Assembly: GCF_003012815.1 (NCBI RefSeq) | Contig: NZ_PXYJ01000001.1 | Location: forward strand, 372,001-436,000 | Source of the DNA: Allosphingosinicella vermicomposti | GTDB taxonomy: Bacteria > Pseudomonadota > Alphaproteobacteria > Sphingomonadales > Sphingomonadaceae | Direction: 5' to 3' | DNA: 64,000 bases | Shown: piece by piece, positions 1 to 64,000 of the stretch | Layout: every line of letters begins with the position of its first letter | How positions within the stretch are numbered: the first letter of the stretch is position 1 | Notes under the pieces: model-generated | The model's input: the letters and a program-made list of their open reading frames with translations, nothing else | What the model was told of the DNA's origin: nothing | Database searches by the model: none | Position numbers and translations under genes: made by a program

Positions 1-2325
1 ACGATGTGGTTCGAAGACAGCCTCGCCGATCAAAATCTGGCGATGACCGATTTCGCCAAATTCGGCATTCGGGCCGCGATTGGCGTGCCCGTCGTGCGCG
101 ACGGCATCTGGCTTTCAGGACTCTACATCAACCACCAGGATCCGCACGCCTGGAGCGCGGAAGACATCGCCTTGGCCGAAGAAGTGGCCGAGCTGACCTG
201 GGACGCCGTCGCACGCGCGGAGGCCGCCGACGCTCTGCGCCAGAGCGAGGAAAAATTCCGCGGCATCGCCAATTCGATCAACCAGATGATCTGGTCGACG
301 CAACCGGACGGCTATCACGATTATTATAATGACCGCTGGTACGAATATACCGGCGTCCCCTACGGATCGACCGATGGCGCGGGCTGGAACGACATGTTCC
401 ATCCCGACGATCAGGAGCGCGCCTGGGGCGTCTGGCGGGAATGCCTGGAAACGGGCGAGCCTTATCATATCGAATATCGCCTGCGTCATCGTAGCGGCGA
501 TTATCGCTGGGTGCTCGGCCGTGCCCAGCCGGTGCGTGACGCCCATGGCGCGATCACCCGCTGGTTCGGTACTTGCACCGATATTCACGAGCTGAAGGTC
601 GCTGAAGACCGCCAGGCCTTCCTGCTGGAATTGAACGATATTCTACGTGGCGTTTCCGATCCGCGCGCCGGAACCATGGCCGCTGCCGAGGCTCTTGGCC
701 GCCATTTGCGCGTCGCCCGCGCGGGCTATGGCGACGTGGACGCGAGCGGTGAAATCGTCCGCGTGGAACGGGATTGGACGGCGCGCGATGATGTGCCGAA
801 TCTTGCGGGCGAAGCGCGTATCCTCGACGGCTTCGGCCCCGCCATCGTTGCCGAGCTCCGCGCCGGGCACAGCCTGGTCGTCGACGATTTCCGCACCGAT
901 CCGCGCGCGGGGCCTGCTTATGCGGAAACATGGGACAGTATCGGTTGCCGAGCCCTGATCGTCGTGCCGCTTGTCTCGGAAGGACAGCTGCGCGCGCTCT
1001 TTTACCTTCACGAGCCCGAGCCCCGGGCGTGGACGGCGGACGATGTGACGCTCGCCAATGATGTCGCCCAGCGCACCTGGGATGCCGTCGAGCGTGCCCG
1101 TGCCCAGCAGGCGCTCCGGCAGCTGAACGCCACGCTGGAAGAACGCGTGCTCGAACGCACCGCGGAGCTCGAACGCACCCAGGCCGCGCTTCGCCAATCG
1201 CAGAAGATGGAGGCGATCGGCCAGCTGACCGGTGGCATCGCGCACGATTTCAACAATATGCTCGCCGTCGTGATCGGTGGGTTGAACCTCCTTCAGCGCC
1301 GCTTGGCCAAGGGTGAAACCGACGTCGCCAAATATATCGACGCGTCGATGGAAGGGGCGACGCGGGCGGCATCGCTGACACAGCGCCTCTTGGCTTTTTC
1401 ACGCCAGCAGCCGCTCCAGCCCGAGCCGATCAATGCCAACCGCATGGTGGCGGGCATGACCGAGCTTCTGACCCGTACGCTTGGGGAAGACGTGCGCGTC
1501 GAAACCGTCCTGTCGGCGGGTCTTTGGAAGGCCAATGCGGACCTTGGCCAGCTCGAAAACGCGGTCCTCAATCTTTCCGTCAACGCGCGCGATGCCATGC
1601 CGGGCGGCGGTAAGCTCACGATCGAGACCGGCAACGCCCATATCGACGACGATTATGCCCGCGATTACGAGATACAGAGCGGCCAATATGTGATGATCGC
1701 GGTCAGCGACACCGGTTCCGGCATGCCGCCCGACGTCATTGAAAAAGCGTTCGATCCCTTTTTCACGACGAAGAGCGTCGGCAAGGGCACCGGCCTTGGC
1801 CTCAGCCAGGTGTTCGGCTTCGTCCGCCAATCGGGCGGGCACGTCAAAATTTATTCCGAGGTCGGCGTCGGCACGACGGTGAAGATTTATCTCCCCCGCT
1901 TCTATGGGCCCGAACCGCAGGTGCAGCCCAAGGTGGTCGAGGCGCCGCGCGGCGGCAGCCTTTCCGAAGTGATCCTGGTGGTCGAGGATGAAGAACGCGT
2001 CCGCAACTATTCGATCGAGGCGTTGCGGGAGCTGGGCTACACCGTCGTCCACGCACCGAGCGGCCCTGACGCGCTGCGCCTGATTGACGCGGGGCAGGGG
2101 GCGACTTTGCTCTTCACCGATGTCGTGATGCCCGAAATGACCGGCCGCCAACTCGCGGACGAGGCGGTGAAGCGCATCCCGGGTCTCAAGGTGCTCTACA
2201 CGACCGGCTATACCCGCAATGCGGTCGTCCATAATGGCGTGCTCGATCCCGGCACAAATTTCCTTCCCAAACCCTTCGGCATCGATCAACTCGCCGCCAA
2301 GGTGCGGAGCGTGCTGGACGAGTAA
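1..2325 (+). CDS. Hybrid sensor histidine kinase (5' end outside window)
   Basis: Sensor kinase that should autophosphorylate on His and pass phosphate to its own receiver domain. The frame is open to the left edge, so the ATG at 4 is probably internal. Numbering from that ATG: end of a GAF domain (about 1-75), PAS domain (about 85-200, ending in a PAC-like GTCTDIHELK), second GAF (about 205-370), coiled coil, HisKA with GIAHDFNN (His about 414), HATPase_c with N box NARDAMPGGG and G boxes DTGSGM and GKGTGLGLS, then a C-terminal receiver with Asp about 706 in FTDVVMPEM and Lys in LPKPF. There is no membrane segment in the visible part, so it is probably cytoplasmic. The ligand is unknown. A REP-like palindrome follows the stop. 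Confidence 0.93.
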   Translation, partial: TMWFEDSLADQNLAMTDFAKFGIRAAIGVPVVRDGIWLSGLYINHQDPHAWSAEDIALAEEVAELTWDAVARAEAADALRQSEEKFRGIANSINQMIWSTQPDGYHDYYNDRWYEYTGVPYGSTDGAGWNDMFHPDDQERAWGVWRECLETGEPYHIEYRLRHRSGDYRWVLGRAQPVRDAHGAITRWFGTCTDIHELKVAEDRQAFLLELNDILRGVSDPRAGTMAAAEALGRHLRVARAGYGDVDASGEIVRVERDWTARDDVPNLAGEARILDGFGPAIVAELRAGHSLVVDDFRTDPRAGPAYAETWDSIGCRALIVVPLVSEGQLRALFYLHEPEPRAWTADDVTLANDVAQRTWDAVERARAQQALRQLNATLEERVLERTAELERTQAALRQSQKMEAIGQLTGGIAHDFNNMLAVVIGGLNLLQRRLAKGETDVAKYIDASMEGATRAASLTQRLLAFSRQQPLQPEPINANRMVAGMTELLTRTLGEDVRVETVLSAGLWKANADLGQLENAVLNLSVNARDAMPGGGKLTIETGNAHIDDDYARDYEIQSGQYVMIAVSDTGSGMPPDVIEKAFDPFFTTKSVGKGTGLGLSQVFGFVRQSGGHVKIYSEVGVGTTVKIYLPRFYGPEPQVQPKVVEAPRGGSLSEVILVVEDEERVRNYSIEALRELGYTVVHAPSGPDALRLIDAGQGATLLFTDVVMPEMTGRQLADEAVKRIPGLKVLYTTGYTRNAVVHNGVLDPGTNFLPKPFGIDQLAAKVRSVLDE

Positions 2326-2336
2326 GCGGGCACGCA

Positions 2337-2417
2337 CGTCACCCCGGCGCAAGCCGGGGTCTCGGGAAGGAGAAGGCGCCTGTTCGTCACGAGATCCCGG
2401 CTTTCGCCGGGATGACG
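2337..2417. repeat. Palindromic repeat pair, family C (CCCCGGC..GCCGGGG)
   Basis: Two hairpins in opposite orientation, each of the form GTCA-CCCGG-CGCAAGC-CCGGG-T, separated by about 25 bases. The same composite occurs at 2843-2923, 26822-26903 and 26950-27031, and a single hairpin at 7713-7740. The layout resembles a bacterial interspersed mosaic (REP-type) element. It could also act as a bidirectional transcription end between the kinase and the convergent DUF1232 gene. Confidence 0.85.
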
Positions 2418-2445
2418 GTTTAGTCGATTTCGGCGGAATGACGAT

Positions 2446-2820
2446 TCAATCGAAATTAAACGCCATCAACCGCCAGATCAGCAACGCAGCCAGCACCCAC
2501 AGGACCACGACGATCGCCGCGCCCCAAACTGAGCCGGGTTGCTCGGATGCAGCCTCAGCCTCCGCGCGATGCTGCTCGAACACGCCATCCGGCAGCATCT
2601 TTACGAACAGCCACAGGCCGATCGGCACCAGGATCACATCGTCGATCAGCCCGAAGACCGGAATGAAATCGGGAATAAGGTCGATGGGCGACAGCGCATA
2701 GGCCGTCACCAACAGCCCAAACAGCCGTGCACCCCAAGACGTCCGCGCATCTCGTGCCGACAGCCAGGCCGCGTGCACATCGACGCGCAATTTGTGGGCG
2801 AGGGAGGTGTTGCGGGGCAT
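2446..2820 (-). CDS. DUF1232 (YkvA-type) small membrane protein
   Basis: A 124-residue protein with the DUF1232 signature around residues 33-60 (AYALSPIDLIPDFIPVFG followed by DDVILVPIGL). A hydrophobic stretch covers the same region, and a second membrane segment lies near the C terminus (about 100-118). The biochemical role of the family is unknown. It is convergent with the histidine kinase and bracketed by two copies of the family C repeat. Nothing in the neighbourhood suggests a pathway. Confidence 0.85.
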   Translation of the reverse strand: MPRNTSLAHKLRVDVHAAWLSARDARTSWGARLFGLLVTAYALSPIDLIPDFIPVFGLIDDVILVPIGLWLFVKMLPDGVFEQHRAEAEAASEQPGSVWGAAIVVVLWVLAALLIWRLMAFNFD

Positions 2821-2842
2821 AGGGTCTCAGCCCTACCTTCCG

Positions 2843-2923
2843 CGTCATTCCGGCGAAAGCCGGAATCTCATGTCGAGTAAGGCGCGTTCTGGCCCTGAGA
2901 CCCCGGCTTGCGCCGGGGTGACG
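2843..2923. repeat. Palindromic repeat pair, family C
   Basis: Two inverted hairpins (TTCCGGCGAAAGCCGGAA and CCCCGGCTTGCGCCGGGG) in the same arrangement as 2337-2417. It fills the gap between the DUF1232 gene and the 3' end of the thiolase gene. One arm is A/T-substituted symmetrically, which suggests the stem is kept by compensatory change. Confidence 0.85.
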
Positions 2924-2931
2924 GATAAAGC

Positions 2932-4113
2932 TTACAAAACCTCGAACAAACCAGCCGCGCCCATGCCGCCGCCGACGCACATGGTGACGACGACATATTT
3001 GGCCCCACGGCGCTTGCCTTCGATCAGGATATGCCCGGTCATCCGCGCGCCGGACATGCCGTATGGGTGGCCGATCGAAATCGCGCCGCCATTGACGTTC
3101 AGTTTCTCATCCGGAATGCCGAGGCGGTCCTGGCAATAGAGAACCTGCACCGCGAACGCCTCGTTCAACTCCCACAGATCGATATCGTCCATGGTAAGGC
3201 CGAAGCGCTTCAGGAGTTTCGGCACCGCGAAGACCGGGCCGATGCCCATTTCATCGGGCTCGGTACCCGCCACCGCCATGCCGAGATAGCGGCCGAGCGG
3301 CCGGAGCCCGCGCGCCTGCGCGATGCTGGCTTCCATCACCACGCAAGCCGACGCGCCGTCCGAAAGCTGGCTGGCATTGCCCGCCGTGATCATCGCGTCC
3401 GGACCCATGACCGGCTGCAGCGCGCGAAGGCCCTCCAGCGTCGTTTCCGGGCGATTGCCCTCGTCCTTGGCCAGCGTCACTTCCTGCATGGAAATTTCGC
3501 CGGCTTCCTTGTTCTTGACCGCCATCTTGGCGGTGACGGAGATGATTTCGTCGTCGAACCTGCCCTCGGCCTGCGCCTTCGCCGTCAGTTGCTGGGACCG
3601 GAAGGCATATTCGTCCTGCCGTTCCCGGCTGACCGAATAACGTTTGCCGACGACTTCGGCGGTGCTGATCATCGGCATGTAGACGCCATTGTGCATGGCA
3701 AGCAGTTCGGGGTCCGGCCCGACGCGCATTTCGGGGGTCTGGACCAGGCTGATGCTTTCGACGCCGCCCGCGACCACCACGTCCATCCGGTCGACGATCA
3801 CTTGCTTCGCCGCCGTCGCGATAGACATGAGGCCCGACGCGCACTGACGGTCGATCGACATGCCCGACACGGTGACGGGAAGGCCCGCACGAAGCGCGGC
3901 GGTGCGCCCGATCGTCGTCTGCACGCCCTGCTGAAGCGCGGCGCCCATGATCACATCGTCAATCTCCGCCGGATCGACACCGGACCGCTCGACGGCAGCG
4001 CGGATCGCATGCGCGGCGAGCGTCGGCGAAGGCGTGGCGTTGAACGCGCCGCGATAGGCCTTGCCGATCGGCGTGCGGGCGGTGGAAACGATGACTGCGT
4101 CGCGGATTGCCAT
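2932..4113 (-). CDS. Acetyl-CoA acyltransferase (thiolase family)
   Basis: A 393-residue thiolase, expected to cleave 3-ketoacyl-CoA with CoA or to condense two acyl-CoAs. The visible catalytic residues are the nucleophilic Cys91 in RQCASGL, His349 in ISIGHPYG and Cys379 in [10 protein letters not shown], matching the family in order and spacing. Length is typical. The start ATG at 4113 follows a GGAGAGAGG-like ribosome site. The MaoC-type hydratase gene lies 19 bases upstream on the same strand, so the two probably form a short-chain acyl-CoA operon in fatty acid breakdown or polyhydroxyalkanoate metabolism. Whether it acts as FadA or AtoB cannot be told from sequence alone. Confidence 0.95.
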
Positions 4114-4132
4114 GAAACCTCTCTCCTAATGT

Positions 4133-4588
4133 TCAGCAATATATAAGGCCGATCCAGTCGGCGGTAAGCGCGGGCTTGCCCTCGCCCTCTATTTCAACGG
4201 TGACTTCATGCAGCGCTTGCCATTGGCCGGGGCGCTTTTCCTCCAGCCCGGCAAGCGTGAAATGGCCGCGCACCCGTTTGCCGGAGCGGACGGGCGCAAT
4301 GAAGCGGACGCGATCGAAGCCGTAATTGACGACCATTTTCGTGGTGTCGGGCACCAGCATCACGCTCGCGCCCATCTGGCTCAAGAGCGACAAGGTGAGG
4401 AAGCCGTGAGCGATGGTGCCGCCGAACGGCGTGCGGGCCGCCATGTCCGGATCGAGGTGGATGAACTGCTTGTCGCCGGTCACGTCGGCAAACGTATCGA
4501 TATGCGCCTGCGTCACCTCGATCCAGGGCGACGCGCCAAGATCGGCGCCGACTTTCGCCTTGATATCGTCGAGACTGGCAACAGGCAT
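4133..4588 (-). CDS. MaoC family (R)-specific enoyl-CoA hydratase
   Basis: A 151-residue single hot-dog-fold protein. The hydratase signature is visible at about residues 49-70: ARTPFGGTIAHGFLTLSLLS, with catalytic Asp and His typical of MaoC/PhaJ proteins (here FIHLDPD and GGTIAHGF). It probably hydrates trans-2-enoyl-CoA. It precedes the thiolase by 19 bases on the same strand and is divergent from putA. The short divergent gap 4589-4670 should hold both promoters. Confidence 0.9.
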   Translation of the reverse strand: MPVASLDDIKAKVGADLGASPWIEVTQAHIDTFADVTGDKQFIHLDPDMAARTPFGGTIAHGFLTLSLLSQMGASVMLVPDTTKMVVNYGFDRVRFIAPVRSGKRVRGHFTLAGLEEKRPGQWQALHEVTVEIEGEGKPALTADWIGLIYC

Positions 4589-4670
4589 ATTCCCACGCGC
4601 CTCCGGCTTCGCTAGGGCGCCGGTCTAGAACCCGATTTGCGGCGGACTCAAGCCCCCAGGAGAGGCAAAG

Positions 4671-7600
4671 ATGGCAACTGGCGTAAGCGACGCTACGGCA
4701 ACCGCGCGTGCCGAAATTTCGCGACTTTTCCGTATGCCGGAACCGGACGTGCTTTCCGGGCTCCTGAAGGACGCGCGGCTCGACTCGGGCGAGCGGGCGC
4801 GGGTTGAGAATCGGGCGCTAGGCATGCTCGCCGAACTCCGCAGCGCGCAATCGTCGGGCTGGGTGAACCAGTTCCTGCAGGAATATCGCCTCAATACCTC
4901 GGAAGGCGTGGCCTTGCTCTCGCTTGCCGAGGCCTTCCTCCGCGTGCCCGATCCGGAAACCGCAGATCTCCTGATCGCTGACAAGCTCGGCAATGCCGAC
5001 TGGCGCGCGCATACCGGCAAGTCCCATTCCAAGCTGGTGAACAGCGCCACTTGGGGCCTCGTCATCGGCCGTGCGCTGGTCAGCGATACGCAACAGGCCA
5101 GCGTCCTCAAAAAACTCATCTCCCGCGCGGGCGAGCCGTTCGTACGCCAGGCCGTCGGCGCCGCGATGCGCATGATGGGCGAAATCTTCGTCATGGGCCG
5201 CACGATCGAGGAAGCGATCGGCCGGATGCGCAAGCCCGAGAATAAGGGCTTCACGGCGAGTTTCGACATGCTGGGCGAAGCCGCGCGCACCTTCCCGGAC
5301 GCCGAACGCTATTTCCGCGCCTATGAAGACGCCATCCACGCCGTCGGCAAGGTGCCCGAGGCGGGCCACTCCATCTCCGTCAAATTGTCCGCCCTCCATC
5401 CGCGCTACGAAGTCGCGCAGTACGACCGCTGCGTTTCCTCGCTGATCGAACAGGTCGAGGCATTGGCGACGCTCGCGGCCAATTACGGCATCGCCTTCAC
5501 CATCGACGCCGAGGAAACCGAGCGGCTCGAAATGAGCCTCGACATCATCGGCACCGTCGCCGCGCTCCCGGCGCTCAAGGGCTGGGATGGCCTCGGCATG
5601 GCGATCCAGGCTTATGGCAAGCGCGCCCGCCCGACCATCGCCTGGGCCGATGCCGTGGGCCGCGCCACCGGCCGCCGCATCGCCGCACGGCTTGTGAAGG
5701 GCGCCTATTGGGACAGCGAGATCAAGCGCGCCCAGGAACAGGGCCTGCACGAATATCCGCTCTTCACCCGCAAGGCCGCGACGGACGTCTCCTACCTCGC
5801 TTGCGCGAAGGACATGCTCGCCGCGCCGAACATCTATCCGGCCTTCGCCACCCACAATGCGCTCACCGTCGCCACCATCCTCGAATGGGCGGGCGAGAGC
5901 CGCGACTTCGAATTCCAGCGCCTGCACGGCATGGGCGAGGGCCTCTACGAAACCCTGGTCCGCGAGCAGGGCTACCACACCCGCATCTACGCGCCGGTCG
6001 GAGGTCACCGCGACCTCCTCGCCTATCTCGTCCGCCGCTTGCTCGAAAATGGCGCGAACTCGAGCTTCGTCCACCAGCTCGCCGACGAGCATATGACCGA
6101 CGCGGAAATCCTCGCCGATCCAGTCGAAAAGATCGCGGCCGTGGGCGGCACCCGCCACCCCGGTATCCCGCTGCCCAAGGATCTGTTCGGTCCGGCGCGG
6201 AAGAATAGCGAGGGCATCGACCTCAACGACAAAACCGAGCTCGCACGCGTCGCGCGCCAAGTCTCGTTCGTCCCGAGCGAAGTCGAGGGGCGCTCGCGCA
6301 ATCGCATCTCGACTTCGCTCGATACGAACGATGAGAGCGGTGTTGCGCGGGAAATTGTCTCCCGCGCCCTCTCAGCCTACCCAGCTTGGGAGGCCGCCGG
6401 CATCGATCACCGCGCCGCCTGTCTTGATCGCCTCGCCGACCTCCTCGAACAGGAACGCGATGCCTTGATGCGCATCGCGGTGCAGGAAGCGAAGAAGACG
6501 ATTCCCGATGCGCTCGGCGAAGTGCGCGAGGCGGTGGATTTCTGCCGCTATTACGCCCAGCAGGCCCGTGACGGCCTCCAGCCCGTCGAACTCCCCGGGC
6601 CGACCGGCGAGCGCAACCTCCTGCGCATGGAAGGCCGCGGCACCTGGGTTTGCATCGCGCCGTGGAATTTCCCGCTCGCCATCTTCCTAGGCCAAGTCGC
6701 CGCCGCGCTCGTCACGGGTAATACCGTGGTCGCCAAGCCTGCTCCGCAGACGCCCGAAATCGCGGCCTACGCCGTCGGCCTCGCCCACAGCGCAGGCATC
6801 CCCGAAGATGCGCTCATCCTCGCCATTGGAGGCCCCGAAATGGGCGCGGCCTTGACCGCCGATCCGCGCATTGCGGGCGTCGCCTTCACCGGCTCCACCG
6901 CCACGGCCAAGCGGATTGCCCGGACGCTTCTGGAAGATGAAGAGCGCCCGATCATCCCGCTCATTGCCGAAACCGGCGGCATCAATGCGATGATCGTCGA
7001 TTCCACCGCGCTTCCCGAACAGGTGGTGCAGGACGTCGTCACCTCTGCCTTCCGCTCGGCGGGCCAGCGCTGCTCGGCGCTTCGCTTGCTCGTTCTCCAA
7101 GAAGAAATCGCCGACCGCACGCTCGAAATGCTCAGCGGCGCGATGGACACGCTCATCGTCGGCGATCCCGCCGATCCGCGCACCGATGTCGGACCGGTCA
7201 TCGACAGGCAAGCCTATGACCGCCTGATGACCTATCGCGAAACGCAGCAAGGCCGCTGGATCAAGACGATCGATGCGCCAAGGGCCGGCCTCTTCGTGCC
7301 GCCCACCGCCATCCGTCTCGACGCCATCGAAGATTTGAAGCGCGAATGGTTCGGCCCGATCCTCCATGTCGCGACGTGGAAGGCGGGGCAATTGGAAGAC
7401 ACGATCCGCCGCATCAACCGCAGCGGCTTCGGCCTCACCATGGGCCTCCACAGCCGCATCGCCCGCTCCGCCGACGATGTCGAGCAGCTCGCCCGCGTCG
7501 GCAACCTCTACGTCAACCGCTCGATGATCGGCGCCATCGTCGGCTCTCAGCCGTTCGGGGGTGAAGGCCTGTCCGGCACCGGCCCCAAGGCCGGCGGCCC

Positions 7601-7703
7601 GCACTACCTGCCGCGCTTCTGCGCGGAGCGGGTGACGAGCACCGACACCACCTCATCCGGCGGCAATGCGACCTTGCTATCGTTGAACGATGTCGGGATC
7701 TAA
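4671..7703 (+). CDS. putA: Bifunctional proline dehydrogenase / P5C dehydrogenase PutA
   Basis: A 1010-residue PutA that oxidises proline to glutamate. The N-terminal half (about 1-500) is the FAD-dependent proline dehydrogenase barrel; the C-terminal half (about 555-1000) is the NAD-dependent aldehyde dehydrogenase with Glu767 (AETGG) and Cys801 (GQRCSAL) at the usual spacing. No N-terminal ribbon-helix-helix DNA-binding domain is present, so it is the short, non-repressor type. The start follows a clear AGGAGAGG site. Residues about 532-554, between the two domains, are encoded by a palindromic repeat (6265-6330), so a mobile repeat has been captured in frame in the linker. It is divergent from the maoC-thiolase pair. 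Confidence 0.96.
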   Translation: MATGVSDATATARAEISRLFRMPEPDVLSGLLKDARLDSGERARVENRALGMLAELRSAQSSGWVNQFLQEYRLNTSEGVALLSLAEAFLRVPDPETADLLIADKLGNADWRAHTGKSHSKLVNSATWGLVIGRALVSDTQQASVLKKLISRAGEPFVRQAVGAAMRMMGEIFVMGRTIEEAIGRMRKPENKGFTASFDMLGEAARTFPDAERYFRAYEDAIHAVGKVPEAGHSISVKLSALHPRYEVAQYDRCVSSLIEQVEALATLAANYGIAFTIDAEETERLEMSLDIIGTVAALPALKGWDGLGMAIQAYGKRARPTIAWADAVGRATGRRIAARLVKGAYWDSEIKRAQEQGLHEYPLFTRKAATDVSYLACAKDMLAAPNIYPAFATHNALTVATILEWAGESRDFEFQRLHGMGEGLYETLVREQGYHTRIYAPVGGHRDLLAYLVRRLLENGANSSFVHQLADEHMTDAEILADPVEKIAAVGGTRHPGIPLPKDLFGPARKNSEGIDLNDKTELARVARQVSFVPSEVEGRSRNRISTSLDTNDESGVAREIVSRALSAYPAWEAAGIDHRAACLDRLADLLEQERDALMRIAVQEAKKTIPDALGEVREAVDFCRYYAQQARDGLQPVELPGPTGERNLLRMEGRGTWVCIAPWNFPLAIFLGQVAAALVTGNTVVAKPAPQTPEIAAYAVGLAHSAGIPEDALILAIGGPEMGAALTADPRIAGVAFTGSTATAKRIARTLLEDEERPIIPLIAETGGINAMIVDSTALPEQVVQDVVTSAFRSAGQRCSALRLLVLQEEIADRTLEMLSGAMDTLIVGDPADPRTDVGPVIDRQAYDRLMTYRETQQGRWIKTIDAPRAGLFVPPTAIRLDAIEDLKREWFGPILHVATWKAGQLEDTIRRINRSGFGLTMGLHSRIARSADDVEQLARVGNLYVNRSMIGAIVGSQPFGGEGLSGTGPKAGGPHYLPRFCAERVTSTDTTSSGGNATLLSLNDVGI
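6265..6330. repeat. Family E palindrome captured inside putA
   Basis: The left arm 6265-6288 (CGTTCG-N2-CGAGCGAAGTCGAG) and right arm 6308-6330 (CTCGACTTCGCTCG-N2-CGAACG) form a long inverted repeat. The unit is 66 bases, exactly 22 codons, so it does not disturb the frame; it encodes a segment reading VPSEVEGR...STSLDTN. An intergenic copy lies at 14502-14580 upstream of zapE, which shows that this is a mobile repeat rather than PutA sequence. Confidence 0.85.
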
Positions 7704-7712
7704 CCGATAAAC

Positions 7713-7740
7713 GTCATCCCGGCTTCCGTCGGGATGACGG
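7713..7740. repeat. Single family C hairpin between putA and mscS
   Basis: CGTCATCCCGG-CTTCCG-TCGGGATGACG is one near-perfect hairpin in the gap between two convergent genes. It may serve as a bidirectional terminator, but it lacks a T-tract. Confidence 0.75.
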
Positions 7741-7746
7741 TGCGCG

Positions 7747-8901
7747 TCAGCTAGCCCTCACCGGATCCGCATAGGGCATGACCAATCGCCCGTCCGGCGC
7801 CGCCGTGAAGGTCGTCTGCGTCGGGTAAGCAAACTCTACGCCCATGTCGGCAAAGCGCTTCATGATGCCGATCATGATGTCCTGCCGCACCTGCATGGCG
7901 ACATCCATGTCCGACGTTTCGACATGAAAGATGAATTCATAATCGATCGACGACGCGCCGAACTGATAGGCGTGGCAACGGTCGAACGTCGCCATGTCGC
8001 GCGCCTCCACGATTTCCCTCACCTCCGCGCCGATCCGCGCCAGCACATCGGGCTGCGTCTGGTAGACGAGGCCGAATGTCATCACGATCCGCCGCCGCTC
8101 GAACAAGGCATAATTGTGGAGCCGGGCCTCCAGCAATTTAGTGTTCGAAATCACCACCTGCTCGCCCTGCAGCGAACGGACGCGGGTCGTCTTGAGCCCG
8201 ATTTGCTCCACCGTTCCCACCATCGTGTCGAACTGGATCGTATCACCCTTGCGGAACGGCTTGTCGAAGATGATGGCAAGCGCCGCGAACAGGTCGGAAA
8301 AAATACCCTGCGCGGCGAGGCCGATCGCAATGCCGCCAATGCCAAGGCCCGCGACAAGGCCCGTCACGTTGACGCCGAGATTGTCGAGAATGACGATCAG
8401 CGCCACCGCGAACAGCGCGATGCTGACGAGCAACCGGATGATCCCGACAGCCGAGCCTAAGGTGCTATGCTCCGCGCCCCCGCCCACGCGGTGCTCGACG
8501 AAGCCCAGGATCAATTCGCGGGCCCAGATCGCCGCCTGAACCGTCGCGGAAATGACGAAGAGGAAGTGTATGGCGCGGAGCACCGCGGGCGGCGTCGCGG
8601 CATGTTCGCCCACCAGTTCGGCCGCGCACATGACGATGAAGAACAGACTCGTCTTGGCCAATGTCCGCGCGAAAATGGTGCGCCAGTGAAGGTCGCCTTC
8701 TTCACGCCTGGCGAGAAGCCGGCAGCCCAATGACCGGACGCCGAGCAGGATCAGGACGATCACGGCGCCAAATGCACCGGCGATTAATATGTCGATCCCG
8801 TTGCGGCTGATCCAGGTCGACGTTTCGCCGATCAGCTGCGCGCTATCCTGCGACAAATTCTGCACGGCATCGCCTGCGGAAACATTACTCTGGTTGGTCA
8901 T
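7747..8901 (-). CDS. MscS family mechanosensitive ion channel
   Basis: A 384-residue inner-membrane channel expected to open under membrane tension. About four hydrophobic segments lie in the N-terminal half, followed by the pore-lining TM3 region rich in Gly and Ala (VAGLGIGGIAIGLAAQ) and the beta domain (FDKPFRKGDTIQF, GTVEQIGLKTTRVR) typical of MscS. I chose the ATG at 8901, not the longer frame from 9018, because MTNQSNVSAGD starts there and its ATG overlaps the stop of the topoisomerase gene (TGATG), implying translational coupling. It is larger than E. coli MscS (286 residues) owing to an extra N-terminal membrane region. Confidence 0.93.
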   Translation of the reverse strand: MTNQSNVSAGDAVQNLSQDSAQLIGETSTWISRNGIDILIAGAFGAVIVLILLGVRSLGCRLLARREEGDLHWRTIFARTLAKTSLFFIVMCAAELVGEHAATPPAVLRAIHFLFVISATVQAAIWARELILGFVEHRVGGGAEHSTLGSAVGIIRLLVSIALFAVALIVILDNLGVNVTGLVAGLGIGGIAIGLAAQGIFSDLFAALAIIFDKPFRKGDTIQFDTMVGTVEQIGLKTTRVRSLQGEQVVISNTKLLEARLHNYALFERRRIVMTFGLVYQTQPDVLARIGAEVREIVEARDMATFDRCHAYQFGASSIDYEFIFHVETSDMDVAMQVRQDIMIGIMKRFADMGVEFAYPTQTTFTAAPDGRLVMPYADPVRAS

Positions 8902-9911
8902 CAGGCCGCCTTCGAATTGCTTTCGCTCGTTGCAACCGCGACCGTATCGAGAAAATCGATCAGCCCGCGCTCCGCGCCGGACAGATACTTGGTCGCGCGG
9001 GGGCATTGCAACCCGCACAAAGGTTCGCGCTCATGCTCCTTGATAAGGTCGATCAGCGCCGGGTGGACATAGGATTTCCGGCTGATCGCGGGCGTGTTGC
9101 CAAGCGCCTTGGCGACCGGCTCCAGCATCTGCTTCAGCGTGAGGCCGTCTTCGCCCGCCTTGCAGATCTGCTCGAATGCGATGACGCTCGCCCCCCATGT
9201 GCGGAAATGCTTGGCGGTAAAATCCTCACCCATCGCATCGCGAATATAGGCGTTGACGTCTGACGAGGTGACCGGAGACGGGTCGCCCTCGTCACTCAGA
9301 TATTGAAACAGATGCTGGCCGGGCAGATCCTGGCATTTTTTCACCATGCGGGTGAGGGTATGGTCGGTGATCGACAATTCCTGAAGCTGCCCCGACTTTC
9401 CCTTGAAGCGCATCTTCACTGTCTTGCCGCTGACCGACACGTGGCGGGTGCGGAGCGTCGTCGCGCCGAAGCTCTTATTCGCCTGCGCATAGGCTTCGTT
9501 GCCGACGCGCACATAGCCAAGGTCCATCAGCCGCACGACGGCGGCAACCACCGCGTCGCGCCCAAGCTTTCCGCCCGCAATATCCTCCTCCACCCGCGCG
9601 CGGAGGAGGGGCAGGGCCCGCCCGAAGCTCGCGCAGCGGTCATATTTCGCCGCCTCCTGCTGGGCGCGGAAATCCAGGTGATAGCGATATTGCTTCCGCC
9701 CCTTCTCATCATATCCGATCGCCTGGATATGACCGTGGGGGGATGGGCAGAACCAGGCGTCCTTATAAGCGGGCGGCAGGCCGACCCGGTTCAGACGGTC
9801 GATCTCGTCCCGGTCCGTGATCCGGTTTCCCTTCGCATCATAATAAGCCCATCCCCGGCCAGCACGGCGGCGCGTGATGCCGGGCAGGGCGTCGTCTACA
9901 AAGCACAGCAT
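8901..9911 (-). CDS. DNA topoisomerase IB (poxvirus-like)
   Basis: A 336-residue type IB topoisomerase that relaxes supercoils through a 3'-phosphotyrosyl link. Features seen: N-terminal LPPAYKDAW and GRKQYRYHLDFR motifs, KSFGATTLRTRHV, FTAKHFRTWGAS containing the catalytic Arg/Lys group, and the nucleophile Tyr281 in KSYVHPALI. Length fits the bacterial family, which is common in alphaproteobacteria. It overlaps the mscS start by four bases, giving a two-gene unit. The ATG at 9911 is the only good start. Confidence 0.95.
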   Translation of the reverse strand: MLCFVDDALPGITRRRAGRGWAYYDAKGNRITDRDEIDRLNRVGLPPAYKDAWFCPSPHGHIQAIGYDEKGRKQYRYHLDFRAQQEAAKYDRCASFGRALPLLRARVEEDIAGGKLGRDAVVAAVVRLMDLGYVRVGNEAYAQANKSFGATTLRTRHVSVSGKTVKMRFKGKSGQLQELSITDHTLTRMVKKCQDLPGQHLFQYLSDEGDPSPVTSSDVNAYIRDAMGEDFTAKHFRTWGASVIAFEQICKAGEDGLTLKQMLEPVAKALGNTPAISRKSYVHPALIDLIKEHEREPLCGLQCPRATKYLSGAERGLIDFLDTVAVATSESNSKAA

Positions 9912-10006
9912 ATATCGCGGATAATCACCGGGCCGCCGCTTCGTTCCGGAACGGCGTCACCGCGCGCGCCGTTAATCCCGCACATTTTCATAGATGGAGA
10001 CACGCC

Positions 10007-10555
10007 ATGCCGGACATTTCGCGCGCCCGGATTCTAATCATCGCCACTGACGGGTTCGAAGATTCGGAGTTGCTGGACCCGCGCCGCACCCTCATCGATT
10101 GGGACGCGGACGTCACCCTCGCTTCGATCAAGAAGGGCGAGATCAAGGGCGACAAAGGCAAGGCGGCCAATGTCGACATCACGTTCGACGATGTCCACGC
10201 CAGCGATTACGACGCGCTCCTCATCCCCGGCGGCACGAAAAATCCGGACAAATTGCGCATGGACGAAAAAGCCGTGGGGCTGGTCAAAAAATTCATGGAC
10301 GCCGGAAAACCGGTCGGCGCCATCTGCCACGGCCCCTGGCTCCTCGTCGAAGCCGACGTGGTCCGCGGCCGCACAGTCACCAGCTGGCCCTCAATCCGCA
10401 CCGACCTGCGCAACGCAGGCGCCAATGTCGTCGATCAGGAAGCGGCAGTGGATAGTAACCTCGTGACCAGCCGCAAACCGGAGGACATTCCAGCGTTTAC
10501 CGAAGCCTTCATTCAGCTGGTCGAAAAGGTCGAAGCCAAGATGCCGGCGGAGTAA
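10007..10555 (+). CDS. DJ-1/PfpI family protein (type 1 glutamine amidotransferase-like)
   Basis: A 182-residue member of the DJ-1/PfpI superfamily (YhbO/YajL type), whose relatives are reported to act as deglycases or stress proteins. The nucleophile elbow AICHGPWLL contains the catalytic Cys (about residue 107), and the Glu near the N terminus lies in ATDGFEDSEL. The start ATG follows GATGGAGACACGCC, which contains a GGAG ribosome site. It stands alone between divergent topoisomerase and convergent small genes. A true protease role is unlikely; the substrate is not evident. Confidence 0.92.
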   Translation: MPDISRARILIIATDGFEDSELLDPRRTLIDWDADVTLASIKKGEIKGDKGKAANVDITFDDVHASDYDALLIPGGTKNPDKLRMDEKAVGLVKKFMDAGKPVGAICHGPWLLVEADVVRGRTVTSWPSIRTDLRNAGANVVDQEAAVDSNLVTSRKPEDIPAFTEAFIQLVEKVEAKMPAE

Positions 10556-10557
10556 AA

Positions 10558-10669
10558 CCCTCTCTCCCCTTCAGGGGAGAGAGTTGGAGAGAGGGGGATG
10601 AGGTAGACATACCGCCGCAGGCGCCCCCGACTTCCCCTCTCCCAACCCTCTCCCCTGAAGGAGAGAGGG
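10558..10669. repeat. Family D palindrome (CCCTCTCCCC..GGGGAGAGGG)
   Basis: Two G/C-pure hairpins in opposite orientation (CTCTCCCCTTCAGGGGAGAG and its mirror CTCTCCCCTGAAGGAGAG) with a 40-base spacer lie between convergent genes. Related copies are at 31583-31690, 44119-44227 and 49820-49851. It may act as a bidirectional terminator. Confidence 0.8.
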
Positions 10670-10670
10670 C

Positions 10671-10994
10671 TTAGGCATCCTCCACCGTCAGCGCCTCAAC
10701 TCGCAGCCGCACCGCACTCCCATCCAGATTATCCGCCCCCACCACCGCGATATCCGCGACGATATGCCCGCGCAGCGCAAATTCCGCCGCCTCGATCCCG
10801 GCCGCGAACCGCGTCGCAACCTCCTCCGCATCCACACCATCCAGCCGCAGCGCCAGCTTATGCCGCGCGCCGGAAAAGGTGGCGCTCGCCCACGGGCGGC
10901 TACTCAATTCCTCGATCGTCATCACCGCGCAACCGGCCCGCTTGCGAATGGCGCGCAGAAGCTCGGCGGAGGCATCGCGCAGGATCGGCATCAT
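10671..10994 (-). CDS. Conserved hypothetical protein, second gene of LexA-box operon
   Basis: A 107-residue protein of unknown family; I do not recognise a domain. Its sequence is compact and amphipathic with no membrane segment or signal peptide. It has a four-base overlap with the upstream small gene (10991-11188), so the two are probably co-translated. The nearest upstream control element is the LexA box at 11214-11228. A DNA-damage-related role is only an inference from that site. Confidence 0.7.
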   Translation of the reverse strand: MMPILRDASAELLRAIRKRAGCAVMTIEELSSRPWASATFSGARHKLALRLDGVDAEEVATRFAAGIEAAEFALRGHIVADIAVVGADNLDGSAVRLRVEALTVEDA

Positions 10995-11188
10995 CGTCCC
11001 GCTCCCAATCCGTTTTCCTTGGAATCGAGATAGGCGATGAGCCGCGCCGCCGTTTCCATGCGCAGCTCCCGCCCTTGGCGCAGGTCCAGCACCAGTCGCG
11101 GATCGCGCATGGCTTCCCGTCCGAACCGCGTGGCAGGCGTGTTCGATTTTCGCAGATAGACTTCGATCCGCCTCAAAATATGTCCCAC
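10991..11188 (-). CDS. Small HTH-like protein behind LexA box
   Basis: A 65-residue basic protein. I chose the GTG at 11188 rather than the TTG at 11209 because AAGGAGGA (11193-11200 on the complement) lies just ahead of it. The middle reads TPATRFGREAMRDPRLVLDL and RQGRELRMETAARLIAYL, a helical pattern like small alphaproteobacterial DNA-binding proteins, so a helix-turn-helix role is plausible but unproven. It overlaps the 107-residue gene downstream. The LexA box sits 26 bases upstream of the start, inside the expected promoter. Confidence 0.75.
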   Translation of the reverse strand: MGHILRRIEVYLRKSNTPATRFGREAMRDPRLVLDLRQGRELRMETAARLIAYLDSKENGLGAGR

Positions 11189-11213
11189 CGGATCCTCCTT
11201 CCGACTCAATTAT

Positions 11214-11228
11214 GTTCGTGCTATGTTC
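11214..11228. promoter_or_regulatory. LexA (SOS) box, GTTC-N7-GTTC
   Basis: GTTC at 11214-11217 and GTTC at 11225-11228 with exactly seven bases between match the LexA-binding direct repeat known in alphaproteobacteria. It lies between the divergent small operon (start 11188) and the S24 regulator gene (start 11277), so LexA or the S24 protein itself could control both. No experiment is available here; the call rests on exact match and position. Confidence 0.75.
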
Positions 11229-11239
11229 TCATCATGCGA

Positions 11240-11266
11240 TTTCCTACTTGTCTAGGAAAAATCCTA
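11240..11266. promoter_or_regulatory. Operator-like triple TCCTA/TAGGA repeat
   Basis: TTTCCTA (11240-11246), N6, TAGGAAA (11253-11259) is a perfect inverted repeat, and a third half-site TCCTA (11262-11266) forms a second, tighter inverted repeat with the middle one. It lies directly ahead of the S24 regulator start (11277), where an autorepressor would bind. The A/T-rich run also makes it a likely promoter core. Confidence 0.55.
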
Positions 11267-11276
11267 TCCGTATGGG

Positions 11277-11924
11277 ATGAACATGATTGATGGACGCGAA
11301 GCGCTGCGCAGATTGATCGAGGAGAGGCGGGAGGATTATTCCGCTCTTTCTCGGCTGATCGGCCGCAATCCCGCTTACATCCAGCAGTTTATCAAACGCG
11401 GCACACCCCGCCGCCTGTCGGAGGAAGATCGTCGCCGCCTCGCCCAATATTTCGGCGTCTCCGAAGCCGCTCTGGGCGGGCCTGCGCCGCGTGGAGCGGA
11501 CAACAAGCTGGTCGTGATCCCCCGCCTCGATATCGGCGCGTCGGCAGGCCCCGGCGCCTTTGCGGAGGAGGAAAGGGCATCCGCTCTGCTCGGCTTCGAC
11601 CGCAACTGGTTGCGCGGCCTCACGCGCGGCGATGTCGGCCAGATTTCGATGATCCGCGTCGCGGGCGATTCGATGGCGCCCACTTTAAGCGATGGCGACG
11701 AAATCCTTGTCGACGGCTCAGACGCGGCCACACGCCTCCGCGACGGCATCTACGTGCTCCGCATCGACGGCGCCTTGGTGGTGAAAAGGATCGCCCTCCA
11801 TCCCGCCGAGCGCCGCCTGTCGATCAGCAGCGACAATCCGGCCTATCCCGGCTGGCCGGATTGCGCACTCTCGGATGTCGACATCGTCGGCCGCGTCATC
11901 TGGGTCGGGCGGCCATTACGCTAG
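11277..11924 (+). CDS. S24 family LexA-like transcriptional regulator
   Basis: A 215-residue protein with an N-terminal helix-turn-helix (about 20-62, SRLIGRNPAYIQQFIK) and a C-terminal S24/LexA-type peptidase domain. The catalytic Ser132 lies in AGDSMAPT and the Lys170 in LVVKRIAL. An Ala90-Gly91 bond sits in the linker where LexA-type proteins self-cleave, so damage-induced cleavage is possible. The helix-turn-helix is of the lambda-repressor sort, not the LexA winged type, so this is probably a separate regulator and not the cell's main LexA. A LexA box and a second palindrome lie in its short leader. There is no strong ribosome site; ATG at 11277 or 11283 are both possible. Confidence 0.88.
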   Translation: MNMIDGREALRRLIEERREDYSALSRLIGRNPAYIQQFIKRGTPRRLSEEDRRRLAQYFGVSEAALGGPAPRGADNKLVVIPRLDIGASAGPGAFAEEERASALLGFDRNWLRGLTRGDVGQISMIRVAGDSMAPTLSDGDEILVDGSDAATRLRDGIYVLRIDGALVVKRIALHPAERRLSISSDNPAYPGWPDCALSDVDIVGRVIWVGRPLR

Positions 11925-11984
11925 CCACTGTATCGCCGCTAGGGCCGGGTCTAGCGGAGTTTAAGACTCGAACTTAAACCAATA

Positions 11985-12060
11985 CCGCTAGGGCTGAGCC
12001 TGTCGAAGCCCGTGTGCATCGAACCCTTCACACGCCGTTCGACAAGCTCAGGGCTAGCGG
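11985..12060. repeat. Family A palindrome (GCTGAGCCTGTCGAAG)
   Basis: The left arm CCGCTAGGGCTGAGCCTGTC.. (11985-12008) and right arm ..GACAAGCTCAGGGCTAGCGG (12037-12060) form a long imperfect hairpin. The same core recurs at 24975-25050, in the 50.7-50.9 kb cluster, at 55973-56006, 56299-56332, 61927-62100 and 63432-63460. Together with the next repeat it fills the 372-base gap between the S24 gene and the 60-residue gene. I see no other gene in that gap. Confidence 0.85.
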
Positions 12061-12122
12061 TGAAGCAAGTGATGGGTATCCATTACATTTCTCGCGGGCG
12101 CAGTCGATGGCGTACCATTTTC

Positions 12123-12210
12123 CGTCATTGCGAGGAGCAAAGCGACGAAGCAATCCACTTCGCGGCCAGGTTCATTGGCACTAGATTGCTTCGCTCCGCT
12201 CGCAATGACG
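12123..12210. repeat. Family B palindrome (CGTCATTGCGAG..)
   Basis: CGTCATTGCGAGGAGCAAAG.. at the left and ..CTCCGCTCGCAATGACG at the right form a long inverted repeat with AAGCAATCCA / TAGATTGCTT inner arms. A second copy is at 23484-23570. Apparent short reading frames over this region are repeat-derived. Confidence 0.85.
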
Positions 12211-12296
12211 AGAAATCAATGTATTTTTGCTAGAACCGGAACACAGCGTCTCGGATCGAAGTGTTGGACCCAGGCCTTTGCCGGAACACAATCAGA

Positions 12297-12479
12297 TCAG
12301 ACCGCGCGCCGATCCATCAACCACACCAGCACGGCCACCAACACACCCAAGCCAAGCCCGATCAGGAACCCCAGGCTCGGCTGCCCCGCAAACACGCCGA
12401 TCACAGAACCCGCGATGATCGACAGAGCCAGAAACGCCCCGGCGGAACGCGGGCGGCGCGGTGCGGGCGTGCGCGTCAT
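12297..12479 (-). CDS. Small two-helix membrane protein
   Basis: A 60-residue protein with a basic Pro/Arg N terminus (about 1-12) and two hydrophobic helices (about 14-32 and 36-54) ending in MDRRAV. It starts four bases after the stop of bamD on the same strand, so it is likely the last gene of that transcript. No known family is recognised. The hydrophobic pattern and tight spacing argue that it is real. Confidence 0.6.
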   Translation of the reverse strand: MTRTPAPRRPRSAGAFLALSIIAGSVIGVFAGQPSLGFLIGLGLGVLVAVLVWLMDRRAV

Positions 12480-12483
12480 GCGA

Positions 12484-13275
12484 TCAGGCCGCAGGGCCGT
12501 GGCGCTGAATCAGCTCGTAGGCGTGATTATACCATTTGGTGTTGGCGTAATTGTTGCCCAACACCGCCGCCGCCTTCTTCGCTTCTTCGGGCATACCGAG
12601 AGCGAGATAGGATTCGGTGAGGCGCATCAGCGCTTCGGGCGTGTGTGTCGTCGACTGATATTCGTCCACCACGACGCGGAAGCGGACGATCGAGGCGAGC
12701 CACTGCTTCCGGTTCTGGTAGAAGCGACCGATCTCCATCTCCTTGCCCGCGAGATGGTCGTTGACGAGGTCGATCTTCAACCGCGCGTCGGCCGCATATT
12801 GGGTGGTCGGATAGCGGCGGGCGAGCTCGTTCAGGGCATCCAATGCCTGCTTGGTGATGCTCTGGTCGCGCGTCACATCCTCGATCTGCTCATAATGATT
12901 GAGCGCGATCAGATAATAAGCGTAGGGCGCGTCCTTGTTGCCCGGGTGGATCGACAGGAAGCGGCGGGCCGATTCGATCGACTTCTGATGATCCTTGTCC
13001 GCATAATAGGAAAAGGCGCTCATCAGCTGCGCGCGGCGCGCCCAGATCGAATAAGGGTGCTGGCGCTCCACTTCATCGAACAAGGCGGCGGCAAGCTTGT
13101 ACTGGCGCTTGTCCAGCCGGTCTTTCGCCGCATTGTACAGTGTGTTGACGTCGCGGGCGACATATTGCGCGTCGCGGGCGGCACGTGTGTCGCGATTGGT
13201 CGCGCAACCGGCGAGCGGGACAAGGGCGGCCGTCAGCAGGAGGACGGTGATCGGGCGATTGAAGTTACGCAGCAT
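12484..13275 (-). CDS. bamD: Outer membrane assembly lipoprotein BamD
   Basis: A 263-residue lipoprotein of the BAM complex that helps insert beta-barrel proteins into the outer membrane. It has a signal peptide with lipobox LAGC (lipidated Cys24) followed by a TPR array typical of BamD (YNAAKDRLDKRQYKLAAALF, VERQHPYSIWARRAQLM, AFSYYADKDHQKSIESARRF, HPGNKDAPYAYYLIAL). Length matches the family. Often next to recN in relatives, but here recN lies 17 kb away. The 98-base gap upstream to zapE probably holds its promoter. Confidence 0.96.
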   Translation of the reverse strand: MLRNFNRPITVLLLTAALVPLAGCATNRDTRAARDAQYVARDVNTLYNAAKDRLDKRQYKLAAALFDEVERQHPYSIWARRAQLMSAFSYYADKDHQKSIESARRFLSIHPGNKDAPYAYYLIALNHYEQIEDVTRDQSITKQALDALNELARRYPTTQYAADARLKIDLVNDHLAGKEMEIGRFYQNRKQWLASIVRFRVVVDEYQSTTHTPEALMRLTESYLALGMPEEAKKAAAVLGNNYANTKWYNHAYELIQRHGPAA

Positions 13276-13373
13276 GATGGGCTCTTAGCTGAGGCTGTGA
13301 CGAAGGCCAAGCGGGAAGGATCGGAGGGATTTCACGCTTTTCCGGCTGAACCCCGCTTTAACGGGGCGGGTGT

Positions 13374-14483
13374 TCATTCCTCACCATGTCCGGCGGCGAG
13401 ATAGTCGGCCGATTGCATCTCCATCAGGCGCGAAACGGTCCGCTCGAATTCGAACGCACCGTCGCCCGCCTGATAGAGCGCGACAGGTAGCGCATCGGCG
13501 GCGGCAAGCAGCTTCACTTTATTCTCGTAAAGCGCGTCGATCAGCGTCACGAACCGAGCCGCCTCGTTCCGATTTTCCGGCCCCATGCGCGGAATCCCGA
13601 CGATGATCACCGTGTGATAGCGCCGCGCAATGGCAAGATAATCGGGCGCCCCGCGCGGCTCACCGCATAGTCGCTTGAAGGAAAAAACCGCGACGCCCTT
13701 CAACGTCTTGGGCACATGCATGGTCCGCCCGCCCGGCACCGCAATGTCCTCGGACGGCACATGCGCCGCATCCTCGGGCGGATAGTCGGTCAGGCGGAAA
13801 AAAGCGCGGGAAAGGGCGGCCGTCGCGTCGGCGCCATTCGGCACATACCAGGTTGGAAACCCGCCGAGCCGCTCCAGTCGGTAATCGGTAGGCCCGTTGA
13901 GCGGCAGAACGTCCAACTCCGCCTCGATCAAGTCGATGAAAGGCAAGAATAATTCGCGGTTGAGCCCATACTTGTATAGGTCGCGCGGCGGCCTGTTGGA
14001 TGTGGTGATGACGGTCATGCCACCTGCAAGCAGCTGGGTAAACAGCCGCGACAGGATCATCGCGTCGGCGCTGTTGTTGATCACCATCTCGTCAAACGCG
14101 AGCACCCGCGCCTCGGCAGCGATGGCTGCTGCGACTGGCGGAATCGGATCCCCGCTCTCCCGCATCCGCTCGACCTTCAGCCGCTCATGCACCTCGAGCA
14201 TGAATTCGTGGAAATGCACCCGGCGCTTGTTGGGCACCGTAATGGCGGCAAAGGCGAGGTCCATCAGCATGGACTTTCCGCGCCCAACGCCACCCCACAT
14301 GTAGAGGCCGCGCGGGGTGGGCGCGGTCTTCCCGGCGAGCCGCGCTATCAGCCCGATTTTGGACGGCGAATTCACTTGCCCCACCAGCCGGTCCAGCCGC
14401 TCAGCCGCCGTCCGCTGATCGGGATCAGCCCTGAGTTCCCCAGCTGCAAGCAGAGCTTCGTATCGCTGGAGAACTCCGGTCAC
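13374..14483 (-). CDS. zapE: Cell division protein ZapE (AFG1-like ATPase)
   Basis: A 369-residue AFG1/LACE1-family ATPase. Walker A is GGVGRGKSMLMD, Walker B is VLAFDEMVIN, and the family signatures RVHFHEFM and TSNRPPRDLYKYGLNRELFLPFI are present. In E. coli ZapE acts at the division ring late in constriction. I start at the GTG at 14483 (VTGVLQRYEALLAAGEL) because codons upstream of it come from a palindromic repeat (14502-14580) and give no family similarity. It follows sdhB on the same strand, an order that I associate with sphingomonads. Confidence 0.93.
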   Translation of the reverse strand: MTGVLQRYEALLAAGELRADPDQRTAAERLDRLVGQVNSPSKIGLIARLAGKTAPTPRGLYMWGGVGRGKSMLMDLAFAAITVPNKRRVHFHEFMLEVHERLKVERMRESGDPIPPVAAAIAAEARVLAFDEMVINNSADAMILSRLFTQLLAGGMTVITTSNRPPRDLYKYGLNRELFLPFIDLIEAELDVLPLNGPTDYRLERLGGFPTWYVPNGADATAALSRAFFRLTDYPPEDAAHVPSEDIAVPGGRTMHVPKTLKGVAVFSFKRLCGEPRGAPDYLAIARRYHTVIIVGIPRMGPENRNEAARFVTLIDALYENKVKLLAAADALPVALYQAGDGAFEFERTVSRLMEMQSADYLAAGHGEE

Positions 14484-14501
14484 AAACCCAGTGCCCCCAT
14501 C

Positions 14502-14580
14502 CCGTTCGTCTCGAGCGTAGTCGAGAGACGTGCTCCAGGATGTCGGATCAGCGCTTCTCGACTTCGCTCGAAGCGAACGG
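14502..14580. repeat. Family E palindrome between sdhB and zapE
   Basis: CCGTTCGTCTCGAGCGTAGT.. (from 14502) pairs with ..GACTTCGCTCGAAGCGAACGG (to 14580). This is the intergenic relative of the copy embedded in putA. It separates the stop of sdhB (14594) from the zapE start (14483), and may be a transcript-end or stability structure. Confidence 0.85.
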
Positions 14581-14593
14581 TGTTCATCAATGC

Positions 14594-15379
14594 TTAAAGC
14601 GCCCGTTCGACCAGCAGCTTCTTGGTTTCGGCAATAGCCTTGGCCGGGTTCAAACCCTTCGGGCACACGTTCGCGCAGTTCATGATCGTGTGGCAGCGAT
14701 AGAGGCGGAACGGATCTTCCAGTTCGTCCAGCCGCTCGCCCGTATATTCGTCACGGCTGTCGGCCAGCCAGCGATAGGCCTGGAGCAGGATAGCCGGCCC
14801 CAGGAAACGGTCCGAATTCCACCAATAGCTCGGGCATGATGTCGAACAGCAGGCGCACAGGATGCACTCGTAAAGCCCGTCCAGCGCCGCCCGGTCTTCC
14901 GGCGACTGCAGCCGTTCCTTGCCCGACGGCGTCGGCGTCTTGGTCTTCAGCCACGGCTCGATCGAGGCATATTGGGCGTAGAAGTGCGTGAAGTCCGGCA
15001 CCAGATCCTTCACCACATCCATGTGCGGCAGCGGGGTGATGCGGACATCGCCCTTGATATCCTCGATCGCCGTGGTGCAGGCGAGGCCGTTCTTGCCGTC
15101 CATGTTCATCGAACAGGATCCGCAAATCCCTTCGCGGCAGGACCGGCGGAAGGTGAGGGACGGATCCTGCTCGCTCTTCATCTTGATCAGCGCGTCGAGC
15201 ACCATCGGCCCGCAGCTGTCGAGATCGACCTCGAACGTGTCGTAGCGCGGATTTTCGCCGCTATCGGGATCGTAGCGATAGACCTTGAACGTCTTCACGC
15301 GCGTCGCGTCGGCTGGCGCCTCGTGCGTCTTGCCCTTGCCGCTCAATTTGCTGTTCTTGGGAAGCGTGAATTCAGCCAT
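14594..15379 (-). CDS. sdhB: Succinate dehydrogenase iron-sulfur subunit SdhB
   Basis: A 261-residue subunit of complex II carrying the three Fe-S clusters between FAD and quinone. Cysteine groups: [22 protein letters not shown] for the 2Fe-2S cluster, [16 protein letters not shown] and [17 protein letters not shown] for the 4Fe-4S and 3Fe-4S clusters. I start at the ATG at 15379 ([10 protein letters not shown]), preceded by AAAGGATCGACC, rather than the longer frame. Unusually it is separated from sdhCDA (20817-23396) by about 5.4 kb of surface-glycan genes on mixed strands. A 58-base gap separates it from the upstream glycan gene. Confidence 0.97.
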
Positions 15380-15437
15380 GGTCGATCCTTTGCTTGGGCG
15401 CTCGATAGCCAAAGCGGGGCCAAGGGGAAAGGCTCTT

Positions 15438-16613
15438 TTACGCTTGGGGGGCGGACGCCAGGAAATCGAGGATCGCCCGCGCCGCCCGATCGGCGGATCG
15501 CTCCCCGGTCAGGGAGAAGGTTTCCTCGAACGCCGCGCGCTGCACCGTCTCATAGTCCGCAGGATCTTGCTCGACCCGCGCCAGGGCTTGGGGCAGCGCC
15601 TCGATACTCTGGATTACCTGGCCAAGCCGCCAATGGGCGTAATTGGGATTGCCCTGCCACCGCGCGCCGTGAGCGTTGAGGAAGATAGCCGGGCGAGGCC
15701 GCGCGATCCACTCGTAAATCTGGCTCGATACGTCGCCAAGGTAGATGTCCGCGCCGAGCGTATAGGTCATGTCGACGCTGCGCTGGCTCTCGGTATCGAT
15801 GATGATGTTGGGATAACGGCGATAAGTTTCCGGAATGCCGCCCGTCATCCGGATGCGCGCATGTTCGACCGATCCATGGATCCGCCGCCGGAACAGCATA
15901 ACGTGCGGCGCAAAGACCAGATTGTACCGATCCTGCTCGGCGAACCAGTCCAATACCTTCCTGCCCATATCGTACCAGGACGACAATTTCGGGTCGAAAT
16001 GTGGATTGTAGAGAACAACCGGTTTGCTGTCGGCAAACAAGCGGGGCCGGGCGCCGAGATCGATCGTGTCGAACTTGGGATAGCCGACGATGGCGTGACC
16101 GCCCGGTCGTATGATTCCCGCCGCCAGCATCCGGTCCCGCACCTTCCTGCCAGACAGAAGGACAAGGTCGAACGCCTTCGTCACCTCCAGGAAGCCCACG
16201 GACCGGTCGCCAGCGCCGTGCGGCAGATAGATGAGCTTGGGGCCGGTGATGCCGAACCGCGTCTTCAAAAACGCGCTGGTGGTCTCGGGCACGACAAGCG
16301 CGTCAAAACTGGCCAGAAGATCGAGGTTGTTCTTGAGCACCGCTAGCCGCCGGAATGGCGCCACCGCATTGGCGATCCAGCCGAACGAAGCCTGAAGGAA
16401 GCCGGGCTTCAACCGCACCATCTCCACCGAAGCCATGATGTCGGGCGGCAGCAGCAGCCGCACCCGCGCCTCTTGCGACCGGGTCGAGGTCAGGATCGAA
16501 ATCGAAACCTCCGGCGCCGCCGCCCGCAACGCCGCCACGATCGGCGCGGTATGCGCGATCTGGTGTATGGCGTCGTGATTGTAGAGGAAGCCGATCTTCA
16601 TCTTGCCGGTCAA
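15438..16613 (-). CDS. CDP-glycerol glycerophosphotransferase-like glycan transferase (copy 1)
   Basis: A 391-residue GT-B-like protein, probably transferring a sugar or polyol phosphate in surface polysaccharide synthesis. Motifs such as [43 protein letters not shown] and LNAHGARW resemble the C-terminal half of CDP-glycerol glycerophosphotransferases and UDP-GlcNAc 2-epimerase folds. It is a paralogue of the next gene, whose stop overlaps its start by four bases. Donor and acceptor cannot be assigned. It belongs to the glycan block that splits the sdh genes. Confidence 0.75.
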
Positions 16614-17728
16614 ACCCGCCCGTCTCTCCAGAATTGGATGACCGCGTCAGCCGCGCGGCCAGCGATGCCCGGACGAAGATCGCCGAGCGTCTCCGTCGCC
16701 ATCTGCGCTTGGAATGCGGCATAAAAAGGGTGCCGCTCGCGCGCCCGCTCGATCGCGGGCATCAGGTCTTCCGGGCGGTCCACGACTTCGCCGAAACGCC
16801 AGTGGAGAAAGCTCGGGTCGTTCTGCCAATCGATGCCGTGCGCATTCAGGAATATGCAGGGACGCGGGCGGGCGAGGAATTCATAAACCTGGCTTGAAAT
16901 ATCGCCGACATAAATATCCGCCGCTTCGGTATAGGTCATATCCACCGATCGATCGGAGCCGAGATCGATCAGGATAGTGTCCGTGCTGCGGCTTTCCCAA
17001 GACCGCCGAAGTGTTGCGGATCGCCGCCGGAACATCTTCACATGCGGCGCGACGATCAGATTGAACCGGTCCTGTTCGGCAAATTGCCGGAGCATCGGCT
17101 CGATGAACCGGCTCCACGATTGAAGCTCCGGCGCCTTGTGCGGATTGTAAAGCACCGTGGGACGCGGGTTGGGGAATAACCGTCCCTCCGCCTTGTAGAT
17201 ACGGGCCGCCGTTTCAAGCTTCGTATATCCTGGAAGGGCGTAGTGGCCGGGCCGGATCAATCCGCCTTCCAGCATCCGCTTTTCGGTCTTGCGGCCGGAG
17301 AGCAGAACAAGGTCAAAGGCTGCAATCCTTGGAATGAAGCCGCGCGCGCGATCACCCGATCCATGGCTTGCATAGACGAGTTTTGGCCTAGTCACTCCCA
17401 TCTTGCGCAGGCTGGCGATGGAATTTTCGACGGCGAAGATCATGTCGAACCGGGACAAGGCCTTGCGATTGTCCCACAAGACCAGATCCTTTTGCATGCC
17501 GAGTGGCTTGATGGCTTGGAGGCCCCGCGTCAGTGGAGAGCGGGCCAGCCGTTCGACCGGAATCGCCGGTGCGTCATAGGCGCGGTGAATGCGCTCAAGA
17601 TGATAGGGCGTATCGGGGTCGTTATAGAAATTGACGATCTCAGCGCCCCGCTTGGCCAGTTCAAGGGCGATCGCCGCACCGTGGTAGCATTGATAGGCTT
17701 CGGCGATATAGAGGAAGGCAATCTTCAT
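16610..17728 (-). CDS. CDP-glycerol glycerophosphotransferase-like glycan transferase (copy 2)
   Basis: A 372-residue paralogue of the gene at 15438-16613, sharing [48 protein letters not shown] and LNAHGIDWQ. I chose the ATG at 17728 (MKIAFLYIAEAYQ), preceded by AGGAAGGCGCCG. The four-base overlap with copy 1 suggests they are made together, perhaps as partners. It is divergent from the flippase gene. The role is inferred from fold-level resemblance and the neighbours. Confidence 0.75.
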   Translation of the reverse strand: MKIAFLYIAEAYQCYHGAAIALELAKRGAEIVNFYNDPDTPYHLERIHRAYDAPAIPVERLARSPLTRGLQAIKPLGMQKDLVLWDNRKALSRFDMIFAVENSIASLRKMGVTRPKLVYASHGSGDRARGFIPRIAAFDLVLLSGRKTEKRMLEGGLIRPGHYALPGYTKLETAARIYKAEGRLFPNPRPTVLYNPHKAPELQSWSRFIEPMLRQFAEQDRFNLIVAPHVKMFRRRSATLRRSWESRSTDTILIDLGSDRSVDMTYTEAADIYVGDISSQVYEFLARPRPCIFLNAHGIDWQNDPSFLHWRFGEVVDRPEDLMPAIERARERHPFYAAFQAQMATETLGDLRPGIAGRAADAVIQFWRDGRV

Positions 17729-17806
17729 CGGCGCCTTCCTAGCTGCGCCGGATCGGGTAGGAAACGAATTTTGATCGTCGGGAAGTGGCGCCAATGGGTT
17801 GGGCGG

Positions 17807-19132
17807 ATGCGCGCGAAAGGCGAAGCGCGCAACGGCACGATCGCGCGTGTCCTCGAAAATGCGGGCTGGCTGCTTGCGGGGAAGGGCGTCGGGGCGGTGC
17901 TGAGCCTCGTCTATCTCGGCCTCGCCACGCGCACTTTGGGCCCCGCCGCTTTCGGCCAGTTCGTGCTCATCATCGGTATCGCTCAGGCCATTTCATCCTT
18001 CGTGAGCTTCCAAACCTGGCAGGGAGTCGTGCGGTTCGGAATGCCGCATTTCCAGGCTGGGGAGAGCGGTAAGCTCGCCAATGTGATTACCCTGACCCTT
18101 GCCCTGGATTATGGCGGCGCGATTGCCGGGTGCCTTATCGCGCTCGCCGGAACTGCATATTTCAGCGATTATTTCGGCTGGGATGCCGCAGTGCGCCGGG
18201 AGGCGTTGCTTTTCGCAATCGTCATACTCCTCAGCGCGCGGTCGACGGCGGTCGGGGTTCTTCGGCTTCACGATCGCTTTGGGGTGGGCGCCGTTGCCGA
18301 TTCCACGACCGCGATTGTGCGGTTTGTTGGCGCGATCCTGGCCGTCGCCTTCATGCCGACGGTGACAGGCTTCTTAACCGCTTGGGCTGCTTCCGAGGTG
18401 GCGACAGCCGCCGTCTATTGGTGGTCGGCGGCACGCGTTTCGAAAGGGGCGATGAGTCTGTTTCGCTGGCGCGGGCTCCGTCAGGCAGCCGTCGAAAATC
18501 CGGGGATCATGTCCTTTCTCTGGATCACCAATGCGAGCACGACCTTGAACGGCGCGACCAAGCAGCTGACGACTCTGATTGTAGGCCTTGTCGCCGGGCC
18601 GGTCGCCGCAGGCAATTATCGCCTTGCCCATCAATTGGGTCAGGCTCTAGCCCGCATTTCCGAAATGCTTTCCCGATCCGTTTATGCGGAGCTCACCCGC
18701 GTTCATTTCGGCGATATGAAAGCCAATCTCTCGAAGCTGTTCAGAAGTTCGGTCCGTCTTACCGCAATCGGCGCGGTCACGATCATCCTGCTCCTCATCA
18801 CGATCGGCCGACCGGCGCTTGGCCTGATCGCGGGGCCTGGTTATGCGGAGGCTTATCCGCTTCTTATGTTACTCGGTACGGCGGCAGCTCTCGGACTTGG
18901 CGGAACGAGCTTCGAGCCTGCACTTGTCGCCACGGGTCGGGCCGGACTTGCTCTGCGGCTCCAGTTCGTTGCGACGCTGGTTCTCGCGGCTCTGCTGGCT
19001 TTGCTCCTCCCGAGACTGGGTGCAACCGGCGCGGGTATCGCCACTCTTGCCGCTGCTGCCGCGAGCCTGATCCTTTATGGTTGGGCGGCGTTTCGCGCCA
19101 TGCGCGCCGTGGGAGATCGCGGGGCGATATAG
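17807..19132 (+). CDS. Polysaccharide flippase (Wzx/MOP superfamily)
   Basis: A 441-residue integral membrane protein with 12-14 predicted helices. It is similar to O-antigen/teichoic acid export proteins (GWLLAGKGVGAVLSLVYLGL at the start, GNYRLAHQLGQALARI mid-protein). It should move lipid-linked oligosaccharide across the inner membrane. ATG at 17807 is the first sensible start; the longer frame from 17243 is antisense to the transferase gene. It is the only plus-strand gene in the glycan block, and its last 58 bases overlap the 3' end of the convergent GT39 gene. Confidence 0.85.
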   Translation: MRAKGEARNGTIARVLENAGWLLAGKGVGAVLSLVYLGLATRTLGPAAFGQFVLIIGIAQAISSFVSFQTWQGVVRFGMPHFQAGESGKLANVITLTLALDYGGAIAGCLIALAGTAYFSDYFGWDAAVRREALLFAIVILLSARSTAVGVLRLHDRFGVGAVADSTTAIVRFVGAILAVAFMPTVTGFLTAWAASEVATAAVYWWSAARVSKGAMSLFRWRGLRQAAVENPGIMSFLWITNASTTLNGATKQLTTLIVGLVAGPVAAGNYRLAHQLGQALARISEMLSRSVYAELTRVHFGDMKANLSKLFRSSVRLTAIGAVTIILLLITIGRPALGLIAGPGYAEAYPLLMLLGTAAALGLGGTSFEPALVATGRAGLALRLQFVATLVLAALLALLLPRLGATGAGIATLAAAAASLILYGWAAFRAMRAVGDRGAI

Positions 19133-20670
19133 AGTTCCGCCGCGCCGAACGGGCTCTCCTCCCTTCTATACCCACGGGCCAATGCATAAGCGCGAAGCGG
19201 CGCGTCGAGATCGATCCGGAATCGGCGATGCCGGGTCTCATAGCCGGTGACGATGGCCGCCGGGGGCTGCGCATCAAGAAAGGCGGTGAGAGTGGCGGGT
19301 GAAATGGCATCCATTTCCCGCTGCTCATGCGAAGCGATGATGTCGCCCGTCCGATAAAAGAAGGGCCCGGCGGCGAAGCGGCGGTCGACCGGGAAATTGC
19401 TGTCCAGCGTTACGTGCGGCGAAAGGCTGGCAATGGGGCCTTGTGCGCCTGCTGCCTGTAAGCGTGCACCAATCCATTGGGCTTCGTCCGTCGCGGTCAG
19501 GGCATTGGCTTCGCCCGTTGCGGCGCGGATCGTCCACTTAACCGGCTGAACAATCCCAATTCCGGCACCGAGGATCAACGATAGGGTCATTACGATGCGA
19601 AGCGGGGACGGCCAGTTTTTTAAGTTCGTGAGCAGAATGCCCAACCGGATGAATAGGGGCGGCAGCATCGGGATGAGATATTGCTCCCACGTGGGCGTTG
19701 GTAGGATCGCTGCAACCAATCCGGCGAAGATCAGCAGGTCGAGGAGCACCACCTCAGACCGCCGGTCGCGGATCAGGAAAAGCGAGAGAACAAGTGCAGC
19801 AAGTGCCGCCCAGGCTGGGCCTTCGAGCAACAGGGCCGCTGTGTCACGCACCTTGGCTACCAAGGTGAGACGTTCACCGAGGCCGTTCCCTCCATACCAG
19901 TCGAAGGGTGCGTGGCTGGCATAGTGAAAGACGCCGTAATCGAAGGCTTCGGGCGTCAGGGAGCGCAAAAAAAGCACGGGGAGGAGTGCCGCGACCGCGC
20001 CGCCCGCGCAAAAGATTGCGTTTTGCGCGGACGTCCAGCGACGGTCTCTCATGTAGGTCCCGATCAGGAACAATCCGATAGCGGCACCGGGCAAAGCGTA
20101 GGAAATCTTGGTTGCGATCGCGGTGCCGAAGCCAAGTCCGGCGCCTGCCCAAAGCCAACGCGAATGAATTTGGGACGAGCCGGACAAGGCCGCGATGGAA
20201 AGATAGGTGCCGATACAAGCGAAGAGGGGCGGGAAGGCGTCATTGCGGACGACCGTGGTTCCGAACTGAAAGGCCTGGCACAATGCGAGCAGGACGGCGC
20301 CGATCAAAGCGATCTTGCGCCCCACGCCCATACGGCGCTGGGCAAGGTAGACGAGCAACAGCGTGGCGATACCGGCCAATGCCTGCGTCAGCCGCAACGT
20401 AATCAGGCTGTATGAAGCGGAAAGCGCCGCGAGCGGCGCCAGCAGCAGCGGCTGGAGCGGCGTTTGCAGGTAGACGAAGTCCTGAAATGGACCATAGCCG
20501 GCGGCGACCAATTCCGCAGCTGCAAAATACTGGCTCTCGTCATGGTTTAGCGGCGCGATCAGCGACAATGTCGCGAAGATCGCCGCCAGCGCGAGGAACG
20601 CCACGGCCAGAAAGGGTGCGGGCCGCAACGAGGCGGCTCGGTTGATGCGCGTTAGAATCAATGTCCCCAC
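19075..20670 (-). CDS. GT-C membrane glycosyltransferase (family 39 / PMT_2-like)
   Basis: A 531-residue protein with about 10-11 membrane helices and the GT-C N-terminal loop NHDESQYFAAAELVAAGYGP, where the acidic pair is the usual catalytic site in polyprenyl-phosphate-sugar-dependent transferases. A soluble C-terminal region follows (about 400-531). It probably adds a sugar from a lipid-linked donor on the periplasmic side. Its 3' end overlaps the flippase gene tail to tail by 58 bases. The exact substrate is unknown. Confidence 0.8.
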   Translation of the reverse strand: MGTLILTRINRAASLRPAPFLAVAFLALAAIFATLSLIAPLNHDESQYFAAAELVAAGYGPFQDFVYLQTPLQPLLLAPLAALSASYSLITLRLTQALAGIATLLLVYLAQRRMGVGRKIALIGAVLLALCQAFQFGTTVVRNDAFPPLFACIGTYLSIAALSGSSQIHSRWLWAGAGLGFGTAIATKISYALPGAAIGLFLIGTYMRDRRWTSAQNAIFCAGGAVAALLPVLFLRSLTPEAFDYGVFHYASHAPFDWYGGNGLGERLTLVAKVRDTAALLLEGPAWAALAALVLSLFLIRDRRSEVVLLDLLIFAGLVAAILPTPTWEQYLIPMLPPLFIRLGILLTNLKNWPSPLRIVMTLSLILGAGIGIVQPVKWTIRAATGEANALTATDEAQWIGARLQAAGAQGPIASLSPHVTLDSNFPVDRRFAAGPFFYRTGDIIASHEQREMDAISPATLTAFLDAQPPAAIVTGYETRHRRFRIDLDAPLRAYALARGYRREESPFGAAELYIAPRSPTARMARNAAQP

Positions 20671-20773
20671 CCCTGAAAGGAGCCCCGGGCAACGACTTAA
20701 CGGGAATATATTACGAGTAAAGTGAAACGCCTGGACGATCCATCTCTAGCAGGCTCGCCATCGGCAAAGCCTA

Positions 20774-20800
20774 AGGGCGCGCCAGCGAGTGACGCGCCCT
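20774..20800 (-). terminator. Hairpin after sdhA
   Basis: AGGGCGCG (20774-20781) and CGCGCCCT (20793-20800) form a perfect 8-bp stem with an 11-base loop, 17 bases beyond the sdhA stop. There is no long T-run on the complement, so intrinsic termination is only probable. It separates sdhCDA from the GT39 gene, and hence from sdhB. Confidence 0.55.
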
Positions 20801-20816
20801 GTAAGAGAAAAGGTAA

Positions 20817-22604
20817 TTAGTAAACCCGGGCTTTGGGCTTGATGTAGCCGATTTCGTCGGTCAGCGTATATTCGTGGACCGGGCGATAATCGATGTTCAC
20901 CTTGCCCTGATCGAACCACGAAATCGTGTGCTTCATCCAGTTCGCGTCGTCGCGGTTCGGATAGTCTTCGTGCATGTGGGCGCCGCGGCTTTCCTTGCGG
21001 TTGGCGGCGCTGTGCATGGTGACGACCGCCTGCGGGAGCATGTTGTCGAGCTCCAGCGTCTCGATAAGATCTGTATTCCAGATGAGGCTGCGGTCGGTGA
21101 CCTGCACGTCGTCCATGCGCTTGTAGACGGCGTCGATCTTCGTCTTGCCTTCGTCCAGCGTCTTTTCGGTGCGGAAGACGGCGCAATCGGCCTGCATCGT
21201 CTTCTGCATCTGCGCGCGGATGTCGGCGGTCGGGCTGCCGCCCTTGGCATAACGCCGCGCGTCGATGCGGCTGAGCGCCATTTCCTCCGACCCTTTGGGC
21301 AGCGGCCGTGCCGCTGCATTGGGTTCCAGAATTTCGCCGAGGCGGATCCCGGTCGCGCGGCCGAACACCACGAGATCGATCAGCGAGTTGGAGCCGAGAC
21401 GGTTGGCACCGTGCACCGACACGCAGGCCGCTTCGCCGACCGCGAACAGGCCAGGGACGACCGCGTCCGGATTGCCGTCCTTCAGGGTCACGACTTCGCC
21501 ATGATAATTGGTCGGGATGCCGCCCATATTATAGTGGACGGTCGGCACGACGGGGAGCGGCTGGCGGGTCAGGTCCACGCCCGCGAAGATCTTGCCGGTT
21601 TCGGTGATGCCGGGAAGACGCTCGGCGAGGATCTTGGAATCGATATGGTCGAGGTGAAGGTAGATATGGTCCTTCTCCTTACCCACGCCGCGTCCTTCGC
21701 GGATTTCCATCGCCATGGAGCGCGATACGACGTCGCGGGACGCCAAGTCCTTCGCGGACGGCGCATAACGCTCCATGAAGCGCTCGCCTTCCGAATTGGT
21801 CAGGTATCCGCCTTCGCCGCGCGCGCCTTCGGTGATGAGCACGCCTGCGCCGTAAATGCCGGTCGGGTGGAACTGGACGAACTCCATGTCCTGAAGCGGC
21901 AGGCCAGCGCGCAGCACCATGCCGCCGCCGTCGCCGGTGCAGGTATGGGCCGAGGTTGCGGAGAAATAGCAACGGCCATAGCCGCCCGTCGCCAGCACCA
22001 CCGCCTGGCTACGGAAGCGATGGATCGTGCCGTCTTCCATGCAGATCGCGATAAGTCCGCGGCACTCGCCATCTTCCATGATCAGGTCGATGGCGAAATA
22101 TTCGATGAAGAAGTCCGCGTCATATTTCAGCGACTGCTGGTAGAGCGCGTGGAGCATGGCGTGGCCGGTGCGGTCGGCGGCGGCGCAGGTGCGCTGCGCG
22201 GCCGGGCCTTCGCCCATATTCTGCGTCATGCCGCCAAAGGCGCGCTGGTAGATCTTGCCTTCGTTGGTGCGGCTGAACGGCACGCCATAATGTTCGAGTT
22301 CGTAGACGGCGGCAGGCGCCTCGCGGCACAGATATTCGATCGCGTCCTGGTCGCCGAGCCAGTCGGAGCCCTTCACCGTATCGTACATGTGCCAGGTCCA
22401 ATGATCCGGACCCATATTGCCAAGGCTCGCCGCAATGCCGCCCTGCGCCGCCACGGTATGCGAGCGGGTCGGGAAGACCTTGGTGACACAGGCAGTCTTG
22501 AGACCCTTCTCAGCCGCGCCCATCGTCGCGCGAAGGCCGGAGCCGCCCGCACCCACGACGACGACGTCGTAAACATGGTCGATGATCTTGTAAGCGTCAG
22601 CCAT
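20817..22604 (-). CDS. sdhA: Succinate dehydrogenase flavoprotein SdhA
   Basis: A 595-residue catalytic subunit of complex II, oxidising succinate to fumarate. It has the FAD-binding N terminus [15 protein letters not shown], the FAD-attachment His in SHTVAAQGG and the active-site region QFHPTG. Start ATG at 22604 ([10 protein letters not shown]) is preferred to 22625; GAGGCT precedes it. It follows sdhD by one base and is the third gene of an sdhCDA transcript. A terminator-like hairpin follows, and sdhB is 5.4 kb further on. Confidence 0.98.
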
Positions 22605-22605
22605 T

Positions 22606-22992
22606 TTATTGAGCCTCTGCGCCAAAGGCGATCTTGAGAACGGAGAAGAAAGCGAGCGCGCCGACGCCGATCACCAGGAAATTGGTGAGGGTGATCGCGA
22701 ACACCTTGGTCGATTCATGCACATAATCTTCCCAGACGACCTGCATGCCCAATTTGATGTGCCAGAAGGTCGACAGGATGAAGAGCAGCATCGGCACCGC
22801 GTTGAGCGGCGAACGCAGCCACGTCGTCACCGTCTCGTAGCCCATGTCCGGCAAACGCAGGATCGACACGAAGAACCAGACGAAGAGGACGAGCGTCGAG
22901 ACCGAAGTCAGCCGCTCCAGCCACCAATGATGGGCGCCGGTCCGCGCGGAGCCGAGGCCGCGCACATGCCCGAGAGCAGTCTTGCTGCGCAT
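22606..22992 (-). CDS. sdhD: Succinate dehydrogenase membrane anchor SdhD
   Basis: A 128-residue subunit with three membrane helices that anchors complex II and shares the heme b and quinone site with SdhC. The start [19 protein letters not shown] fits the alphaproteobacterial family, and [10 protein letters not shown] begins the first helix. His in [20 protein letters not shown] is the probable heme or quinone-site residue. Its ATG overlaps the stop of sdhC (TGATG). Confidence 0.95.
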
Positions 22993-23396
22993 CACTTCAC
23001 CTCCAGGATGTAGAACCACAGCAATGCGGTCGCGAGCACGGAGCCGACGATCGTCATCTGCGCCCAGAATTTGTTGGTCTGAAGCTCAAAGCCCGCGCCA
23101 ATGTCCATGGCGAGGTGGCGAAGGCCCGAAAAAGTGTGCTGGAAGAGCGCCCAAGTAAGGCCGATACCGACCACAAGGCCCGCCCACATGCCCCAGCCTT
23201 CGGTCAGGAAGCCGGTGAACTTCCCATAAGCCTCTTCGCCGGACGCCGCCGCGACCAGCCACCAGGCAAGCGCGATGCCGCCGACCACCGACAGGCCCGA
23301 TCCGGTCACGCGGTGGAGGATCGAGACCAGCATGTGCGGGCCCCATTTCCAGATGGTGAGGTGCGGCGATAAGGGTCGCGATGTGTTGCGGCTCAT
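22992..23396 (-). CDS. sdhC: Succinate dehydrogenase cytochrome b556 subunit SdhC
   Basis: A 134-residue membrane subunit with three helices. Diagnostic motifs are [20 protein letters not shown], followed by HRVTGSGL (quinone site Arg/Ser) and the heme-ligand region [12 protein letters not shown]. It is the first gene of sdhCDA; the promoter should lie in 23397-23480, just before a family B repeat. Confidence 0.96.
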
Positions 23397-23483
23397 GGGC
23401 GCGTCGGCTCCAGCTTAAAGTTTGGGGCGCTTTTAGGACAAAAGGCCAATGTTGCAAGCGGTCCTGACACCCGCCCGCCCTCT

Positions 23484-23570
23484 CGTCATTGCGAGCGAAG
23501 CGAAGCAATCCAGCGGCACGGAGCCAGCGGCCCACTGGATCGCCACGTCGCTCCGCTCCTCGCGATGACG
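23484..23570. repeat. Family B palindrome upstream of chemoreceptor
   Basis: CGTCATTGCGAGCGAAGCGA.. (from 23484) pairs with ..GCTCCTCGCGATGACG (to 23570). It matches the copy at 12123-12210 and takes up most of the divergent gap between sdhC and the chemoreceptor gene. Confidence 0.85.
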
Positions 23571-23663
23571 ATATCGGCGGTCAGCGAAAACTTTATTTAC
23601 CATTTCGCTTTATCTCCGGCCTCCACTCGAACCCCGTGCCACTCGAACCCCGTGGATGTACCG

Positions 23664-24959
23664 ATGATCGCTTTTCCCTCGAACAATCAGGTTCAGAAGC
23701 TGACGCCGCAGCAAATCTCCTCGCGCCTCGCCGCTTATAATGGTGATGGCGGGTTCGAACGCGATCTACAGGATTTGTGGGCCGACGCGGGCGAAGTGCT
23801 GGTCAACGTCGTCCGTGCGGAGGCGGGGGACAGGGCCGCCGAAGAAATTCGCGCCCGCTTCGTCAATCCCTTCGACGCCAAGTGGCTGCAGGACGTGGCG
23901 GAATTCGGCATCGAAATCTATTCGAGCGGCCGGTCCGCGCCCGCAGTCATCCGCCGCCGCGCGACGATCCAGGCTGCGATGATGGTCGCGATCCGCGATC
24001 ATTTGGGCGGCGATCCCGCCCGCATGGCGCGGGCCATGACGACGATGCAGCTTCTTGCCTGCTACGAAAATGAACTGATTCTCGCCCAGCTCGCGCTTCT
24101 TGAAGCCAATGCCGCGGCCGAAGCGCGCGGCCGCCAGAGCGAAAGCTTCGAACGGCTCGTCGCCGACATGGTCAGCGCCGCGACCGGCGAATCCTCCACA
24201 CTGCGCGAACGCACCGCGTCGACCGCGACGGCCGCGCGCGGCATGCTCGGCAAGACGAGCGAAGTCGCTGCCGCCGCCGAACAATCCGCCGTCGCCATGC
24301 GCGAAGCCGCGCAAACCGCCGCCGGCCTCATCCGCGCTATCGAGGACGCGCGGACGGAAGTGGAGGTCGCCGCCGGCGTCGCCACCCGCGCGGGCAATCA
24401 GGCCACGGACGCTGTGAAGGTCAGCCAGGCGCTCTCCGCCCACGTCGCGGCCATCGAATCGATCCTCGGCCTCATTCGCGACATTGCGGGCCAGACCAAC
24501 CTCCTCGCCCTCAACGCCACCATTGAAGCCGCGCGCGCGGGCGATGCGGGCCGGGGCTTTGCCGTCGTCGCGCAGGAAGTGAAGTCGCTCGCCGATCAGA
24601 CTGCCCGCGCCACCGATGACATTCACGGCAAGATCGCCGCCATCCAGCAGGCGACCCGCCAGACGCTCGACGCCAACGACTCGATCAAGCAGACGGTCGA
24701 GGATGTTCAAGTGTCGGCCACCCGGATCCGCGAAGCGATGGAAATCCAGGCGCAAACCGTGACGATGATCACCGCCGCCGTCGACGAAACCGCGCTTGCC
24801 GCCGATTCCATGTCCTCGACCATCGCCGCCATTCGCACCGACACTGAAAATGTCGCGAGCGAGATCGACCAGGTCGAAAACGGCTTCATCCGCGTCCACG
24901 ACCAGCTCGGCCGCTTCCGCGCCAAGACCGCCGAATTCGTCAATAGCTTCGCGGCTTAA
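23664..24959 (+). CDS. Soluble methyl-accepting chemotaxis protein
   Basis: A 431-residue receptor without membrane segments. Residues about 1-170 form a helical sensor region; about 180-431 is the MCP signalling coiled coil, with the hairpin tip [20 protein letters not shown] and [19 protein letters not shown]. The N-terminal region has the size and helical look of a globin-coupled sensor, but I cannot find a convincing heme-ligating proximal His, so oxygen sensing is a guess. I chose the ATG at 23664 because the longer start at 23565 lies in a repeat. No other chemotaxis gene is nearby. Confidence 0.88.
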
Positions 24960-24974
24960 CGCCGTTCCCCTCTA

Positions 24975-25050
24975 CCGTTCAGCCTGAGCCTGTCGAAGGC
25001 CTGCCCTTCTTGAGAGTAAGGCAGGGCTTCGACAGGCTCAGCCCGAACGG
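24975..25050. repeat. Family A palindrome downstream of chemoreceptor
   Basis: CCGTTCAGCCTGAGCCTGTC.. (from 24975) and ..GACAGGCTCAGCCCGAACGG (to 25050) are the two arms. The arms closely match the inverted pair that flanks the GIY-YIG gene at 56 kb, including the GGCCTGCCCTT extension. Confidence 0.85.
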
Positions 25051-25092
25051 ATTGGGGTTTTCCTGGACCTTATCCCGCCCTATCGCCCCCGC

Positions 25093-25791
25093 ATGAGCAA
25101 GAACATCCTCGTCACCGGCACCAGCCGGGGCATAGGCGCCGCCATCTTCTCCGCGCTCTCAGGCAACAAAACCGTCGGCCATTCGAGCAAAGGCGGCGAC
25201 AACCAGATCGCCGCCGACCTCTCGCAGCCCGGCGCCGCTGAAGCCCTATGGACCCAAGCGATCGATCGCCTCGGCCATATCGACGTGCTCATCAACAATG
25301 CCGGCATATTCGAAGCTTCGCCGATCGAGGTCGGGCACGACGCCTGGCTCGATGGTTGGGAGCGGACCATGCGCATCAACCTCACCGCATCGGCCGAACT
25401 CTGCCGCCTCGCCGTTCTCCACTTCCGGACACGCGGCGACGGTCGCATCGTCAATGTCGCCTCCCGCGCCGCCTATCGCGGCGATAGCCCGCAGCACTGG
25501 CATTATGCCGCGTCCAAGGCGGGCATGATCGGCATGACTAAATCGATCGCGCGCGGCTATGCGGGCGAAAACATCCTCGCTTTCGCGGTCTGCCCCGGCT
25601 TCACCATGACCGGCATGGCGGACGATTATCTCGAAAGCCGGGGAGGGGCGAAGCTTCTCGCCGACATCCCACTCGGCCGCGTCGCCCAGCCGGAGGAAGT
25701 CGCCGAAACCGTCCGCTGGCTCGCCCTCGATGCGCCGCCCTCCGCCACCGGCGCGGTCATCGACGTCAACGGCGCAAGCTATGTCCGTTAA
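25093..25791 (+). CDS. Short-chain dehydrogenase/reductase
   Basis: A 232-residue classical SDR oxidoreductase. The Rossmann motif GTSRGIGAAIF is at about residues 8-18, NNAG at about 74-77, and the catalytic YxxxK is in HYAASKAGM. The substrate is unknown. It lies between family A and C-like repeats and may be monocistronic. Its C terminus (ATGAVIDVNGASYVR) matches FabG-like SDRs, but it is too generic to name. Confidence 0.92.
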   Translation: MSKNILVTGTSRGIGAAIFSALSGNKTVGHSSKGGDNQIAADLSQPGAAEALWTQAIDRLGHIDVLINNAGIFEASPIEVGHDAWLDGWERTMRINLTASAELCRLAVLHFRTRGDGRIVNVASRAAYRGDSPQHWHYAASKAGMIGMTKSIARGYAGENILAFAVCPGFTMTGMADDYLESRGGAKLLADIPLGRVAQPEEVAETVRWLALDAPPSATGAVIDVNGASYVR

Positions 25792-25796
25792 TTCCG

Positions 25797-25871
25797 TTGT
25801 GCTCCTGCGAAAGCAGGAGCCCAGGTTCGTAGGGCAGGGTCGCTGGGCTCCTGCTTTCGCAGGAGCACAAG
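25797..25871. repeat. Palindrome (GTGCTCCTGCGAAAGCAGGAGC) that ends at the prmA ribosome site
   Basis: Two hairpins face each other: TGCTCCTGCGAAAGCAGGAG (from 25799) and GCTCCTGCTTTCGCAGGAGC (25847-25866). The last bases, AGGAG at 25861-25865, fall seven bases ahead of the prmA ATG, so the repeat seems to supply its Shine-Dalgarno sequence. The layout is like family C with a different stem. Confidence 0.8.
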
Positions 25872-25872
25872 A

Positions 25873-26793
25873 ATGAGTAGCTGGAAGATCACACTCCCCT
25901 GCACCAAGGCGGAGGCCGAAGCCGTCGAGCGCGAGGAAACACCCTTCGCGACCCTCGACAATCCGCCCGTCATCATGTCGAGCGAGCCCGACGAAACCAG
26001 GCCCGACGAATGGCGCCTCGACGGCTATTTTGAGGAGGAGCCCACGGCGGACGACATCGCTCTGTTCCGCACTCTGGCGCCAAGTTCGGCTGGCATGGAT
26101 CCTGTCGTCGAGCAGCTCCCCGAAGAAGATTGGGTGACGCTGAGCCAACAAGGCCTCGAGCCGATCCGCGCGGGCCGCTTCTTCGTCCACACCCCCGCGC
26201 ACCGCGACAACGTTCCCGCCGACGCGATCGCGCTCGAAATCGACGCGGGCCGCGCCTTTGGAACCGGCCAGCACGAAACCACGACCGGCTGCCTCATGGC
26301 TGCGGACCGTCTGAAGGAACAGGCGATCCGCTTCGACAACATCCTCGATCTCGGCACCGGCACCGGCCTTCTCGCCTTCGCCGCGCTGAAGCTCTGGCCG
26401 GATGCAAAGGTCGCCGCGTCCGACATCGACCCTGTCTCAATCGAGGTATCGGACGAAAATGCCGGGATCAATTCCATTCCCGTCGGCACCGGCAAGGGCG
26501 AAGTCGAGCTAATCGTCGCGCCCGGCATGGAGCACGCCCGCCTCGCCGCCCGCGCGCCCTACGACCTCATCATCGCCAACATCCTTGCAGGCCCGCTAAT
26601 CGAGCTTGCCCCGTCGGTGGCGGATGCCCTCGCACCCGGCGGCCGCCTGATCCTCGCCGGCCTGCTCAACACCCAGGCCGAAGCCGTCACCGCCGCCTAT
26701 CGTCGTCAAGGCCTGATGGGCAGCTTCGACATCGTCCGCGGCGACTGGACCATCCTCACCATGCGCAAACGAAAGGCGCTCGGCTGGCAATAG
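25873..26793 (+). CDS. prmA: Ribosomal protein L11 methyltransferase PrmA
   Basis: A 306-residue SAM-dependent methyltransferase that methylates ribosomal protein L11. SAM motif I LDLGTGTGLLAFAA is at about residues 157-170. AFGTGQHETTTGCL and the IIANILAGPLIELAP active-site loop are diagnostic of PrmA. The start follows AGGAG embedded in a palindromic repeat. In the cell the ribosome site could be hidden in the hairpin, so translation might depend on its folding. Confidence 0.95.
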   Translation: MSSWKITLPCTKAEAEAVEREETPFATLDNPPVIMSSEPDETRPDEWRLDGYFEEEPTADDIALFRTLAPSSAGMDPVVEQLPEEDWVTLSQQGLEPIRAGRFFVHTPAHRDNVPADAIALEIDAGRAFGTGQHETTTGCLMAADRLKEQAIRFDNILDLGTGTGLLAFAALKLWPDAKVAASDIDPVSIEVSDENAGINSIPVGTGKGEVELIVAPGMEHARLAARAPYDLIIANILAGPLIELAPSVADALAPGGRLILAGLLNTQAEAVTAAYRRQGLMGSFDIVRGDWTILTMRKRKALGWQ

Positions 26794-26821
26794 ACCCGGC
26801 CCGCCCCCCCATCTGTCCCGT

Positions 26822-26903
26822 CGTCATCCCGGCGAAAGCCGGGATCTCAGGAAGAATAAGGCGCCCCTCTCGTCACAAGACCCCGGCTTCCGCCGGGGTG
26901 ACG
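26822..26903. repeat. Family C palindrome pair
   Basis: CGTCATCCCGGCGAAAGCCG.. at the left and ..CCCCGGCTTCCGCCGGGGTG at the right. With the next copy it occupies the convergent gap between prmA and ligA. Confidence 0.85.
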
Positions 26904-26949
26904 GCTCCATGACAAGCAACTCACGATAGCACACCAACCGCCCTGTCCC

Positions 26950-27031
26950 CGTCATCCCGGCGAAAGCCGGGATCTCAGGAAGAAAACGCACCCCTCCCGT
27001 CACAATATTCCGACTTCCGCCGGGAGTAACG
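26950..27031. repeat. Family C palindrome pair, tandem second copy
   Basis: A near-identical second copy of the preceding unit, 46 bases away. Its right-hand hairpin has decayed (TTCCGACTTCCGCCGGGAGT), which suggests that the stem is no longer under selection there. Confidence 0.8.
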
Positions 27032-27037
27032 ACCCTA

Positions 27038-29849
<2,812 letters not shown>

Positions 29850-29850
<1 letters not shown>

Positions 29851-31511
29851 CACGCCGCCTCCAGCAACCGGCTCGCCTGCGCCCGCGCTTCGTCCGTGAC
29901 TTCCGCACCGGACAGCATCCGCGCAATCTCCTCCCGACGTCGCGACGCATCCAAAGCCTGAACTCCAGTCCGCGTCACCGTCCCGTCATGGCTCTTTTCG
30001 ATAAAATAATGCTGCCCGCCGCGCGCCGCGACCTGCGGGCTGTGCGTCACCACCAGCACCTGCGCGCCAGCGGCAAGCCGGTGGAGCCGCTCCCCGATCG
30101 CGCTCGCCACCGCGCCGCCGACGCCCCGGTCGATCTCGTCGAAAATCATCGTCGCAACGCCGCCACGCTCGGCCAGCGCCACTTTGAGCGCGAGAATGAA
30201 CCGCGACAATTCGCCGCCCGACGCAATCTTGGCGAGCGGCGCGAATGGCGCGCCGGGATTGGTCGCAATCTCGAACTCCACGCGGTCCTTGCCTTTCGCG
30301 CTCCACTGCCCATCCGTCAGCGGCTCGATCACCGTCCGGAATTTCGCCGCATCAAGCTTCAGCGGCGCAAGCTCGCCCGCCACCGCCGCGTCGAGCCGCG
30401 CCGCAGCTTCCATGCGCAACCGCGTTAATTCCGCCGCCGCCGCGTCATACGCCGCGCGTTGCTCCGCCACCTGCCGCTCCAGCGCCGCAAGCCCTTCGCC
30501 GCCCGCCTGGATCGCGCCCAGTTTCGCCGCCATCTCTTCGGCGAGGGCGGGGAGGGCGTCGCACTCCACGCGATGCTTGCGGGCCATGGCGCGAAGGTCG
30601 AACAGCCGCGCTTCGGCCTCTTCCAGCCGCGCCGGATCATAGGACAAGGCCTCGCTCGCCTCGTTCAAGCGATCCTCTGCCTCCGAAGCCTCGATCACCG
30701 CCCGGTCGATCGCCGCCAGTGCCTCGGCCAATTTGTCATGTTCCTCGGCAATCCGGTCGAGCCGCCGCGCCGCCTGCCGAAGCTGGGCAAGCCCGCCTTC
30801 GGACCCCTCAAGCAACGCCGCCGCCGCGCTAATATCCTCGGCCAGCCGCGCGCCTTTCTGCATATTGGCGCGCATGGAGGCCAATTCCTCCTCCTCGCCA
30901 ACCTGGGGCCCGAGCGCCGTCAGTTCGGCGACGGCATGTTCCAGATATTCGCGGTCCCGCTCAGCATGGTCGAGGTCGGCCCGCGCCGCTGCAAGCTTCT
31001 CGTCCGCCTCGCGCCACCCCCGATAGGCGCTTTCCGCCGTCCGCGCATCGATACCGCCATAAATGTCGAGCAGCGCCCGGTGCCCGCGCGCATTCAGCAG
31101 CCCGCGATCGTCATGCTGGCCGTGGATTTCGACGAGCAGCCCGCCAAGGTCGCGGAGCAAGCCCACCGACACTGCCTGATCGTTGACCAGCGCCCGGCTC
31201 CCGCCATCGGCCTTGACGATGCGGCGGATGGTGACGGGCTCGCCCGGCTCCACATGAATGCCGCCTTCATCGAGCAAGCCGCGCACCGCATGGTCGTCGG
31301 CAATGTCGAAACTCACGCTCACCACCGCCTGCGCCTGGCCGCTACGCACCAGTCCGCTATCGGCCCGCGCACCCAGCGCCAGCCCCAGCGAATCAAGCAG
31401 GATCGATTTCCCCGCCCCCGTCTCCCCGGTCAGCACGCCAAGGCCCGGCCCGAATTCCAGGTCCAGCGTCTCGATCAGCACGACATCGCGAATGGAAAGG
31501 GCGGTGAGCAT
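29850..31511 (-). CDS. recN: DNA repair protein RecN
   Basis: A 553-residue SMC-like ATPase acting in double-strand break repair. Walker A is GETGAGKSILLDSL near the N terminus, the centre is a long coiled coil (about 160-360), and the ABC signature ASGGELSRFILALK and Walker B TMIFDEIDRGVGG are near the C terminus. It is first in the recN-hydrolase-ligA unit. A GAAC half-site lies upstream but not a full LexA box, so SOS control cannot be claimed. Confidence 0.97.
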
Positions 31512-31582
31512 GACCGGTGTATAACGAGAACATCGGCGCCCTCAAATGCCAATGCGTAGGCTCTCCCCCAATGAAGAATAAG

Positions 31583-31690
31583 CCCTCCCCCTTGATGGGG
31601 GAGGGTGGGGTGGGGGTGATGCTTCCGGAAAAGGCAGTGCCCTACGTCGTAGATCACCCCCACCCAGCCTCCCCCATCAAGGGGGAGGGG
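31583..31690. repeat. Family D palindrome between recN and tamA
   Basis: CCCTCCCCCTTGATGGGGGA.. (31583) mirrors ..CCCCCATCAAGGGGGAGGGG (to 31690), with GGTGGGGTGGGGGTGA / TCACCCCCACCCAGCC inner arms. It fills the divergent gap between recN and tamA, whose promoters must lie within or around it. Confidence 0.85.
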
Positions 31691-31764
31691 CTAGAAGAGC
31701 AGGGGGAGCGCCAGGAAGCACAATCGCCCTAGCGCCCCCTCGCATCTCGGGTTAACCTTCCCCC

Positions 31765-33768
31765 ATGTTGCAAGTCGCTGCGGGGCGGCAGGTAGCGGCC
31801 CTCCTCGCCGCGACAGCCCTTATTCACTGGTCATCGCCCCTCGCGGCGCAGGACGCGTCTGCGTCCCAAGAGGCCGTGGCGCAGGATCCCGGCCTGCCCG
31901 AACTGCCGCTCGATCCTTCGGCGCCGCTCGATCCGATGCCCGATCTGGGCCTCGACTGGCCCGACCTCGAAACGTCGGGCGACGCCGCTATCCCCGATCT
32001 TCCCGAAACCCCGCTTGCCGACGCGGCGACGGAACGCTCCTATACGGTGGCGATCCGGGGCCTGTCCGGCATCGCGGGCCTCCTCGAGGAATTCAACGCA
32101 TTGTCGGTCCTTGAGGCCAATCGCGGCGATCCGGCCAACGCGGCGCAGATTGACCGGCGCGCCGAGGAGGATAGCGAACTCCTGACGCAGCTCCTGCGCG
32201 CGCGTGGCTATTATGATGCCTTTGTCGAACCCGTCGCCGACGCGGCGAACGGTGCTGGTCAGGTGAATGTCATCCTCGAAGCCGAGCCCGGCCCGCTCTA
32301 TCGCTTTGCCGACGTCAGCCTTCCCGGCCTCGATGCGGCCGAAGATGCTGATGAGGAGCGGCTTCGCCGCGCCTTTGGCGTCAAGCAAAACGATCCGGTC
32401 AACGCGGCCACGGTCAATCAGGGCCTTGCCGCCCTGCAGGTTGCGCTCGGTGAACAAGGCTATGCCTTTGCTCAGCTTGGCGATCTCGACATCATTGTCG
32501 ATCACGATACGCAGACCGCGACACTGACGCTGCCCGTCACGCCAAATGGCGAACGGCGCTTCGGGCGCATCGTCGTGGAGGGCGATCCGCTTTTCTCCGC
32601 CGTGCATATCGGCGGCATCGCCCGCTTCCGCGAAGGCGATCCGTTCGAACGCTCGCGCCTCGACGATCTGCGCCGCGCCCTCGTTGCGTCGGGGCTTGTT
32701 TCAGCCGCCACGGTGCGGCCGGTGGTGAACGAAGCGACGGGCGCCGTCGACATTGCCGTCGCGCTGGAACGCGCACCGATGCGCACCATCGCCGGCGAAA
32801 TCGGCTACGGCACGGGCGAAGGCTTCCGGATCGAGGCGAGCTGGCAGCACCGCAATCTCCTGCCGCCCGAAGGCGCCGTCACCTTCCGGGGCGTGCTCGG
32901 CACGCGCGAACAGGCGATTTCCGCGGCCCTGCGCCGCAACAATTTCCTTGGCCGCGATCAGGTGCTGAACGGCCTCGTCGCCGCTACACACGTCGAGCGC
33001 GAAGCCTATGAAGCGCACACCTTCACGCTAGCCGCCAATATCGAACGCCAGTCGAACATCATCTGGCAAAAGAAATGGACCTGGTTCTACGGCGCCGAAT
33101 TGCTCGCGTCGGACGAACAGGACGTCGATATCGACAGCGGGCAAAGGCGCAGCCGCACCTTCCTGATCGGGGCGCTGCCGACGGGCCTCGCTTATGACGG
33201 ATCGAACGACCTGCTCGATCCGACGCGCGGTTTCCGCCTCTCGGGCCGCCTGTCTCCGGAAGCATCCTTGCAGGGCAGCGTCTTTGGCTATGCGCGCGTC
33301 CAGCTCGACGGCAGCTACTATCAGCCCGTTAACGACCGCGTCGTGATTGCGGGCCGCGCCCGGCTCGGCACCATCGTCGGCGCGAGCCGCGACCGGATCG
33401 CGCCGTCCCGCCGTTTCTATGCGGGCGGCGGCGCGTCGGTGCGCGGCTATGGCTATCAGGCGCTCGGACCCCGCGATCCGATCTTCGACGATCCGATCGG
33501 CGGTCGCAGCCTGGCGGAATTCTCATTGGAGGCGCGCGTCCGCACGCCGCTGTTCGACGACAGCCTCAGCCTTGTGCCCTTCATTGACGCGGGGAACATC
33601 TACACGTCCGAAATTCCCGATGTGTCCGATCTCCGTTTCGGGGCAGGGATCGGCGTTCGCTATCATACCAATTTCGGTCCGATCCGTGTCGATGTCGGCA
33701 CGCCGCTCAATCCGATCGAGGGCGATAGCCGCATCGCCGTCTACGTGTCGCTGGGGCAGGCCTTTTGA
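31765..33768 (+). CDS. tamA: Autotransporter assembly factor TamA (BamA/Omp85 family)
   Basis: A 667-residue Omp85 outer-membrane protein. It has a signal peptide ending near AAQD (about residue 30), an acidic Pro/Asp-rich linker, POTRA-like domains (about 90-340; RRAEEDSELLTQLLRARGYY, RFADVSLPGL, VVEGDPLFSAVHIGG) and a C-terminal 16-strand barrel (about 345-667) with the RFYAGGGASVRGYGYQ loop of Omp85 proteins. It is followed by tamB with overlapping stop and start codons. The pair makes the translocation and assembly module linking inner and outer membranes. Confidence 0.94.
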   Translation: MLQVAAGRQVAALLAATALIHWSSPLAAQDASASQEAVAQDPGLPELPLDPSAPLDPMPDLGLDWPDLETSGDAAIPDLPETPLADAATERSYTVAIRGLSGIAGLLEEFNALSVLEANRGDPANAAQIDRRAEEDSELLTQLLRARGYYDAFVEPVADAANGAGQVNVILEAEPGPLYRFADVSLPGLDAAEDADEERLRRAFGVKQNDPVNAATVNQGLAALQVALGEQGYAFAQLGDLDIIVDHDTQTATLTLPVTPNGERRFGRIVVEGDPLFSAVHIGGIARFREGDPFERSRLDDLRRALVASGLVSAATVRPVVNEATGAVDIAVALERAPMRTIAGEIGYGTGEGFRIEASWQHRNLLPPEGAVTFRGVLGTREQAISAALRRNNFLGRDQVLNGLVAATHVEREAYEAHTFTLAANIERQSNIIWQKKWTWFYGAELLASDEQDVDIDSGQRRSRTFLIGALPTGLAYDGSNDLLDPTRGFRLSGRLSPEASLQGSVFGYARVQLDGSYYQPVNDRVVIAGRARLGTIVGASRDRIAPSRRFYAGGGASVRGYGYQALGPRDPIFDDPIGGRSLAEFSLEARVRTPLFDDSLSLVPFIDAGNIYTSEIPDVSDLRFGAGIGVRYHTNFGPIRVDVGTPLNPIEGDSRIAVYVSLGQAF

Positions 33769-36700
33769 CCGACACGGTGGCGATGGCGGAGCCGGTCCAG
33801 CCGCGCCGCAAGGGGGCGCACCCGCTTGTCCGCCTTGGCCGAATCGCCTTTGGCCTGTTCGTCGCGGCTTTGCTCGCGTTCGCATCCTTTCTTTATTATC
33901 TCGACACCGAAAGCGGCCACCGCTTCATCGTCCAGAAGATCGCCGAACAGACGCCGCGCTCGGGCCTGCGTATCCGCATCGGTGCGATCGAAGGCTCGAT
34001 CTGGGGCGAAACGCGCCTTCGCGATGTGCGCCTCTACGATCCGCAGGGGCTTTTCGCCCACTCGCCGCAAATCAATCTCGATTGGGAGCCGATCGGTTGG
34101 GTCTCGAACCGTCTTCACATCAACAGCGCGACGTCGCGGCTCGTCGTGCTGGAACGGCTGCCAAAGCTGCGTCCCGCCGAAAAGCCGGGGCCGATCCTGC
34201 CCGGCTTCGATGTCTGGATTGACCGCCTCCGCGTAGAGGAAGTGCGCATCGCGAAGGGCGTGACGGGGGTCGAGCGCTCCGGCATTTTCCAGGGCCGCGC
34301 AGACATTCGCGAAGGCCGCGCCCTTATCGATATCGACGCAATGATCCGCGACGGCGGGGATCGCCTGTCTGTCCTGCTCGATGCGCAGCCGGACAAGAAC
34401 CGCTTCGATCTCGACGTCCAGCTCGCCGCGCCGGAAAACAGCCTGGCGGGCGCGATCGTCGGGACGAAGCGCCCCATCCGCCTCGCCATCGAAGGCGACG
34501 GCAATTGGGCCGCATGGGCGGGCCGCGCGCGTCTCAATCTGTCCGGCCAGCCCAGCGCCGACCTGCGGCTGAAAGCGGAAAAAGGCACCTATTCCCTCAC
34601 CGGCGCACTTGCGCCCGCGCAGTTCCTCAAGGGCAAGCTTGCCCGGCTGAGCGCGCCGCGCATCGCGGTGCAGGGCAGCGGCACCTTTGTCGACCGCCGC
34701 CTCGACGGGCGTCTTTCTCTCCGCTCCGCCGCATTGAAGATCGAAACGGCGGGCATCGTCGATCTCGCGACGAGCGCCTTTGAAAATGTCCGTATCGGCG
34801 CCGATCTGCTCCGTCCTCCCGCTCTGTTCCCGAACATGACCGGCAACCGCGTCCGCCTCGCTCTGACACTCAATGGTCCGTTCAAGGCCGCCGCCTTCGC
34901 CTATCGCGCCACCGCGCCGCGCATCGCCTTCGACCAGACCGGCTTTGAAGATGTGCGTGCGGAAGGAAGGGGGCAATTGAGCGATCCGCCGGTCACCGTG
35001 CCGGTCCGCTTCACCGCCCGCCGCGTCACCGGCGTTGGCGCGGTCGCGGGCGGAATCCTCGGCAACCTCCGCGTCGATGGCCTTCTCAAAGTCACCGCCC
35101 GGCAATTGAGCGGGGAGGGGCTCAGCCTCACCTCGGATAAGCTCAAGGGCAAGGTCAGCCTGTTTGTCGATCTCGTCACCGGGCGCTACGACGTCGTCCT
35201 CTCGGGCGGCATTACGCGCTATTACATTCCGGGCCTCGGCATCGTCGATGTGACGAGCGAGCTGAAGGTGGCGCCAGGCCCCAATGGCCGCGGCACGGTG
35301 GTGACCGGCACCGGCAAGGCCTGGGTGCGGCGGCTCGACAACAAATTCCTGCTGTCGCTCGCGGGCGGCCTGCCGCAGATCGAAACAAATCTCGTTCGCG
35401 GGCCCGATGGCGTGCTGCATTTCCGCAATTTACGCCTCCGCGCGCCGCAAATTGCGGTGAATGGCAATGGATATCGTCGCAAAAACGGCACTTTTCGCTT
35501 CGAAGGACGCGGAAATCAGGCCCAATATGGCCCGTTTTCGATGGTTTTGGACGGCAATATCAGCCGCCCGGCCCTGACGTTGAACTTCGACCGCCCCAAC
35601 GCCGCATTGGACGTCAGGGGCATGCAGCTGACCCTACAGCCAGGCACTGAAGGCTACACCTACGACGCCTCCGGCAGCTCCCTCCTCGGCCCCTTCACCT
35701 CCGAAGGCGCGATCGTCCTTCCCGCCGCCGCTCCCGCCACTATCCAGGTCGCGGCCCTCCGCGTTTCCGGCACCACCGCCACCGGCTCCCTTCGCTCCGA
35801 TCCCGGCGGTTTTACCGGTCAGCTCAACATCTTCGGCGGTGGTATGCGCGGCGCTCTTCTCTTCAATCCCCAGGGGGATATCCAGCGGATCGAGGCCCAT
35901 CTCAATGCCGATCAGGCCACCTTCTCCGGACCGCCTCCACTCTCGATCGCGCGGGGGAAACTGGACGGCGTCATCCTCCTCGACCCCGCCGGAACTTCGG
36001 TCGAGGCCACCCTCGATGCTCGCGGTGTAAGGCGGGGCGCGGTCACCCTCGCCAACCTCTCCGCCAGCGCCAGCCTGCGTGGTGGCGCTGGGCAGGTGCG
36101 GGCCAATGTGACGGGCACGCGCGGCCGGGCTTTCTCCTTCCAGACCGTTGCCGATGTGGCCCCGGGGCGCCTGCGGATTTCGGGTAATGGCAGCATCGAC
36201 CGCCGGCCCATCGCCTTGTCCAGCCCTGCCGTCCTGACCCGTGAGAGCGATGGCTGGCGGCTATCGCCAACCTCTTTGTCCTTTGCGGGCGGGTCGGCGG
36301 ACGTCTCCGGCTTGTTCCTCTCGAGCCGCACCCAGTTCGATGCGCGAGTGGACGCGATGCCGCTTGCCGTGCTGGACATCTTCTTCCCCGATCTCGAACT
36401 TGGCGGGCTGGCCTCTGGAACGATCCGTTACGACGTGCCCGCCGACGGATCACTGCCCAGCGGTGCGATGAACATGCGGGTGAAGGGCCTGACCCGCGCG
36501 GGCGTCGTACTGTCTTCGCGGCCCGTCGACATGGGCATCGCCGCCAAGCTTGAAGGCCGCAATGCAGCCCTCCGCGCCGTTGCGGCAAGCGAGGGTAAGA
36601 CGATCGGCCGCGCCCAGGCCCGGCTTTCGCCGCTCCCCGAAGGGGGCTCACTCCTCGCCCGCCTCAACGCAGCCCCGCTCTTCGCGCAAATCCGTTATAA

Positions 36701-37952
36701 CGGCCCGGTCGACACGCTCTGGGGACTGACCGGCCTGGAATTGTTCAGCCTATCGGGCCCGGCCGCGATTGGTGCCGACGTGACAGGAACGCTCAACGAT
36801 CCAGTCATCCAGGGGTCGCTCCGCGCGCAACAGGCCCGTCTTGAAAGCGCCATCACCGGAACAGTTGTCCAGAACCTCGCGGCATCGGGGAGGTTCGACG
36901 GATCGCGCCTGCTGCTCGACAGCTTTTCGGGCACGACGAAGAATGATGGCCGGGTAAGCGGGCGAGGGTCTTTCCTGCTATCGGCGCGCGGCCTTGGTAT
37001 CGACCTCACCATGGATACGACCCGCGCGCAGATCATCGATCGCGACGACTTGAAGGCGCGGGTGACGGGACCGGTCCGCATCCAGTCCGACGGCGACGGT
37101 GGCGTCATTTCCGGCGATGTCGACCTCGTCAGCGGCCTCTTCCGCCTTGGCCGCGCGACGGCAGCTCAGCAGGTGCCCCGCCTCAACGTCAAGGAAGTGA
37201 ACGGACGCGAAAATTGGGCGGCGAGCGCGCCCGCAAGTCCCTGGCGCTACGACATCAATCTTCGGGCGCGGCGCGGGCTACAAGTGACGGGGCTCGGCAT
37301 CTCCAGCGAATGGAGCGCGGACCTCAAGATTGGCGGCACGGTGAGCGCACCCGCCGTATCTGGCCGGGCCGACCTTGTCCGGGGCAGCTATGATTTTGCC
37401 GGGCGCACCTTCGACCTCGAACGCGGCGCGATCCGCTTTACGGGCAACAGTCCGCCCGATCCGACACTAGACATTGTCGCGGAAGGCGGCGTGCAGGGAT
37501 TGAATGCGTCGATCCGCGTAACCGGCACTGGACTACGCCCGGAAATCGCTTTCACCAGCACGCCAGCCTTGCCGCAGGACGAACTTTTGAGTCGCCTGCT
37601 TTTCGGGACTTCGATCACCAACCTGTCCGCCCCTGAGGCTCTGCAGCTGGCATCAGCGGTCGCGGCCCTCAACAATCCCGGCGGCGGGCTCGATCCGATC
37701 AACGCGGTCCGATCCGCTGTCGGGCTGGACCGGTTGCGCATCCTTCCCGCGGACGTCGTCACGGGGCAGGGAACATCGATTGCCGCAGGAAAATATCTCG
37801 GCCGTCGCTTCTACGTGGAGGTCGTGACCGACGGCCGCGGTTATTCCGCGACGCGCATCGAATATCAGATCACCCGCTGGCTTTCGCTTTTGTCCAGCGT
37901 CTCGACGATCGGGCGCCACAGCGGCAGCGTGCGCGTGTCGAAAGATTATTGA
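33765..37952 (+). CDS. tamB: Translocation and assembly module protein TamB
   Basis: A 1395-residue inner-membrane-anchored periplasmic protein with one N-terminal helix (about 27-45) and a long beta-rich region, ending in the DUF490/TamB domain (about 1010-1395; YDINLRARRGLQVTGLGISS, FTSTPALPQDELLSRLLFG). Such proteins form a lipid-conducting beta groove between membranes. The TTG at 33765 overlaps the tamA stop; ATG at 33783 (MAEPVQPRRKG), preceded by GGTGG, is equally possible. It is coupled to tamA. Confidence 0.94.
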   Translation: MTDTVAMAEPVQPRRKGAHPLVRLGRIAFGLFVAALLAFASFLYYLDTESGHRFIVQKIAEQTPRSGLRIRIGAIEGSIWGETRLRDVRLYDPQGLFAHSPQINLDWEPIGWVSNRLHINSATSRLVVLERLPKLRPAEKPGPILPGFDVWIDRLRVEEVRIAKGVTGVERSGIFQGRADIREGRALIDIDAMIRDGGDRLSVLLDAQPDKNRFDLDVQLAAPENSLAGAIVGTKRPIRLAIEGDGNWAAWAGRARLNLSGQPSADLRLKAEKGTYSLTGALAPAQFLKGKLARLSAPRIAVQGSGTFVDRRLDGRLSLRSAALKIETAGIVDLATSAFENVRIGADLLRPPALFPNMTGNRVRLALTLNGPFKAAAFAYRATAPRIAFDQTGFEDVRAEGRGQLSDPPVTVPVRFTARRVTGVGAVAGGILGNLRVDGLLKVTARQLSGEGLSLTSDKLKGKVSLFVDLVTGRYDVVLSGGITRYYIPGLGIVDVTSELKVAPGPNGRGTVVTGTGKAWVRRLDNKFLLSLAGGLPQIETNLVRGPDGVLHFRNLRLRAPQIAVNGNGYRRKNGTFRFEGRGNQAQYGPFSMVLDGNISRPALTLNFDRPNAALDVRGMQLTLQPGTEGYTYDASGSSLLGPFTSEGAIVLPAAAPATIQVAALRVSGTTATGSLRSDPGGFTGQLNIFGGGMRGALLFNPQGDIQRIEAHLNADQATFSGPPPLSIARGKLDGVILLDPAGTSVEATLDARGVRRGAVTLANLSASASLRGGAGQVRANVTGTRGRAFSFQTVADVAPGRLRISGNGSIDRRPIALSSPAVLTRESDGWRLSPTSLSFAGGSADVSGLFLSSRTQFDARVDAMPLAVLDIFFPDLELGGLASGTIRYDVPADGSLPSGAMNMRVKGLTRAGVVLSSRPVDMGIAAKLEGRNAALRAVAASEGKTIGRAQARLSPLPEGGSLLARLNAAPLFAQIRYNGPVDTLWGLTGLELFSLSGPAAIGADVTGTLNDPVIQGSLRAQQARLESAITGTVVQNLAASGRFDGSRLLLDSFSGTTKNDGRVSGRGSFLLSARGLGIDLTMDTTRAQIIDRDDLKARVTGPVRIQSDGDGGVISGDVDLVSGLFRLGRATAAQQVPRLNVKEVNGRENWAASAPASPWRYDINLRARRGLQVTGLGISSEWSADLKIGGTVSAPAVSGRADLVRGSYDFAGRTFDLERGAIRFTGNSPPDPTLDIVAEGGVQGLNASIRVTGTGLRPEIAFTSTPALPQDELLSRLLFGTSITNLSAPEALQLASAVAALNNPGGGLDPINAVRSAVGLDRLRILPADVVTGQGTSIAAGKYLGRRFYVEVVTDGRGYSATRIEYQITRWLSLLSSVSTIGRHSGSVRVSKDY

Positions 37953-38044
37953 TCGCCTCGAACCGCTCCGGAAACATACTCGACAATCGCCTTCGCCGAT
38001 GCCAGCCTGAAACGCAGCCGAATATAAACAAGCGGAGGGGGCGG

Positions 38045-39463
38045 ATGCGAAATTGGAATGCGCGCAAGCGGATCGTGGCGGCCGAAGATCTGGCGCCGGA
38101 GCATCGCCTCACACCCTCGTTAAGCTGGCCGCATCTGATCGCGCTCGGCGTCGGGGCGATCGTTGGGACGGGAATCCTGACCCTGATCGGCGTCGGCGCA
38201 GACAAGGCCGGTCCCGCGGTCCTGCTCTCATTCGTGATTGCCGGCCTCATCTGCGCCTGCGCGGCACTGGCCTACGCCGAAATGGCGACGATGATCCCGG
38301 CTTCGGGCAGCGCTTACACCTACTCCTATGTGGTCATCGGCGAACTTGTCGCATGGGTGATCGGTTGGAGCCTGATCCTCGAATATTCGCTGGTCGTGAG
38401 CGCGGTGGCGGTGGGCTGGTCGGGCTATGCCGCGCCGCTTCTTGAAGCGTCGATCGGAATGCCGATGACCCTGATGGAGGGGCCGCACGCCGGCGGGATC
38501 GTCAACCTGCCGGCTATCTTCATCATCGCCATCGTTGCCGGGCTGCTTATCGCGGGAACGCGGGAAAGCGCGACGCTGAACGCCATTCTCGTGGTGGTGA
38601 AGATCATCGCTCTCGTCGTGTTCGTCGCCGTGTCGCTGCCTTATTTCAACGCCGCCAATTTCGATCCATTCATGCCCTTCGGCTTTGCCAAGACCATGGA
38701 TGGAGAGGGCGTGGAGCGCGGCGTGATGGCGGCGGCGGCGATCATCTTTTTCGCCTTTTACGGTTTCGATGCAATCGCGACGGCCGCCGAGGAAACCAAG
38801 AATCCTGCCCGCGACTTGTCGATCGGAATCGTCGGATCGATGGTCGCTTGCGTTGCCATCTACCTGGCTGTCGCGGCGGCAGCGGTGGGTGCATTGGCCT
38901 ATACGCGCTTTGCCAACAGCCCCGAGCCGCTTGCACTGATCCTGCGCGAGATCGGCAAGCCGGGCGCGGCAACCTATCTTGCCGCATCGGCGGTGATCGC
39001 GTTGCCCACCGTGATCCTCGCCTTCTTCTACGGGCAGAGCCGGATATTCTTCGTCATGGCGCGCGACGGGCTGCTCCCGCGCGGCCTGGCCCGCGTGTCC
39101 CGCCGGGGAAGCCCGACGCGCATCACCGTCTTCACCGCGATCATCGTCGGCGTTATCGCGGGGCTCTTCCCGCTCGACGAGATCGCGGCGCTTGCCAATG
39201 CCGGGACGCTGGCCGCCTTTGCCTCCGTTGCATTGTGCATGCTCATCATGCGCCGCCGCGAGCCCGGGACGCCGCGCCAGTTCCGCACCCCTTTGGCCTG
39301 GCCAGTCGGCCTGATCGCAATCGGGGGATGTCTGTATCTCTTCCTCAGCCTGCCACAACAGACGCAGCTCTATTTCCTGATCTGGAACCTGATCGGTCTT
39401 GCGGCATACCTGCTTTACGGCAGCCGCCGGAGCGTTGCTGCGCAACAGGCGCCTTCAGCCTGA
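38045..39463 (+). CDS. APC family amino acid permease
   Basis: A 472-residue transporter with about 12 membrane helices. The APC consensus LIALGVGAIVGTGILTLIG is in helix 1. The YajO/cationic amino acid transporter look (FYGFDAIATAAEETKNPARD) points to a basic amino acid or polyamine carrier. Start ATG at 38045 follows a strong GGAGGGGG site, so the longer frame from 37949 is rejected. It follows tamB by 92 bases but is probably a separate transcript. Confidence 0.92.
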   Translation: MRNWNARKRIVAAEDLAPEHRLTPSLSWPHLIALGVGAIVGTGILTLIGVGADKAGPAVLLSFVIAGLICACAALAYAEMATMIPASGSAYTYSYVVIGELVAWVIGWSLILEYSLVVSAVAVGWSGYAAPLLEASIGMPMTLMEGPHAGGIVNLPAIFIIAIVAGLLIAGTRESATLNAILVVVKIIALVVFVAVSLPYFNAANFDPFMPFGFAKTMDGEGVERGVMAAAAIIFFAFYGFDAIATAAEETKNPARDLSIGIVGSMVACVAIYLAVAAAAVGALAYTRFANSPEPLALILREIGKPGAATYLAASAVIALPTVILAFFYGQSRIFFVMARDGLLPRGLARVSRRGSPTRITVFTAIIVGVIAGLFPLDEIAALANAGTLAAFASVALCMLIMRRREPGTPRQFRTPLAWPVGLIAIGGCLYLFLSLPQQTQLYFLIWNLIGLAAYLLYGSRRSVAAQQAPSA

Positions 39464-39559
39464 CGGTAGAGGCCATGGTTCCTTTCCGTCGCATGAAGTT
39501 GTTAAGTTTGATGAACTTCGCGGAACCTTGGCGTGCTGATTTCAAGGGGCTCACAGGCG

Positions 39560-39730
39560 ATGAGGGCGACGCCGGTCGCCCAGCACCGTGACTTCCAAGA
39601 CATGTTTTCGCGGCTGGCGGGAAAGCAGCTTACGGTGAAAAGCGGCGCTCCTATTCAGAGCGTGGTTGATCGCCTGTCCCAGGGTAAGGGCTTGTCCGCC
39701 GCAAACCGTGCTCTCCTGAAAGGCCTGTAG
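39560..39730 (+). CDS. Small hypothetical protein
   Basis: A possible 56-residue basic protein (MRATPVAQHRDFQDMFSRLA start). The AAGGGG site lies about 11 bases ahead of the ATG. No family is recognised. Its coding look (GAPIQSVVDRLSQGKGLSAA) is better than expected of noise, but its reality is uncertain. It is alone in the gap 39464-39926, which otherwise shows only the hairpin at 39900-39916. Confidence 0.4.
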   Translation: MRATPVAQHRDFQDMFSRLAGKQLTVKSGAPIQSVVDRLSQGKGLSAANRALLKGL

Positions 39731-39899
39731 ACCTTCATCTGGTCCGGGTGCTCAGGAGGGTGTTTTCCGTTTCACTATCCTTGACTTAGCGTGAAGCGCA
39801 CCGGGTGCACCGCATGCGCGACGGATCGTGTCCGCGCCGGGCTCGCTAGGCCGATATTGCGGAATTTCTTTCGCGTATCAGATTGGCAAGCGTTCCCAT

Positions 39900-39916
39900 C
39901 ACCTTGTCTTAAGGTG
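39900..39916. terminator. Short hairpin at the 3' end of the symporter gene
   Basis: CACCTT (39900-39905), five-base loop, AAGGTG (39911-39916). It lies 11 bases past the symporter stop on the minus strand. A weak terminator candidate without a T-tract. Confidence 0.35.
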
Positions 39917-39926
39917 TGGTAGCGCA

Positions 39927-41213
39927 TCAACGCATTTCCACGCCGCTGTCGAGCAGAATGTCCTGTTCGCTCACCACCTCTTCGACCGCGACGCCGCTGC
40001 GCTTGGCGACAGTGGCCGTGGCCGCGACATCCATCGTGACGTTGCCCAATGTGCGGAAGATATCGGGCACTGTTTCCACCGCGATCAGCAAGGCGAGCGG
40101 CTCGATCGGGATGCCCATGACGATGCAGATAGGGGCGATGGAGGTGATGAAGCTCACCTGTCCAGGCAGGCTGACCGCGCCCAGGGTGGTCGTTGCGGCG
40201 GCGGCGACGCCCGCTGCGATCGCGGCCGGACCAAGTTCGATCCCGAACAGGTGCGCGACGTAGAATGCGACGGCAAGATTCATCGCCGGACCGGTCACGC
40301 GGAAAATAGCGACGGCCATGGGCAGGATGACCCCGGACAACGCGACGGGCACGTCTAACTTCTCAGTTCCGCGCAGCATGGCGGGGAGCGAAGCGAGCGA
40401 GGATTGTGTGCTGATCGCAACCGCCTGGCTCGGCGCGACAGCGCGCGCAAAAGTGCCAAGGCCGGTGCGTGCGCCGATAAGGGCGAGCGGGTAGGCAAGC
40501 GCCCAGACGACGATGCCGATCGCCGAGACGACGACCACATAGTGGATGAGCGCGCCGAACGCCGCCGTGCCTGCCTTTGCGCCAACCGCATAAGCGAGCG
40601 CAAGGACGCCGACCGGCGCCAGCCACAATATCCAGCCGATCATCACCAGCATCACATCGGAAATCGCGCGGAAAAAGGCGATCAGCTGATCGCGCGCCGC
40701 GGCAGGGATGCGGGTGAGCGCGAACGCAAAGACGAGCGTGAAGAGAATGAGCGGCAGGAAAGCATCATTCGCCGCCGCCGCGATCGGGTTGGTCGGTACG
40801 ATGGAGCGGAAGAAGTCGGTAAGGCTCGGCACGTCGCCCACCGGCGTCGATCCGGCAATCGCGCCGCGCAAGGAGTCCGCGGCCTCACGCGGAAGCGGCC
40901 AGGCTTCGAGGATCATCGGCGTCAGCACAGCGGCGATGGCGGCGGAAATCCACAGCAGGACGATGAACAGAACGAGCGCGCGGCCCGCCACCTTGCTGGC
41001 CCGCGCCGCCTTGGCCGTCGCCGCGATGCCGGTAACAAGCAGGGAAACGACGAGCGGGACGATGGTCATTTGAAGCGCGTTCAGCCACAAACCGCCAATC
41101 AGGCTCGCCGTCGATACCGCTCCGTCGATCCACGTCCCGCCCGCGGATGCGCTGAACAGGCCAAGGGACAGGCCCAGGACAAGCGCGGCCAGGATGCGTG
41201 TCGGTTGGGACAT
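39927..41213 (-). CDS. Dicarboxylate/amino acid:cation symporter (DAACS family)
   Basis: A 428-residue secondary transporter, about 8 membrane helices plus two re-entrant loops. Diagnostic segments are [16 protein letters not shown], the serine-rich loop [19 protein letters not shown] and the substrate-binding [20 protein letters not shown] and [16 protein letters not shown]. Related to GltP/DctA; it could import glutamate, aspartate or C4 acids. The C-terminal hairpin residues vary from GltP, so specificity is open. It is divergent from glmM. Confidence 0.93.
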
Positions 41214-41317
41214 GGATCGGCTTACTCCACAAGAGATGGTTCAAAAGCGGCGCCGGGGGCGCTAAAGCCGATGATCATGGGCGCTCGTTTTTTGCAGCGC
41301 AACAACAGGGTTTAGGA

Positions 41318-42652
41318 ATGACGCGGAAATATTTCGGGACGGACGGGATCAGAGGCCGGACCAATCAGGGGGCGATGACGGCGGAAATGGCCCAGCGCGT
41401 GGGCCAGGCAGCGGGCGCACACTTCCTGCGCGGCGACCACCGCCACCGCGTTCTGATCGGCAAGGACACGCGGCTTTCGGGCTATATGATGGAATCGGCG
41501 CTGACCGCTGGCTTTACCAGCGTCGGCATGGATGTGGTGATGGTTGGCCCGGTGCCGACGCCGGCCGTGGCGATGCTCGCAAAGTCCATGCGCGCGGACC
41601 TTGGGGTCATGATTTCGGCCAGCCACAACAAGTATGTCGATAATGGCATCAAGCTGTTCGGGCCGGACGGCTTTAAATTGTCCGACGCGGATGAGCTGGC
41701 AATCGAGAAGCTGATAGACGACCTCCCGCCGCTCGTCCCTGCCGACCAGATCGGCCGTTCCCGCCGCATCGACGACGCGCAAGGCCGCTATATCCATGCC
41801 GCGAAGATGACCTTCCCGGATCACTTGAGCCTCGACGGCCTGCGCGTGGTGGTCGATTGCGCGAACGGCGCTGCCTATAAGGTCGCGCCGGAAGCTTTGT
41901 GGGAATTGGGGGCGGAGGTGATCGCGATCGGGGTGAAGCCCGACGGTATCAACATCAACGAAAATTGCGGCTCGACCGCGCCGGGCCTCCTTCAAAAAAC
42001 AGTGATCGAAACGCGCGCCGACCTCGGTATCGCGCTCGATGGCGATGCGGATCGCCTGATCGTCGTCGACGAAAAGGGGCAAGTGGTGGACGGCGACCAG
42101 CTGATGGCGCTCATCGCCTGCAACTGGCAGGCGCGCGGCAAGCTGCGCGGCAATGGCGTCGTGGCGACCGTAATGTCGAACCTTGGCCTCGAACGGCATC
42201 TGGAAAGATGCGGCCTGTCCCTCATCCGTACCAAGGTCGGCGACCGCTATGTGCTCGAGGAGATGCGCAAGGGCGGCTACAATGTCGGCGGCGAGCAATC
42301 GGGGCACATGATCCTCACCGATTATGCGACCACGGGCGACGGCCTTGTCGCCGCGCTCCAGGTGCTTGCCGCGCTGGCGGGCGACGGGAAGCCGGCGAGC
42401 GAGCTTCTCCACCAGTTTGATCCGCTGCCGCAGCTTTTGAAGAATGTTCGCTTCACCGGCGGCCAGCCGCTGGAGGCGGAAAGCGTGAAGTCCGCAATCG
42501 CTGCGGGCGAACAGCGCCTTAACGGCAGCGGCCGCCTCGTCATCCGCAAATCGGGCACCGAACCCCTGATCCGCGTTATGGCGGAAGGCGAGGACGAGAC
42601 TTTGGTCACTCAAGTGGTGGACGACATCTGCGCGGCGATCCAGACGGCGTGA
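41318..42652 (+). CDS. glmM: Phosphoglucosamine mutase GlmM
   Basis: A 444-residue enzyme converting glucosamine-6-phosphate to glucosamine-1-phosphate for peptidoglycan and LPS precursors. It starts [14 protein letters not shown] at the ATG at 41318, which TTTAGGA precedes. The phosphoserine loop is [14 protein letters not shown], metal-binding DGDADR and sugar-binding GGEQSGHM follow, and the phosphate-binding [12 protein letters not shown] closes the protein. It overlaps thiD by four bases. Confidence 0.97.
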
Positions 42653-43464
42653 CTATCGCGCGCATCCTCATCATCGCAGGGTCTGACAGCGGGGGCGGCG
42701 CGGGCATTCAGGCGGACATCAAGGCGGTGACCATGATGGGTGGCCACCCGATGACCGCCATCGCCGCTTTGACCGCGCAGAACACACTCGGCGTCGAAGG
42801 CGTCCTTCCTGTGCCCGCCGATTTCGTGCTGCGGCAGATCGACATGGTCGCGTCCGACATCGGCGTGGATGCGGTGAAGATCGGCATGATCGGCGCCCCC
42901 GACACGGCGGAGCGGGTGGCCGAGCGCCTTGCTGCCTTCCAGAATATACCGATCGTCTTCGATCCGGTCATGGTCGCATCCAGCGGCGCGACGCTCGCCG
43001 ACGAGGCGACGATCGCGGCATTCCGGAAATTGCTACAGGTGGCGACGATCGTCACTCCGAACGCGCCTGAGCTTGGCGTCCTGACCCACCGCTCCGTCAC
43101 GAGCCATGAAGAGGCGGAGGAGGCCGCGCGGGCTCTCTCCACCGAGTGGAATGTCGCGGTATTGGCAAAGGGTGGCCATATCGACGGGCCGGTCCTGCGC
43201 GACACGCTCATAGGAGCAGATGGCACGACCACCCGCTTGGAAAGCCCCCGGCTCGACACGCGCAACACGCACGGCACCGGCTGTACCCTTGCTAGCGCCA
43301 TTGCCACGGGCCTAGGTCAGCGTCGGCCGATTGCGGAAGCGGTCGATCGCGCTCGCGATTACGTCCAGCGCGCCATCGCCGCCGCGCCCGATCTTGGCGC
43401 AGGCCACGGGCCGCTCGGCCACGCGCTTGGCGGTATCCCCTACGAGCTGCGCGCGATGAGTTGA
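42649..43464 (+). CDS. thiD: Hydroxymethylpyrimidine/phosphomethylpyrimidine kinase ThiD
   Basis: A 271-residue ribokinase-fold kinase that phosphorylates HMP twice for thiamine synthesis. Signatures: [19 protein letters not shown] at the N terminus, [12 protein letters not shown], and the anion hole [14 protein letters not shown] near the C terminus. The GTG start at 42649 overlaps the glmM stop (GTGA), so the two are coupled, although the pathways differ. No TPP riboswitch was seen because there is no leader. Confidence 0.96.
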
Positions 43465-43514
43465 GCGCGCTTTGTCTGGCGAACCCTTCGGGCGAGGCTT
43501 ATGATGACGCACAA

Positions 43515-44117
43515 ATGACCGCGCCCTGCTTCAAGATCGAAAAGGACTATGCCGCCCCCATCGTCGGTGTGGACGAGGCGGGCAGGGGGCCGCTCGCCGG
43601 GCCCGTTGTCGCGGCTGCCGTGATACTCGACCGCAAGCACTGCCCGCGCGGGATCGATGACTCGAAGAAATTGTGCCTCGAAGTCCGCGAAAGCCTCTAC
43701 GGCAAGCTCCAGCAGGTTGCCCGCATCGGCGTCGGCATCGCGACCGTGGAGGAGATCGACCGCTACAATATCCTCTGGGCAACGATGCTCGCCATGACCC
43801 GCGCGGTCGAGGCGCTGGGGATCGAGCCCGGCATGGTGCTCGTCGACGGCAATCGCTGTCCCAAATGGACATATCCCTCCACTGCGATCATCGGCGGCGA
43901 CGCGAAAAGCCGTTCCATCGCCGCTGCTTCCATCATCGCCAAGGTGACGCGGGACCGGATGATGGCGCAATATTGCGACGAGCATCCGGGCTATAATTGG
44001 CGGTCCAACAAGGGCTACGGCACGCCCGATCACCGCGCGGCGCTCGACCGTTTGGGCCCGACGCCGCTCCACCGCCGCAGCTTCGCGCCGGTGAAGCAGC
44101 ATCTGCTCGATCTATAA
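43515..44117 (+). CDS. rnhB: Ribonuclease HII
   Basis: A 200-residue RNase HII that removes ribonucleotides from DNA. It has the acidic active site GVDEAGRGPLAGPVVAAA, VDGNRCPKW and the C-terminal NKGYGTPDHRAAL. Start ATG at 43515 gives the family's usual length; a TTG at 43461 that overlaps the thiD stop would add 18 residues. It is the third gene of glmM-thiD-rnhB. A family D repeat follows the stop by one base. Confidence 0.95.
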   Translation: MTAPCFKIEKDYAAPIVGVDEAGRGPLAGPVVAAAVILDRKHCPRGIDDSKKLCLEVRESLYGKLQQVARIGVGIATVEEIDRYNILWATMLAMTRAVEALGIEPGMVLVDGNRCPKWTYPSTAIIGGDAKSRSIAAASIIAKVTRDRMMAQYCDEHPGYNWRSNKGYGTPDHRAALDRLGPTPLHRRSFAPVKQHLLDL

Positions 44118-44118
44118 C

Positions 44119-44227
44119 TCCCTCTCCCTGAGGGAGAGGGCTGGGGTGAGGGTGATCAGTTGCTGGCCGTCCTCACCCTCCCGCCGCTGCCGCGTCGGGG
44201 CCCTCCCTCTCCTGGGAGGAGAGGGAT
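44119..44227. repeat. Family D palindrome after rnhB
   Basis: CCTCTCCCTGAGGGAGAGG is a perfect hairpin followed by GGGTGAGGGTGA, then a mirror half around 44170-44227 (CCTCACCCTCCC and CCTCTCCTGGGAGGAGAGG). It probably ends the glmM-thiD-rnhB transcript and insulates the ccrM promoter. Confidence 0.8.
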
Positions 44228-44239
44228 TGTTTAGGCCTT

Positions 44240-45560
<1,321 letters not shown>

Positions 45561-45763
45561 TCGCTGAAAGTTGGCGAAAGTTGCTGGGAGCGTGTCTCGT
45601 TGAAAGTGGCTGCGAGGGGGAATGGGCGCGGAAGGTTGCGCCCCTCTCGGGCGGAAGTTGGCGGATGTTTGCGGACCGTTGGCGAAGGCGGTGCGGAAGC
45701 GGATCGTTAAGCGCTTGAACGGGCCCCTTTCTCCCGCCAAGGTGCGGGTGAGGGGAGGGTGCC
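45561..45763. other. Gap between ccrM and the restriction-modification gene
   Basis: No gene is supported. The gap has short direct repeats of GAAAGTTG-type sequence (45563-45605 and again near 45652), and a hairpin GGGCGC-N8-GCGCCC (45624-45643) that may end the ccrM transcript. Just before the next start, GGGTGAGGGGAGGG resembles a family D fragment and contributes the ribosome site. Confidence 0.4.
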
Positions 45764-48700
45764 GTGAGCCGCCAGTTGATCAATGAATATCGCGCCGAGT
45801 TCGACCGGCTGCGCCAGATTTCGGGCAGCCGCCGCGAAGGCGTGCTGAGCGAGCCGTTCAAGGATCTCCTGAAACGCTGGAGCCGGAGCCAAGACCTCCA
45901 ATTCGTTGCGCAACACCATATCCTGACACCGCAGAAGACCAACATCTATGTCGACGGCGCGCTGCTCCACACATTACGCGTGCCCTTCGGCTATTGGGAA
46001 GCGAAGGACGCCGACGACGATCTCGATACCGAGATCGCGGCCAAGTTCCGGAAAGGTTATCCCAAGGATAATATCATCTTTTCCGACGATCACACCGCCG
46101 TACTGTGGCAGGACGGCCGTGAAGTGATGCGCGTGCCGATGGACGAAGCCGAACCGTTGGAACGGCTGCTCATCCTATTCTTCGGCCACGAGCGGCAGGA
46201 GATTGCCGACTTCAAACGAGCCGTGAAACGGTTCGCAGCGGACCTGCCCGCGATCCTTGAGGCATTGCGCGACAGGATAGCCGAGAAGCACGCGGCCTCC
46301 AGCCGCTTCGCCGCCGCGATCGCCGATTTCCACGCTCATGCGAAGGATGCGATCAATCCGTCGGTCAGCGAAGACGATGTGCGCGAGATGCTGATCCAGC
46401 ACATCCTGACCGAGGACATTTTCGCCAAGGTGTTCGACAACCCCGAATTCCACGAACACAACAATGTCGCCAAGGAATTGAAGAAGGTCGAAGACGCCTT
46501 GTTCGACCGCGGGGAGAAGGCGCAATTGCTCCGCGCCCTCGCCCCTTATTATGCGGGTATCGCCTCAACGGCGGCACTGATCCAGAGCCATTCGGAAAAG
46601 CAGGGCTTCCTGAAAGGCCTCTACGAGAATTTCTACAAGGTCTATAATCCCGCCGCCGCGGACCGGCTGGGCGTCGTCTATACGCCCGGTGAGATCGTCC
46701 GCTTCATGATCCGATCGGCCGACTGGCTGTGCGAACAGCATTTCGGCAAGAATCTGATCGATCCCGGCGTGGAAATTCTCGATCCCGCCACGGGCACCGG
46801 CACTTTCATCGTCGAACTGCTCGAATATTTTCGGGGCTATCCCGACAAGCTCCGCCACAAATATAAGGAGGAGCTCCACGCCAACGAAGTGGCGATCCTG
46901 CCTTATTACGTCGCCAACCTGAATATTGAGGCGACCTATCAGGCGATCAGCGGGCAGTTCGCGGAGTTCGAAAATCTGTGCTTCGTCGACACCCTCGATA
47001 ATGTCGACGCCCTAGGCATTCACTCAGGGCATCAGTTCGATTTGTTAGGCGCACTGAGCGATGAAAATATCGAGCGGATCAAGCGCCAGAACCGGCGCAA
47101 GATCAGCGTAATCATCGGCAATCCGCCCTATAATGCCAACCAGCAAAACGAGAACGATAATAATAAAAACCGCGCCTATGCCCACATCGATCGGAGAATC
47201 AAGAATACGTATATCAGGGCATCCACGGCACAGAAAACGAAGCTCTATGACATGTATGCGCGCTTCTTCCGCTGGGCGAGCGATCGTGTTGGCGATGAAG
47301 GTATTATCGCGTTCGTCACAAATCGCAGCTTCGTAGATGCACGCACCTTCGACGGGTTTCGCGAAATTGCCGGCAGCGAGTTTAGCAGGGCTTATGTCAT
47401 CGACCTTGGCGGGGATTATCGTAGGCGTGGGGGCCCGGGTGGTGGGGGCAATGTCTTCGGCATAGGCACAGGGGTCGCCATTAGCTTTTGGATTAAGCAG
47501 AGAGCGAAGTCGGTCGAGCCCATGCTACTCGACTATCATCACACTGAAGCGGCAGCCCAAGAAGACAAGCTATCTTGGTTAGCGCGTACCGATATCCAGA
47601 GCATTCCGTTTCGGACAGCGCGCAGTACGCGGGAGCCTTGGATTGGCGAGCCCGAAATCGACTTTGATGACACCATGTTGCCGCTCGCCGATCCTAAAAT
47701 GAAAACCAGCGATGCACGAGGCGGCGACCGAGCGATCTTCCGCCTTTATTCATTGGGCGTCGTGAGTGCACGAGATGAATGGGTATGGGATCGGGAGCGA
47801 GCCAGTCTAGAAGCGAAGGTCGAACACCATATTGCGGTGTACGGCACGTGGCTTAGGGCATTGAACTCTGGGACCAAAATCGATCTAGAGAAGGACGTTT
47901 ATGGCCGGGGTGAAATCAAGTGGAGCCGGTTGCAGCGCACAGCCCTGGAGCGGCATGAAGAAATTACTTTTGACGCCGTTGCGATTAGGCGCGGATTCTA
48001 TCGGCCATTCAACCGGCAATGGTTCTACTAGAGCAACCGGCTGAACGAAGTCACTTACCAGAACGACCGCATGTTCAAATCTGGCGAGGTCAACCCAGCG
48101 ATAACTATCATGGGGGACTCGACCGGGAAGCCGTATTTCACGCTCGCGATCAATGCTGTTCCAGACTATAATTTCGTCAGCCCTGGCTCCGGCGGCACGC
48201 AGACATTTTCCCGTTACCGCTATACCAAGTCCGGCGATCGGATTGGCAACATTACCGATTGGGCGCTGAATAAATTCATCGCCCATTATGGGAAGAAGGC
48301 GTTGAAGGCTGCGGTTGGCTCCTCGCCTAATGAAAGCGAAACGGACGGGGTGAAGGACGCAATCTTCCATTACGTCTACGCCGTTCTCCACGATCCGATT
48401 TACCGGGAAATCTACGCGCTCAATCTGAAGCGCGAGTTTCCACGCATCCCCTTGTACGCCGATTTCGCGCGCTGGGCAGCGTGGGGCGAGACATTGATGC
48501 AGATTCACATCGGTTATGAGGAGGTGGAGCCTTGGGCGGTGGAGCGGATCGACATGCCCGCCAAGCGGGCCGAGGGTACGCACCCCAAGCCGGTATTGAA
48601 GTCGCATCCGGACAAGGGGCTGGTCGTCGTCGATGCGGATACGCAAATTAGCGACATCCCGCCCGAGGCGTGGACCTATCGGCTCGGCAATCGTAGCGCG

Positions 48701-48916
48701 ATCGACTGGGTACTCGATCAGCATAAGGAAAAGCGCCCGCGCGATCCGACCATCGCGGCCAAGTTCAACACCTATCGCTTCGCAGATTACAAGGAGAGCA
48801 TGATCGCTCTCCTCGCCAAGGTGGTGCGGGTGAGCGTGGAGACGGTGGCGATTACCGAGGCGATGAAGGCGCTGCCGGAAAGCGCGCGCGGCGTCGAGGA
48901 TGCCGAGGCGCCTTAA
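45764..48916 (+). pseudogene. Single-chain type ISP/IIG-like restriction-modification enzyme split by an in-frame amber codon
   Basis: One continuous frame of 1051 codons interrupted only by TAG at 48029-48031 (codon 756). The GTG start follows GGGGAGGG. Residues about 1-120 hold a PD-(D/E)XK-like nuclease site (YWEAKDAD, Glu79 and Lys81). SAM motif I DPATGTGTF is at about 340 and catalytic NPPY at 453-456, marking an N6-adenine methyltransferase. The region after the stop (from ATG 48071) is the type ISP-like specificity domain, still intact to 48916. There is no helicase domain, so it is closer to type IIG in layout. The stop lies in FNRQWFY-stop-SNRLNE, where a Trp or Tyr codon would fit by one base change. 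Without readthrough, the nuclease-methyltransferase part would lack its target-recognition end. Confidence 0.85.
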
Positions 48917-48938
48917 GGTTTTGAATTGGGGGAATGAC

Positions 48939-49811
48939 GTGACGGTTGCCAATATCCGCAAGGACGATTTCTATATCCCCACATTGCAGGTGATCCGCGA
49001 TTTGGGTGGATCGGCTTCGATCGAGGAAATTGAGGACAAGCTTGTCGAGCGGTTCGGCTTTTCGCAGGCGGAACTGGACCGGACTTACGAGGTAAGCGGC
49101 GACAATATCATCACCGATAAGATGTCTTGGGCGCGGAGTTATTTGAAGTTTCCCAAATACCTCAGCAACGACAGCAAGGGCGTGTGGGTGCTGACCGAAG
49201 CGGGGCGGGAGGCGGCGGATCAGCCCGTCGAAGTCGTCCGCGCCGCGATCCGGGCCGCGAAGAAGGAGAGGCGCGCGCAGCAGCTTGCCGCGCGATCGCT
49301 GGCTGCGGCGGCCAGCGAAAGTGAGGATGAAGACGCGCAGGAGGCCGAAGCGATCGATTGGTCCGATGTGCTGCTGGCCAAGATGCAGGCAATGGACCCC
49401 TACGCCTTTGAGCGTCTGTGCCAGCGCCTGCTCCGGGAAAGCGGGTTCGTTCGGGTGGAAGTGACCGGGCGATCGGGCGATGGCGGAATCGACGGGCAGG
49501 GCGTGTTGCGCGTCAAGCTCGTGTCGTTCCAGGTTCTCTTTCAGTGCAAACGCTACAAGGGATCGGTGGGATCAAGTGTCGTGCGCGACTTCCGCGGCGC
49601 CATGCAGGGGCGGGCTGACAAGGGCCTGATCATTACGACGGGCACGTTCACGGTAGAGGCGCGCAAGGAAGCTACGCGTGACGGCGCGCCGGCCATCGAC
49701 CTGATCGATGGCGAGGCGCTGTGCCAGCTTCTGAAGGAGCAGGGGCTTGGGGTGAGCGTGCGGCTCGTCGAAGAAGTGACGGTCGACGAGGCTTTCTTCG
49801 ACGAAATTTAG
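48939..49811 (+). CDS. mrr: Mrr-type restriction endonuclease
   Basis: A 290-residue probable type IV restriction enzyme, which in E. coli cuts DNA carrying foreign methylation. The N-terminal Mrr_N winged-helix domain (about 1-100; FYIPTLQVIRDLGGSAS) is followed by a charged Ala/Glu linker and Mrr_cat (about 145-280). The active site is visible as Glu about 158 (FERLCQRLL), Asp in GRSGDGGIDGQG, and Gln/Lys in LFQCKRYKG. The GTG at 48939 follows GGGGGAATGAC and is preferred to the longer frame. It begins 23 bases after the damaged RM gene and is likely on the same transcript. Confidence 0.92.
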   Translation: MTVANIRKDDFYIPTLQVIRDLGGSASIEEIEDKLVERFGFSQAELDRTYEVSGDNIITDKMSWARSYLKFPKYLSNDSKGVWVLTEAGREAADQPVEVVRAAIRAAKKERRAQQLAARSLAAAASESEDEDAQEAEAIDWSDVLLAKMQAMDPYAFERLCQRLLRESGFVRVEVTGRSGDGGIDGQGVLRVKLVSFQVLFQCKRYKGSVGSSVVRDFRGAMQGRADKGLIITTGTFTVEARKEATRDGAPAIDLIDGEALCQLLKEQGLGVSVRLVEEVTVDEAFFDEI

Positions 49812-49819
49812 GGAAGTCG

Positions 49820-49851
49820 CCCTCACCCAACCCTCTCCCGGGAGGAGAGGG
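49820..49851. repeat. Short family D palindrome
   Basis: CCCTCTCCCGGGAGGAGAGGG forms a near-perfect hairpin preceded by CCTCACCCAA. It sits between convergent mrr and the 56-residue gene and may end both transcripts. Confidence 0.75.
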
Positions 49852-49866
49852 CTTTATGAGTGGGGA

Positions 49867-50037
49867 TCAATCCCCCTTGTCGCCCTCATTCTTCGGCTTC
49901 TTTGTCGCGGCGTGTTGGCGGACGTCGCGGCTTAGGGATTTGGAGACGTCGTCCGCTTCGCTGAAGGTGCCGTCTTCATTGCGGCGCTGGTAGCGTTTGT
50001 CGCCTTTATGGGGTTCGTTGAGTTCGCGCTCTGCCAT
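49867..50037 (-). CDS. Small acidic/basic hypothetical protein (56 residues)
   Basis: An uninterrupted frame of 56 codons, too short for most ORF cut-offs. It starts ATG at 50037 with AAAGGATCC three bases ahead. The protein is highly charged and hydrophilic (MAERELNEPHKGDKRYQRRN start, DGTFSEADDVSKSLSRDVRQ middle, Lys/Asp-rich end), with no membrane segment. It resembles small conserved sphingomonad proteins of unknown role. The strong ribosome site and codon use support it. Confidence 0.75.
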   Translation of the reverse strand: MAERELNEPHKGDKRYQRRNEDGTFSEADDVSKSLSRDVRQHAATKKPKNEGDKGD

Positions 50038-50178
50038 TGTGGATCCTTTCGCGTGTTCGCATTCAACTCACAAGGTTCACTTTTTGTTCCGGTTCGGGGC
50101 GTTCCGGTTGTCCCGAATTGGCAAGGCGGGACGCTGCTGATGTTGCGAGGCGGGCGGACTTTTCGGTGATCTTTCTAT

Positions 50179-50679
50179 ATGTTGGCGGGGATGAATGCCG
50201 CGACTCAGATCTGCTTCAGGGCGGTGGAGCCATTGCCGCTGCACCATAGCTGGCCGCTGTTCGAGCGGGAGCGGCGGTTTGACCTTGGGCGGCTGCTCGA
50301 TTGGCCAGGGGCGGCCTTTCCCGCCACCGCTTCGCCGCTCGCCAATGAAGAGGAGCTGGCGCGGCTCGGCATCGGGCGGTGGGAGTGCGACCTTGATGGC
50401 GATCGCCTGACCTGGAGCGCGGGGGTTTACGATCTTTTCGGATTGCCGCGCGGGGCGCCTGTGCGGCGGGACGAAACGGTGGCGCTTTATATCGAGGAAT
50501 CGCGGTCCGGGATGGAGCGGCTGCGCGCTTATGCGATCCGGCACCAGCGCGGCTTCACCTTCGATGCGCAGATCAGGCCCGCGAGCGGCGGGGACGCGCG
50601 CTGGATGCGGCTGATCGCTGCGCCGGTGTGCGAGGGTGGACGGGTGACGCGGCTGCATGGATTGAAGCAGCGGCTTTGA
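50179..50679 (+). CDS. PAS-domain protein
   Basis: A 166-residue protein that is mostly a single PAS fold (about 58-160; LGIGRWECDLDGDRLTWSAG, VYDLFGLPRGAPVRRDETVA, IRPASGGDARWMRLIAAPV). There is no attached kinase, cyclase or helix-turn-helix domain, so it should work by binding a partner. The start could be the ATG at 50179 or 50191. The gap 50038-50178 before it shows no clear element. Confidence 0.8.
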   Translation: MLAGMNAATQICFRAVEPLPLHHSWPLFERERRFDLGRLLDWPGAAFPATASPLANEEELARLGIGRWECDLDGDRLTWSAGVYDLFGLPRGAPVRRDETVALYIEESRSGMERLRAYAIRHQRGFTFDAQIRPASGGDARWMRLIAAPVCEGGRVTRLHGLKQRL

Positions 50680-50721
50680 GGCTGGGTGCTTGGGGGTGTT
50701 GGTGGCGCGGTTTCGGGGGCT

Positions 50722-50917
50722 GTGCTGGCTGGAACGTCCTTCGATAGGCTCAGGACTAGCGGGGTTGGTGGGGCCTTGGGCCTCGGTCTTGTAATGCGGT
50801 GCCCTTCCTGCCGCTAGGGCTGAGCTTGTCGAAGCCCGTGTGCATCGTTCGGGCGTGGGATTGCGAGCCGTGCTGGCTGGAACGTCCTTCGACAGGCTCA
50901 GGACTAGCGGGTTGGGG
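50722..50917. repeat. Cluster of three family A palindromes with a direct duplication
   Basis: A family A half-unit at 50733-50762, a unit at 50811-50838 in the opposite sense, and a third at 50881-50910 fill the gap 50680-50944. The first and third are embedded in a longer direct repeat (GTGCTGGCTGGAACGTCCTT plus the following 25 bases at 50722 and 50870), which indicates local duplication. I see no gene here. Confidence 0.8.
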
Positions 50918-50944
50918 ACAAGATCCTGTGGAGGAGGGGGCGTT

Positions 50945-52258
50945 CTATTGCGGAGCGGACTGTGGCGGCGTGGTGGGGGTGACGCGCCAGATCGTGTTTG
51001 AGAGGTCGTCCGCGACGATGAGGGCGCCGCGGGGATCGAGGGTTACGCCGACGGGGCGGCCGCGGGTTTTGCCGTCCTCTCCGAAGAAACCGGTGACGAA
51101 ATCGATCGGCTGGCCGGCGGGGCGGCCATTGCGGAAAGGGACGAAGACGACCTTATAGCCGACGGGGGGCGAGCGGTTCCAGCTGCCATGTTCTCCGACG
51201 AACACGCCGTCCGCGAAGGGTGCGCCCATGACGGGGGTGGAGAAAGCAAGGCCGAGGGCCGCGACGTGGGAGCCGAGCGCATAATCGGGACGAATGGTGG
51301 CGGCGACCTTGTCCGGCCTTTGCGGGCGGACGCGGTTGTCGGCATTCCGGCCCCAATAGGCATAGGGCCAGCCGTAGAAGCCGCCTTCGCGCACCGATGT
51401 GAGATAATCGGGGACGAGATTGGGGCCGATCTCATCGCGTTCGTTGACCACCGCCCAGAGCGCGCCGGTGCCGGGTTGGAAGGTGAGCGCGGTGGGGTTG
51501 CGGATGCCGGATGCGAAGGTCTTGTGGGCGCCGGTCTGCGCGTCGATCTGCCAGATGACGGCGCGGTCCTGCTCCGCCATCATGCCGCGTTCGCCGACAT
51601 TGCTGTTCGATCCGATGCCGACATAGAGGAAGCGGCCGTCGGGGCTGGCGGTGAGGGCCTTTGTCCAGTGGTGATTGATTTGGCTCGGCAGGTCGGTGAC
51701 CTTGACGGGCGGGGCGGCCGCCCTGGTCTGGCCGGGTCGATAGTCGAAGCGGACGACGGCGTCCTGATTGGCGACGTAGATGGCGCCGTTGGCGAAAGCG
51801 AGGCCGTAGGGGGCGTTCAGATTTTCGGCGAAGATCGTGCGGCCTTCGTACGTGCCGTCGCCGTCCGCGTCGCGGAGCAGGGTGAGGCGGTTGCCGCCTT
51901 TTACCGCGCTTGTCCCCTGCGCCTTGATGATGCCGGCGAGCACGTCCTTTGGTGTCAGCTTGGGCGCGTTGCCGCCTTTCCCTTCCGCGACCAGGATGTC
52001 GCCATTGGGGAGGGCCAGGGTCTGGCGCGGGATTTTGAGATCGGTCGCGATGGCGCGGATCGTGTAGCCTTCCGGCACGGAGGGCATCGCGCCGTCCCAA
52101 TTTGCAGGGTCGGCGATCTTCATCGAGGGGAGGAGGCCGCGCTGGGGATCGGGAAGGGCGGGGTTGGCGCCATAGGTTTGCTGGGCGGGCTCCTTCCCGC
52201 AAGCGGCGAGCAGCAAGGCGGGGAGGGCGGCGGCGAGGATCAGGCGGGCGCGGGTCAT
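50945..52258 (-). CDS. PQQ-dependent sugar (sorbosone-type) dehydrogenase, lipoprotein
   Basis: A 437-residue exported protein, with a signal peptide and lipobox LLAAC (lipidated Cys about 20). The rest is a six-bladed beta propeller like soluble aldose sugar/L-sorbosone dehydrogenases (PYGLAFANGAIYVANQD, GRFLYVGIGSNSNVGERG, REGGFYGWPYAYWG, VFVGEHGSWNRSPPVGYKV). It probably oxidises a sugar in the periplasm. Start ATG at 52258 overlaps the stop of the DUF2231 gene (ATGA), so the long upstream frame is rejected. Cofactor use is inferred from family. Confidence 0.88.
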   Translation of the reverse strand: MTRARLILAAALPALLLAACGKEPAQQTYGANPALPDPQRGLLPSMKIADPANWDGAMPSVPEGYTIRAIATDLKIPRQTLALPNGDILVAEGKGGNAPKLTPKDVLAGIIKAQGTSAVKGGNRLTLLRDADGDGTYEGRTIFAENLNAPYGLAFANGAIYVANQDAVVRFDYRPGQTRAAAPPVKVTDLPSQINHHWTKALTASPDGRFLYVGIGSNSNVGERGMMAEQDRAVIWQIDAQTGAHKTFASGIRNPTALTFQPGTGALWAVVNERDEIGPNLVPDYLTSVREGGFYGWPYAYWGRNADNRVRPQRPDKVAATIRPDYALGSHVAALGLAFSTPVMGAPFADGVFVGEHGSWNRSPPVGYKVVFVPFRNGRPAGQPIDFVTGFFGEDGKTRGRPVGVTLDPRGALIVADDLSNTIWRVTPTTPPQSAPQ

Positions 52259-52686
52259 TTCACGGCTCCCGCGCGGAGGGTGGAGAAGCCGATGACGACC
52301 GCCACGAGGATGAGGAGGAAGGCGATGGCCGACAGGATCGTCGCGTCCGGCATGCGGGCCCAGGCGTCCTTGGCGTGGACGAGGGCGTTGATAAAACCCG
52401 CGATCCACGCGGCGGCGAGGAGCAGGATATAGATCGTGCGGCGGCGGTCGCGGCGGACGTCGGCGCGGAACAGACCGATAAGCGCGGCGGCAAGCGCGAG
52501 GCCCGCGAAGACGAGGCCCGCGAGAATCAGCCAGGCGGAGAAGTTCGCCCACTGGATTTCGTAACTCGCGCCATATGCGAGGTCACTAAGCAAGGCGCCG
52601 AGGAAGCAGGGCAGGGCGGCGGCGAGGAAGACGGCGTGGACGGGATGGATGGCCCGTCGATAGATTGGGGTGACGGTCGTGGCCAC
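52255..52686 (-). CDS. DUF2231 family membrane protein
   Basis: A 143-residue protein with four hydrophobic helices (about 14-36, 47-70, 83-103, 117-139) and the DUF2231 opening RRAIHPVHAVFLAAALPCFL, which includes the conserved HP pair. It is coupled to the sugar dehydrogenase by a four-base overlap. It may be an electron-transfer partner or anchor, but this is conjecture. Confidence 0.82.
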   Translation of the reverse strand: MATTVTPIYRRAIHPVHAVFLAAALPCFLGALLSDLAYGASYEIQWANFSAWLILAGLVFAGLALAAALIGLFRADVRRDRRRTIYILLLAAAWIAGFINALVHAKDAWARMPDATILSAIAFLLILVAVVIGFSTLRAGAVK

Positions 52687-52836
52687 GGCCTTCCTCCTTG
52701 CTGGTCGGAGCCCCGAACGGGCCTATGGCGAGGAAATGCGGGCGCAAGGAAGATGTTCCGTCCGTAACAATCGGGGCGGCAAGTGGGGTCGCGTCGGCCC
52801 TTGGCTGCGGCGGGCGGGCGCCCTATCCTCCTTTCC

Positions 52837-53040
52837 ATGCAGGACATTCAGAACATCGTCATTCTGACCGGCGCGGGAATTTCGGCGGAGAGCGGGGTTG
52901 CGACGTTTCGGGGGCCGGACGGGCTGTGGGAAGGGCACCGGGTTGAGGATCGAGAGAGTTCCCGATGCACCTCCCACCGAACGTCTGCTTTCGACCTATT
53001 GCGGACATTCGGCACGTCGCTGGCTAACCGGCTGATGTGA
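52837..53040 (+). pseudogene. Truncated sirtuin (cobB) 5' fragment
   Basis: A 67-codon frame. Residues 1-38 match the NAD-binding start of CobB-type sirtuins exactly ([19 protein letters not shown], then [11 protein letters not shown]), after which the sequence abruptly becomes unrelated (from RESSRC). The break after TTGAGGAT (52943-52950) is also present at 53886-53893 in the intact gene. This is the displaced original 5' end of the gene now starting at 53756. It probably has no function. Confidence 0.88.
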
Positions 53041-53043
53041 GCC

Positions 53044-53232
53044 TCAACGCCAGTCTGGCAACCACGTCAGCTTGAACTTCATCGCATCGGCCTTCGCTTC
53101 GAAGCGTGCGTAGTGCCCGTTCTCGACGCTGTAGGCGTTAAGCTCATAATGTCCCTTGATATGGTCGCGACACCAAGACTCAATCTCGGGCGGTGCGTTC
53201 GACATCGGCCACGGCTTCCGGAAGACGATCAC
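53044..53232 (-). CDS. Small hypothetical islet protein (62 residues)
   Basis: A 62-residue protein with an aromatic, charged sequence (PPEIESWCRDHIKGHYELNA, YSVENGHYARFEAKADAMKF) of unknown family; the look is phage-like. It overlaps the stop of the acetyltransferase gene by four bases, so the two are co-translated. It is unlike the flanking genes in composition, as expected for imported DNA. Confidence 0.65.
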   Translation of the reverse strand: MIVFRKPWPMSNAPPEIESWCRDHIKGHYELNAYSVENGHYARFEAKADAMKFKLTWLPDWR

Positions 53233-53714
53233 GCCGCTTCGATCTTCCGCATATATTGAAGTGCCGCTTCGCCTGAGTGCTCGTCTGCGACTTCTTTCGT
53301 GGGACCACCGATCACCTGTTCCGCGACCTTCTGGGAGGCGATGTTTCGAATACCAACGATGGCTTCTATGTAGAACGACTTCATCCCGTTACGGGCCATT
53401 CCCGCTGTGAACTCGGCTATCGCGGCTTGAGCGATCTCTTTGCCAAGCCCGCGCTTCCGAAGGTGCTGCGGCACCGCGTAGCCGATTTGGAAGACCGGCT
53501 TCCCTTCGAACGGCTCCGCGTTGATGATCATTGCTATCGCGCCAACCGACTCACCGCGCATTTTGGCATAGGTGATTCTCATCTCGCCCATTGGGTGGTC
53601 GAGATGAACCAAGAGGTTCGGGTCGGTGTCACCTTGCTGCACCTTCAACTCGCCTCGCTTCAACGCGGGTTCGAAGGTCTTGAAGGCATCCATCGGGTTG
53701 ACGAGACTTGGCAT
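53229..53714 (-). CDS. GNAT family N-acetyltransferase
   Basis: A 161-residue protein. The acetyl-CoA-binding motif is QIGYAVPQHLRKRGLGKEIA (R/Q-x-x-G-x-G as RKRGLG), followed by the usual helix and a C-terminal strand with NIASQKVAEQ, which is like RimJ/RimL-type or small-molecule acetyltransferases. The ATG at 53714 follows AAGGAGAGG. It lies in the islet, 41 bases from the divergent chimeric sirtuin, so an acetyltransferase and a deacylase arrived or ended up side by side. Substrate unknown. Confidence 0.8.
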   Translation of the reverse strand: MPSLVNPMDAFKTFEPALKRGELKVQQGDTDPNLLVHLDHPMGEMRITYAKMRGESVGAIAMIINAEPFEGKPVFQIGYAVPQHLRKRGLGKEIAQAAIAEFTAGMARNGMKSFYIEAIVGIRNIASQKVAEQVIGGPTKEVADEHSGEAALQYMRKIEAA

Positions 53715-53755
53715 ATCCTCTCCTTGATTGTGTTTGCATCGGAGATAAGCGGGGC

Positions 53756-54484
53756 GTGAACACGATCAAGATCAACAACATCGTCGTGCTAACAGGCGCG
53801 GGAATCTCAGCCGAAAGCGGGCTTGAGACATTCCGAAAGCGCAATGGCGAGACGTTTTGGCCGGTAGGTGACGACGTTTTTCCACTTGAGGATGTCGCGA
53901 CGGCGGAGGCTTTCGCGCGCGATCCGGAGCTTGTGCAGACTTTTTACGATCAGCGGCGGGCGAAGCTCGGCACGGTCGCGCCCAATGCGACGCACCGGGC
54001 GCTGGCGCGGCTGGACGCGGAATGGCCGGGCGACTTGCTGATCGTGACGCAGAATGTCGATGATCTTCACGAACGTGCCGGGGCGAAGCGGCTGCTTCAT
54101 ATGCATGGCGAGCTCAAGTCCGCCTGGTGCCTTGGCTGCGATGCGCGGTCGCGGTGGGAAGGCAATTTGATCGACGGCCCGGCTTGCCCGGCCTGTGGCG
54201 CGGAGGGGCAGTTGCGGCCGGACATCGTCTGGTTTGGCGAGATGCCTTATGAGATGGAGCGGATCGAGGAGGCGCTTCGCAAGGCCGATTTGTTCGTCAG
54301 CATCGGCACGTCGGGCGCGGTCTATCCGGCTGCGGGGTTCGTGCAGACCGCCCGCTACATGGGCGCGCGGACGCTGGAGATGAATTTGGAGCCCAGCCAG
54401 GGGAGCGTGTTCTTTCACGAAAGCCGGATCGGGCGGGCCGGGGATTTGGTGCCGGTGTGGGTGGATGAGATGCTGAAGCCATAA
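53756..54484 (+). CDS. cobB: NAD-dependent protein deacylase (sirtuin, CobB-like), chimeric 5' end
   Basis: A 242-residue sirtuin that removes acyl groups from lysines using [12 protein letters not shown] is near the N terminus, TQNVDDLHERAG mid-protein, catalytic His in LHMHGEL, zinc Cys in CLGCDARS and CPACGAEG, and NAD-contact GTSGAVYPAAGF. The GTG at 53756 is the likely start. The first 46 residues come from the islet and differ from the usual [15 protein letters not shown]: here FRKRNGETFWPVGDDVFPLED, with six extra residues at a conserved loop. Activity may therefore be altered. Only 41 bases separate it from the divergent acetyltransferase gene. Confidence 0.9.
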   Translation: MNTIKINNIVVLTGAGISAESGLETFRKRNGETFWPVGDDVFPLEDVATAEAFARDPELVQTFYDQRRAKLGTVAPNATHRALARLDAEWPGDLLIVTQNVDDLHERAGAKRLLHMHGELKSAWCLGCDARSRWEGNLIDGPACPACGAEGQLRPDIVWFGEMPYEMERIEEALRKADLFVSIGTSGAVYPAAGFVQTARYMGARTLEMNLEPSQGSVFFHESRIGRAGDLVPVWVDEMLKP

Positions 54485-54536
54485 AGCTTGGCATCAAAAA
54501 CTCAGTGTACTATATTTTAGCACAAGGAGCGTATCC

Positions 54537-54779
54537 ATGTCGCGAACTACATCTTTCGTCCTCGGAGATCATTTTGAAAGTTTTATCGGCGAGCAGTTGA
54601 TGCAAGGCCGCTATGGCAATGCGAGCGAGGTCGTGCGGGCAGGGCTCCGCCTCTTGGAGGAAAAGGAGGCCGAGTTTGCCCGCCTTCGCGCAGCCCTGAT
54701 CGCAGGTGAGGAAAGTGGCGCAGCAAAGCCGCTGTCGATCGACGCGATGAAGCGGAAAGGCCGCATGGCGAGTGCGTAA
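54537..54779 (+). CDS. parD: ParD-like antitoxin
   Basis: An 80-residue type II antitoxin with an N-terminal ribbon-helix-helix (FVLGDHFESFIGEQLMQGRY, YGNASEVVRAGLRLLEEKE) and a C-terminal tail that would wrap ParE. The sequence GTACTATATTTTAGCAC lies just upstream (54507-54523); it is strongly A/T-rich and palindromic in part, and is a likely promoter-operator for autorepression. It overlaps parE by eight bases. It was probably acquired together with parE. Confidence 0.93.
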   Translation: MSRTTSFVLGDHFESFIGEQLMQGRYGNASEVVRAGLRLLEEKEAEFARLRAALIAGEESGAAKPLSIDAMKRKGRMASA

Positions 54780-55065
54780 TCTGTTGATCCGGCCGCTGGC
54801 AGAAGCCGATTTGATCGGCATCTGGCGGTATACGGCCGGGCAATGGGGCGAGGCGCAGGCCGACACCTATCTCGACGAGATTGATGCTATCCTTCAACAC
54901 ATCAAGAGCAACCCGCTCATCGGCAGCGATTGTGGCGATGTGCGCCCTGGATACAGGAAGGCGGCAGCGGGCAGCCATCGGATCTTTTATCGATGTGACG
55001 CGGAGACTGTCGAGGTTGTCCGCATCCTACATGCGCGGATGGACGTCGACGGGCAAATACCCTGA
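54772..55065 (+). CDS. parE: ParE-like toxin
   Basis: A 97-residue RelE/ParE-fold toxin; ParE proteins poison DNA gyrase. Signatures are LAEADLIGIWRYTAGQWGEA at the N terminus, RPGYRKAAAGSHRIFYR in the core and VVRILHARMD near the C terminus. The GTG start at 54772 lies inside the end of parD, so the toxin is made only with the antitoxin. Its last base directly abuts the 3' end of the convergent era gene, leaving no room for a terminator. Confidence 0.93.
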   Translation: MRNLLIRPLAEADLIGIWRYTAGQWGEAQADTYLDEIDAILQHIKSNPLIGSDCGDVRPGYRKAAAGSHRIFYRCDAETVEVVRILHARMDVDGQIP

Positions 55066-55959
55066 TCACTCCACCCAGTCGAGGCCGATTTCGCGGTAGA
55101 GGCCGCGGTCTTCTTCCCATTTGGGATTTACCTTGACGTGCAGGAAAAGGTGGACCTTGCGGCCGAGAAGCTCGGAGAGCTCCTTGCGGGCCGCTTCGCC
55201 GATCTCCTTGATGCGTGCGCCGCGTTTGCCGAGGACAATGGCCTTCTGACTGTCGCGGCCGACGAGGATTTGCTGGTGGATGGCGACCGAGCCGTCCTTG
55301 CGCTCTTCATATTTCTCCGTCTCGATCGCGCTTTCATAGGGCAGTTCGGCGTGGAGCTGGTGGTAGAGCTGTTCGCGGGTGACTTCGGCGGCGAGCATGC
55401 GGTCGGTGGCGTCGGAAACCTGGTCTTCCGGAAAGTGCCAGGGGCCTTCGGGGACGCGGGCGGCGAGCGCGGCCTTCAAATCCGCGACGCCATCGCCGGT
55501 GGTGGCGGACACCATGAAGATTTCCTCGAAATCAAGGCGTTCGGAAAATTGGGTGACGAGGGTGAGGAGGTTTTCCTTTGCCGTCACGTCCACCTTGTTG
55601 AGGATCAGGATCTTGGGCTCGCGACGGGCCTTCAAAGTGTCGAGCATTTCTTCGATCCGGCGCGAGAAGCCGGTCTTGGCATCGACGACGAGCGCGATGA
55701 GGTCCGCATCCTGCGCGCCGCCCCAGGCGGCGGCGACCATGGCGCGATCGAGGCGGCGCTTGGGTTCGAAGATGCCGGGCGTGTCCATGAGGAGGATTTG
55801 CGCGCGCTCATGGATCGCGATGCCCATCAGGCTGACCCGCGTCGTTTGCGCCTTTGGGCTGACGATCGCGACCTTCTGGCCGACCAGGGCGTTTACGAGG
55901 GTGGATTTGCCCGCATTCGGGGCGCCCACGACGGCGACGAGGCCGCAATGTTCAGTCAT
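55066..55959 (-). CDS. era: GTPase Era
   Basis: A 297-residue essential GTPase for 30S ribosome maturation. G1 GAPNAGKST, G3 DTPGIF, G4 NKVD, and the C-terminal KH domain that binds 16S rRNA (VGRDSQKAIVLGKRGARIKE). Its ATG overlaps the stop of the GIY-YIG gene (ATGA), a coupling normally seen with rnc. It is the last gene of lepB-rnc-(GIY-YIG)-era and abuts parE tail to tail. Confidence 0.97.
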   Translation of the reverse strand: MTEHCGLVAVVGAPNAGKSTLVNALVGQKVAIVSPKAQTTRVSLMGIAIHERAQILLMDTPGIFEPKRRLDRAMVAAAWGGAQDADLIALVVDAKTGFSRRIEEMLDTLKARREPKILILNKVDVTAKENLLTLVTQFSERLDFEEIFMVSATTGDGVADLKAALAARVPEGPWHFPEDQVSDATDRMLAAEVTREQLYHQLHAELPYESAIETEKYEERKDGSVAIHQQILVGRDSQKAIVLGKRGARIKEIGEAARKELSELLGRKVHLFLHVKVNPKWEEDRGLYREIGLDWVE

Positions 55960-56279
55960 TTTACGTAAAACTCCGTTCGGCCTGAGCTTGTCGAAGGCCT
56001 GTCCTTACTTTTTGCGAGCCGGCTGATTTCTTCGAAATCGCCCCGAATTAACGCGAGCTTCTTGGCTCTGCTCCCGCCTTTAATTTTGCGTTCTGCGGCC
56101 AAGGCCTCTTCGCGCGAAGGTAAGGTTTCCGACCAGACTAACGTTACTGGAAGGTGGTTTCGCGTGAAGCCGGGGATTTGGCCTTGTTCGTGTTGTGCTA
56201 TGCGTCTTTCGAGATTGTCTGTGTGGCCGATATAGAGTCGGCCTGCGTTGCAGTGGAGCATGTAGGTCCAGAACGTCAC
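55956..56279 (-). CDS. GIY-YIG nuclease (URI-like) embedded in rnc-era operon
   Basis: A 107-residue single-domain GIY-YIG nuclease. TYMLHCNAGRLYIGHTDNLE contains both tyrosines, RRIAQHEQG the catalytic Arg, and SREEALAAERKIKG the metal-binding Glu. All the usual catalytic residues are present, so it should be active. The last 16 codons (DRPSTSSGRTEF) are translated from the left copy of an inverted repeat (55973-56006), and the right copy lies 20 bases upstream of the start. The composition is less GC-rich than rnc and era. It would be co-translated with era. Function is unknown; a mobility role is inferred. Confidence 0.88.
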   Translation of the reverse strand: MTFWTYMLHCNAGRLYIGHTDNLERRIAQHEQGQIPGFTRNHLPVTLVWSETLPSREEALAAERKIKGGSRAKKLALIRGDFEEISRLAKSKDRPSTSSGRTEFYVK

Positions 56280-56332
56280 GCTGGATGATGCGAAGAGGAA
56301 GGGCAGGCCTTCGACAGGCTCAGGCCGAACGG
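55973..56332. mobile_element. GIY-YIG gene with 34-bp inverted family A repeats
   Basis: The left arm 55973-56006 begins CCGTTCGGCCTGAGCTTGTC and the right arm 56299-56332 is its reverse complement with 32 of 34 bases matching. The arms share the core of the scattered family A repeat. The 360-bp unit contains nearly the whole nuclease gene and interrupts the usual rnc-era junction. No transposase is present. The layout suggests a nuclease-linked mobile palindrome, as RAYT transposases are linked to REP sequences. Confidence 0.65.
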
Positions 56333-56364
56333 TGCCGGTGAAGCCGAGGTGGGCTTTTTAGGCG

Positions 56365-57027
56365 TCACGAGACCTTCTCCAATAATGCCTTCGCCGCGGC
56401 GGTTTCGGCTTCTTGTTTGCTGGTGCCTTCGGCCTGGGCTTCGCCGACGCCTTGAATCGCGACTTCGACGATGAATTTGGGGGCGTGGTGGGCGCCGGTG
56501 CGGCCTTTGAGTTCGTAGGCGGGCGGGCGTTTGTTGTTGGCGGCGGCCCATTCCTGAAGGGCGGATTTGGGGTGCCTTGGCGCCTTGCTATGCTTTTCGG
56601 CGCGGTTGCCCCAGGACTTGCGGACGAAGGCGGTGGCGGCTTCGAGGCCGCCTTCCAGATAAAGGGCACCGATCAGGGCTTCGACAATATCGCCAAGGAC
56701 GTTGTCGCTTTCGGTCGCGCCGTCTTCGCGGGCCTGTTTGCCCAGAATCGCCTGCGCGCCGACGCCGAGGTCGCGGGCAACGTCGGCGCAGGTTTCGCGG
56801 GAGACGAGCACGTTGAAACGGCGGGAGAGCACGCCTTCGGGTTCGTTCGGGAAGAGGTCGAATATCCAGCTGGCGACGATCAGGCCGAGAACGCGATCGC
56901 CGAGGAATTCGAGGCGTTCATAATGATCGCCGCCCCGGCTGGCGTGGGTGAGGGCGCGGATGAAGAGAGCGGGGTCTTTCGGCTTGTGGCCGGTGACCTT
57001 TTCGACCCAGGCGGGAACGGGGCTCAT
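56365..57027 (-). CDS. rnc: Ribonuclease III
   Basis: A 220-residue double-strand-specific RNase that processes rRNA precursors. The signature ERLEFLGDRVLGLIV (about 37-51) and the second acidic cluster DNVLGDIVEALIGALYLEGG (about 108-127) form the active site. A C-terminal double-stranded RNA-binding domain follows (HPKSALQEWAAANNKRPPAY onward). Start ATG at 57027 overlaps the lepB stop (ATGA), so the longer frame is rejected. Confidence 0.97.
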   Translation of the reverse strand: MSPVPAWVEKVTGHKPKDPALFIRALTHASRGGDHYERLEFLGDRVLGLIVASWIFDLFPNEPEGVLSRRFNVLVSRETCADVARDLGVGAQAILGKQAREDGATESDNVLGDIVEALIGALYLEGGLEAATAFVRKSWGNRAEKHSKAPRHPKSALQEWAAANNKRPPAYELKGRTGAHHAPKFIVEVAIQGVGEAQAEGTSKQEAETAAAKALLEKVS

Positions 57028-57872
57028 CAATAGGTCTCGCCGATCCGGTCCCAACGCGTAGCGGAGACCCAAGTCCAGGGCTTCAACCATTCCGCCGAGC
57101 CGTCGGTCGAGAAGAAGGTGATGAGACCGCGCCCGATGAGGTTTTCGGCGGGCAGCATGCCGACGCCGCCAGACGAAACGGGAAAGCGGCTGTCGAGGCT
57201 GTCGTCGCGATTGTCGCCCATCACGAAATAATGATCTTCGGGCACCATGAAGATTTCGGTGTCGTCGGCGCGGGTGATATCGGCCTGATCGATCACGTCA
57301 TAGCTTTTGCCGCCGGGCAGGGTTTCGCGATAGCGGGGATAAGCGCACAGCCTTTCGCCATTCGCGCCCGCCAGCTCGCGCTTGTTCGCGGGATTGACGA
57401 AGCGGCAAGGACTGTTGGGCGAAACCGGCATGGGAAAATCCGCGATGCGCGTGCGCTGTACGGCTTCGCCATTCAGATAAAGGGTGCCGCCGCGCACCTG
57501 CACCATATCGCCGGGAAGGCCGATCAGCCGTTTCACATAATCCTGATCGCTGCCCGGATAACGGAAGACAACGACATCGCCGCGCTCCGCCGCGTCCGCG
57601 ATTATCCGGCCGTCGAAGGAGGCGAGGCCGAAGGGAAAGGAGTAACGCGAATAGCCATAGGGCCATTTGGCGACGAACAGATAATCGCCGATCATCATGC
57701 GCGGCAGCATCGAACCCGACGGGATGCTGAACGCGGCGATGAACAGGCTGCGCAACAGCACGGCGGCAAGGAATAGGACGAGCAGGAAACGCGTGGTTTC
57801 CGCAAGGCCATCCTTTTTCCTGATCGCCGGGGGCCTGGCCGCCCCGGTGCCCGCAATGTCGCCGCTGTCCAT
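57027..57872 (-). CDS. lepB: Signal peptidase I LepB
   Basis: A 281-residue inner-membrane protease that cleaves signal peptides of exported proteins. It has one N-terminal helix (about 27-48), the catalytic Ser in IPSGSMLPRMMIGD, the catalytic Lys in DYVKRLIGLPGDMVQV, and the signature GDNRDDSLDSRFP. It is the first gene of lepB-rnc-GIY-YIG-era. The 106-base gap upstream is shared with the divergent metallo-hydrolase. Confidence 0.97.
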   Translation of the reverse strand: MDSGDIAGTGAARPPAIRKKDGLAETTRFLLVLFLAAVLLRSLFIAAFSIPSGSMLPRMMIGDYLFVAKWPYGYSRYSFPFGLASFDGRIIADAAERGDVVVFRYPGSDQDYVKRLIGLPGDMVQVRGGTLYLNGEAVQRTRIADFPMPVSPNSPCRFVNPANKRELAGANGERLCAYPRYRETLPGGKSYDVIDQADITRADDTEIFMVPEDHYFVMGDNRDDSLDSRFPVSSGGVGMLPAENLIGRGLITFFSTDGSAEWLKPWTWVSATRWDRIGETY

Positions 57873-57978
57873 GACAAAGCGCTTTCGCGTGGGGGAGGGA
57901 CTTGGTCAAGCGCCGCGACCGGCTTGCCGATATTTGCGGCGGCCCCTAATCTTCGCGGCGATTAAAAGGGGAGGATTT

Positions 57979-58821
57979 ATGAAGACGTTGTTTCTGGCCG
58001 CCACGGCCTTCCTGAGCCTGACCGCGATGCAGGCGCCGCAGCCCGCAAAAGCCGATTCGAAGGTGTCGCTGTGGCGGCTCGATTGCGGCACGTTCACGAT
58101 CAAGGATTACAACGCCTTCTTTTCCGACACGCTGGCTTATAAGCCGGGGCCCAAGGAAATTACCGACAGCTGCTATCTGATCCGCAATGGCGGCCGCTAT
58201 CTGCTGTGGGATACCGGCATCGGCGCGGAGATGCAGGGCAAGACGACGGATGCGGGCTTCGCGATTATGAAGCTCAACAAGACGATCGTGCAGCAGCTGG
58301 GCGAGATCGGCGTGAAGCCTGAACAAGTGGAGATAGTCGGCATCAGCCATTTCCATAGCGACCATATCGGCCAGGCGGCGGCCTTCCCCAAGGCGACGTT
58401 GCTGATCGGCGCGGATGATTATGCCGCCTTGTCGGCCAAGCCCGCCAATCCCCAGCTCGAGCCCGCGCGGCTGAAGCCGTGGATCGAGGATGGCGGCAAG
58501 GCCCGGTCGGTGAGCGGCGATCACGATGTATTCGGCGACGGCAAGGTCGTCATGCTGAACCTGCCCGGCCATACGCCGGGGCATCACGCCCTGCTCGTCC
58601 GCCTGGCATCGGGCCCGGTGTTGCTGACCGGCGACCTTTATCACTTCACCGAGCAGGTGGCGCATAAGGGCGTGCCGCCGTTCAACACCAACCGCGCCGA
58701 CACGCTGGCGTCGATGGACCGGTTCGACAAGATGGCGAAGAATATCGGCGCCAAGGTGGTGATCCAGCACGAGCCCGCCGACATCGCCAAGCTGCCCGCC
58801 TTTCCCGCGACCGCCGAATAA
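57979..58821 (+). CDS. Exported metallo-beta-lactamase-fold hydrolase (AHL lactonase-like)
   Basis: A 280-residue protein. A signal peptide (about 1-26, ending PAKA) precedes an MBL domain with zinc motif HFHSDHIGQ, HTPGHHALL, GDLYHF and a C-terminal His (IQHEP). It resembles N-acyl homoserine lactonase family proteins, so it may break lactones or esters in the periplasm. Quorum quenching is only a family-based possibility. The start follows GGGGAGGATTT. Confidence 0.9.
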   Translation: MKTLFLAATAFLSLTAMQAPQPAKADSKVSLWRLDCGTFTIKDYNAFFSDTLAYKPGPKEITDSCYLIRNGGRYLLWDTGIGAEMQGKTTDAGFAIMKLNKTIVQQLGEIGVKPEQVEIVGISHFHSDHIGQAAAFPKATLLIGADDYAALSAKPANPQLEPARLKPWIEDGGKARSVSGDHDVFGDGKVVMLNLPGHTPGHHALLVRLASGPVLLTGDLYHFTEQVAHKGVPPFNTNRADTLASMDRFDKMAKNIGAKVVIQHEPADIAKLPAFPATAE

Positions 58822-58872
58822 TTTCGATAATTTGACCAAGCCGCGGGACGCTCGCGGAACAGGAACGATGAT

Positions 58873-59745
58873 ATGAAAAAGATTTTTGCCGCGACCCTTA
58901 TTCTCGCGCTCGCGTCGAGTGCCGTTTACGCTCAGAAGCTCTCGACGGGCTTCACGTCGGCCGACGCCGTCACGTTAAGCGGTGGAACGCCGCAGGAAAA
59001 TACTGCCTTTCAGTCGAAGATGCGGGCGGCGATGCGGCATATTCTGTCCGTCCCCGCCATTGCCGAGATGACGGGCTATAAGTTCAAGCTCTACGCCAGA
59101 TATTTTAGCTCTTGGGGTGGACCCAATAGCCTCACCAAAGGACTGCGTGAGGTTGAAGGCATGGTTGGCGTGACTCGGATTGGCGGTGCAGGCGACCTTC
59201 CAAACATCAAGCTCTATTTCAACAGCCCGATCCTGCTTCCCTCGGCGGAATGGGCGGGCGAGCCGAACGTCTTCGTCGTGCGTCCGGAAGTTCTGGATCG
59301 GGATGGAATCGGTCACGTTACCGAGGGCAAGCGGCTGCGAGTTCTGATTACCAAGCCCGGCCGGCCTGCCGTTCTGCCTCTCACCAAGGCGGAGGCCGGG
59401 GCAATGGAACTGGCCGGTTTGCGCCGTGAATTGGCGGCAAAGCCGGGCAATAGTTACATTTCGGAAAAGATCGCGGCAGTGGAGATGTTTTTGGCGGGCC
59501 TGTCGGCGGCGCAGAAGACGCAGCGAGCATGCAGGACAAGTAGCAGTAACCCGCTTAAGCGCTACGAATGTTCGAGCGAGCCGCCCATAGTCCTGGCCCG
59601 GCTCAACCCCGCTTATCTCGCAGGCGCGTCGAAAACGTCGGTTCGCAGCATCACGGTATCGCTCGACCATACATCGCGAACGGACATCCTTTCGGCGGCG
59701 ATGGAGGAGGTCGATATGGAGGCCCTTCAGACCTTGATCGACTGA
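58873..59745 (+). CDS. Exported protein of unknown family, tandem copy 1
   Basis: A 290-residue protein with signal peptide (about 1-20, ending VYA). I do not recognise a family. The conserved features with the next gene are QSKMRAAMRH, GDLPNIK, WAGEP, LPLTKAEA, an ELAGLRR helix, QKTQRAC and a second Cys about 14 residues later that may form a disulfide. It is likely periplasmic. It forms a tandem pair with the gene at 59824, 78 bases away. Confidence 0.75.
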   Translation: MKKIFAATLILALASSAVYAQKLSTGFTSADAVTLSGGTPQENTAFQSKMRAAMRHILSVPAIAEMTGYKFKLYARYFSSWGGPNSLTKGLREVEGMVGVTRIGGAGDLPNIKLYFNSPILLPSAEWAGEPNVFVVRPEVLDRDGIGHVTEGKRLRVLITKPGRPAVLPLTKAEAGAMELAGLRRELAAKPGNSYISEKIAAVEMFLAGLSAAQKTQRACRTSSSNPLKRYECSSEPPIVLARLNPAYLAGASKTSVRSITVSLDHTSRTDILSAAMEEVDMEALQTLID

Positions 59746-59823
59746 GCGGGCCGTTCGTCGCAAAATTGTCGAGCGTGAAGCCTTTGGCCAGCACAAAAGC
59801 CGCAGCAATTACAGGATGATGAG

Positions 59824-60708
59824 ATGAAGAAGATTTTAGCTGCGGCCGTGATCGTTGCCCTTTCGACGAGCGTTGCGCAGGCGCAGCGTGGGCGGGGCAG
59901 CGGGGGCCCGAGCGCAGCTTCGGTGGACGGCGTGACGCTGGGCGGCGGCGCGCCCCAGGACAATGCGGCGCTGCAATCGAAAATGCGCGCGGCGATGCGG
60001 CATGTTCTGGCGACGCCGGCCATTACCAATATGACGGGTTATCAGCTCAAGCTCATGGCTGGCTATGGCGGCAAGAGGGGCGACCAGAGCAGTTTCTCCA
60101 AGGGGCCGCGCCAAGTCGAGGGCGTCGTCGGCATCGCCCGGATCGGGGGCGCGGGCGATCTTCCCAACATCAAGATATTCTTCAACAGCCCGCACCTGCT
60201 GTCGTCCGCGAATTGGGCGGGGGAGCCGGACGTTTATCAGGTTCGGCCGGAGCTTTTCAGCGCCAACGGCATCGCCCGCGTTCCCGATGGCGACAGCCTG
60301 AAGATTTTGATCACGAAGCCGGACCGGCCCGTTATCCTGCCGCTGACCAAAGCCGAAGCGGCGACGATGGAGCTTGCCGGTTTGCGCCGCACATTGGCGG
60401 CGAAGCCGGGCGATGCCTATACGCAATCGAAGGTCGAAGCGGTCGAGGCGGCATTGGCCAGCCTTTCGCCTGCGCAGAAAACGCAACGAGCCTGCTTCGG
60501 GGATTTGCGGAATCCGGCGAAGCGCTATGACTGCCCGGCTAAACCCACGAGGGTTTTCGCCAAGCTCAATCCTGCTTACCTTGCCGGCGCGCCGAAAAAT
60601 GCCGTGCGCAGCATGACCGTTTCGCTGGATTATATGTCCAAGATGGATGTGCTGTCGGCGGCGATACGGGAAACCGATATGCGGGCTTTGCAGGCCCTGC
60701 TGGATTAA
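59824..60708 (+). CDS. Exported protein of unknown family, tandem copy 2
   Basis: A 294-residue paralogue of the preceding gene, with signal peptide (about 1-19, ending AQA) and a Gly/Arg-rich start (QRGRGSGGPS). The same motifs occur: ALQSKMRAAMRHVLATPAIT, GDLPNIKIFFNSP, LPLTKAEAATMELAGLRR, SLSPAQKTQRAC and the second Cys in RYDCPA. The pair probably arose by duplication and has diverged over its length. The function is unknown. The quinone oxidoreductase gene follows by 10 bases and may share the transcript. Confidence 0.75.
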   Translation: MKKILAAAVIVALSTSVAQAQRGRGSGGPSAASVDGVTLGGGAPQDNAALQSKMRAAMRHVLATPAITNMTGYQLKLMAGYGGKRGDQSSFSKGPRQVEGVVGIARIGGAGDLPNIKIFFNSPHLLSSANWAGEPDVYQVRPELFSANGIARVPDGDSLKILITKPDRPVILPLTKAEAATMELAGLRRTLAAKPGDAYTQSKVEAVEAALASLSPAQKTQRACFGDLRNPAKRYDCPAKPTRVFAKLNPAYLAGAPKNAVRSMTVSLDYMSKMDVLSAAIRETDMRALQALLD

Positions 60709-60718
60709 GAGGTAAGGC

Positions 60719-61726
60719 ATGAAGGCTCTCTTGTCGAAATCGCCGGGTGGGCCTGAAACGCTGGAGCTTTCCGATCTCCCCGATCCGGTGGCGGGCAAGG
60801 GGCAATTGCTGGTGCGGGTGAAGGCCTGCGCGATCAATTATCCCGATGTGCTGATTATCGAGGACAAGTATCAGTTCCGGCCCGAGCGGCCCTTCGCGCC
60901 GGGCGGTGAGGTTGCGGGGGTCGTCGAACAGGTGGGTGAGGGCGTTTCCGGCTGGGCGGCGGGCGACAGGGTGATCGCGATGATCGGCCATGGGGGCCTT
61001 GCGCAAAAGGTGGTGGTGCCTGCCGCCATGGCCCTGAAGCTGCCGGAGGGGCGGAGTTTCGAGGAGGGTTCGGCGCTGATCCTGACTTACGCGACGTCCA
61101 TCCATGCGCTGCTCGATCGGGGGCGGCTGGAGGCGGGCCAGACTCTGCTGGTGCTCGGCGCGGCGGGCGGCGTGGGTCTGGCCGCGCTCGAGCTCGGCAA
61201 GGCTTTCGGGGCGCGTGTCGTTGCCGCTGTTTCCTCTGAAGAAAAAGCGGAAGTGGCGAAGGCGGCGGGGGCCGACGCGGCGATCGTCTATCCGCGCGGG
61301 CCGTTCGACAAGGATCAATCCAAGGCGCTGGCCCAGCAGTTCAAGGACGCGGTGGGGCCGAATGGCGCGGACGTCATCTACGATCCGGTGGGCGGCGATT
61401 ATACCGAGCCCGCGCTTCGCTCGATCGCGTGGGAAGGGCGCTATCTGGTCGTCGGTTTTCCGGCGGGAATTCCGAAGCTGCCGCTCAATCTCACCTTGCT
61501 CAAGAGCTGCGATGTGTGCGGCGTGTTCTGGGGCGCGTTCGCGGCGCGCGATCCGGGGGCCAATGCCGCGCATGTGGAGACTTTGTTCCGGCTGTGGGAC
61601 CAGGGGAAGATCGCCCCCAAGGTTAGCCGCACCTGGCCGCTGGCGCAGGGCGGTGAGGCTATCGCGCACATGGCTGCGCGCAAGGCGGTGGGCAAGCTGG
61701 TGGTGACGATGGAGGATTGCGGATGA
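60719..61726 (+). CDS. NADPH:quinone oxidoreductase family (zinc-free MDR)
   Basis: A 335-residue medium-chain dehydrogenase/reductase. It has the GroES-like N-terminal half (NYPDVLIIEDKYQFRPERPF and FAPGGEVAGVVEQVG) and a Rossmann half (VLGAAGGVGLAALELGKAFG at about 140-160). The zinc-binding Cys pattern of alcohol dehydrogenases is absent, which fits quinone oxidoreductases (QOR/YhdH). It probably reduces quinones or enones with NADPH. Its stop overlaps the next start (ATGA). Confidence 0.92.
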   Translation: MKALLSKSPGGPETLELSDLPDPVAGKGQLLVRVKACAINYPDVLIIEDKYQFRPERPFAPGGEVAGVVEQVGEGVSGWAAGDRVIAMIGHGGLAQKVVVPAAMALKLPEGRSFEEGSALILTYATSIHALLDRGRLEAGQTLLVLGAAGGVGLAALELGKAFGARVVAAVSSEEKAEVAKAAGADAAIVYPRGPFDKDQSKALAQQFKDAVGPNGADVIYDPVGGDYTEPALRSIAWEGRYLVVGFPAGIPKLPLNLTLLKSCDVCGVFWGAFAARDPGANAAHVETLFRLWDQGKIAPKVSRTWPLAQGGEAIAHMAARKAVGKLVVTMEDCG

Positions 61727-61884
61727 GGCGCGGTGCATTGGCCCTACTGTTCCTGACTGCGGCTTGTTCTCCGGACATGCCCGAGCCCGACCGGGCGGAG
61801 CGGCTGCAATGGGAGGCCGATCAGGCCAATCGGGCTGCGGAGCAGGACAAGCCGGATGCGGGCGAGGCGCGGCCCGGGGAGTGA
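61723..61884 (+). CDS. Small lipoprotein (53 residues)
   Basis: A 53-codon frame. Signal peptide MRRGALALLFL ends with lipobox LTAAC (lipidated Cys15), followed by a short hydrophilic Glu/Asp/Arg tail. The start overlaps the oxidoreductase stop by four bases, which supports translation. It resembles the tiny lipoproteins of unknown role common in sphingomonads. Confidence 0.7.
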   Translation: MRRGALALLFLTAACSPDMPEPDRAERLQWEADQANRAAEQDKPDAGEARPGE

Positions 61885-61926
61885 GTTTTTAGAGCTGCGT
61901 TGTGTTTTGGATGGGGGGCGGGTGGA

Positions 61927-62100
61927 CCGTCCTTCGACAGGCTCAGGACTAACGGGTTGGTGGTGGAATGAGCTTTTGTGGGAATCGTGCCCACCACCAC
62001 CGATAGGGCTGAGCTTGTCGAAGCCTGTTCGTCCCGTTCGTTCGCGGAGGCTTCCCGTGGCGCGGGCTGTAGTGTCCTTCGACAAACTCAGGACTAGCGG
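61927..62100. repeat. Cluster of three family A palindromes
   Basis: Units at 61927-61955, 62001-62031 (opposite sense) and 62073-62100. They fill the 320-base gap between the small lipoprotein and the ATPase zeta gene; I see no gene in it. The alternating orientation (right, left, right) is the same as in the 50.7-50.9 kb cluster. Confidence 0.8.
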
Positions 62101-62204
62101 GGCGGGGGGATCGGAGCAGGGTTAATTAAGCCGCGTTCCCGAACATTGCGCCTGTGGCGATCCGCGCCTATCTCGGCGGGGAATGTGACAGGGTAGGATC
62201 ATCC

Positions 62205-62531
62205 ATGACGACTTTCGACGATCGCGAGCGGGCTTTTGAAACCAAATATGCGCGGGACGAGGAAATGCAGTTCCGCATTATCGCGCGCCGCAACCGGCTG
62301 GTGGGGGCCTGGGCCGCGAATTTGATGGGGCTCACCGAGGTCGAGGCCGAAGCCTATGCCAAGGACGTGGTTCGCGCCGATTTCGAGGAAGCGGGCGATG
62401 ATGATGTGGTGCGTAAGCTGCTTGGCGACCTGACCTCTGCTGGCGTCGATGTCGACGAAGCGCGCATCCGCGAGGCGCTGGAGCACAAGCAGGTTGAAGC
62501 ACGGCGCCAGATGATCGAGGCGCAGGACTGA
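62205..62531 (+). CDS. ATPase inhibitor subunit zeta (DUF1476)
   Basis: A 108-residue soluble protein of the DUF1476 family, known in alphaproteobacteria as the zeta subunit that inhibits F1-ATPase hydrolysis. Diagnostic start MTTFDDRERAFETKYARDEE and helices RNRLVGAWAANLMGLTEVEA and YAKDVVRADFEEAGDDDVVR. ATG at 62205 (after GGTAGGATCATCC) is preferred to the longer frame. Followed closely by bolA and grx4. Confidence 0.93.
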   Translation: MTTFDDRERAFETKYARDEEMQFRIIARRNRLVGAWAANLMGLTEVEAEAYAKDVVRADFEEAGDDDVVRKLLGDLTSAGVDVDEARIREALEHKQVEARRQMIEAQD

Positions 62532-62535
62532 TCCG

Positions 62536-62769
62536 ATGGGCATGGAAGCAAGCGAGATCGAGGCGTTGATCCGGCAGGGCATTCCCGATGCCCATGTCGA
62601 GATCACCGATCTTGCCGGAGACGGCGATCATTATGCGGCGCGGGTGGTTTCGGAAAGCTTCCGGGGCCAGAGCCGCGTCCAGCAGCAACGGCGCGTTTAC
62701 GATGCGCTCGGCGGCCGGATGGGCGGGGTGCTCCACGCGCTCCAGCTCACCACCGCGATACCGGAATAG
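62536..62769 (+). CDS. bolA: BolA family protein
   Basis: A 77-residue BolA fold protein. HVEITDLAGDGDHYAARVVS and SRVQQQRRVYDALGG contain the conserved strand and helix; the C-terminal His in GGVLHALQL is the residue by which BolA helps bind a shared 2Fe-2S cluster with monothiol glutaredoxin. It starts four bases after the zeta gene and 12 bases before grx4, fitting a BolA-Grx4 partnership in iron-sulfur handling. Confidence 0.93.
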   Translation: MGMEASEIEALIRQGIPDAHVEITDLAGDGDHYAARVVSESFRGQSRVQQQRRVYDALGGRMGGVLHALQLTTAIPE

Positions 62770-62781
62770 GAGTGAATTGAA

Positions 62782-63108
62782 ATGAGCGATATCAAGGCGC
62801 GCATCGACGAGATCGTGAACGGCAATGACGTGGTGCTGTTCATGAAGGGCACGGCGCTGTTCCCGCAATGCGGCTTTTCGAGCCGCGCGGTGGCGATCCT
62901 CGATCATCTGAACGTCAAGTTCGAAACGGTCGACGTGTTGCAGGATGCCGAGATCCGCAACGGCATCAAGGACTATTCCGACTGGCCGACCATCCCCCAG
63001 CTTTATGTGAAGGGCGAGTTCGTCGGCGGATCGGACATCATGATGGAAATGTTCGAAGCGGGCGAATTGCAGCAGCTGATCGCTGACAAGGATGTCGCCA
63101 AGGCTTAA
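62782..63108 (+). CDS. grxD: Grx4 family monothiol glutaredoxin
   Basis: A 108-residue CGFS-type glutaredoxin: FMKGTALFPQCGFSSRAV holds the active site, and the glutathione-binding WPTIPQLYVKGEFVGGSDIM is typical. It assembles or carries a 2Fe-2S cluster with BolA. It is the last gene of zeta-bolA-grxD and is followed by a strong hairpin. Confidence 0.96.
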   Translation: MSDIKARIDEIVNGNDVVLFMKGTALFPQCGFSSRAVAILDHLNVKFETVDVLQDAEIRNGIKDYSDWPTIPQLYVKGEFVGGSDIMMEMFEAGELQQLIADKDVAKA

Positions 63109-63120
63109 CCCCAAAAACAA

Positions 63121-63166
63121 TAAGGGGCGGGCGGCGAGATCGGAAAATCAGCCAGCCCGCCCCTTA
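63121..63166 (+). terminator. Long GC-rich hairpin after grxD
   Basis: TAAGGGGCGGGC (63121-63132) and GCCCGCCCCTTA (63155-63166) are perfect 12-bp complementary arms around a 22-base loop, 13 bases past the grxD stop. No T-run follows, so it may protect the mRNA 3' end or act with Rho. Confidence 0.65.
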
Positions 63167-63583
63167 TGTCACGATAGGATCGTGTGTGGACATGGGACAT
63201 GATACAGGTCTCGTGCCATATTGTGAGAATAACGATTTTGCGCGCTTCTTATGGTTAACGCTCAAGTAATCTGTTGCTTGGTTGTAAAATTTGCCGACAG
63301 CGTTGGCGCTGGTGAGTGGTCGATAGCTGGCGGTCACCGGCGATTAGGATCTGGTGGCAGGTCAAACGGCTGAAGCCCGCGGGACAGTTTATTAATCCGG
63401 AGCCTGCCGAGGAAGGGCTGGAGGCTTGGTCGGGTTTCGACAGGCTCAGCCCTGGCGGGGTTGGATAAGGGCGCCCTTCTAATCTCGCCATCATTCTACA
63501 TTGCAGCATTAGCGCGCTGTCTTCCCTGGTGCGTATGGAGGATTGGTCACCCCAGTCTTGGATTTAGGGGCCTGGGATGCCAC
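63167..63583. other. Gene-free region upstream of MBL gene
   Basis: No coding frame is supported. It contains a family A unit at 63432-63460, a GGTTAACGC motif (63252-63260) that could be a CtrA half-site, and otherwise moderately AT-rich DNA (63180-63300) that may hold a promoter. Short frames here end in repeat-derived peptides. Confidence 0.4.
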
Positions 63584-64000
63584 ATGGGCGGCATGAACGA
63601 TTGGCCTACGGGCAGGATGGAAGAGGTGGAGCCGCTGGTGCGGCGGTTGCTTGCGCCCAATCCGTCGCCTTTTACCTTTACCGGGACGCAAACCTATGTC
63701 GTGGGACGCGGCGCGGTGGCGGTTATCGATCCGGGGCCGGAGGATGAGGCGCATCTTGCCGCGCTGCTTTCCGCGCTTGGCGAAGAGCGGGTGGCGGCGA
63801 TCCTTTGCACGCACACGCATCGCGATCACAGCCCGGGGAGCCGCGCGTTGAAGGCGGCGACCGGGGCGCCGATTGTCGGGTGCGCGCCGCTCGCTATCGA
63901 CGATCATGGGCCGCGGGCCGATGCGGCGTTCGATTTCGATTATGCGCCGGATCGTGTGCTGGGCGATGGGGAGACGGTCGAGGGGCCGGGCTGGACGCTG
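63584..64000 (+). CDS. MBL fold metallo-hydrolase (3' end outside window)
   Basis: The first about 139 codons of a metallo-beta-lactamase-fold protein similar to LACTB2/ribonuclease-Z-like hydrolases. It begins MGGMNDWPTG (ATG at 63584, or 63593). FTFTGTQTYVVG and AVIDPGPEDEAHL lead to the zinc motif THTHRDHSPGS. The gene is open at the right edge. Substrate unknown. Confidence 0.85.
   Translation, partial: MGGMNDWPTGRMEEVEPLVRRLLAPNPSPFTFTGTQTYVVGRGAVAVIDPGPEDEAHLAALLSALGEERVAAILCTHTHRDHSPGSRALKAATGAPIVGCAPLAIDDHGPRADAAFDFDYAPDRVLGDGETVEGPGWTL

Follow-up and report, generated by a model that had tools for sequence, protein, structure and literature searches.

A short gene for a GIY-YIG nuclease lies between rnc and era in Allosphingosinicella vermicomposti, enclosed by two inverted copies of a dispersed palindrome (REP). 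The locus raises the question whether this is an ordinary operon gene with repeats beside it, or whether nuclease and REPs belong together. A sequence-only reading of the window (the whole 64,000-nucleotide stretch of DNA that was analysed) had proposed the latter: an undescribed minimal mobile system in which the nuclease drives the spread of these palindromes, termed family A there and type A here.

The nuclease gene and its palindromes

The rnc-era junction contains the following features:

55066..55959, minus strand: era (GTPase)
55956..56279, minus strand: GIY-YIG nuclease gene, 107 aa, GTG start
55960..56364, no strand: 405-bp block from the rnc stop to the era start
55973..56006, plus strand: type-A REP, downstream (C-terminal) copy
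56299..56332, minus strand: type-A REP, upstream copy, opposite in orientation to the downstream one
56365..57090, minus strand: rnc (RNase III)

The 107-residue protein matches the Pfam GIY-YIG profile (E=1.7e-16), in agreement with the sequence-only reading; NCBIfam profiles gave no match up to E 0.01. No further Pfam domain was found in the 107 residues, unlike GIY-YIG homing endonucleases, which carry an extra DNA-binding NUMOD domain and often reside in an intron or intein. Y6, Y16, R26 and E63 are invariant in an alignment of 12 subfamily members. We take these to be the catalytic residues of the GIY-YIG superfamily; the earlier claim that all catalytic residues are present holds for their conservation and presumably for their role. 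By sequence, the nearest solved structures are the UPF0213 proteins 1ZG2 and 1YWL (E 1.7e-6 and 9.4e-4), both entered as "hypothetical", followed by Slx1 (E 2.8e-3), a eukaryotic enzyme that works with Slx4 and is described in its entry titles as a nuclease for branched DNA. Fold comparison ranks them in the same order, with TM scores of about 0.5-0.6. The protein fits the class of UPF0213-like GIY-YIG proteins, a stand-alone domain of about 90 residues, which we take to be COG2827.

The C-terminal end of the protein is less defined. Mean pLDDT in the AlphaFold model is 84-97 in blocks up to residue 90 and below 50 for residues 95-107. The last dozen or so residues are the translation of the downstream REP and the bases after it; the repeat reads as ...RPSTSSGRTE close to the C terminus. 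At 55956-55959 the gene's stop codon and the start codon of era share the letters ATGA. The left repeat is indeed translated and runs into era, as had been noticed from the letters. In 15 of the 29 relatives whose junction was read, rnc and era themselves overlap by 4 bp. Just past era, at 54537-55065, lies a ParD/ParE-type toxin-antitoxin pair.

The two REPs match at 32 of 34 positions, the figure given in the sequence-only reading, and a repeat search lengthens both arms to 43 nt with 88% complementarity. Besides the copies at the gene, the exact core CTGAGCNTGTCGAAG occurs seven times in the window, again as first counted; at up to three mismatches there are 19 cores, including the gene's two and some that are probably chance matches. 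In the whole genome (2.5 Mb, 6 contigs), 220 exact cores are present, compared with 0 for the reversed pattern. Among the 100 genomic cores listed, many lie in inverted pairs separated by some tens of bases (REPINs), and within the window five plus/minus pairs are spaced 37-68 bp apart. Gene-free copies in the window include:

11994..12051, no strand: REPIN, type-A core pair 43 bp apart
24975..25050, no strand: REPIN, inverted type-A pair without a gene, forming one long hairpin
50739..50901, no strand: three type-A cores in alternating orientation
61932..62091, no strand: three type-A cores in alternating orientation
63398..63449, no strand: degenerate type-A pair (3 and 1 mismatches)

The inner flanks of the REPIN at 24975..25050 resemble those of the gene-bearing unit. 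Its DNA (24973-25054) folds strongly, with a z score of -9.8; a lone REP folds weakly. Of the 52 window ORFs of at least 90 aa, two are flanked at each end by a core no more than about 150 bp away: the GIY-YIG gene and era, the latter only by way of one 3-mismatch match.

The repeat has fixed ends. Taking one site from each site cluster (see below), we aligned 39 upstream and 47 downstream sites on the core; conservation started abruptly at the same base, at CCGTTCG, and stopped just past the stem. The stem covaries: among 251 distinct type-A copies, offsets 2 and 3, counted outward from the core, are paired at frequencies of 0.95 and 0.97, against 0.53 and 0.45 after shuffling, mainly as C-G, G-C and T-A. 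In a second palindrome, type B (CCCGAGCGAAGTCGAGG), covariation is clearest at base 3 (94% against 55% shuffled).

Six GIY-YIG matches were found in the genome, which we assign by reading to UvrC (L006), a COG2827-like protein (L004), another (L005) and three members of the window subfamily. REPs enclose all three subfamily genes. They are of type A around the window gene and L003, the nearest upstream core of L003 being oriented the same way as the downstream core; L001 is flanked by type B, with a degenerate upstream copy.

Recurrence of the unit and its sites

We searched 197 relatives with the window protein. The 79 loci assigned to its subfamily (E ≤5.9e-19) are separated by a gap from COG2827-like proteins (≥1.8e-15). 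Flanks were scored for type-A or type-B cores with up to three mismatches: 67 loci have cores at both ends and 5 at neither; 1 has a core solely upstream and 6 solely downstream. A second set was drawn from named genomes as the best 80 of at least 533 relatives, from which nine duplicates were removed; its 71 loci divide into 61 with cores on both sides, 4 downstream, 1 upstream and 5 none. Pooled, 128 of 150 loci are doubly flanked, 2 are flanked upstream, 10 downstream and 10 on neither side, so that at 22 loci at least one A/B REP is missing. In background windows of 170 bp, A/B cores occur in 137 of 2814. The prediction that most copies would be bounded by inverted family A palindromes is supported, with type B counted alongside type A. 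Both REPs are of the same type in 123 of the 128 doubly flanked loci; the nearest upstream core is in plus orientation in 111 and the nearest downstream core in minus orientation in 117. In 88 loci the upstream core starts 36-46 bp ahead of the start codon.

Controls outside the subfamily were negative. Among other GIY-YIG genes in 15 REP-bearing genomes without a subfamily member (30 of 40 matches, those whose loci were read), 0 of 30 have an A/B core on both sides, and the same is true for 0 of 30 Y1_Tnp loci from 30 genomes; the two control sets together contain four lone 3-mismatch matches. In a test for any inverted repeat, 4 of 14 un- or half-flanked subfamily loci score ≥16 and 3 score 13.5-15, with variants including CCGTTCGTCCTGAGGAG, and 7 show nothing. 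Most named subfamily loci are from Sphingomonadales. Outside this order, judging by record titles, a Burkholderiales locus (L207) and a Chloroflexi locus (L249) are flanked on both sides, two Thiobacillus loci (L243, L254) have a core downstream only, and two gammaproteobacterial loci (L246, L250) have no A/B core; these records are mostly MAGs, in which contamination is possible. The gene with its inverted REPs is a recurrent unit found at many loci, not a one-off.

Clustering of the flanks of the 150 loci gave 59 clusters on either side. Singletons number at most 50 upstream and 48 downstream, upper bounds because blastn misses very diverged orthologous sites. The largest clusters are at trmJ (31, with the GIY-YIG gene upstream of trmJ), dnaG (21), rnc-era (18, spread over several genera) and tyrS (8), followed by a JAB-domain gene (7), rluD (5), another site (3) and a few pairs; names other than rnc and era come from reading of translations. 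The nine copies from the window's own genus, in nine genomes, encode proteins 64-85% identical (27 of 36 pairs ≥72%) and have almost no flanking ORF in common: L020 and L024 share one downstream gene, and L018 and L033 share one gene on opposite sides.

The 31 GIY-YIG genes at trmJ lie directly upstream of a gene for a TrmJ-like RNA methyltransferase (for example L022, L023, L025, L026, L028 and L041-L043), and many share one frame with it, with the REP-derived peptide as a linker. A few GIY-YIG genes elsewhere join RluD-, JAB- or alanine-racemase-like genes.

Empty counterparts exist at two sites. For rnc-era, 60 genomes were searched and 30 junctions read; the GIY-YIG gene is present in the window's own genome only and absent from 29 of 29 other relatives. 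For tyrS, within the genus of the Sphingopyxis terrae stretch (G272), 80 genomes matched and the best 30 were read, giving 8 filled sites, 19 empty sites and 3 that were other or ended early, a selection whose filled fraction is no frequency. Empty tyrS sites contain a conserved stretch of 59-75 bp. Between the filled site of G272 and the empty site of G273, flank identity is 96%, which, with the 59 clusters, bears out the expectation of different loci and of an empty-site orthologue in a close relative. No clean insertion boundary or target duplication was found between filled and empty sites, and filled sites have further unmatched bases outside the REPs.

Other palindromes occupy the same two places. 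The rnc-era junctions of G008, G004, G024 and G021 (L147, L154, L162 and L170) carry a different palindromic insert of 133-151 bp, of the CTCCCCCTCGATGGGGGAGG type; palindromic elements may settle preferentially at this junction. At tyrS, L271 (G258) and L272 (G260), from two species, contain another palindrome, of the GTCACCCCGGACTTGATCCGGGGTCCC type, and no GIY-YIG unit. We also considered the nearest relative, G008, as a guide to empty REPIN sites across the window and set it aside; its DNA is 72-89% identical and synteny is broken.

A quick tree suggested independent arrivals at rnc-era, which an AU test did not uphold. A single origin was not rejected at rnc-era (p 0.655) or trmJ (p 0.952), and the constrained trees even score higher. 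Part of the distribution may therefore be old, inherited vertically with losses.

REP type, REP number and the wider nuclease class

The type of gene and the type of REP go together. On a tree of the 79 loci, which has few well-supported forks, the label A requires 7 changes, against 25.9 when shuffled, and the label B 6, against 22.2 (L036 and L050, with one weak match each, were labelled N; L028, with B upstream and A downstream, M). Tests of type match covered 133 of the 150 loci; four loci with mixed flanks were set aside, as were loci lacking an A or B label. For 129 of the 133, the closest relative from another genome is flanked by the same type of REP. In the ten genomes that have both REP types, 24 of 24 genes agree, a result reached in 1 of 10000 shuffles. 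When the nearest relative was forced to come from another site, agreement fell to 114 of 133 (A 97/103, B 17/30; 0.65 expected overall). Because of this drop, much of the gene-REP match is shared descent of the site, and the case for strong cognate specificity is weakened; an independent specificity of gene for REP is suggested.

Gene presence and REP number correlate. The median A+B count is 44.5 in the 56 genomes with the gene and 0 in the 141 without (p=2e-20, kinship ignored); within the family it is 45 and 3 (p=3e-11, kinship again ignored). Eight of the 56 have fewer than 10 A+B cores. Conversely, 22 of the 141 gene-less genomes, including G035, G078, G085 and 19 others, have at least 10 cores of one type (18 of type A and 4 others of type B), some of them many (91, 84, 76). 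Loss of the gene, another enzyme or an assembly gap are candidate explanations for these genomes. In 15 of the 22, other GIY-YIG genes were tested and lack these REPs.

Similar packaging extends to the wider COG2827 class, whose loci were analysed by a motif-free search for inverted repeats joining the two gene ends. In the 15 REP-bearing genomes used above as controls, 14 of 21 non-UvrC GIY-YIG loci score ≥16, compared with 0 of 9 UvrC loci. A phylum-wide draw searched 398 genomes; 110 of the matches listed were analysed and 5 with short flanks left out. Of the remaining 105 COG2827 loci, 70 score ≥16; this score is reached by 0 of 101 windows placed about 600 bp farther from the gene and by 4 of 103 pairings of ends from different loci. 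Most of the repeat arms are REPs of the CGTC type, for example CGTCATTCCCGCGAAGGCGGGAATCCA. In a separate motif test, a GTCA-tagged CGTC hairpin is present on both sides at 51 of 105 loci, with a background of 0.058 per 180 bp. Among genomes with a COG2827 match (≤1e-18), 19 of 96 carry one particular CGTC pattern at least 10 times; among the others the figure is 10 of 302 (p=1e-6, kinship ignored).

In a plasmid collection, 32 records match the window protein, of which four hand-picked ones were read. Azospirillum lipoferum AZO_p3 has the order sufB - [CGTC REP, GIY-YIG, CGTC REP] - sufC, and a Sphingomonas parapaucimobilis record has type-B-like flanks (score 16.5). A Legionella lytica record has no repeat (score 9.5). 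In a Neisseria gonorrhoeae record (L402, NZ_CP119142.1), the GIY-YIG stretch lies among 11 dRS3-like repeats in 3.2 kb; this 2.17-Mb record is filed as a plasmid and looks chromosome-sized. Its sole ORF of at least 60 aa over the match, 71 aa long, begins inside the GIY-YIG domain and is 41% identical to the window protein over 54 aa; it is not known to equal the published Ssn protein. Since the same packaging recurs at many places in many bacteria, such enzymes are promising candidates for the partners that these REPs have so far lacked. It is possible, if a little short of probable, that the orphan CGTC REPs, and the REPs with a CCGTTCG tag, each have COG2827-class nucleases dedicated to them, forming a second, non-HUH route for the origin and dispersal of bacterial REP/REPIN populations in which the gene is an over-long REPIN.

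A proposed role for the nuclease and its rivals

The window unit resembles the RAYT/REPtron arrangement in that the gene is enclosed by inverted REPs belonging to the genome's own REP population. RAYT/TnpAREP genes are flanked by REPs, which are dispersed largely as inverted doublets (PMC3733652, PMC3116915 and PMC8266576). Unlike RAYT, an HUH Y1 protein, the window protein is of the GIY-YIG type, and its REPs end in CCGTTCG where RAYT-associated REPs have GTAG. CGTC REPs, according to Di Nocera et al. (2013, PMC3733652), are hairpins with a tagged unpaired end, occur mainly as head-to-head dimers, are mostly alphaproteobacterial and apparently had no dedicated transposase in that survey. They are like the window REPs in flanking COG2827 relatives of the window nuclease. 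They differ in their unpaired CGTC tag and A-T stem start, where the window REP ends in CCGTTCG and has a C-G-rich stem, and in the loop.

Another parallel comes from Neisseria. Chenal et al. (Nat Commun 2025) reportedly describe Ssn, small GIY-YIG nucleases that cut single-stranded DNA at a site repeated in the genome, with many homologues and a role in transformation. Ssn reportedly shares with the window the pairing of a small GIY-YIG protein with a cognate sequence in many copies, and differs in that its role is ssDNA cutting and transformation in Neisseria. If that is right, enzyme-repeat pairing as such is already known, and the term "undescribed" is doubtful; the pattern is also far wider than family A, since it extends to CGTC REPs and COG2827. 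Among the open-licence titles and abstract openings retrieved from PubMed Central (preprints and non-open papers lie outside this scope), none joins GIY-YIG with REPs, REPINs, dRS3 or CGTC repeats. In the available part of PMC1564403, UPF0213, COG2827, YhbQ and "palindrom" do not occur, nor do RAYT and transposase in that of PMC12306157. Within this open-licence literature we found no published account of a link between these nucleases and REP/REPIN biology or the orphan CGTC REPs, of a gene carried in a REPIN with empty sites elsewhere, or of the CCGTTCG branch in Sphingomonadales.

On balance, we lean towards a UPF0213/COG2827-class nuclease, encoded within an over-long REPIN, that recognises and cuts its own REP, with REPINs and at times the gene unit copied to new sites. 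The nuclease would recognise the REP as a single strand or a hairpin (cruciform) exposed at replication or DNA uptake, and would cut near its CCGTTCG-tagged end. Repair or strand transfer would then copy short REPINs, and occasionally the gene-bearing unit, into intergenic sites; the latter would be a rare long version of a REPIN. The nuclease would work as RAYT/TnpAREP does for GTAG REPs, with a GIY-YIG in place of an HUH active site. As to the mobile family A system first proposed, a recurrent unit at many loci and relatives with empty sites are observed, whereas we infer the recognition, cutting and dispersal of the REP by the nuclease.

A strong rival, compatible with REPIN spreading, is that the nuclease acts on the REP without mobilising it. 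It would control recombination or DNA uptake or remove hairpins, as Ssn is said to do at repeats in Neisseria, and the REPs flanking the gene would be self-targets or serve autoregulation. The similarity of the N. gonorrhoeae ORF (41% over 54 aa) and its place amid the 11 dRS3-like repeats agree with this role, as do the REP-rich genomes without the gene and the single origin with losses that was not rejected at trmJ or rnc-era. By itself it leaves unexplained the joint relocation of gene and REPs and the fixed ends of the repeats, and we consider it the less likely of the two. Hitch-hiking, in which a gene caught by chance between REPs is spread by something else with no functional tie, would draw on the abundance of REPs in these genomes and on the shared sites that account for much of the type match. 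We regard it as improbable given the 128 of 150 flanked loci against 137 of 2814 background windows, the unrelated CGTC palindromes likewise placed around COG2827 genes (70/105 against 0/101 and 4/103) and the 0 of 9 UvrC loci.

The remaining explanations are less probable still. A RAYT/HUH transposase acting in trans would draw on the 49 of 197 relatives with a Y1_Tnp match; the A. vermicomposti genome itself has no match to the Y1_Tnp profile despite its 220 cores, and of the 30 Y1_Tnp loci none is doubly flanked and two have one 3-mismatch match each, so this candidate was rejected as very improbable. That the gene is an ordinary operon member between rnc and era, with the REPs as terminators or spacers, would suit the ATGA overlap with era and the 18 of 150 loci at this junction in several genera. 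The sequence-only reading had named, as the finding that would speak for an operon member and against its mobile system, a gene present there in nearly all relatives; it is found in 0 of 29. This absence contradicts the operon explanation, as do the 59 flank clusters with their 50 (upstream) or 48 (downstream) singletons, and we give it almost no weight.

REPs are among the commonest repeats in bacterial genomes. For GTAG REPs the transposase is known; for CGTC REPs none was found in the 2013 survey (PMC3733652). If small GIY-YIG nucleases are the partners of REPs, the question would come within reach of an inexpensive in-vitro assay. Many uncharacterised genes of the UPF0213 type would then gain a role, and the flanks of each gene would name its likely substrate.
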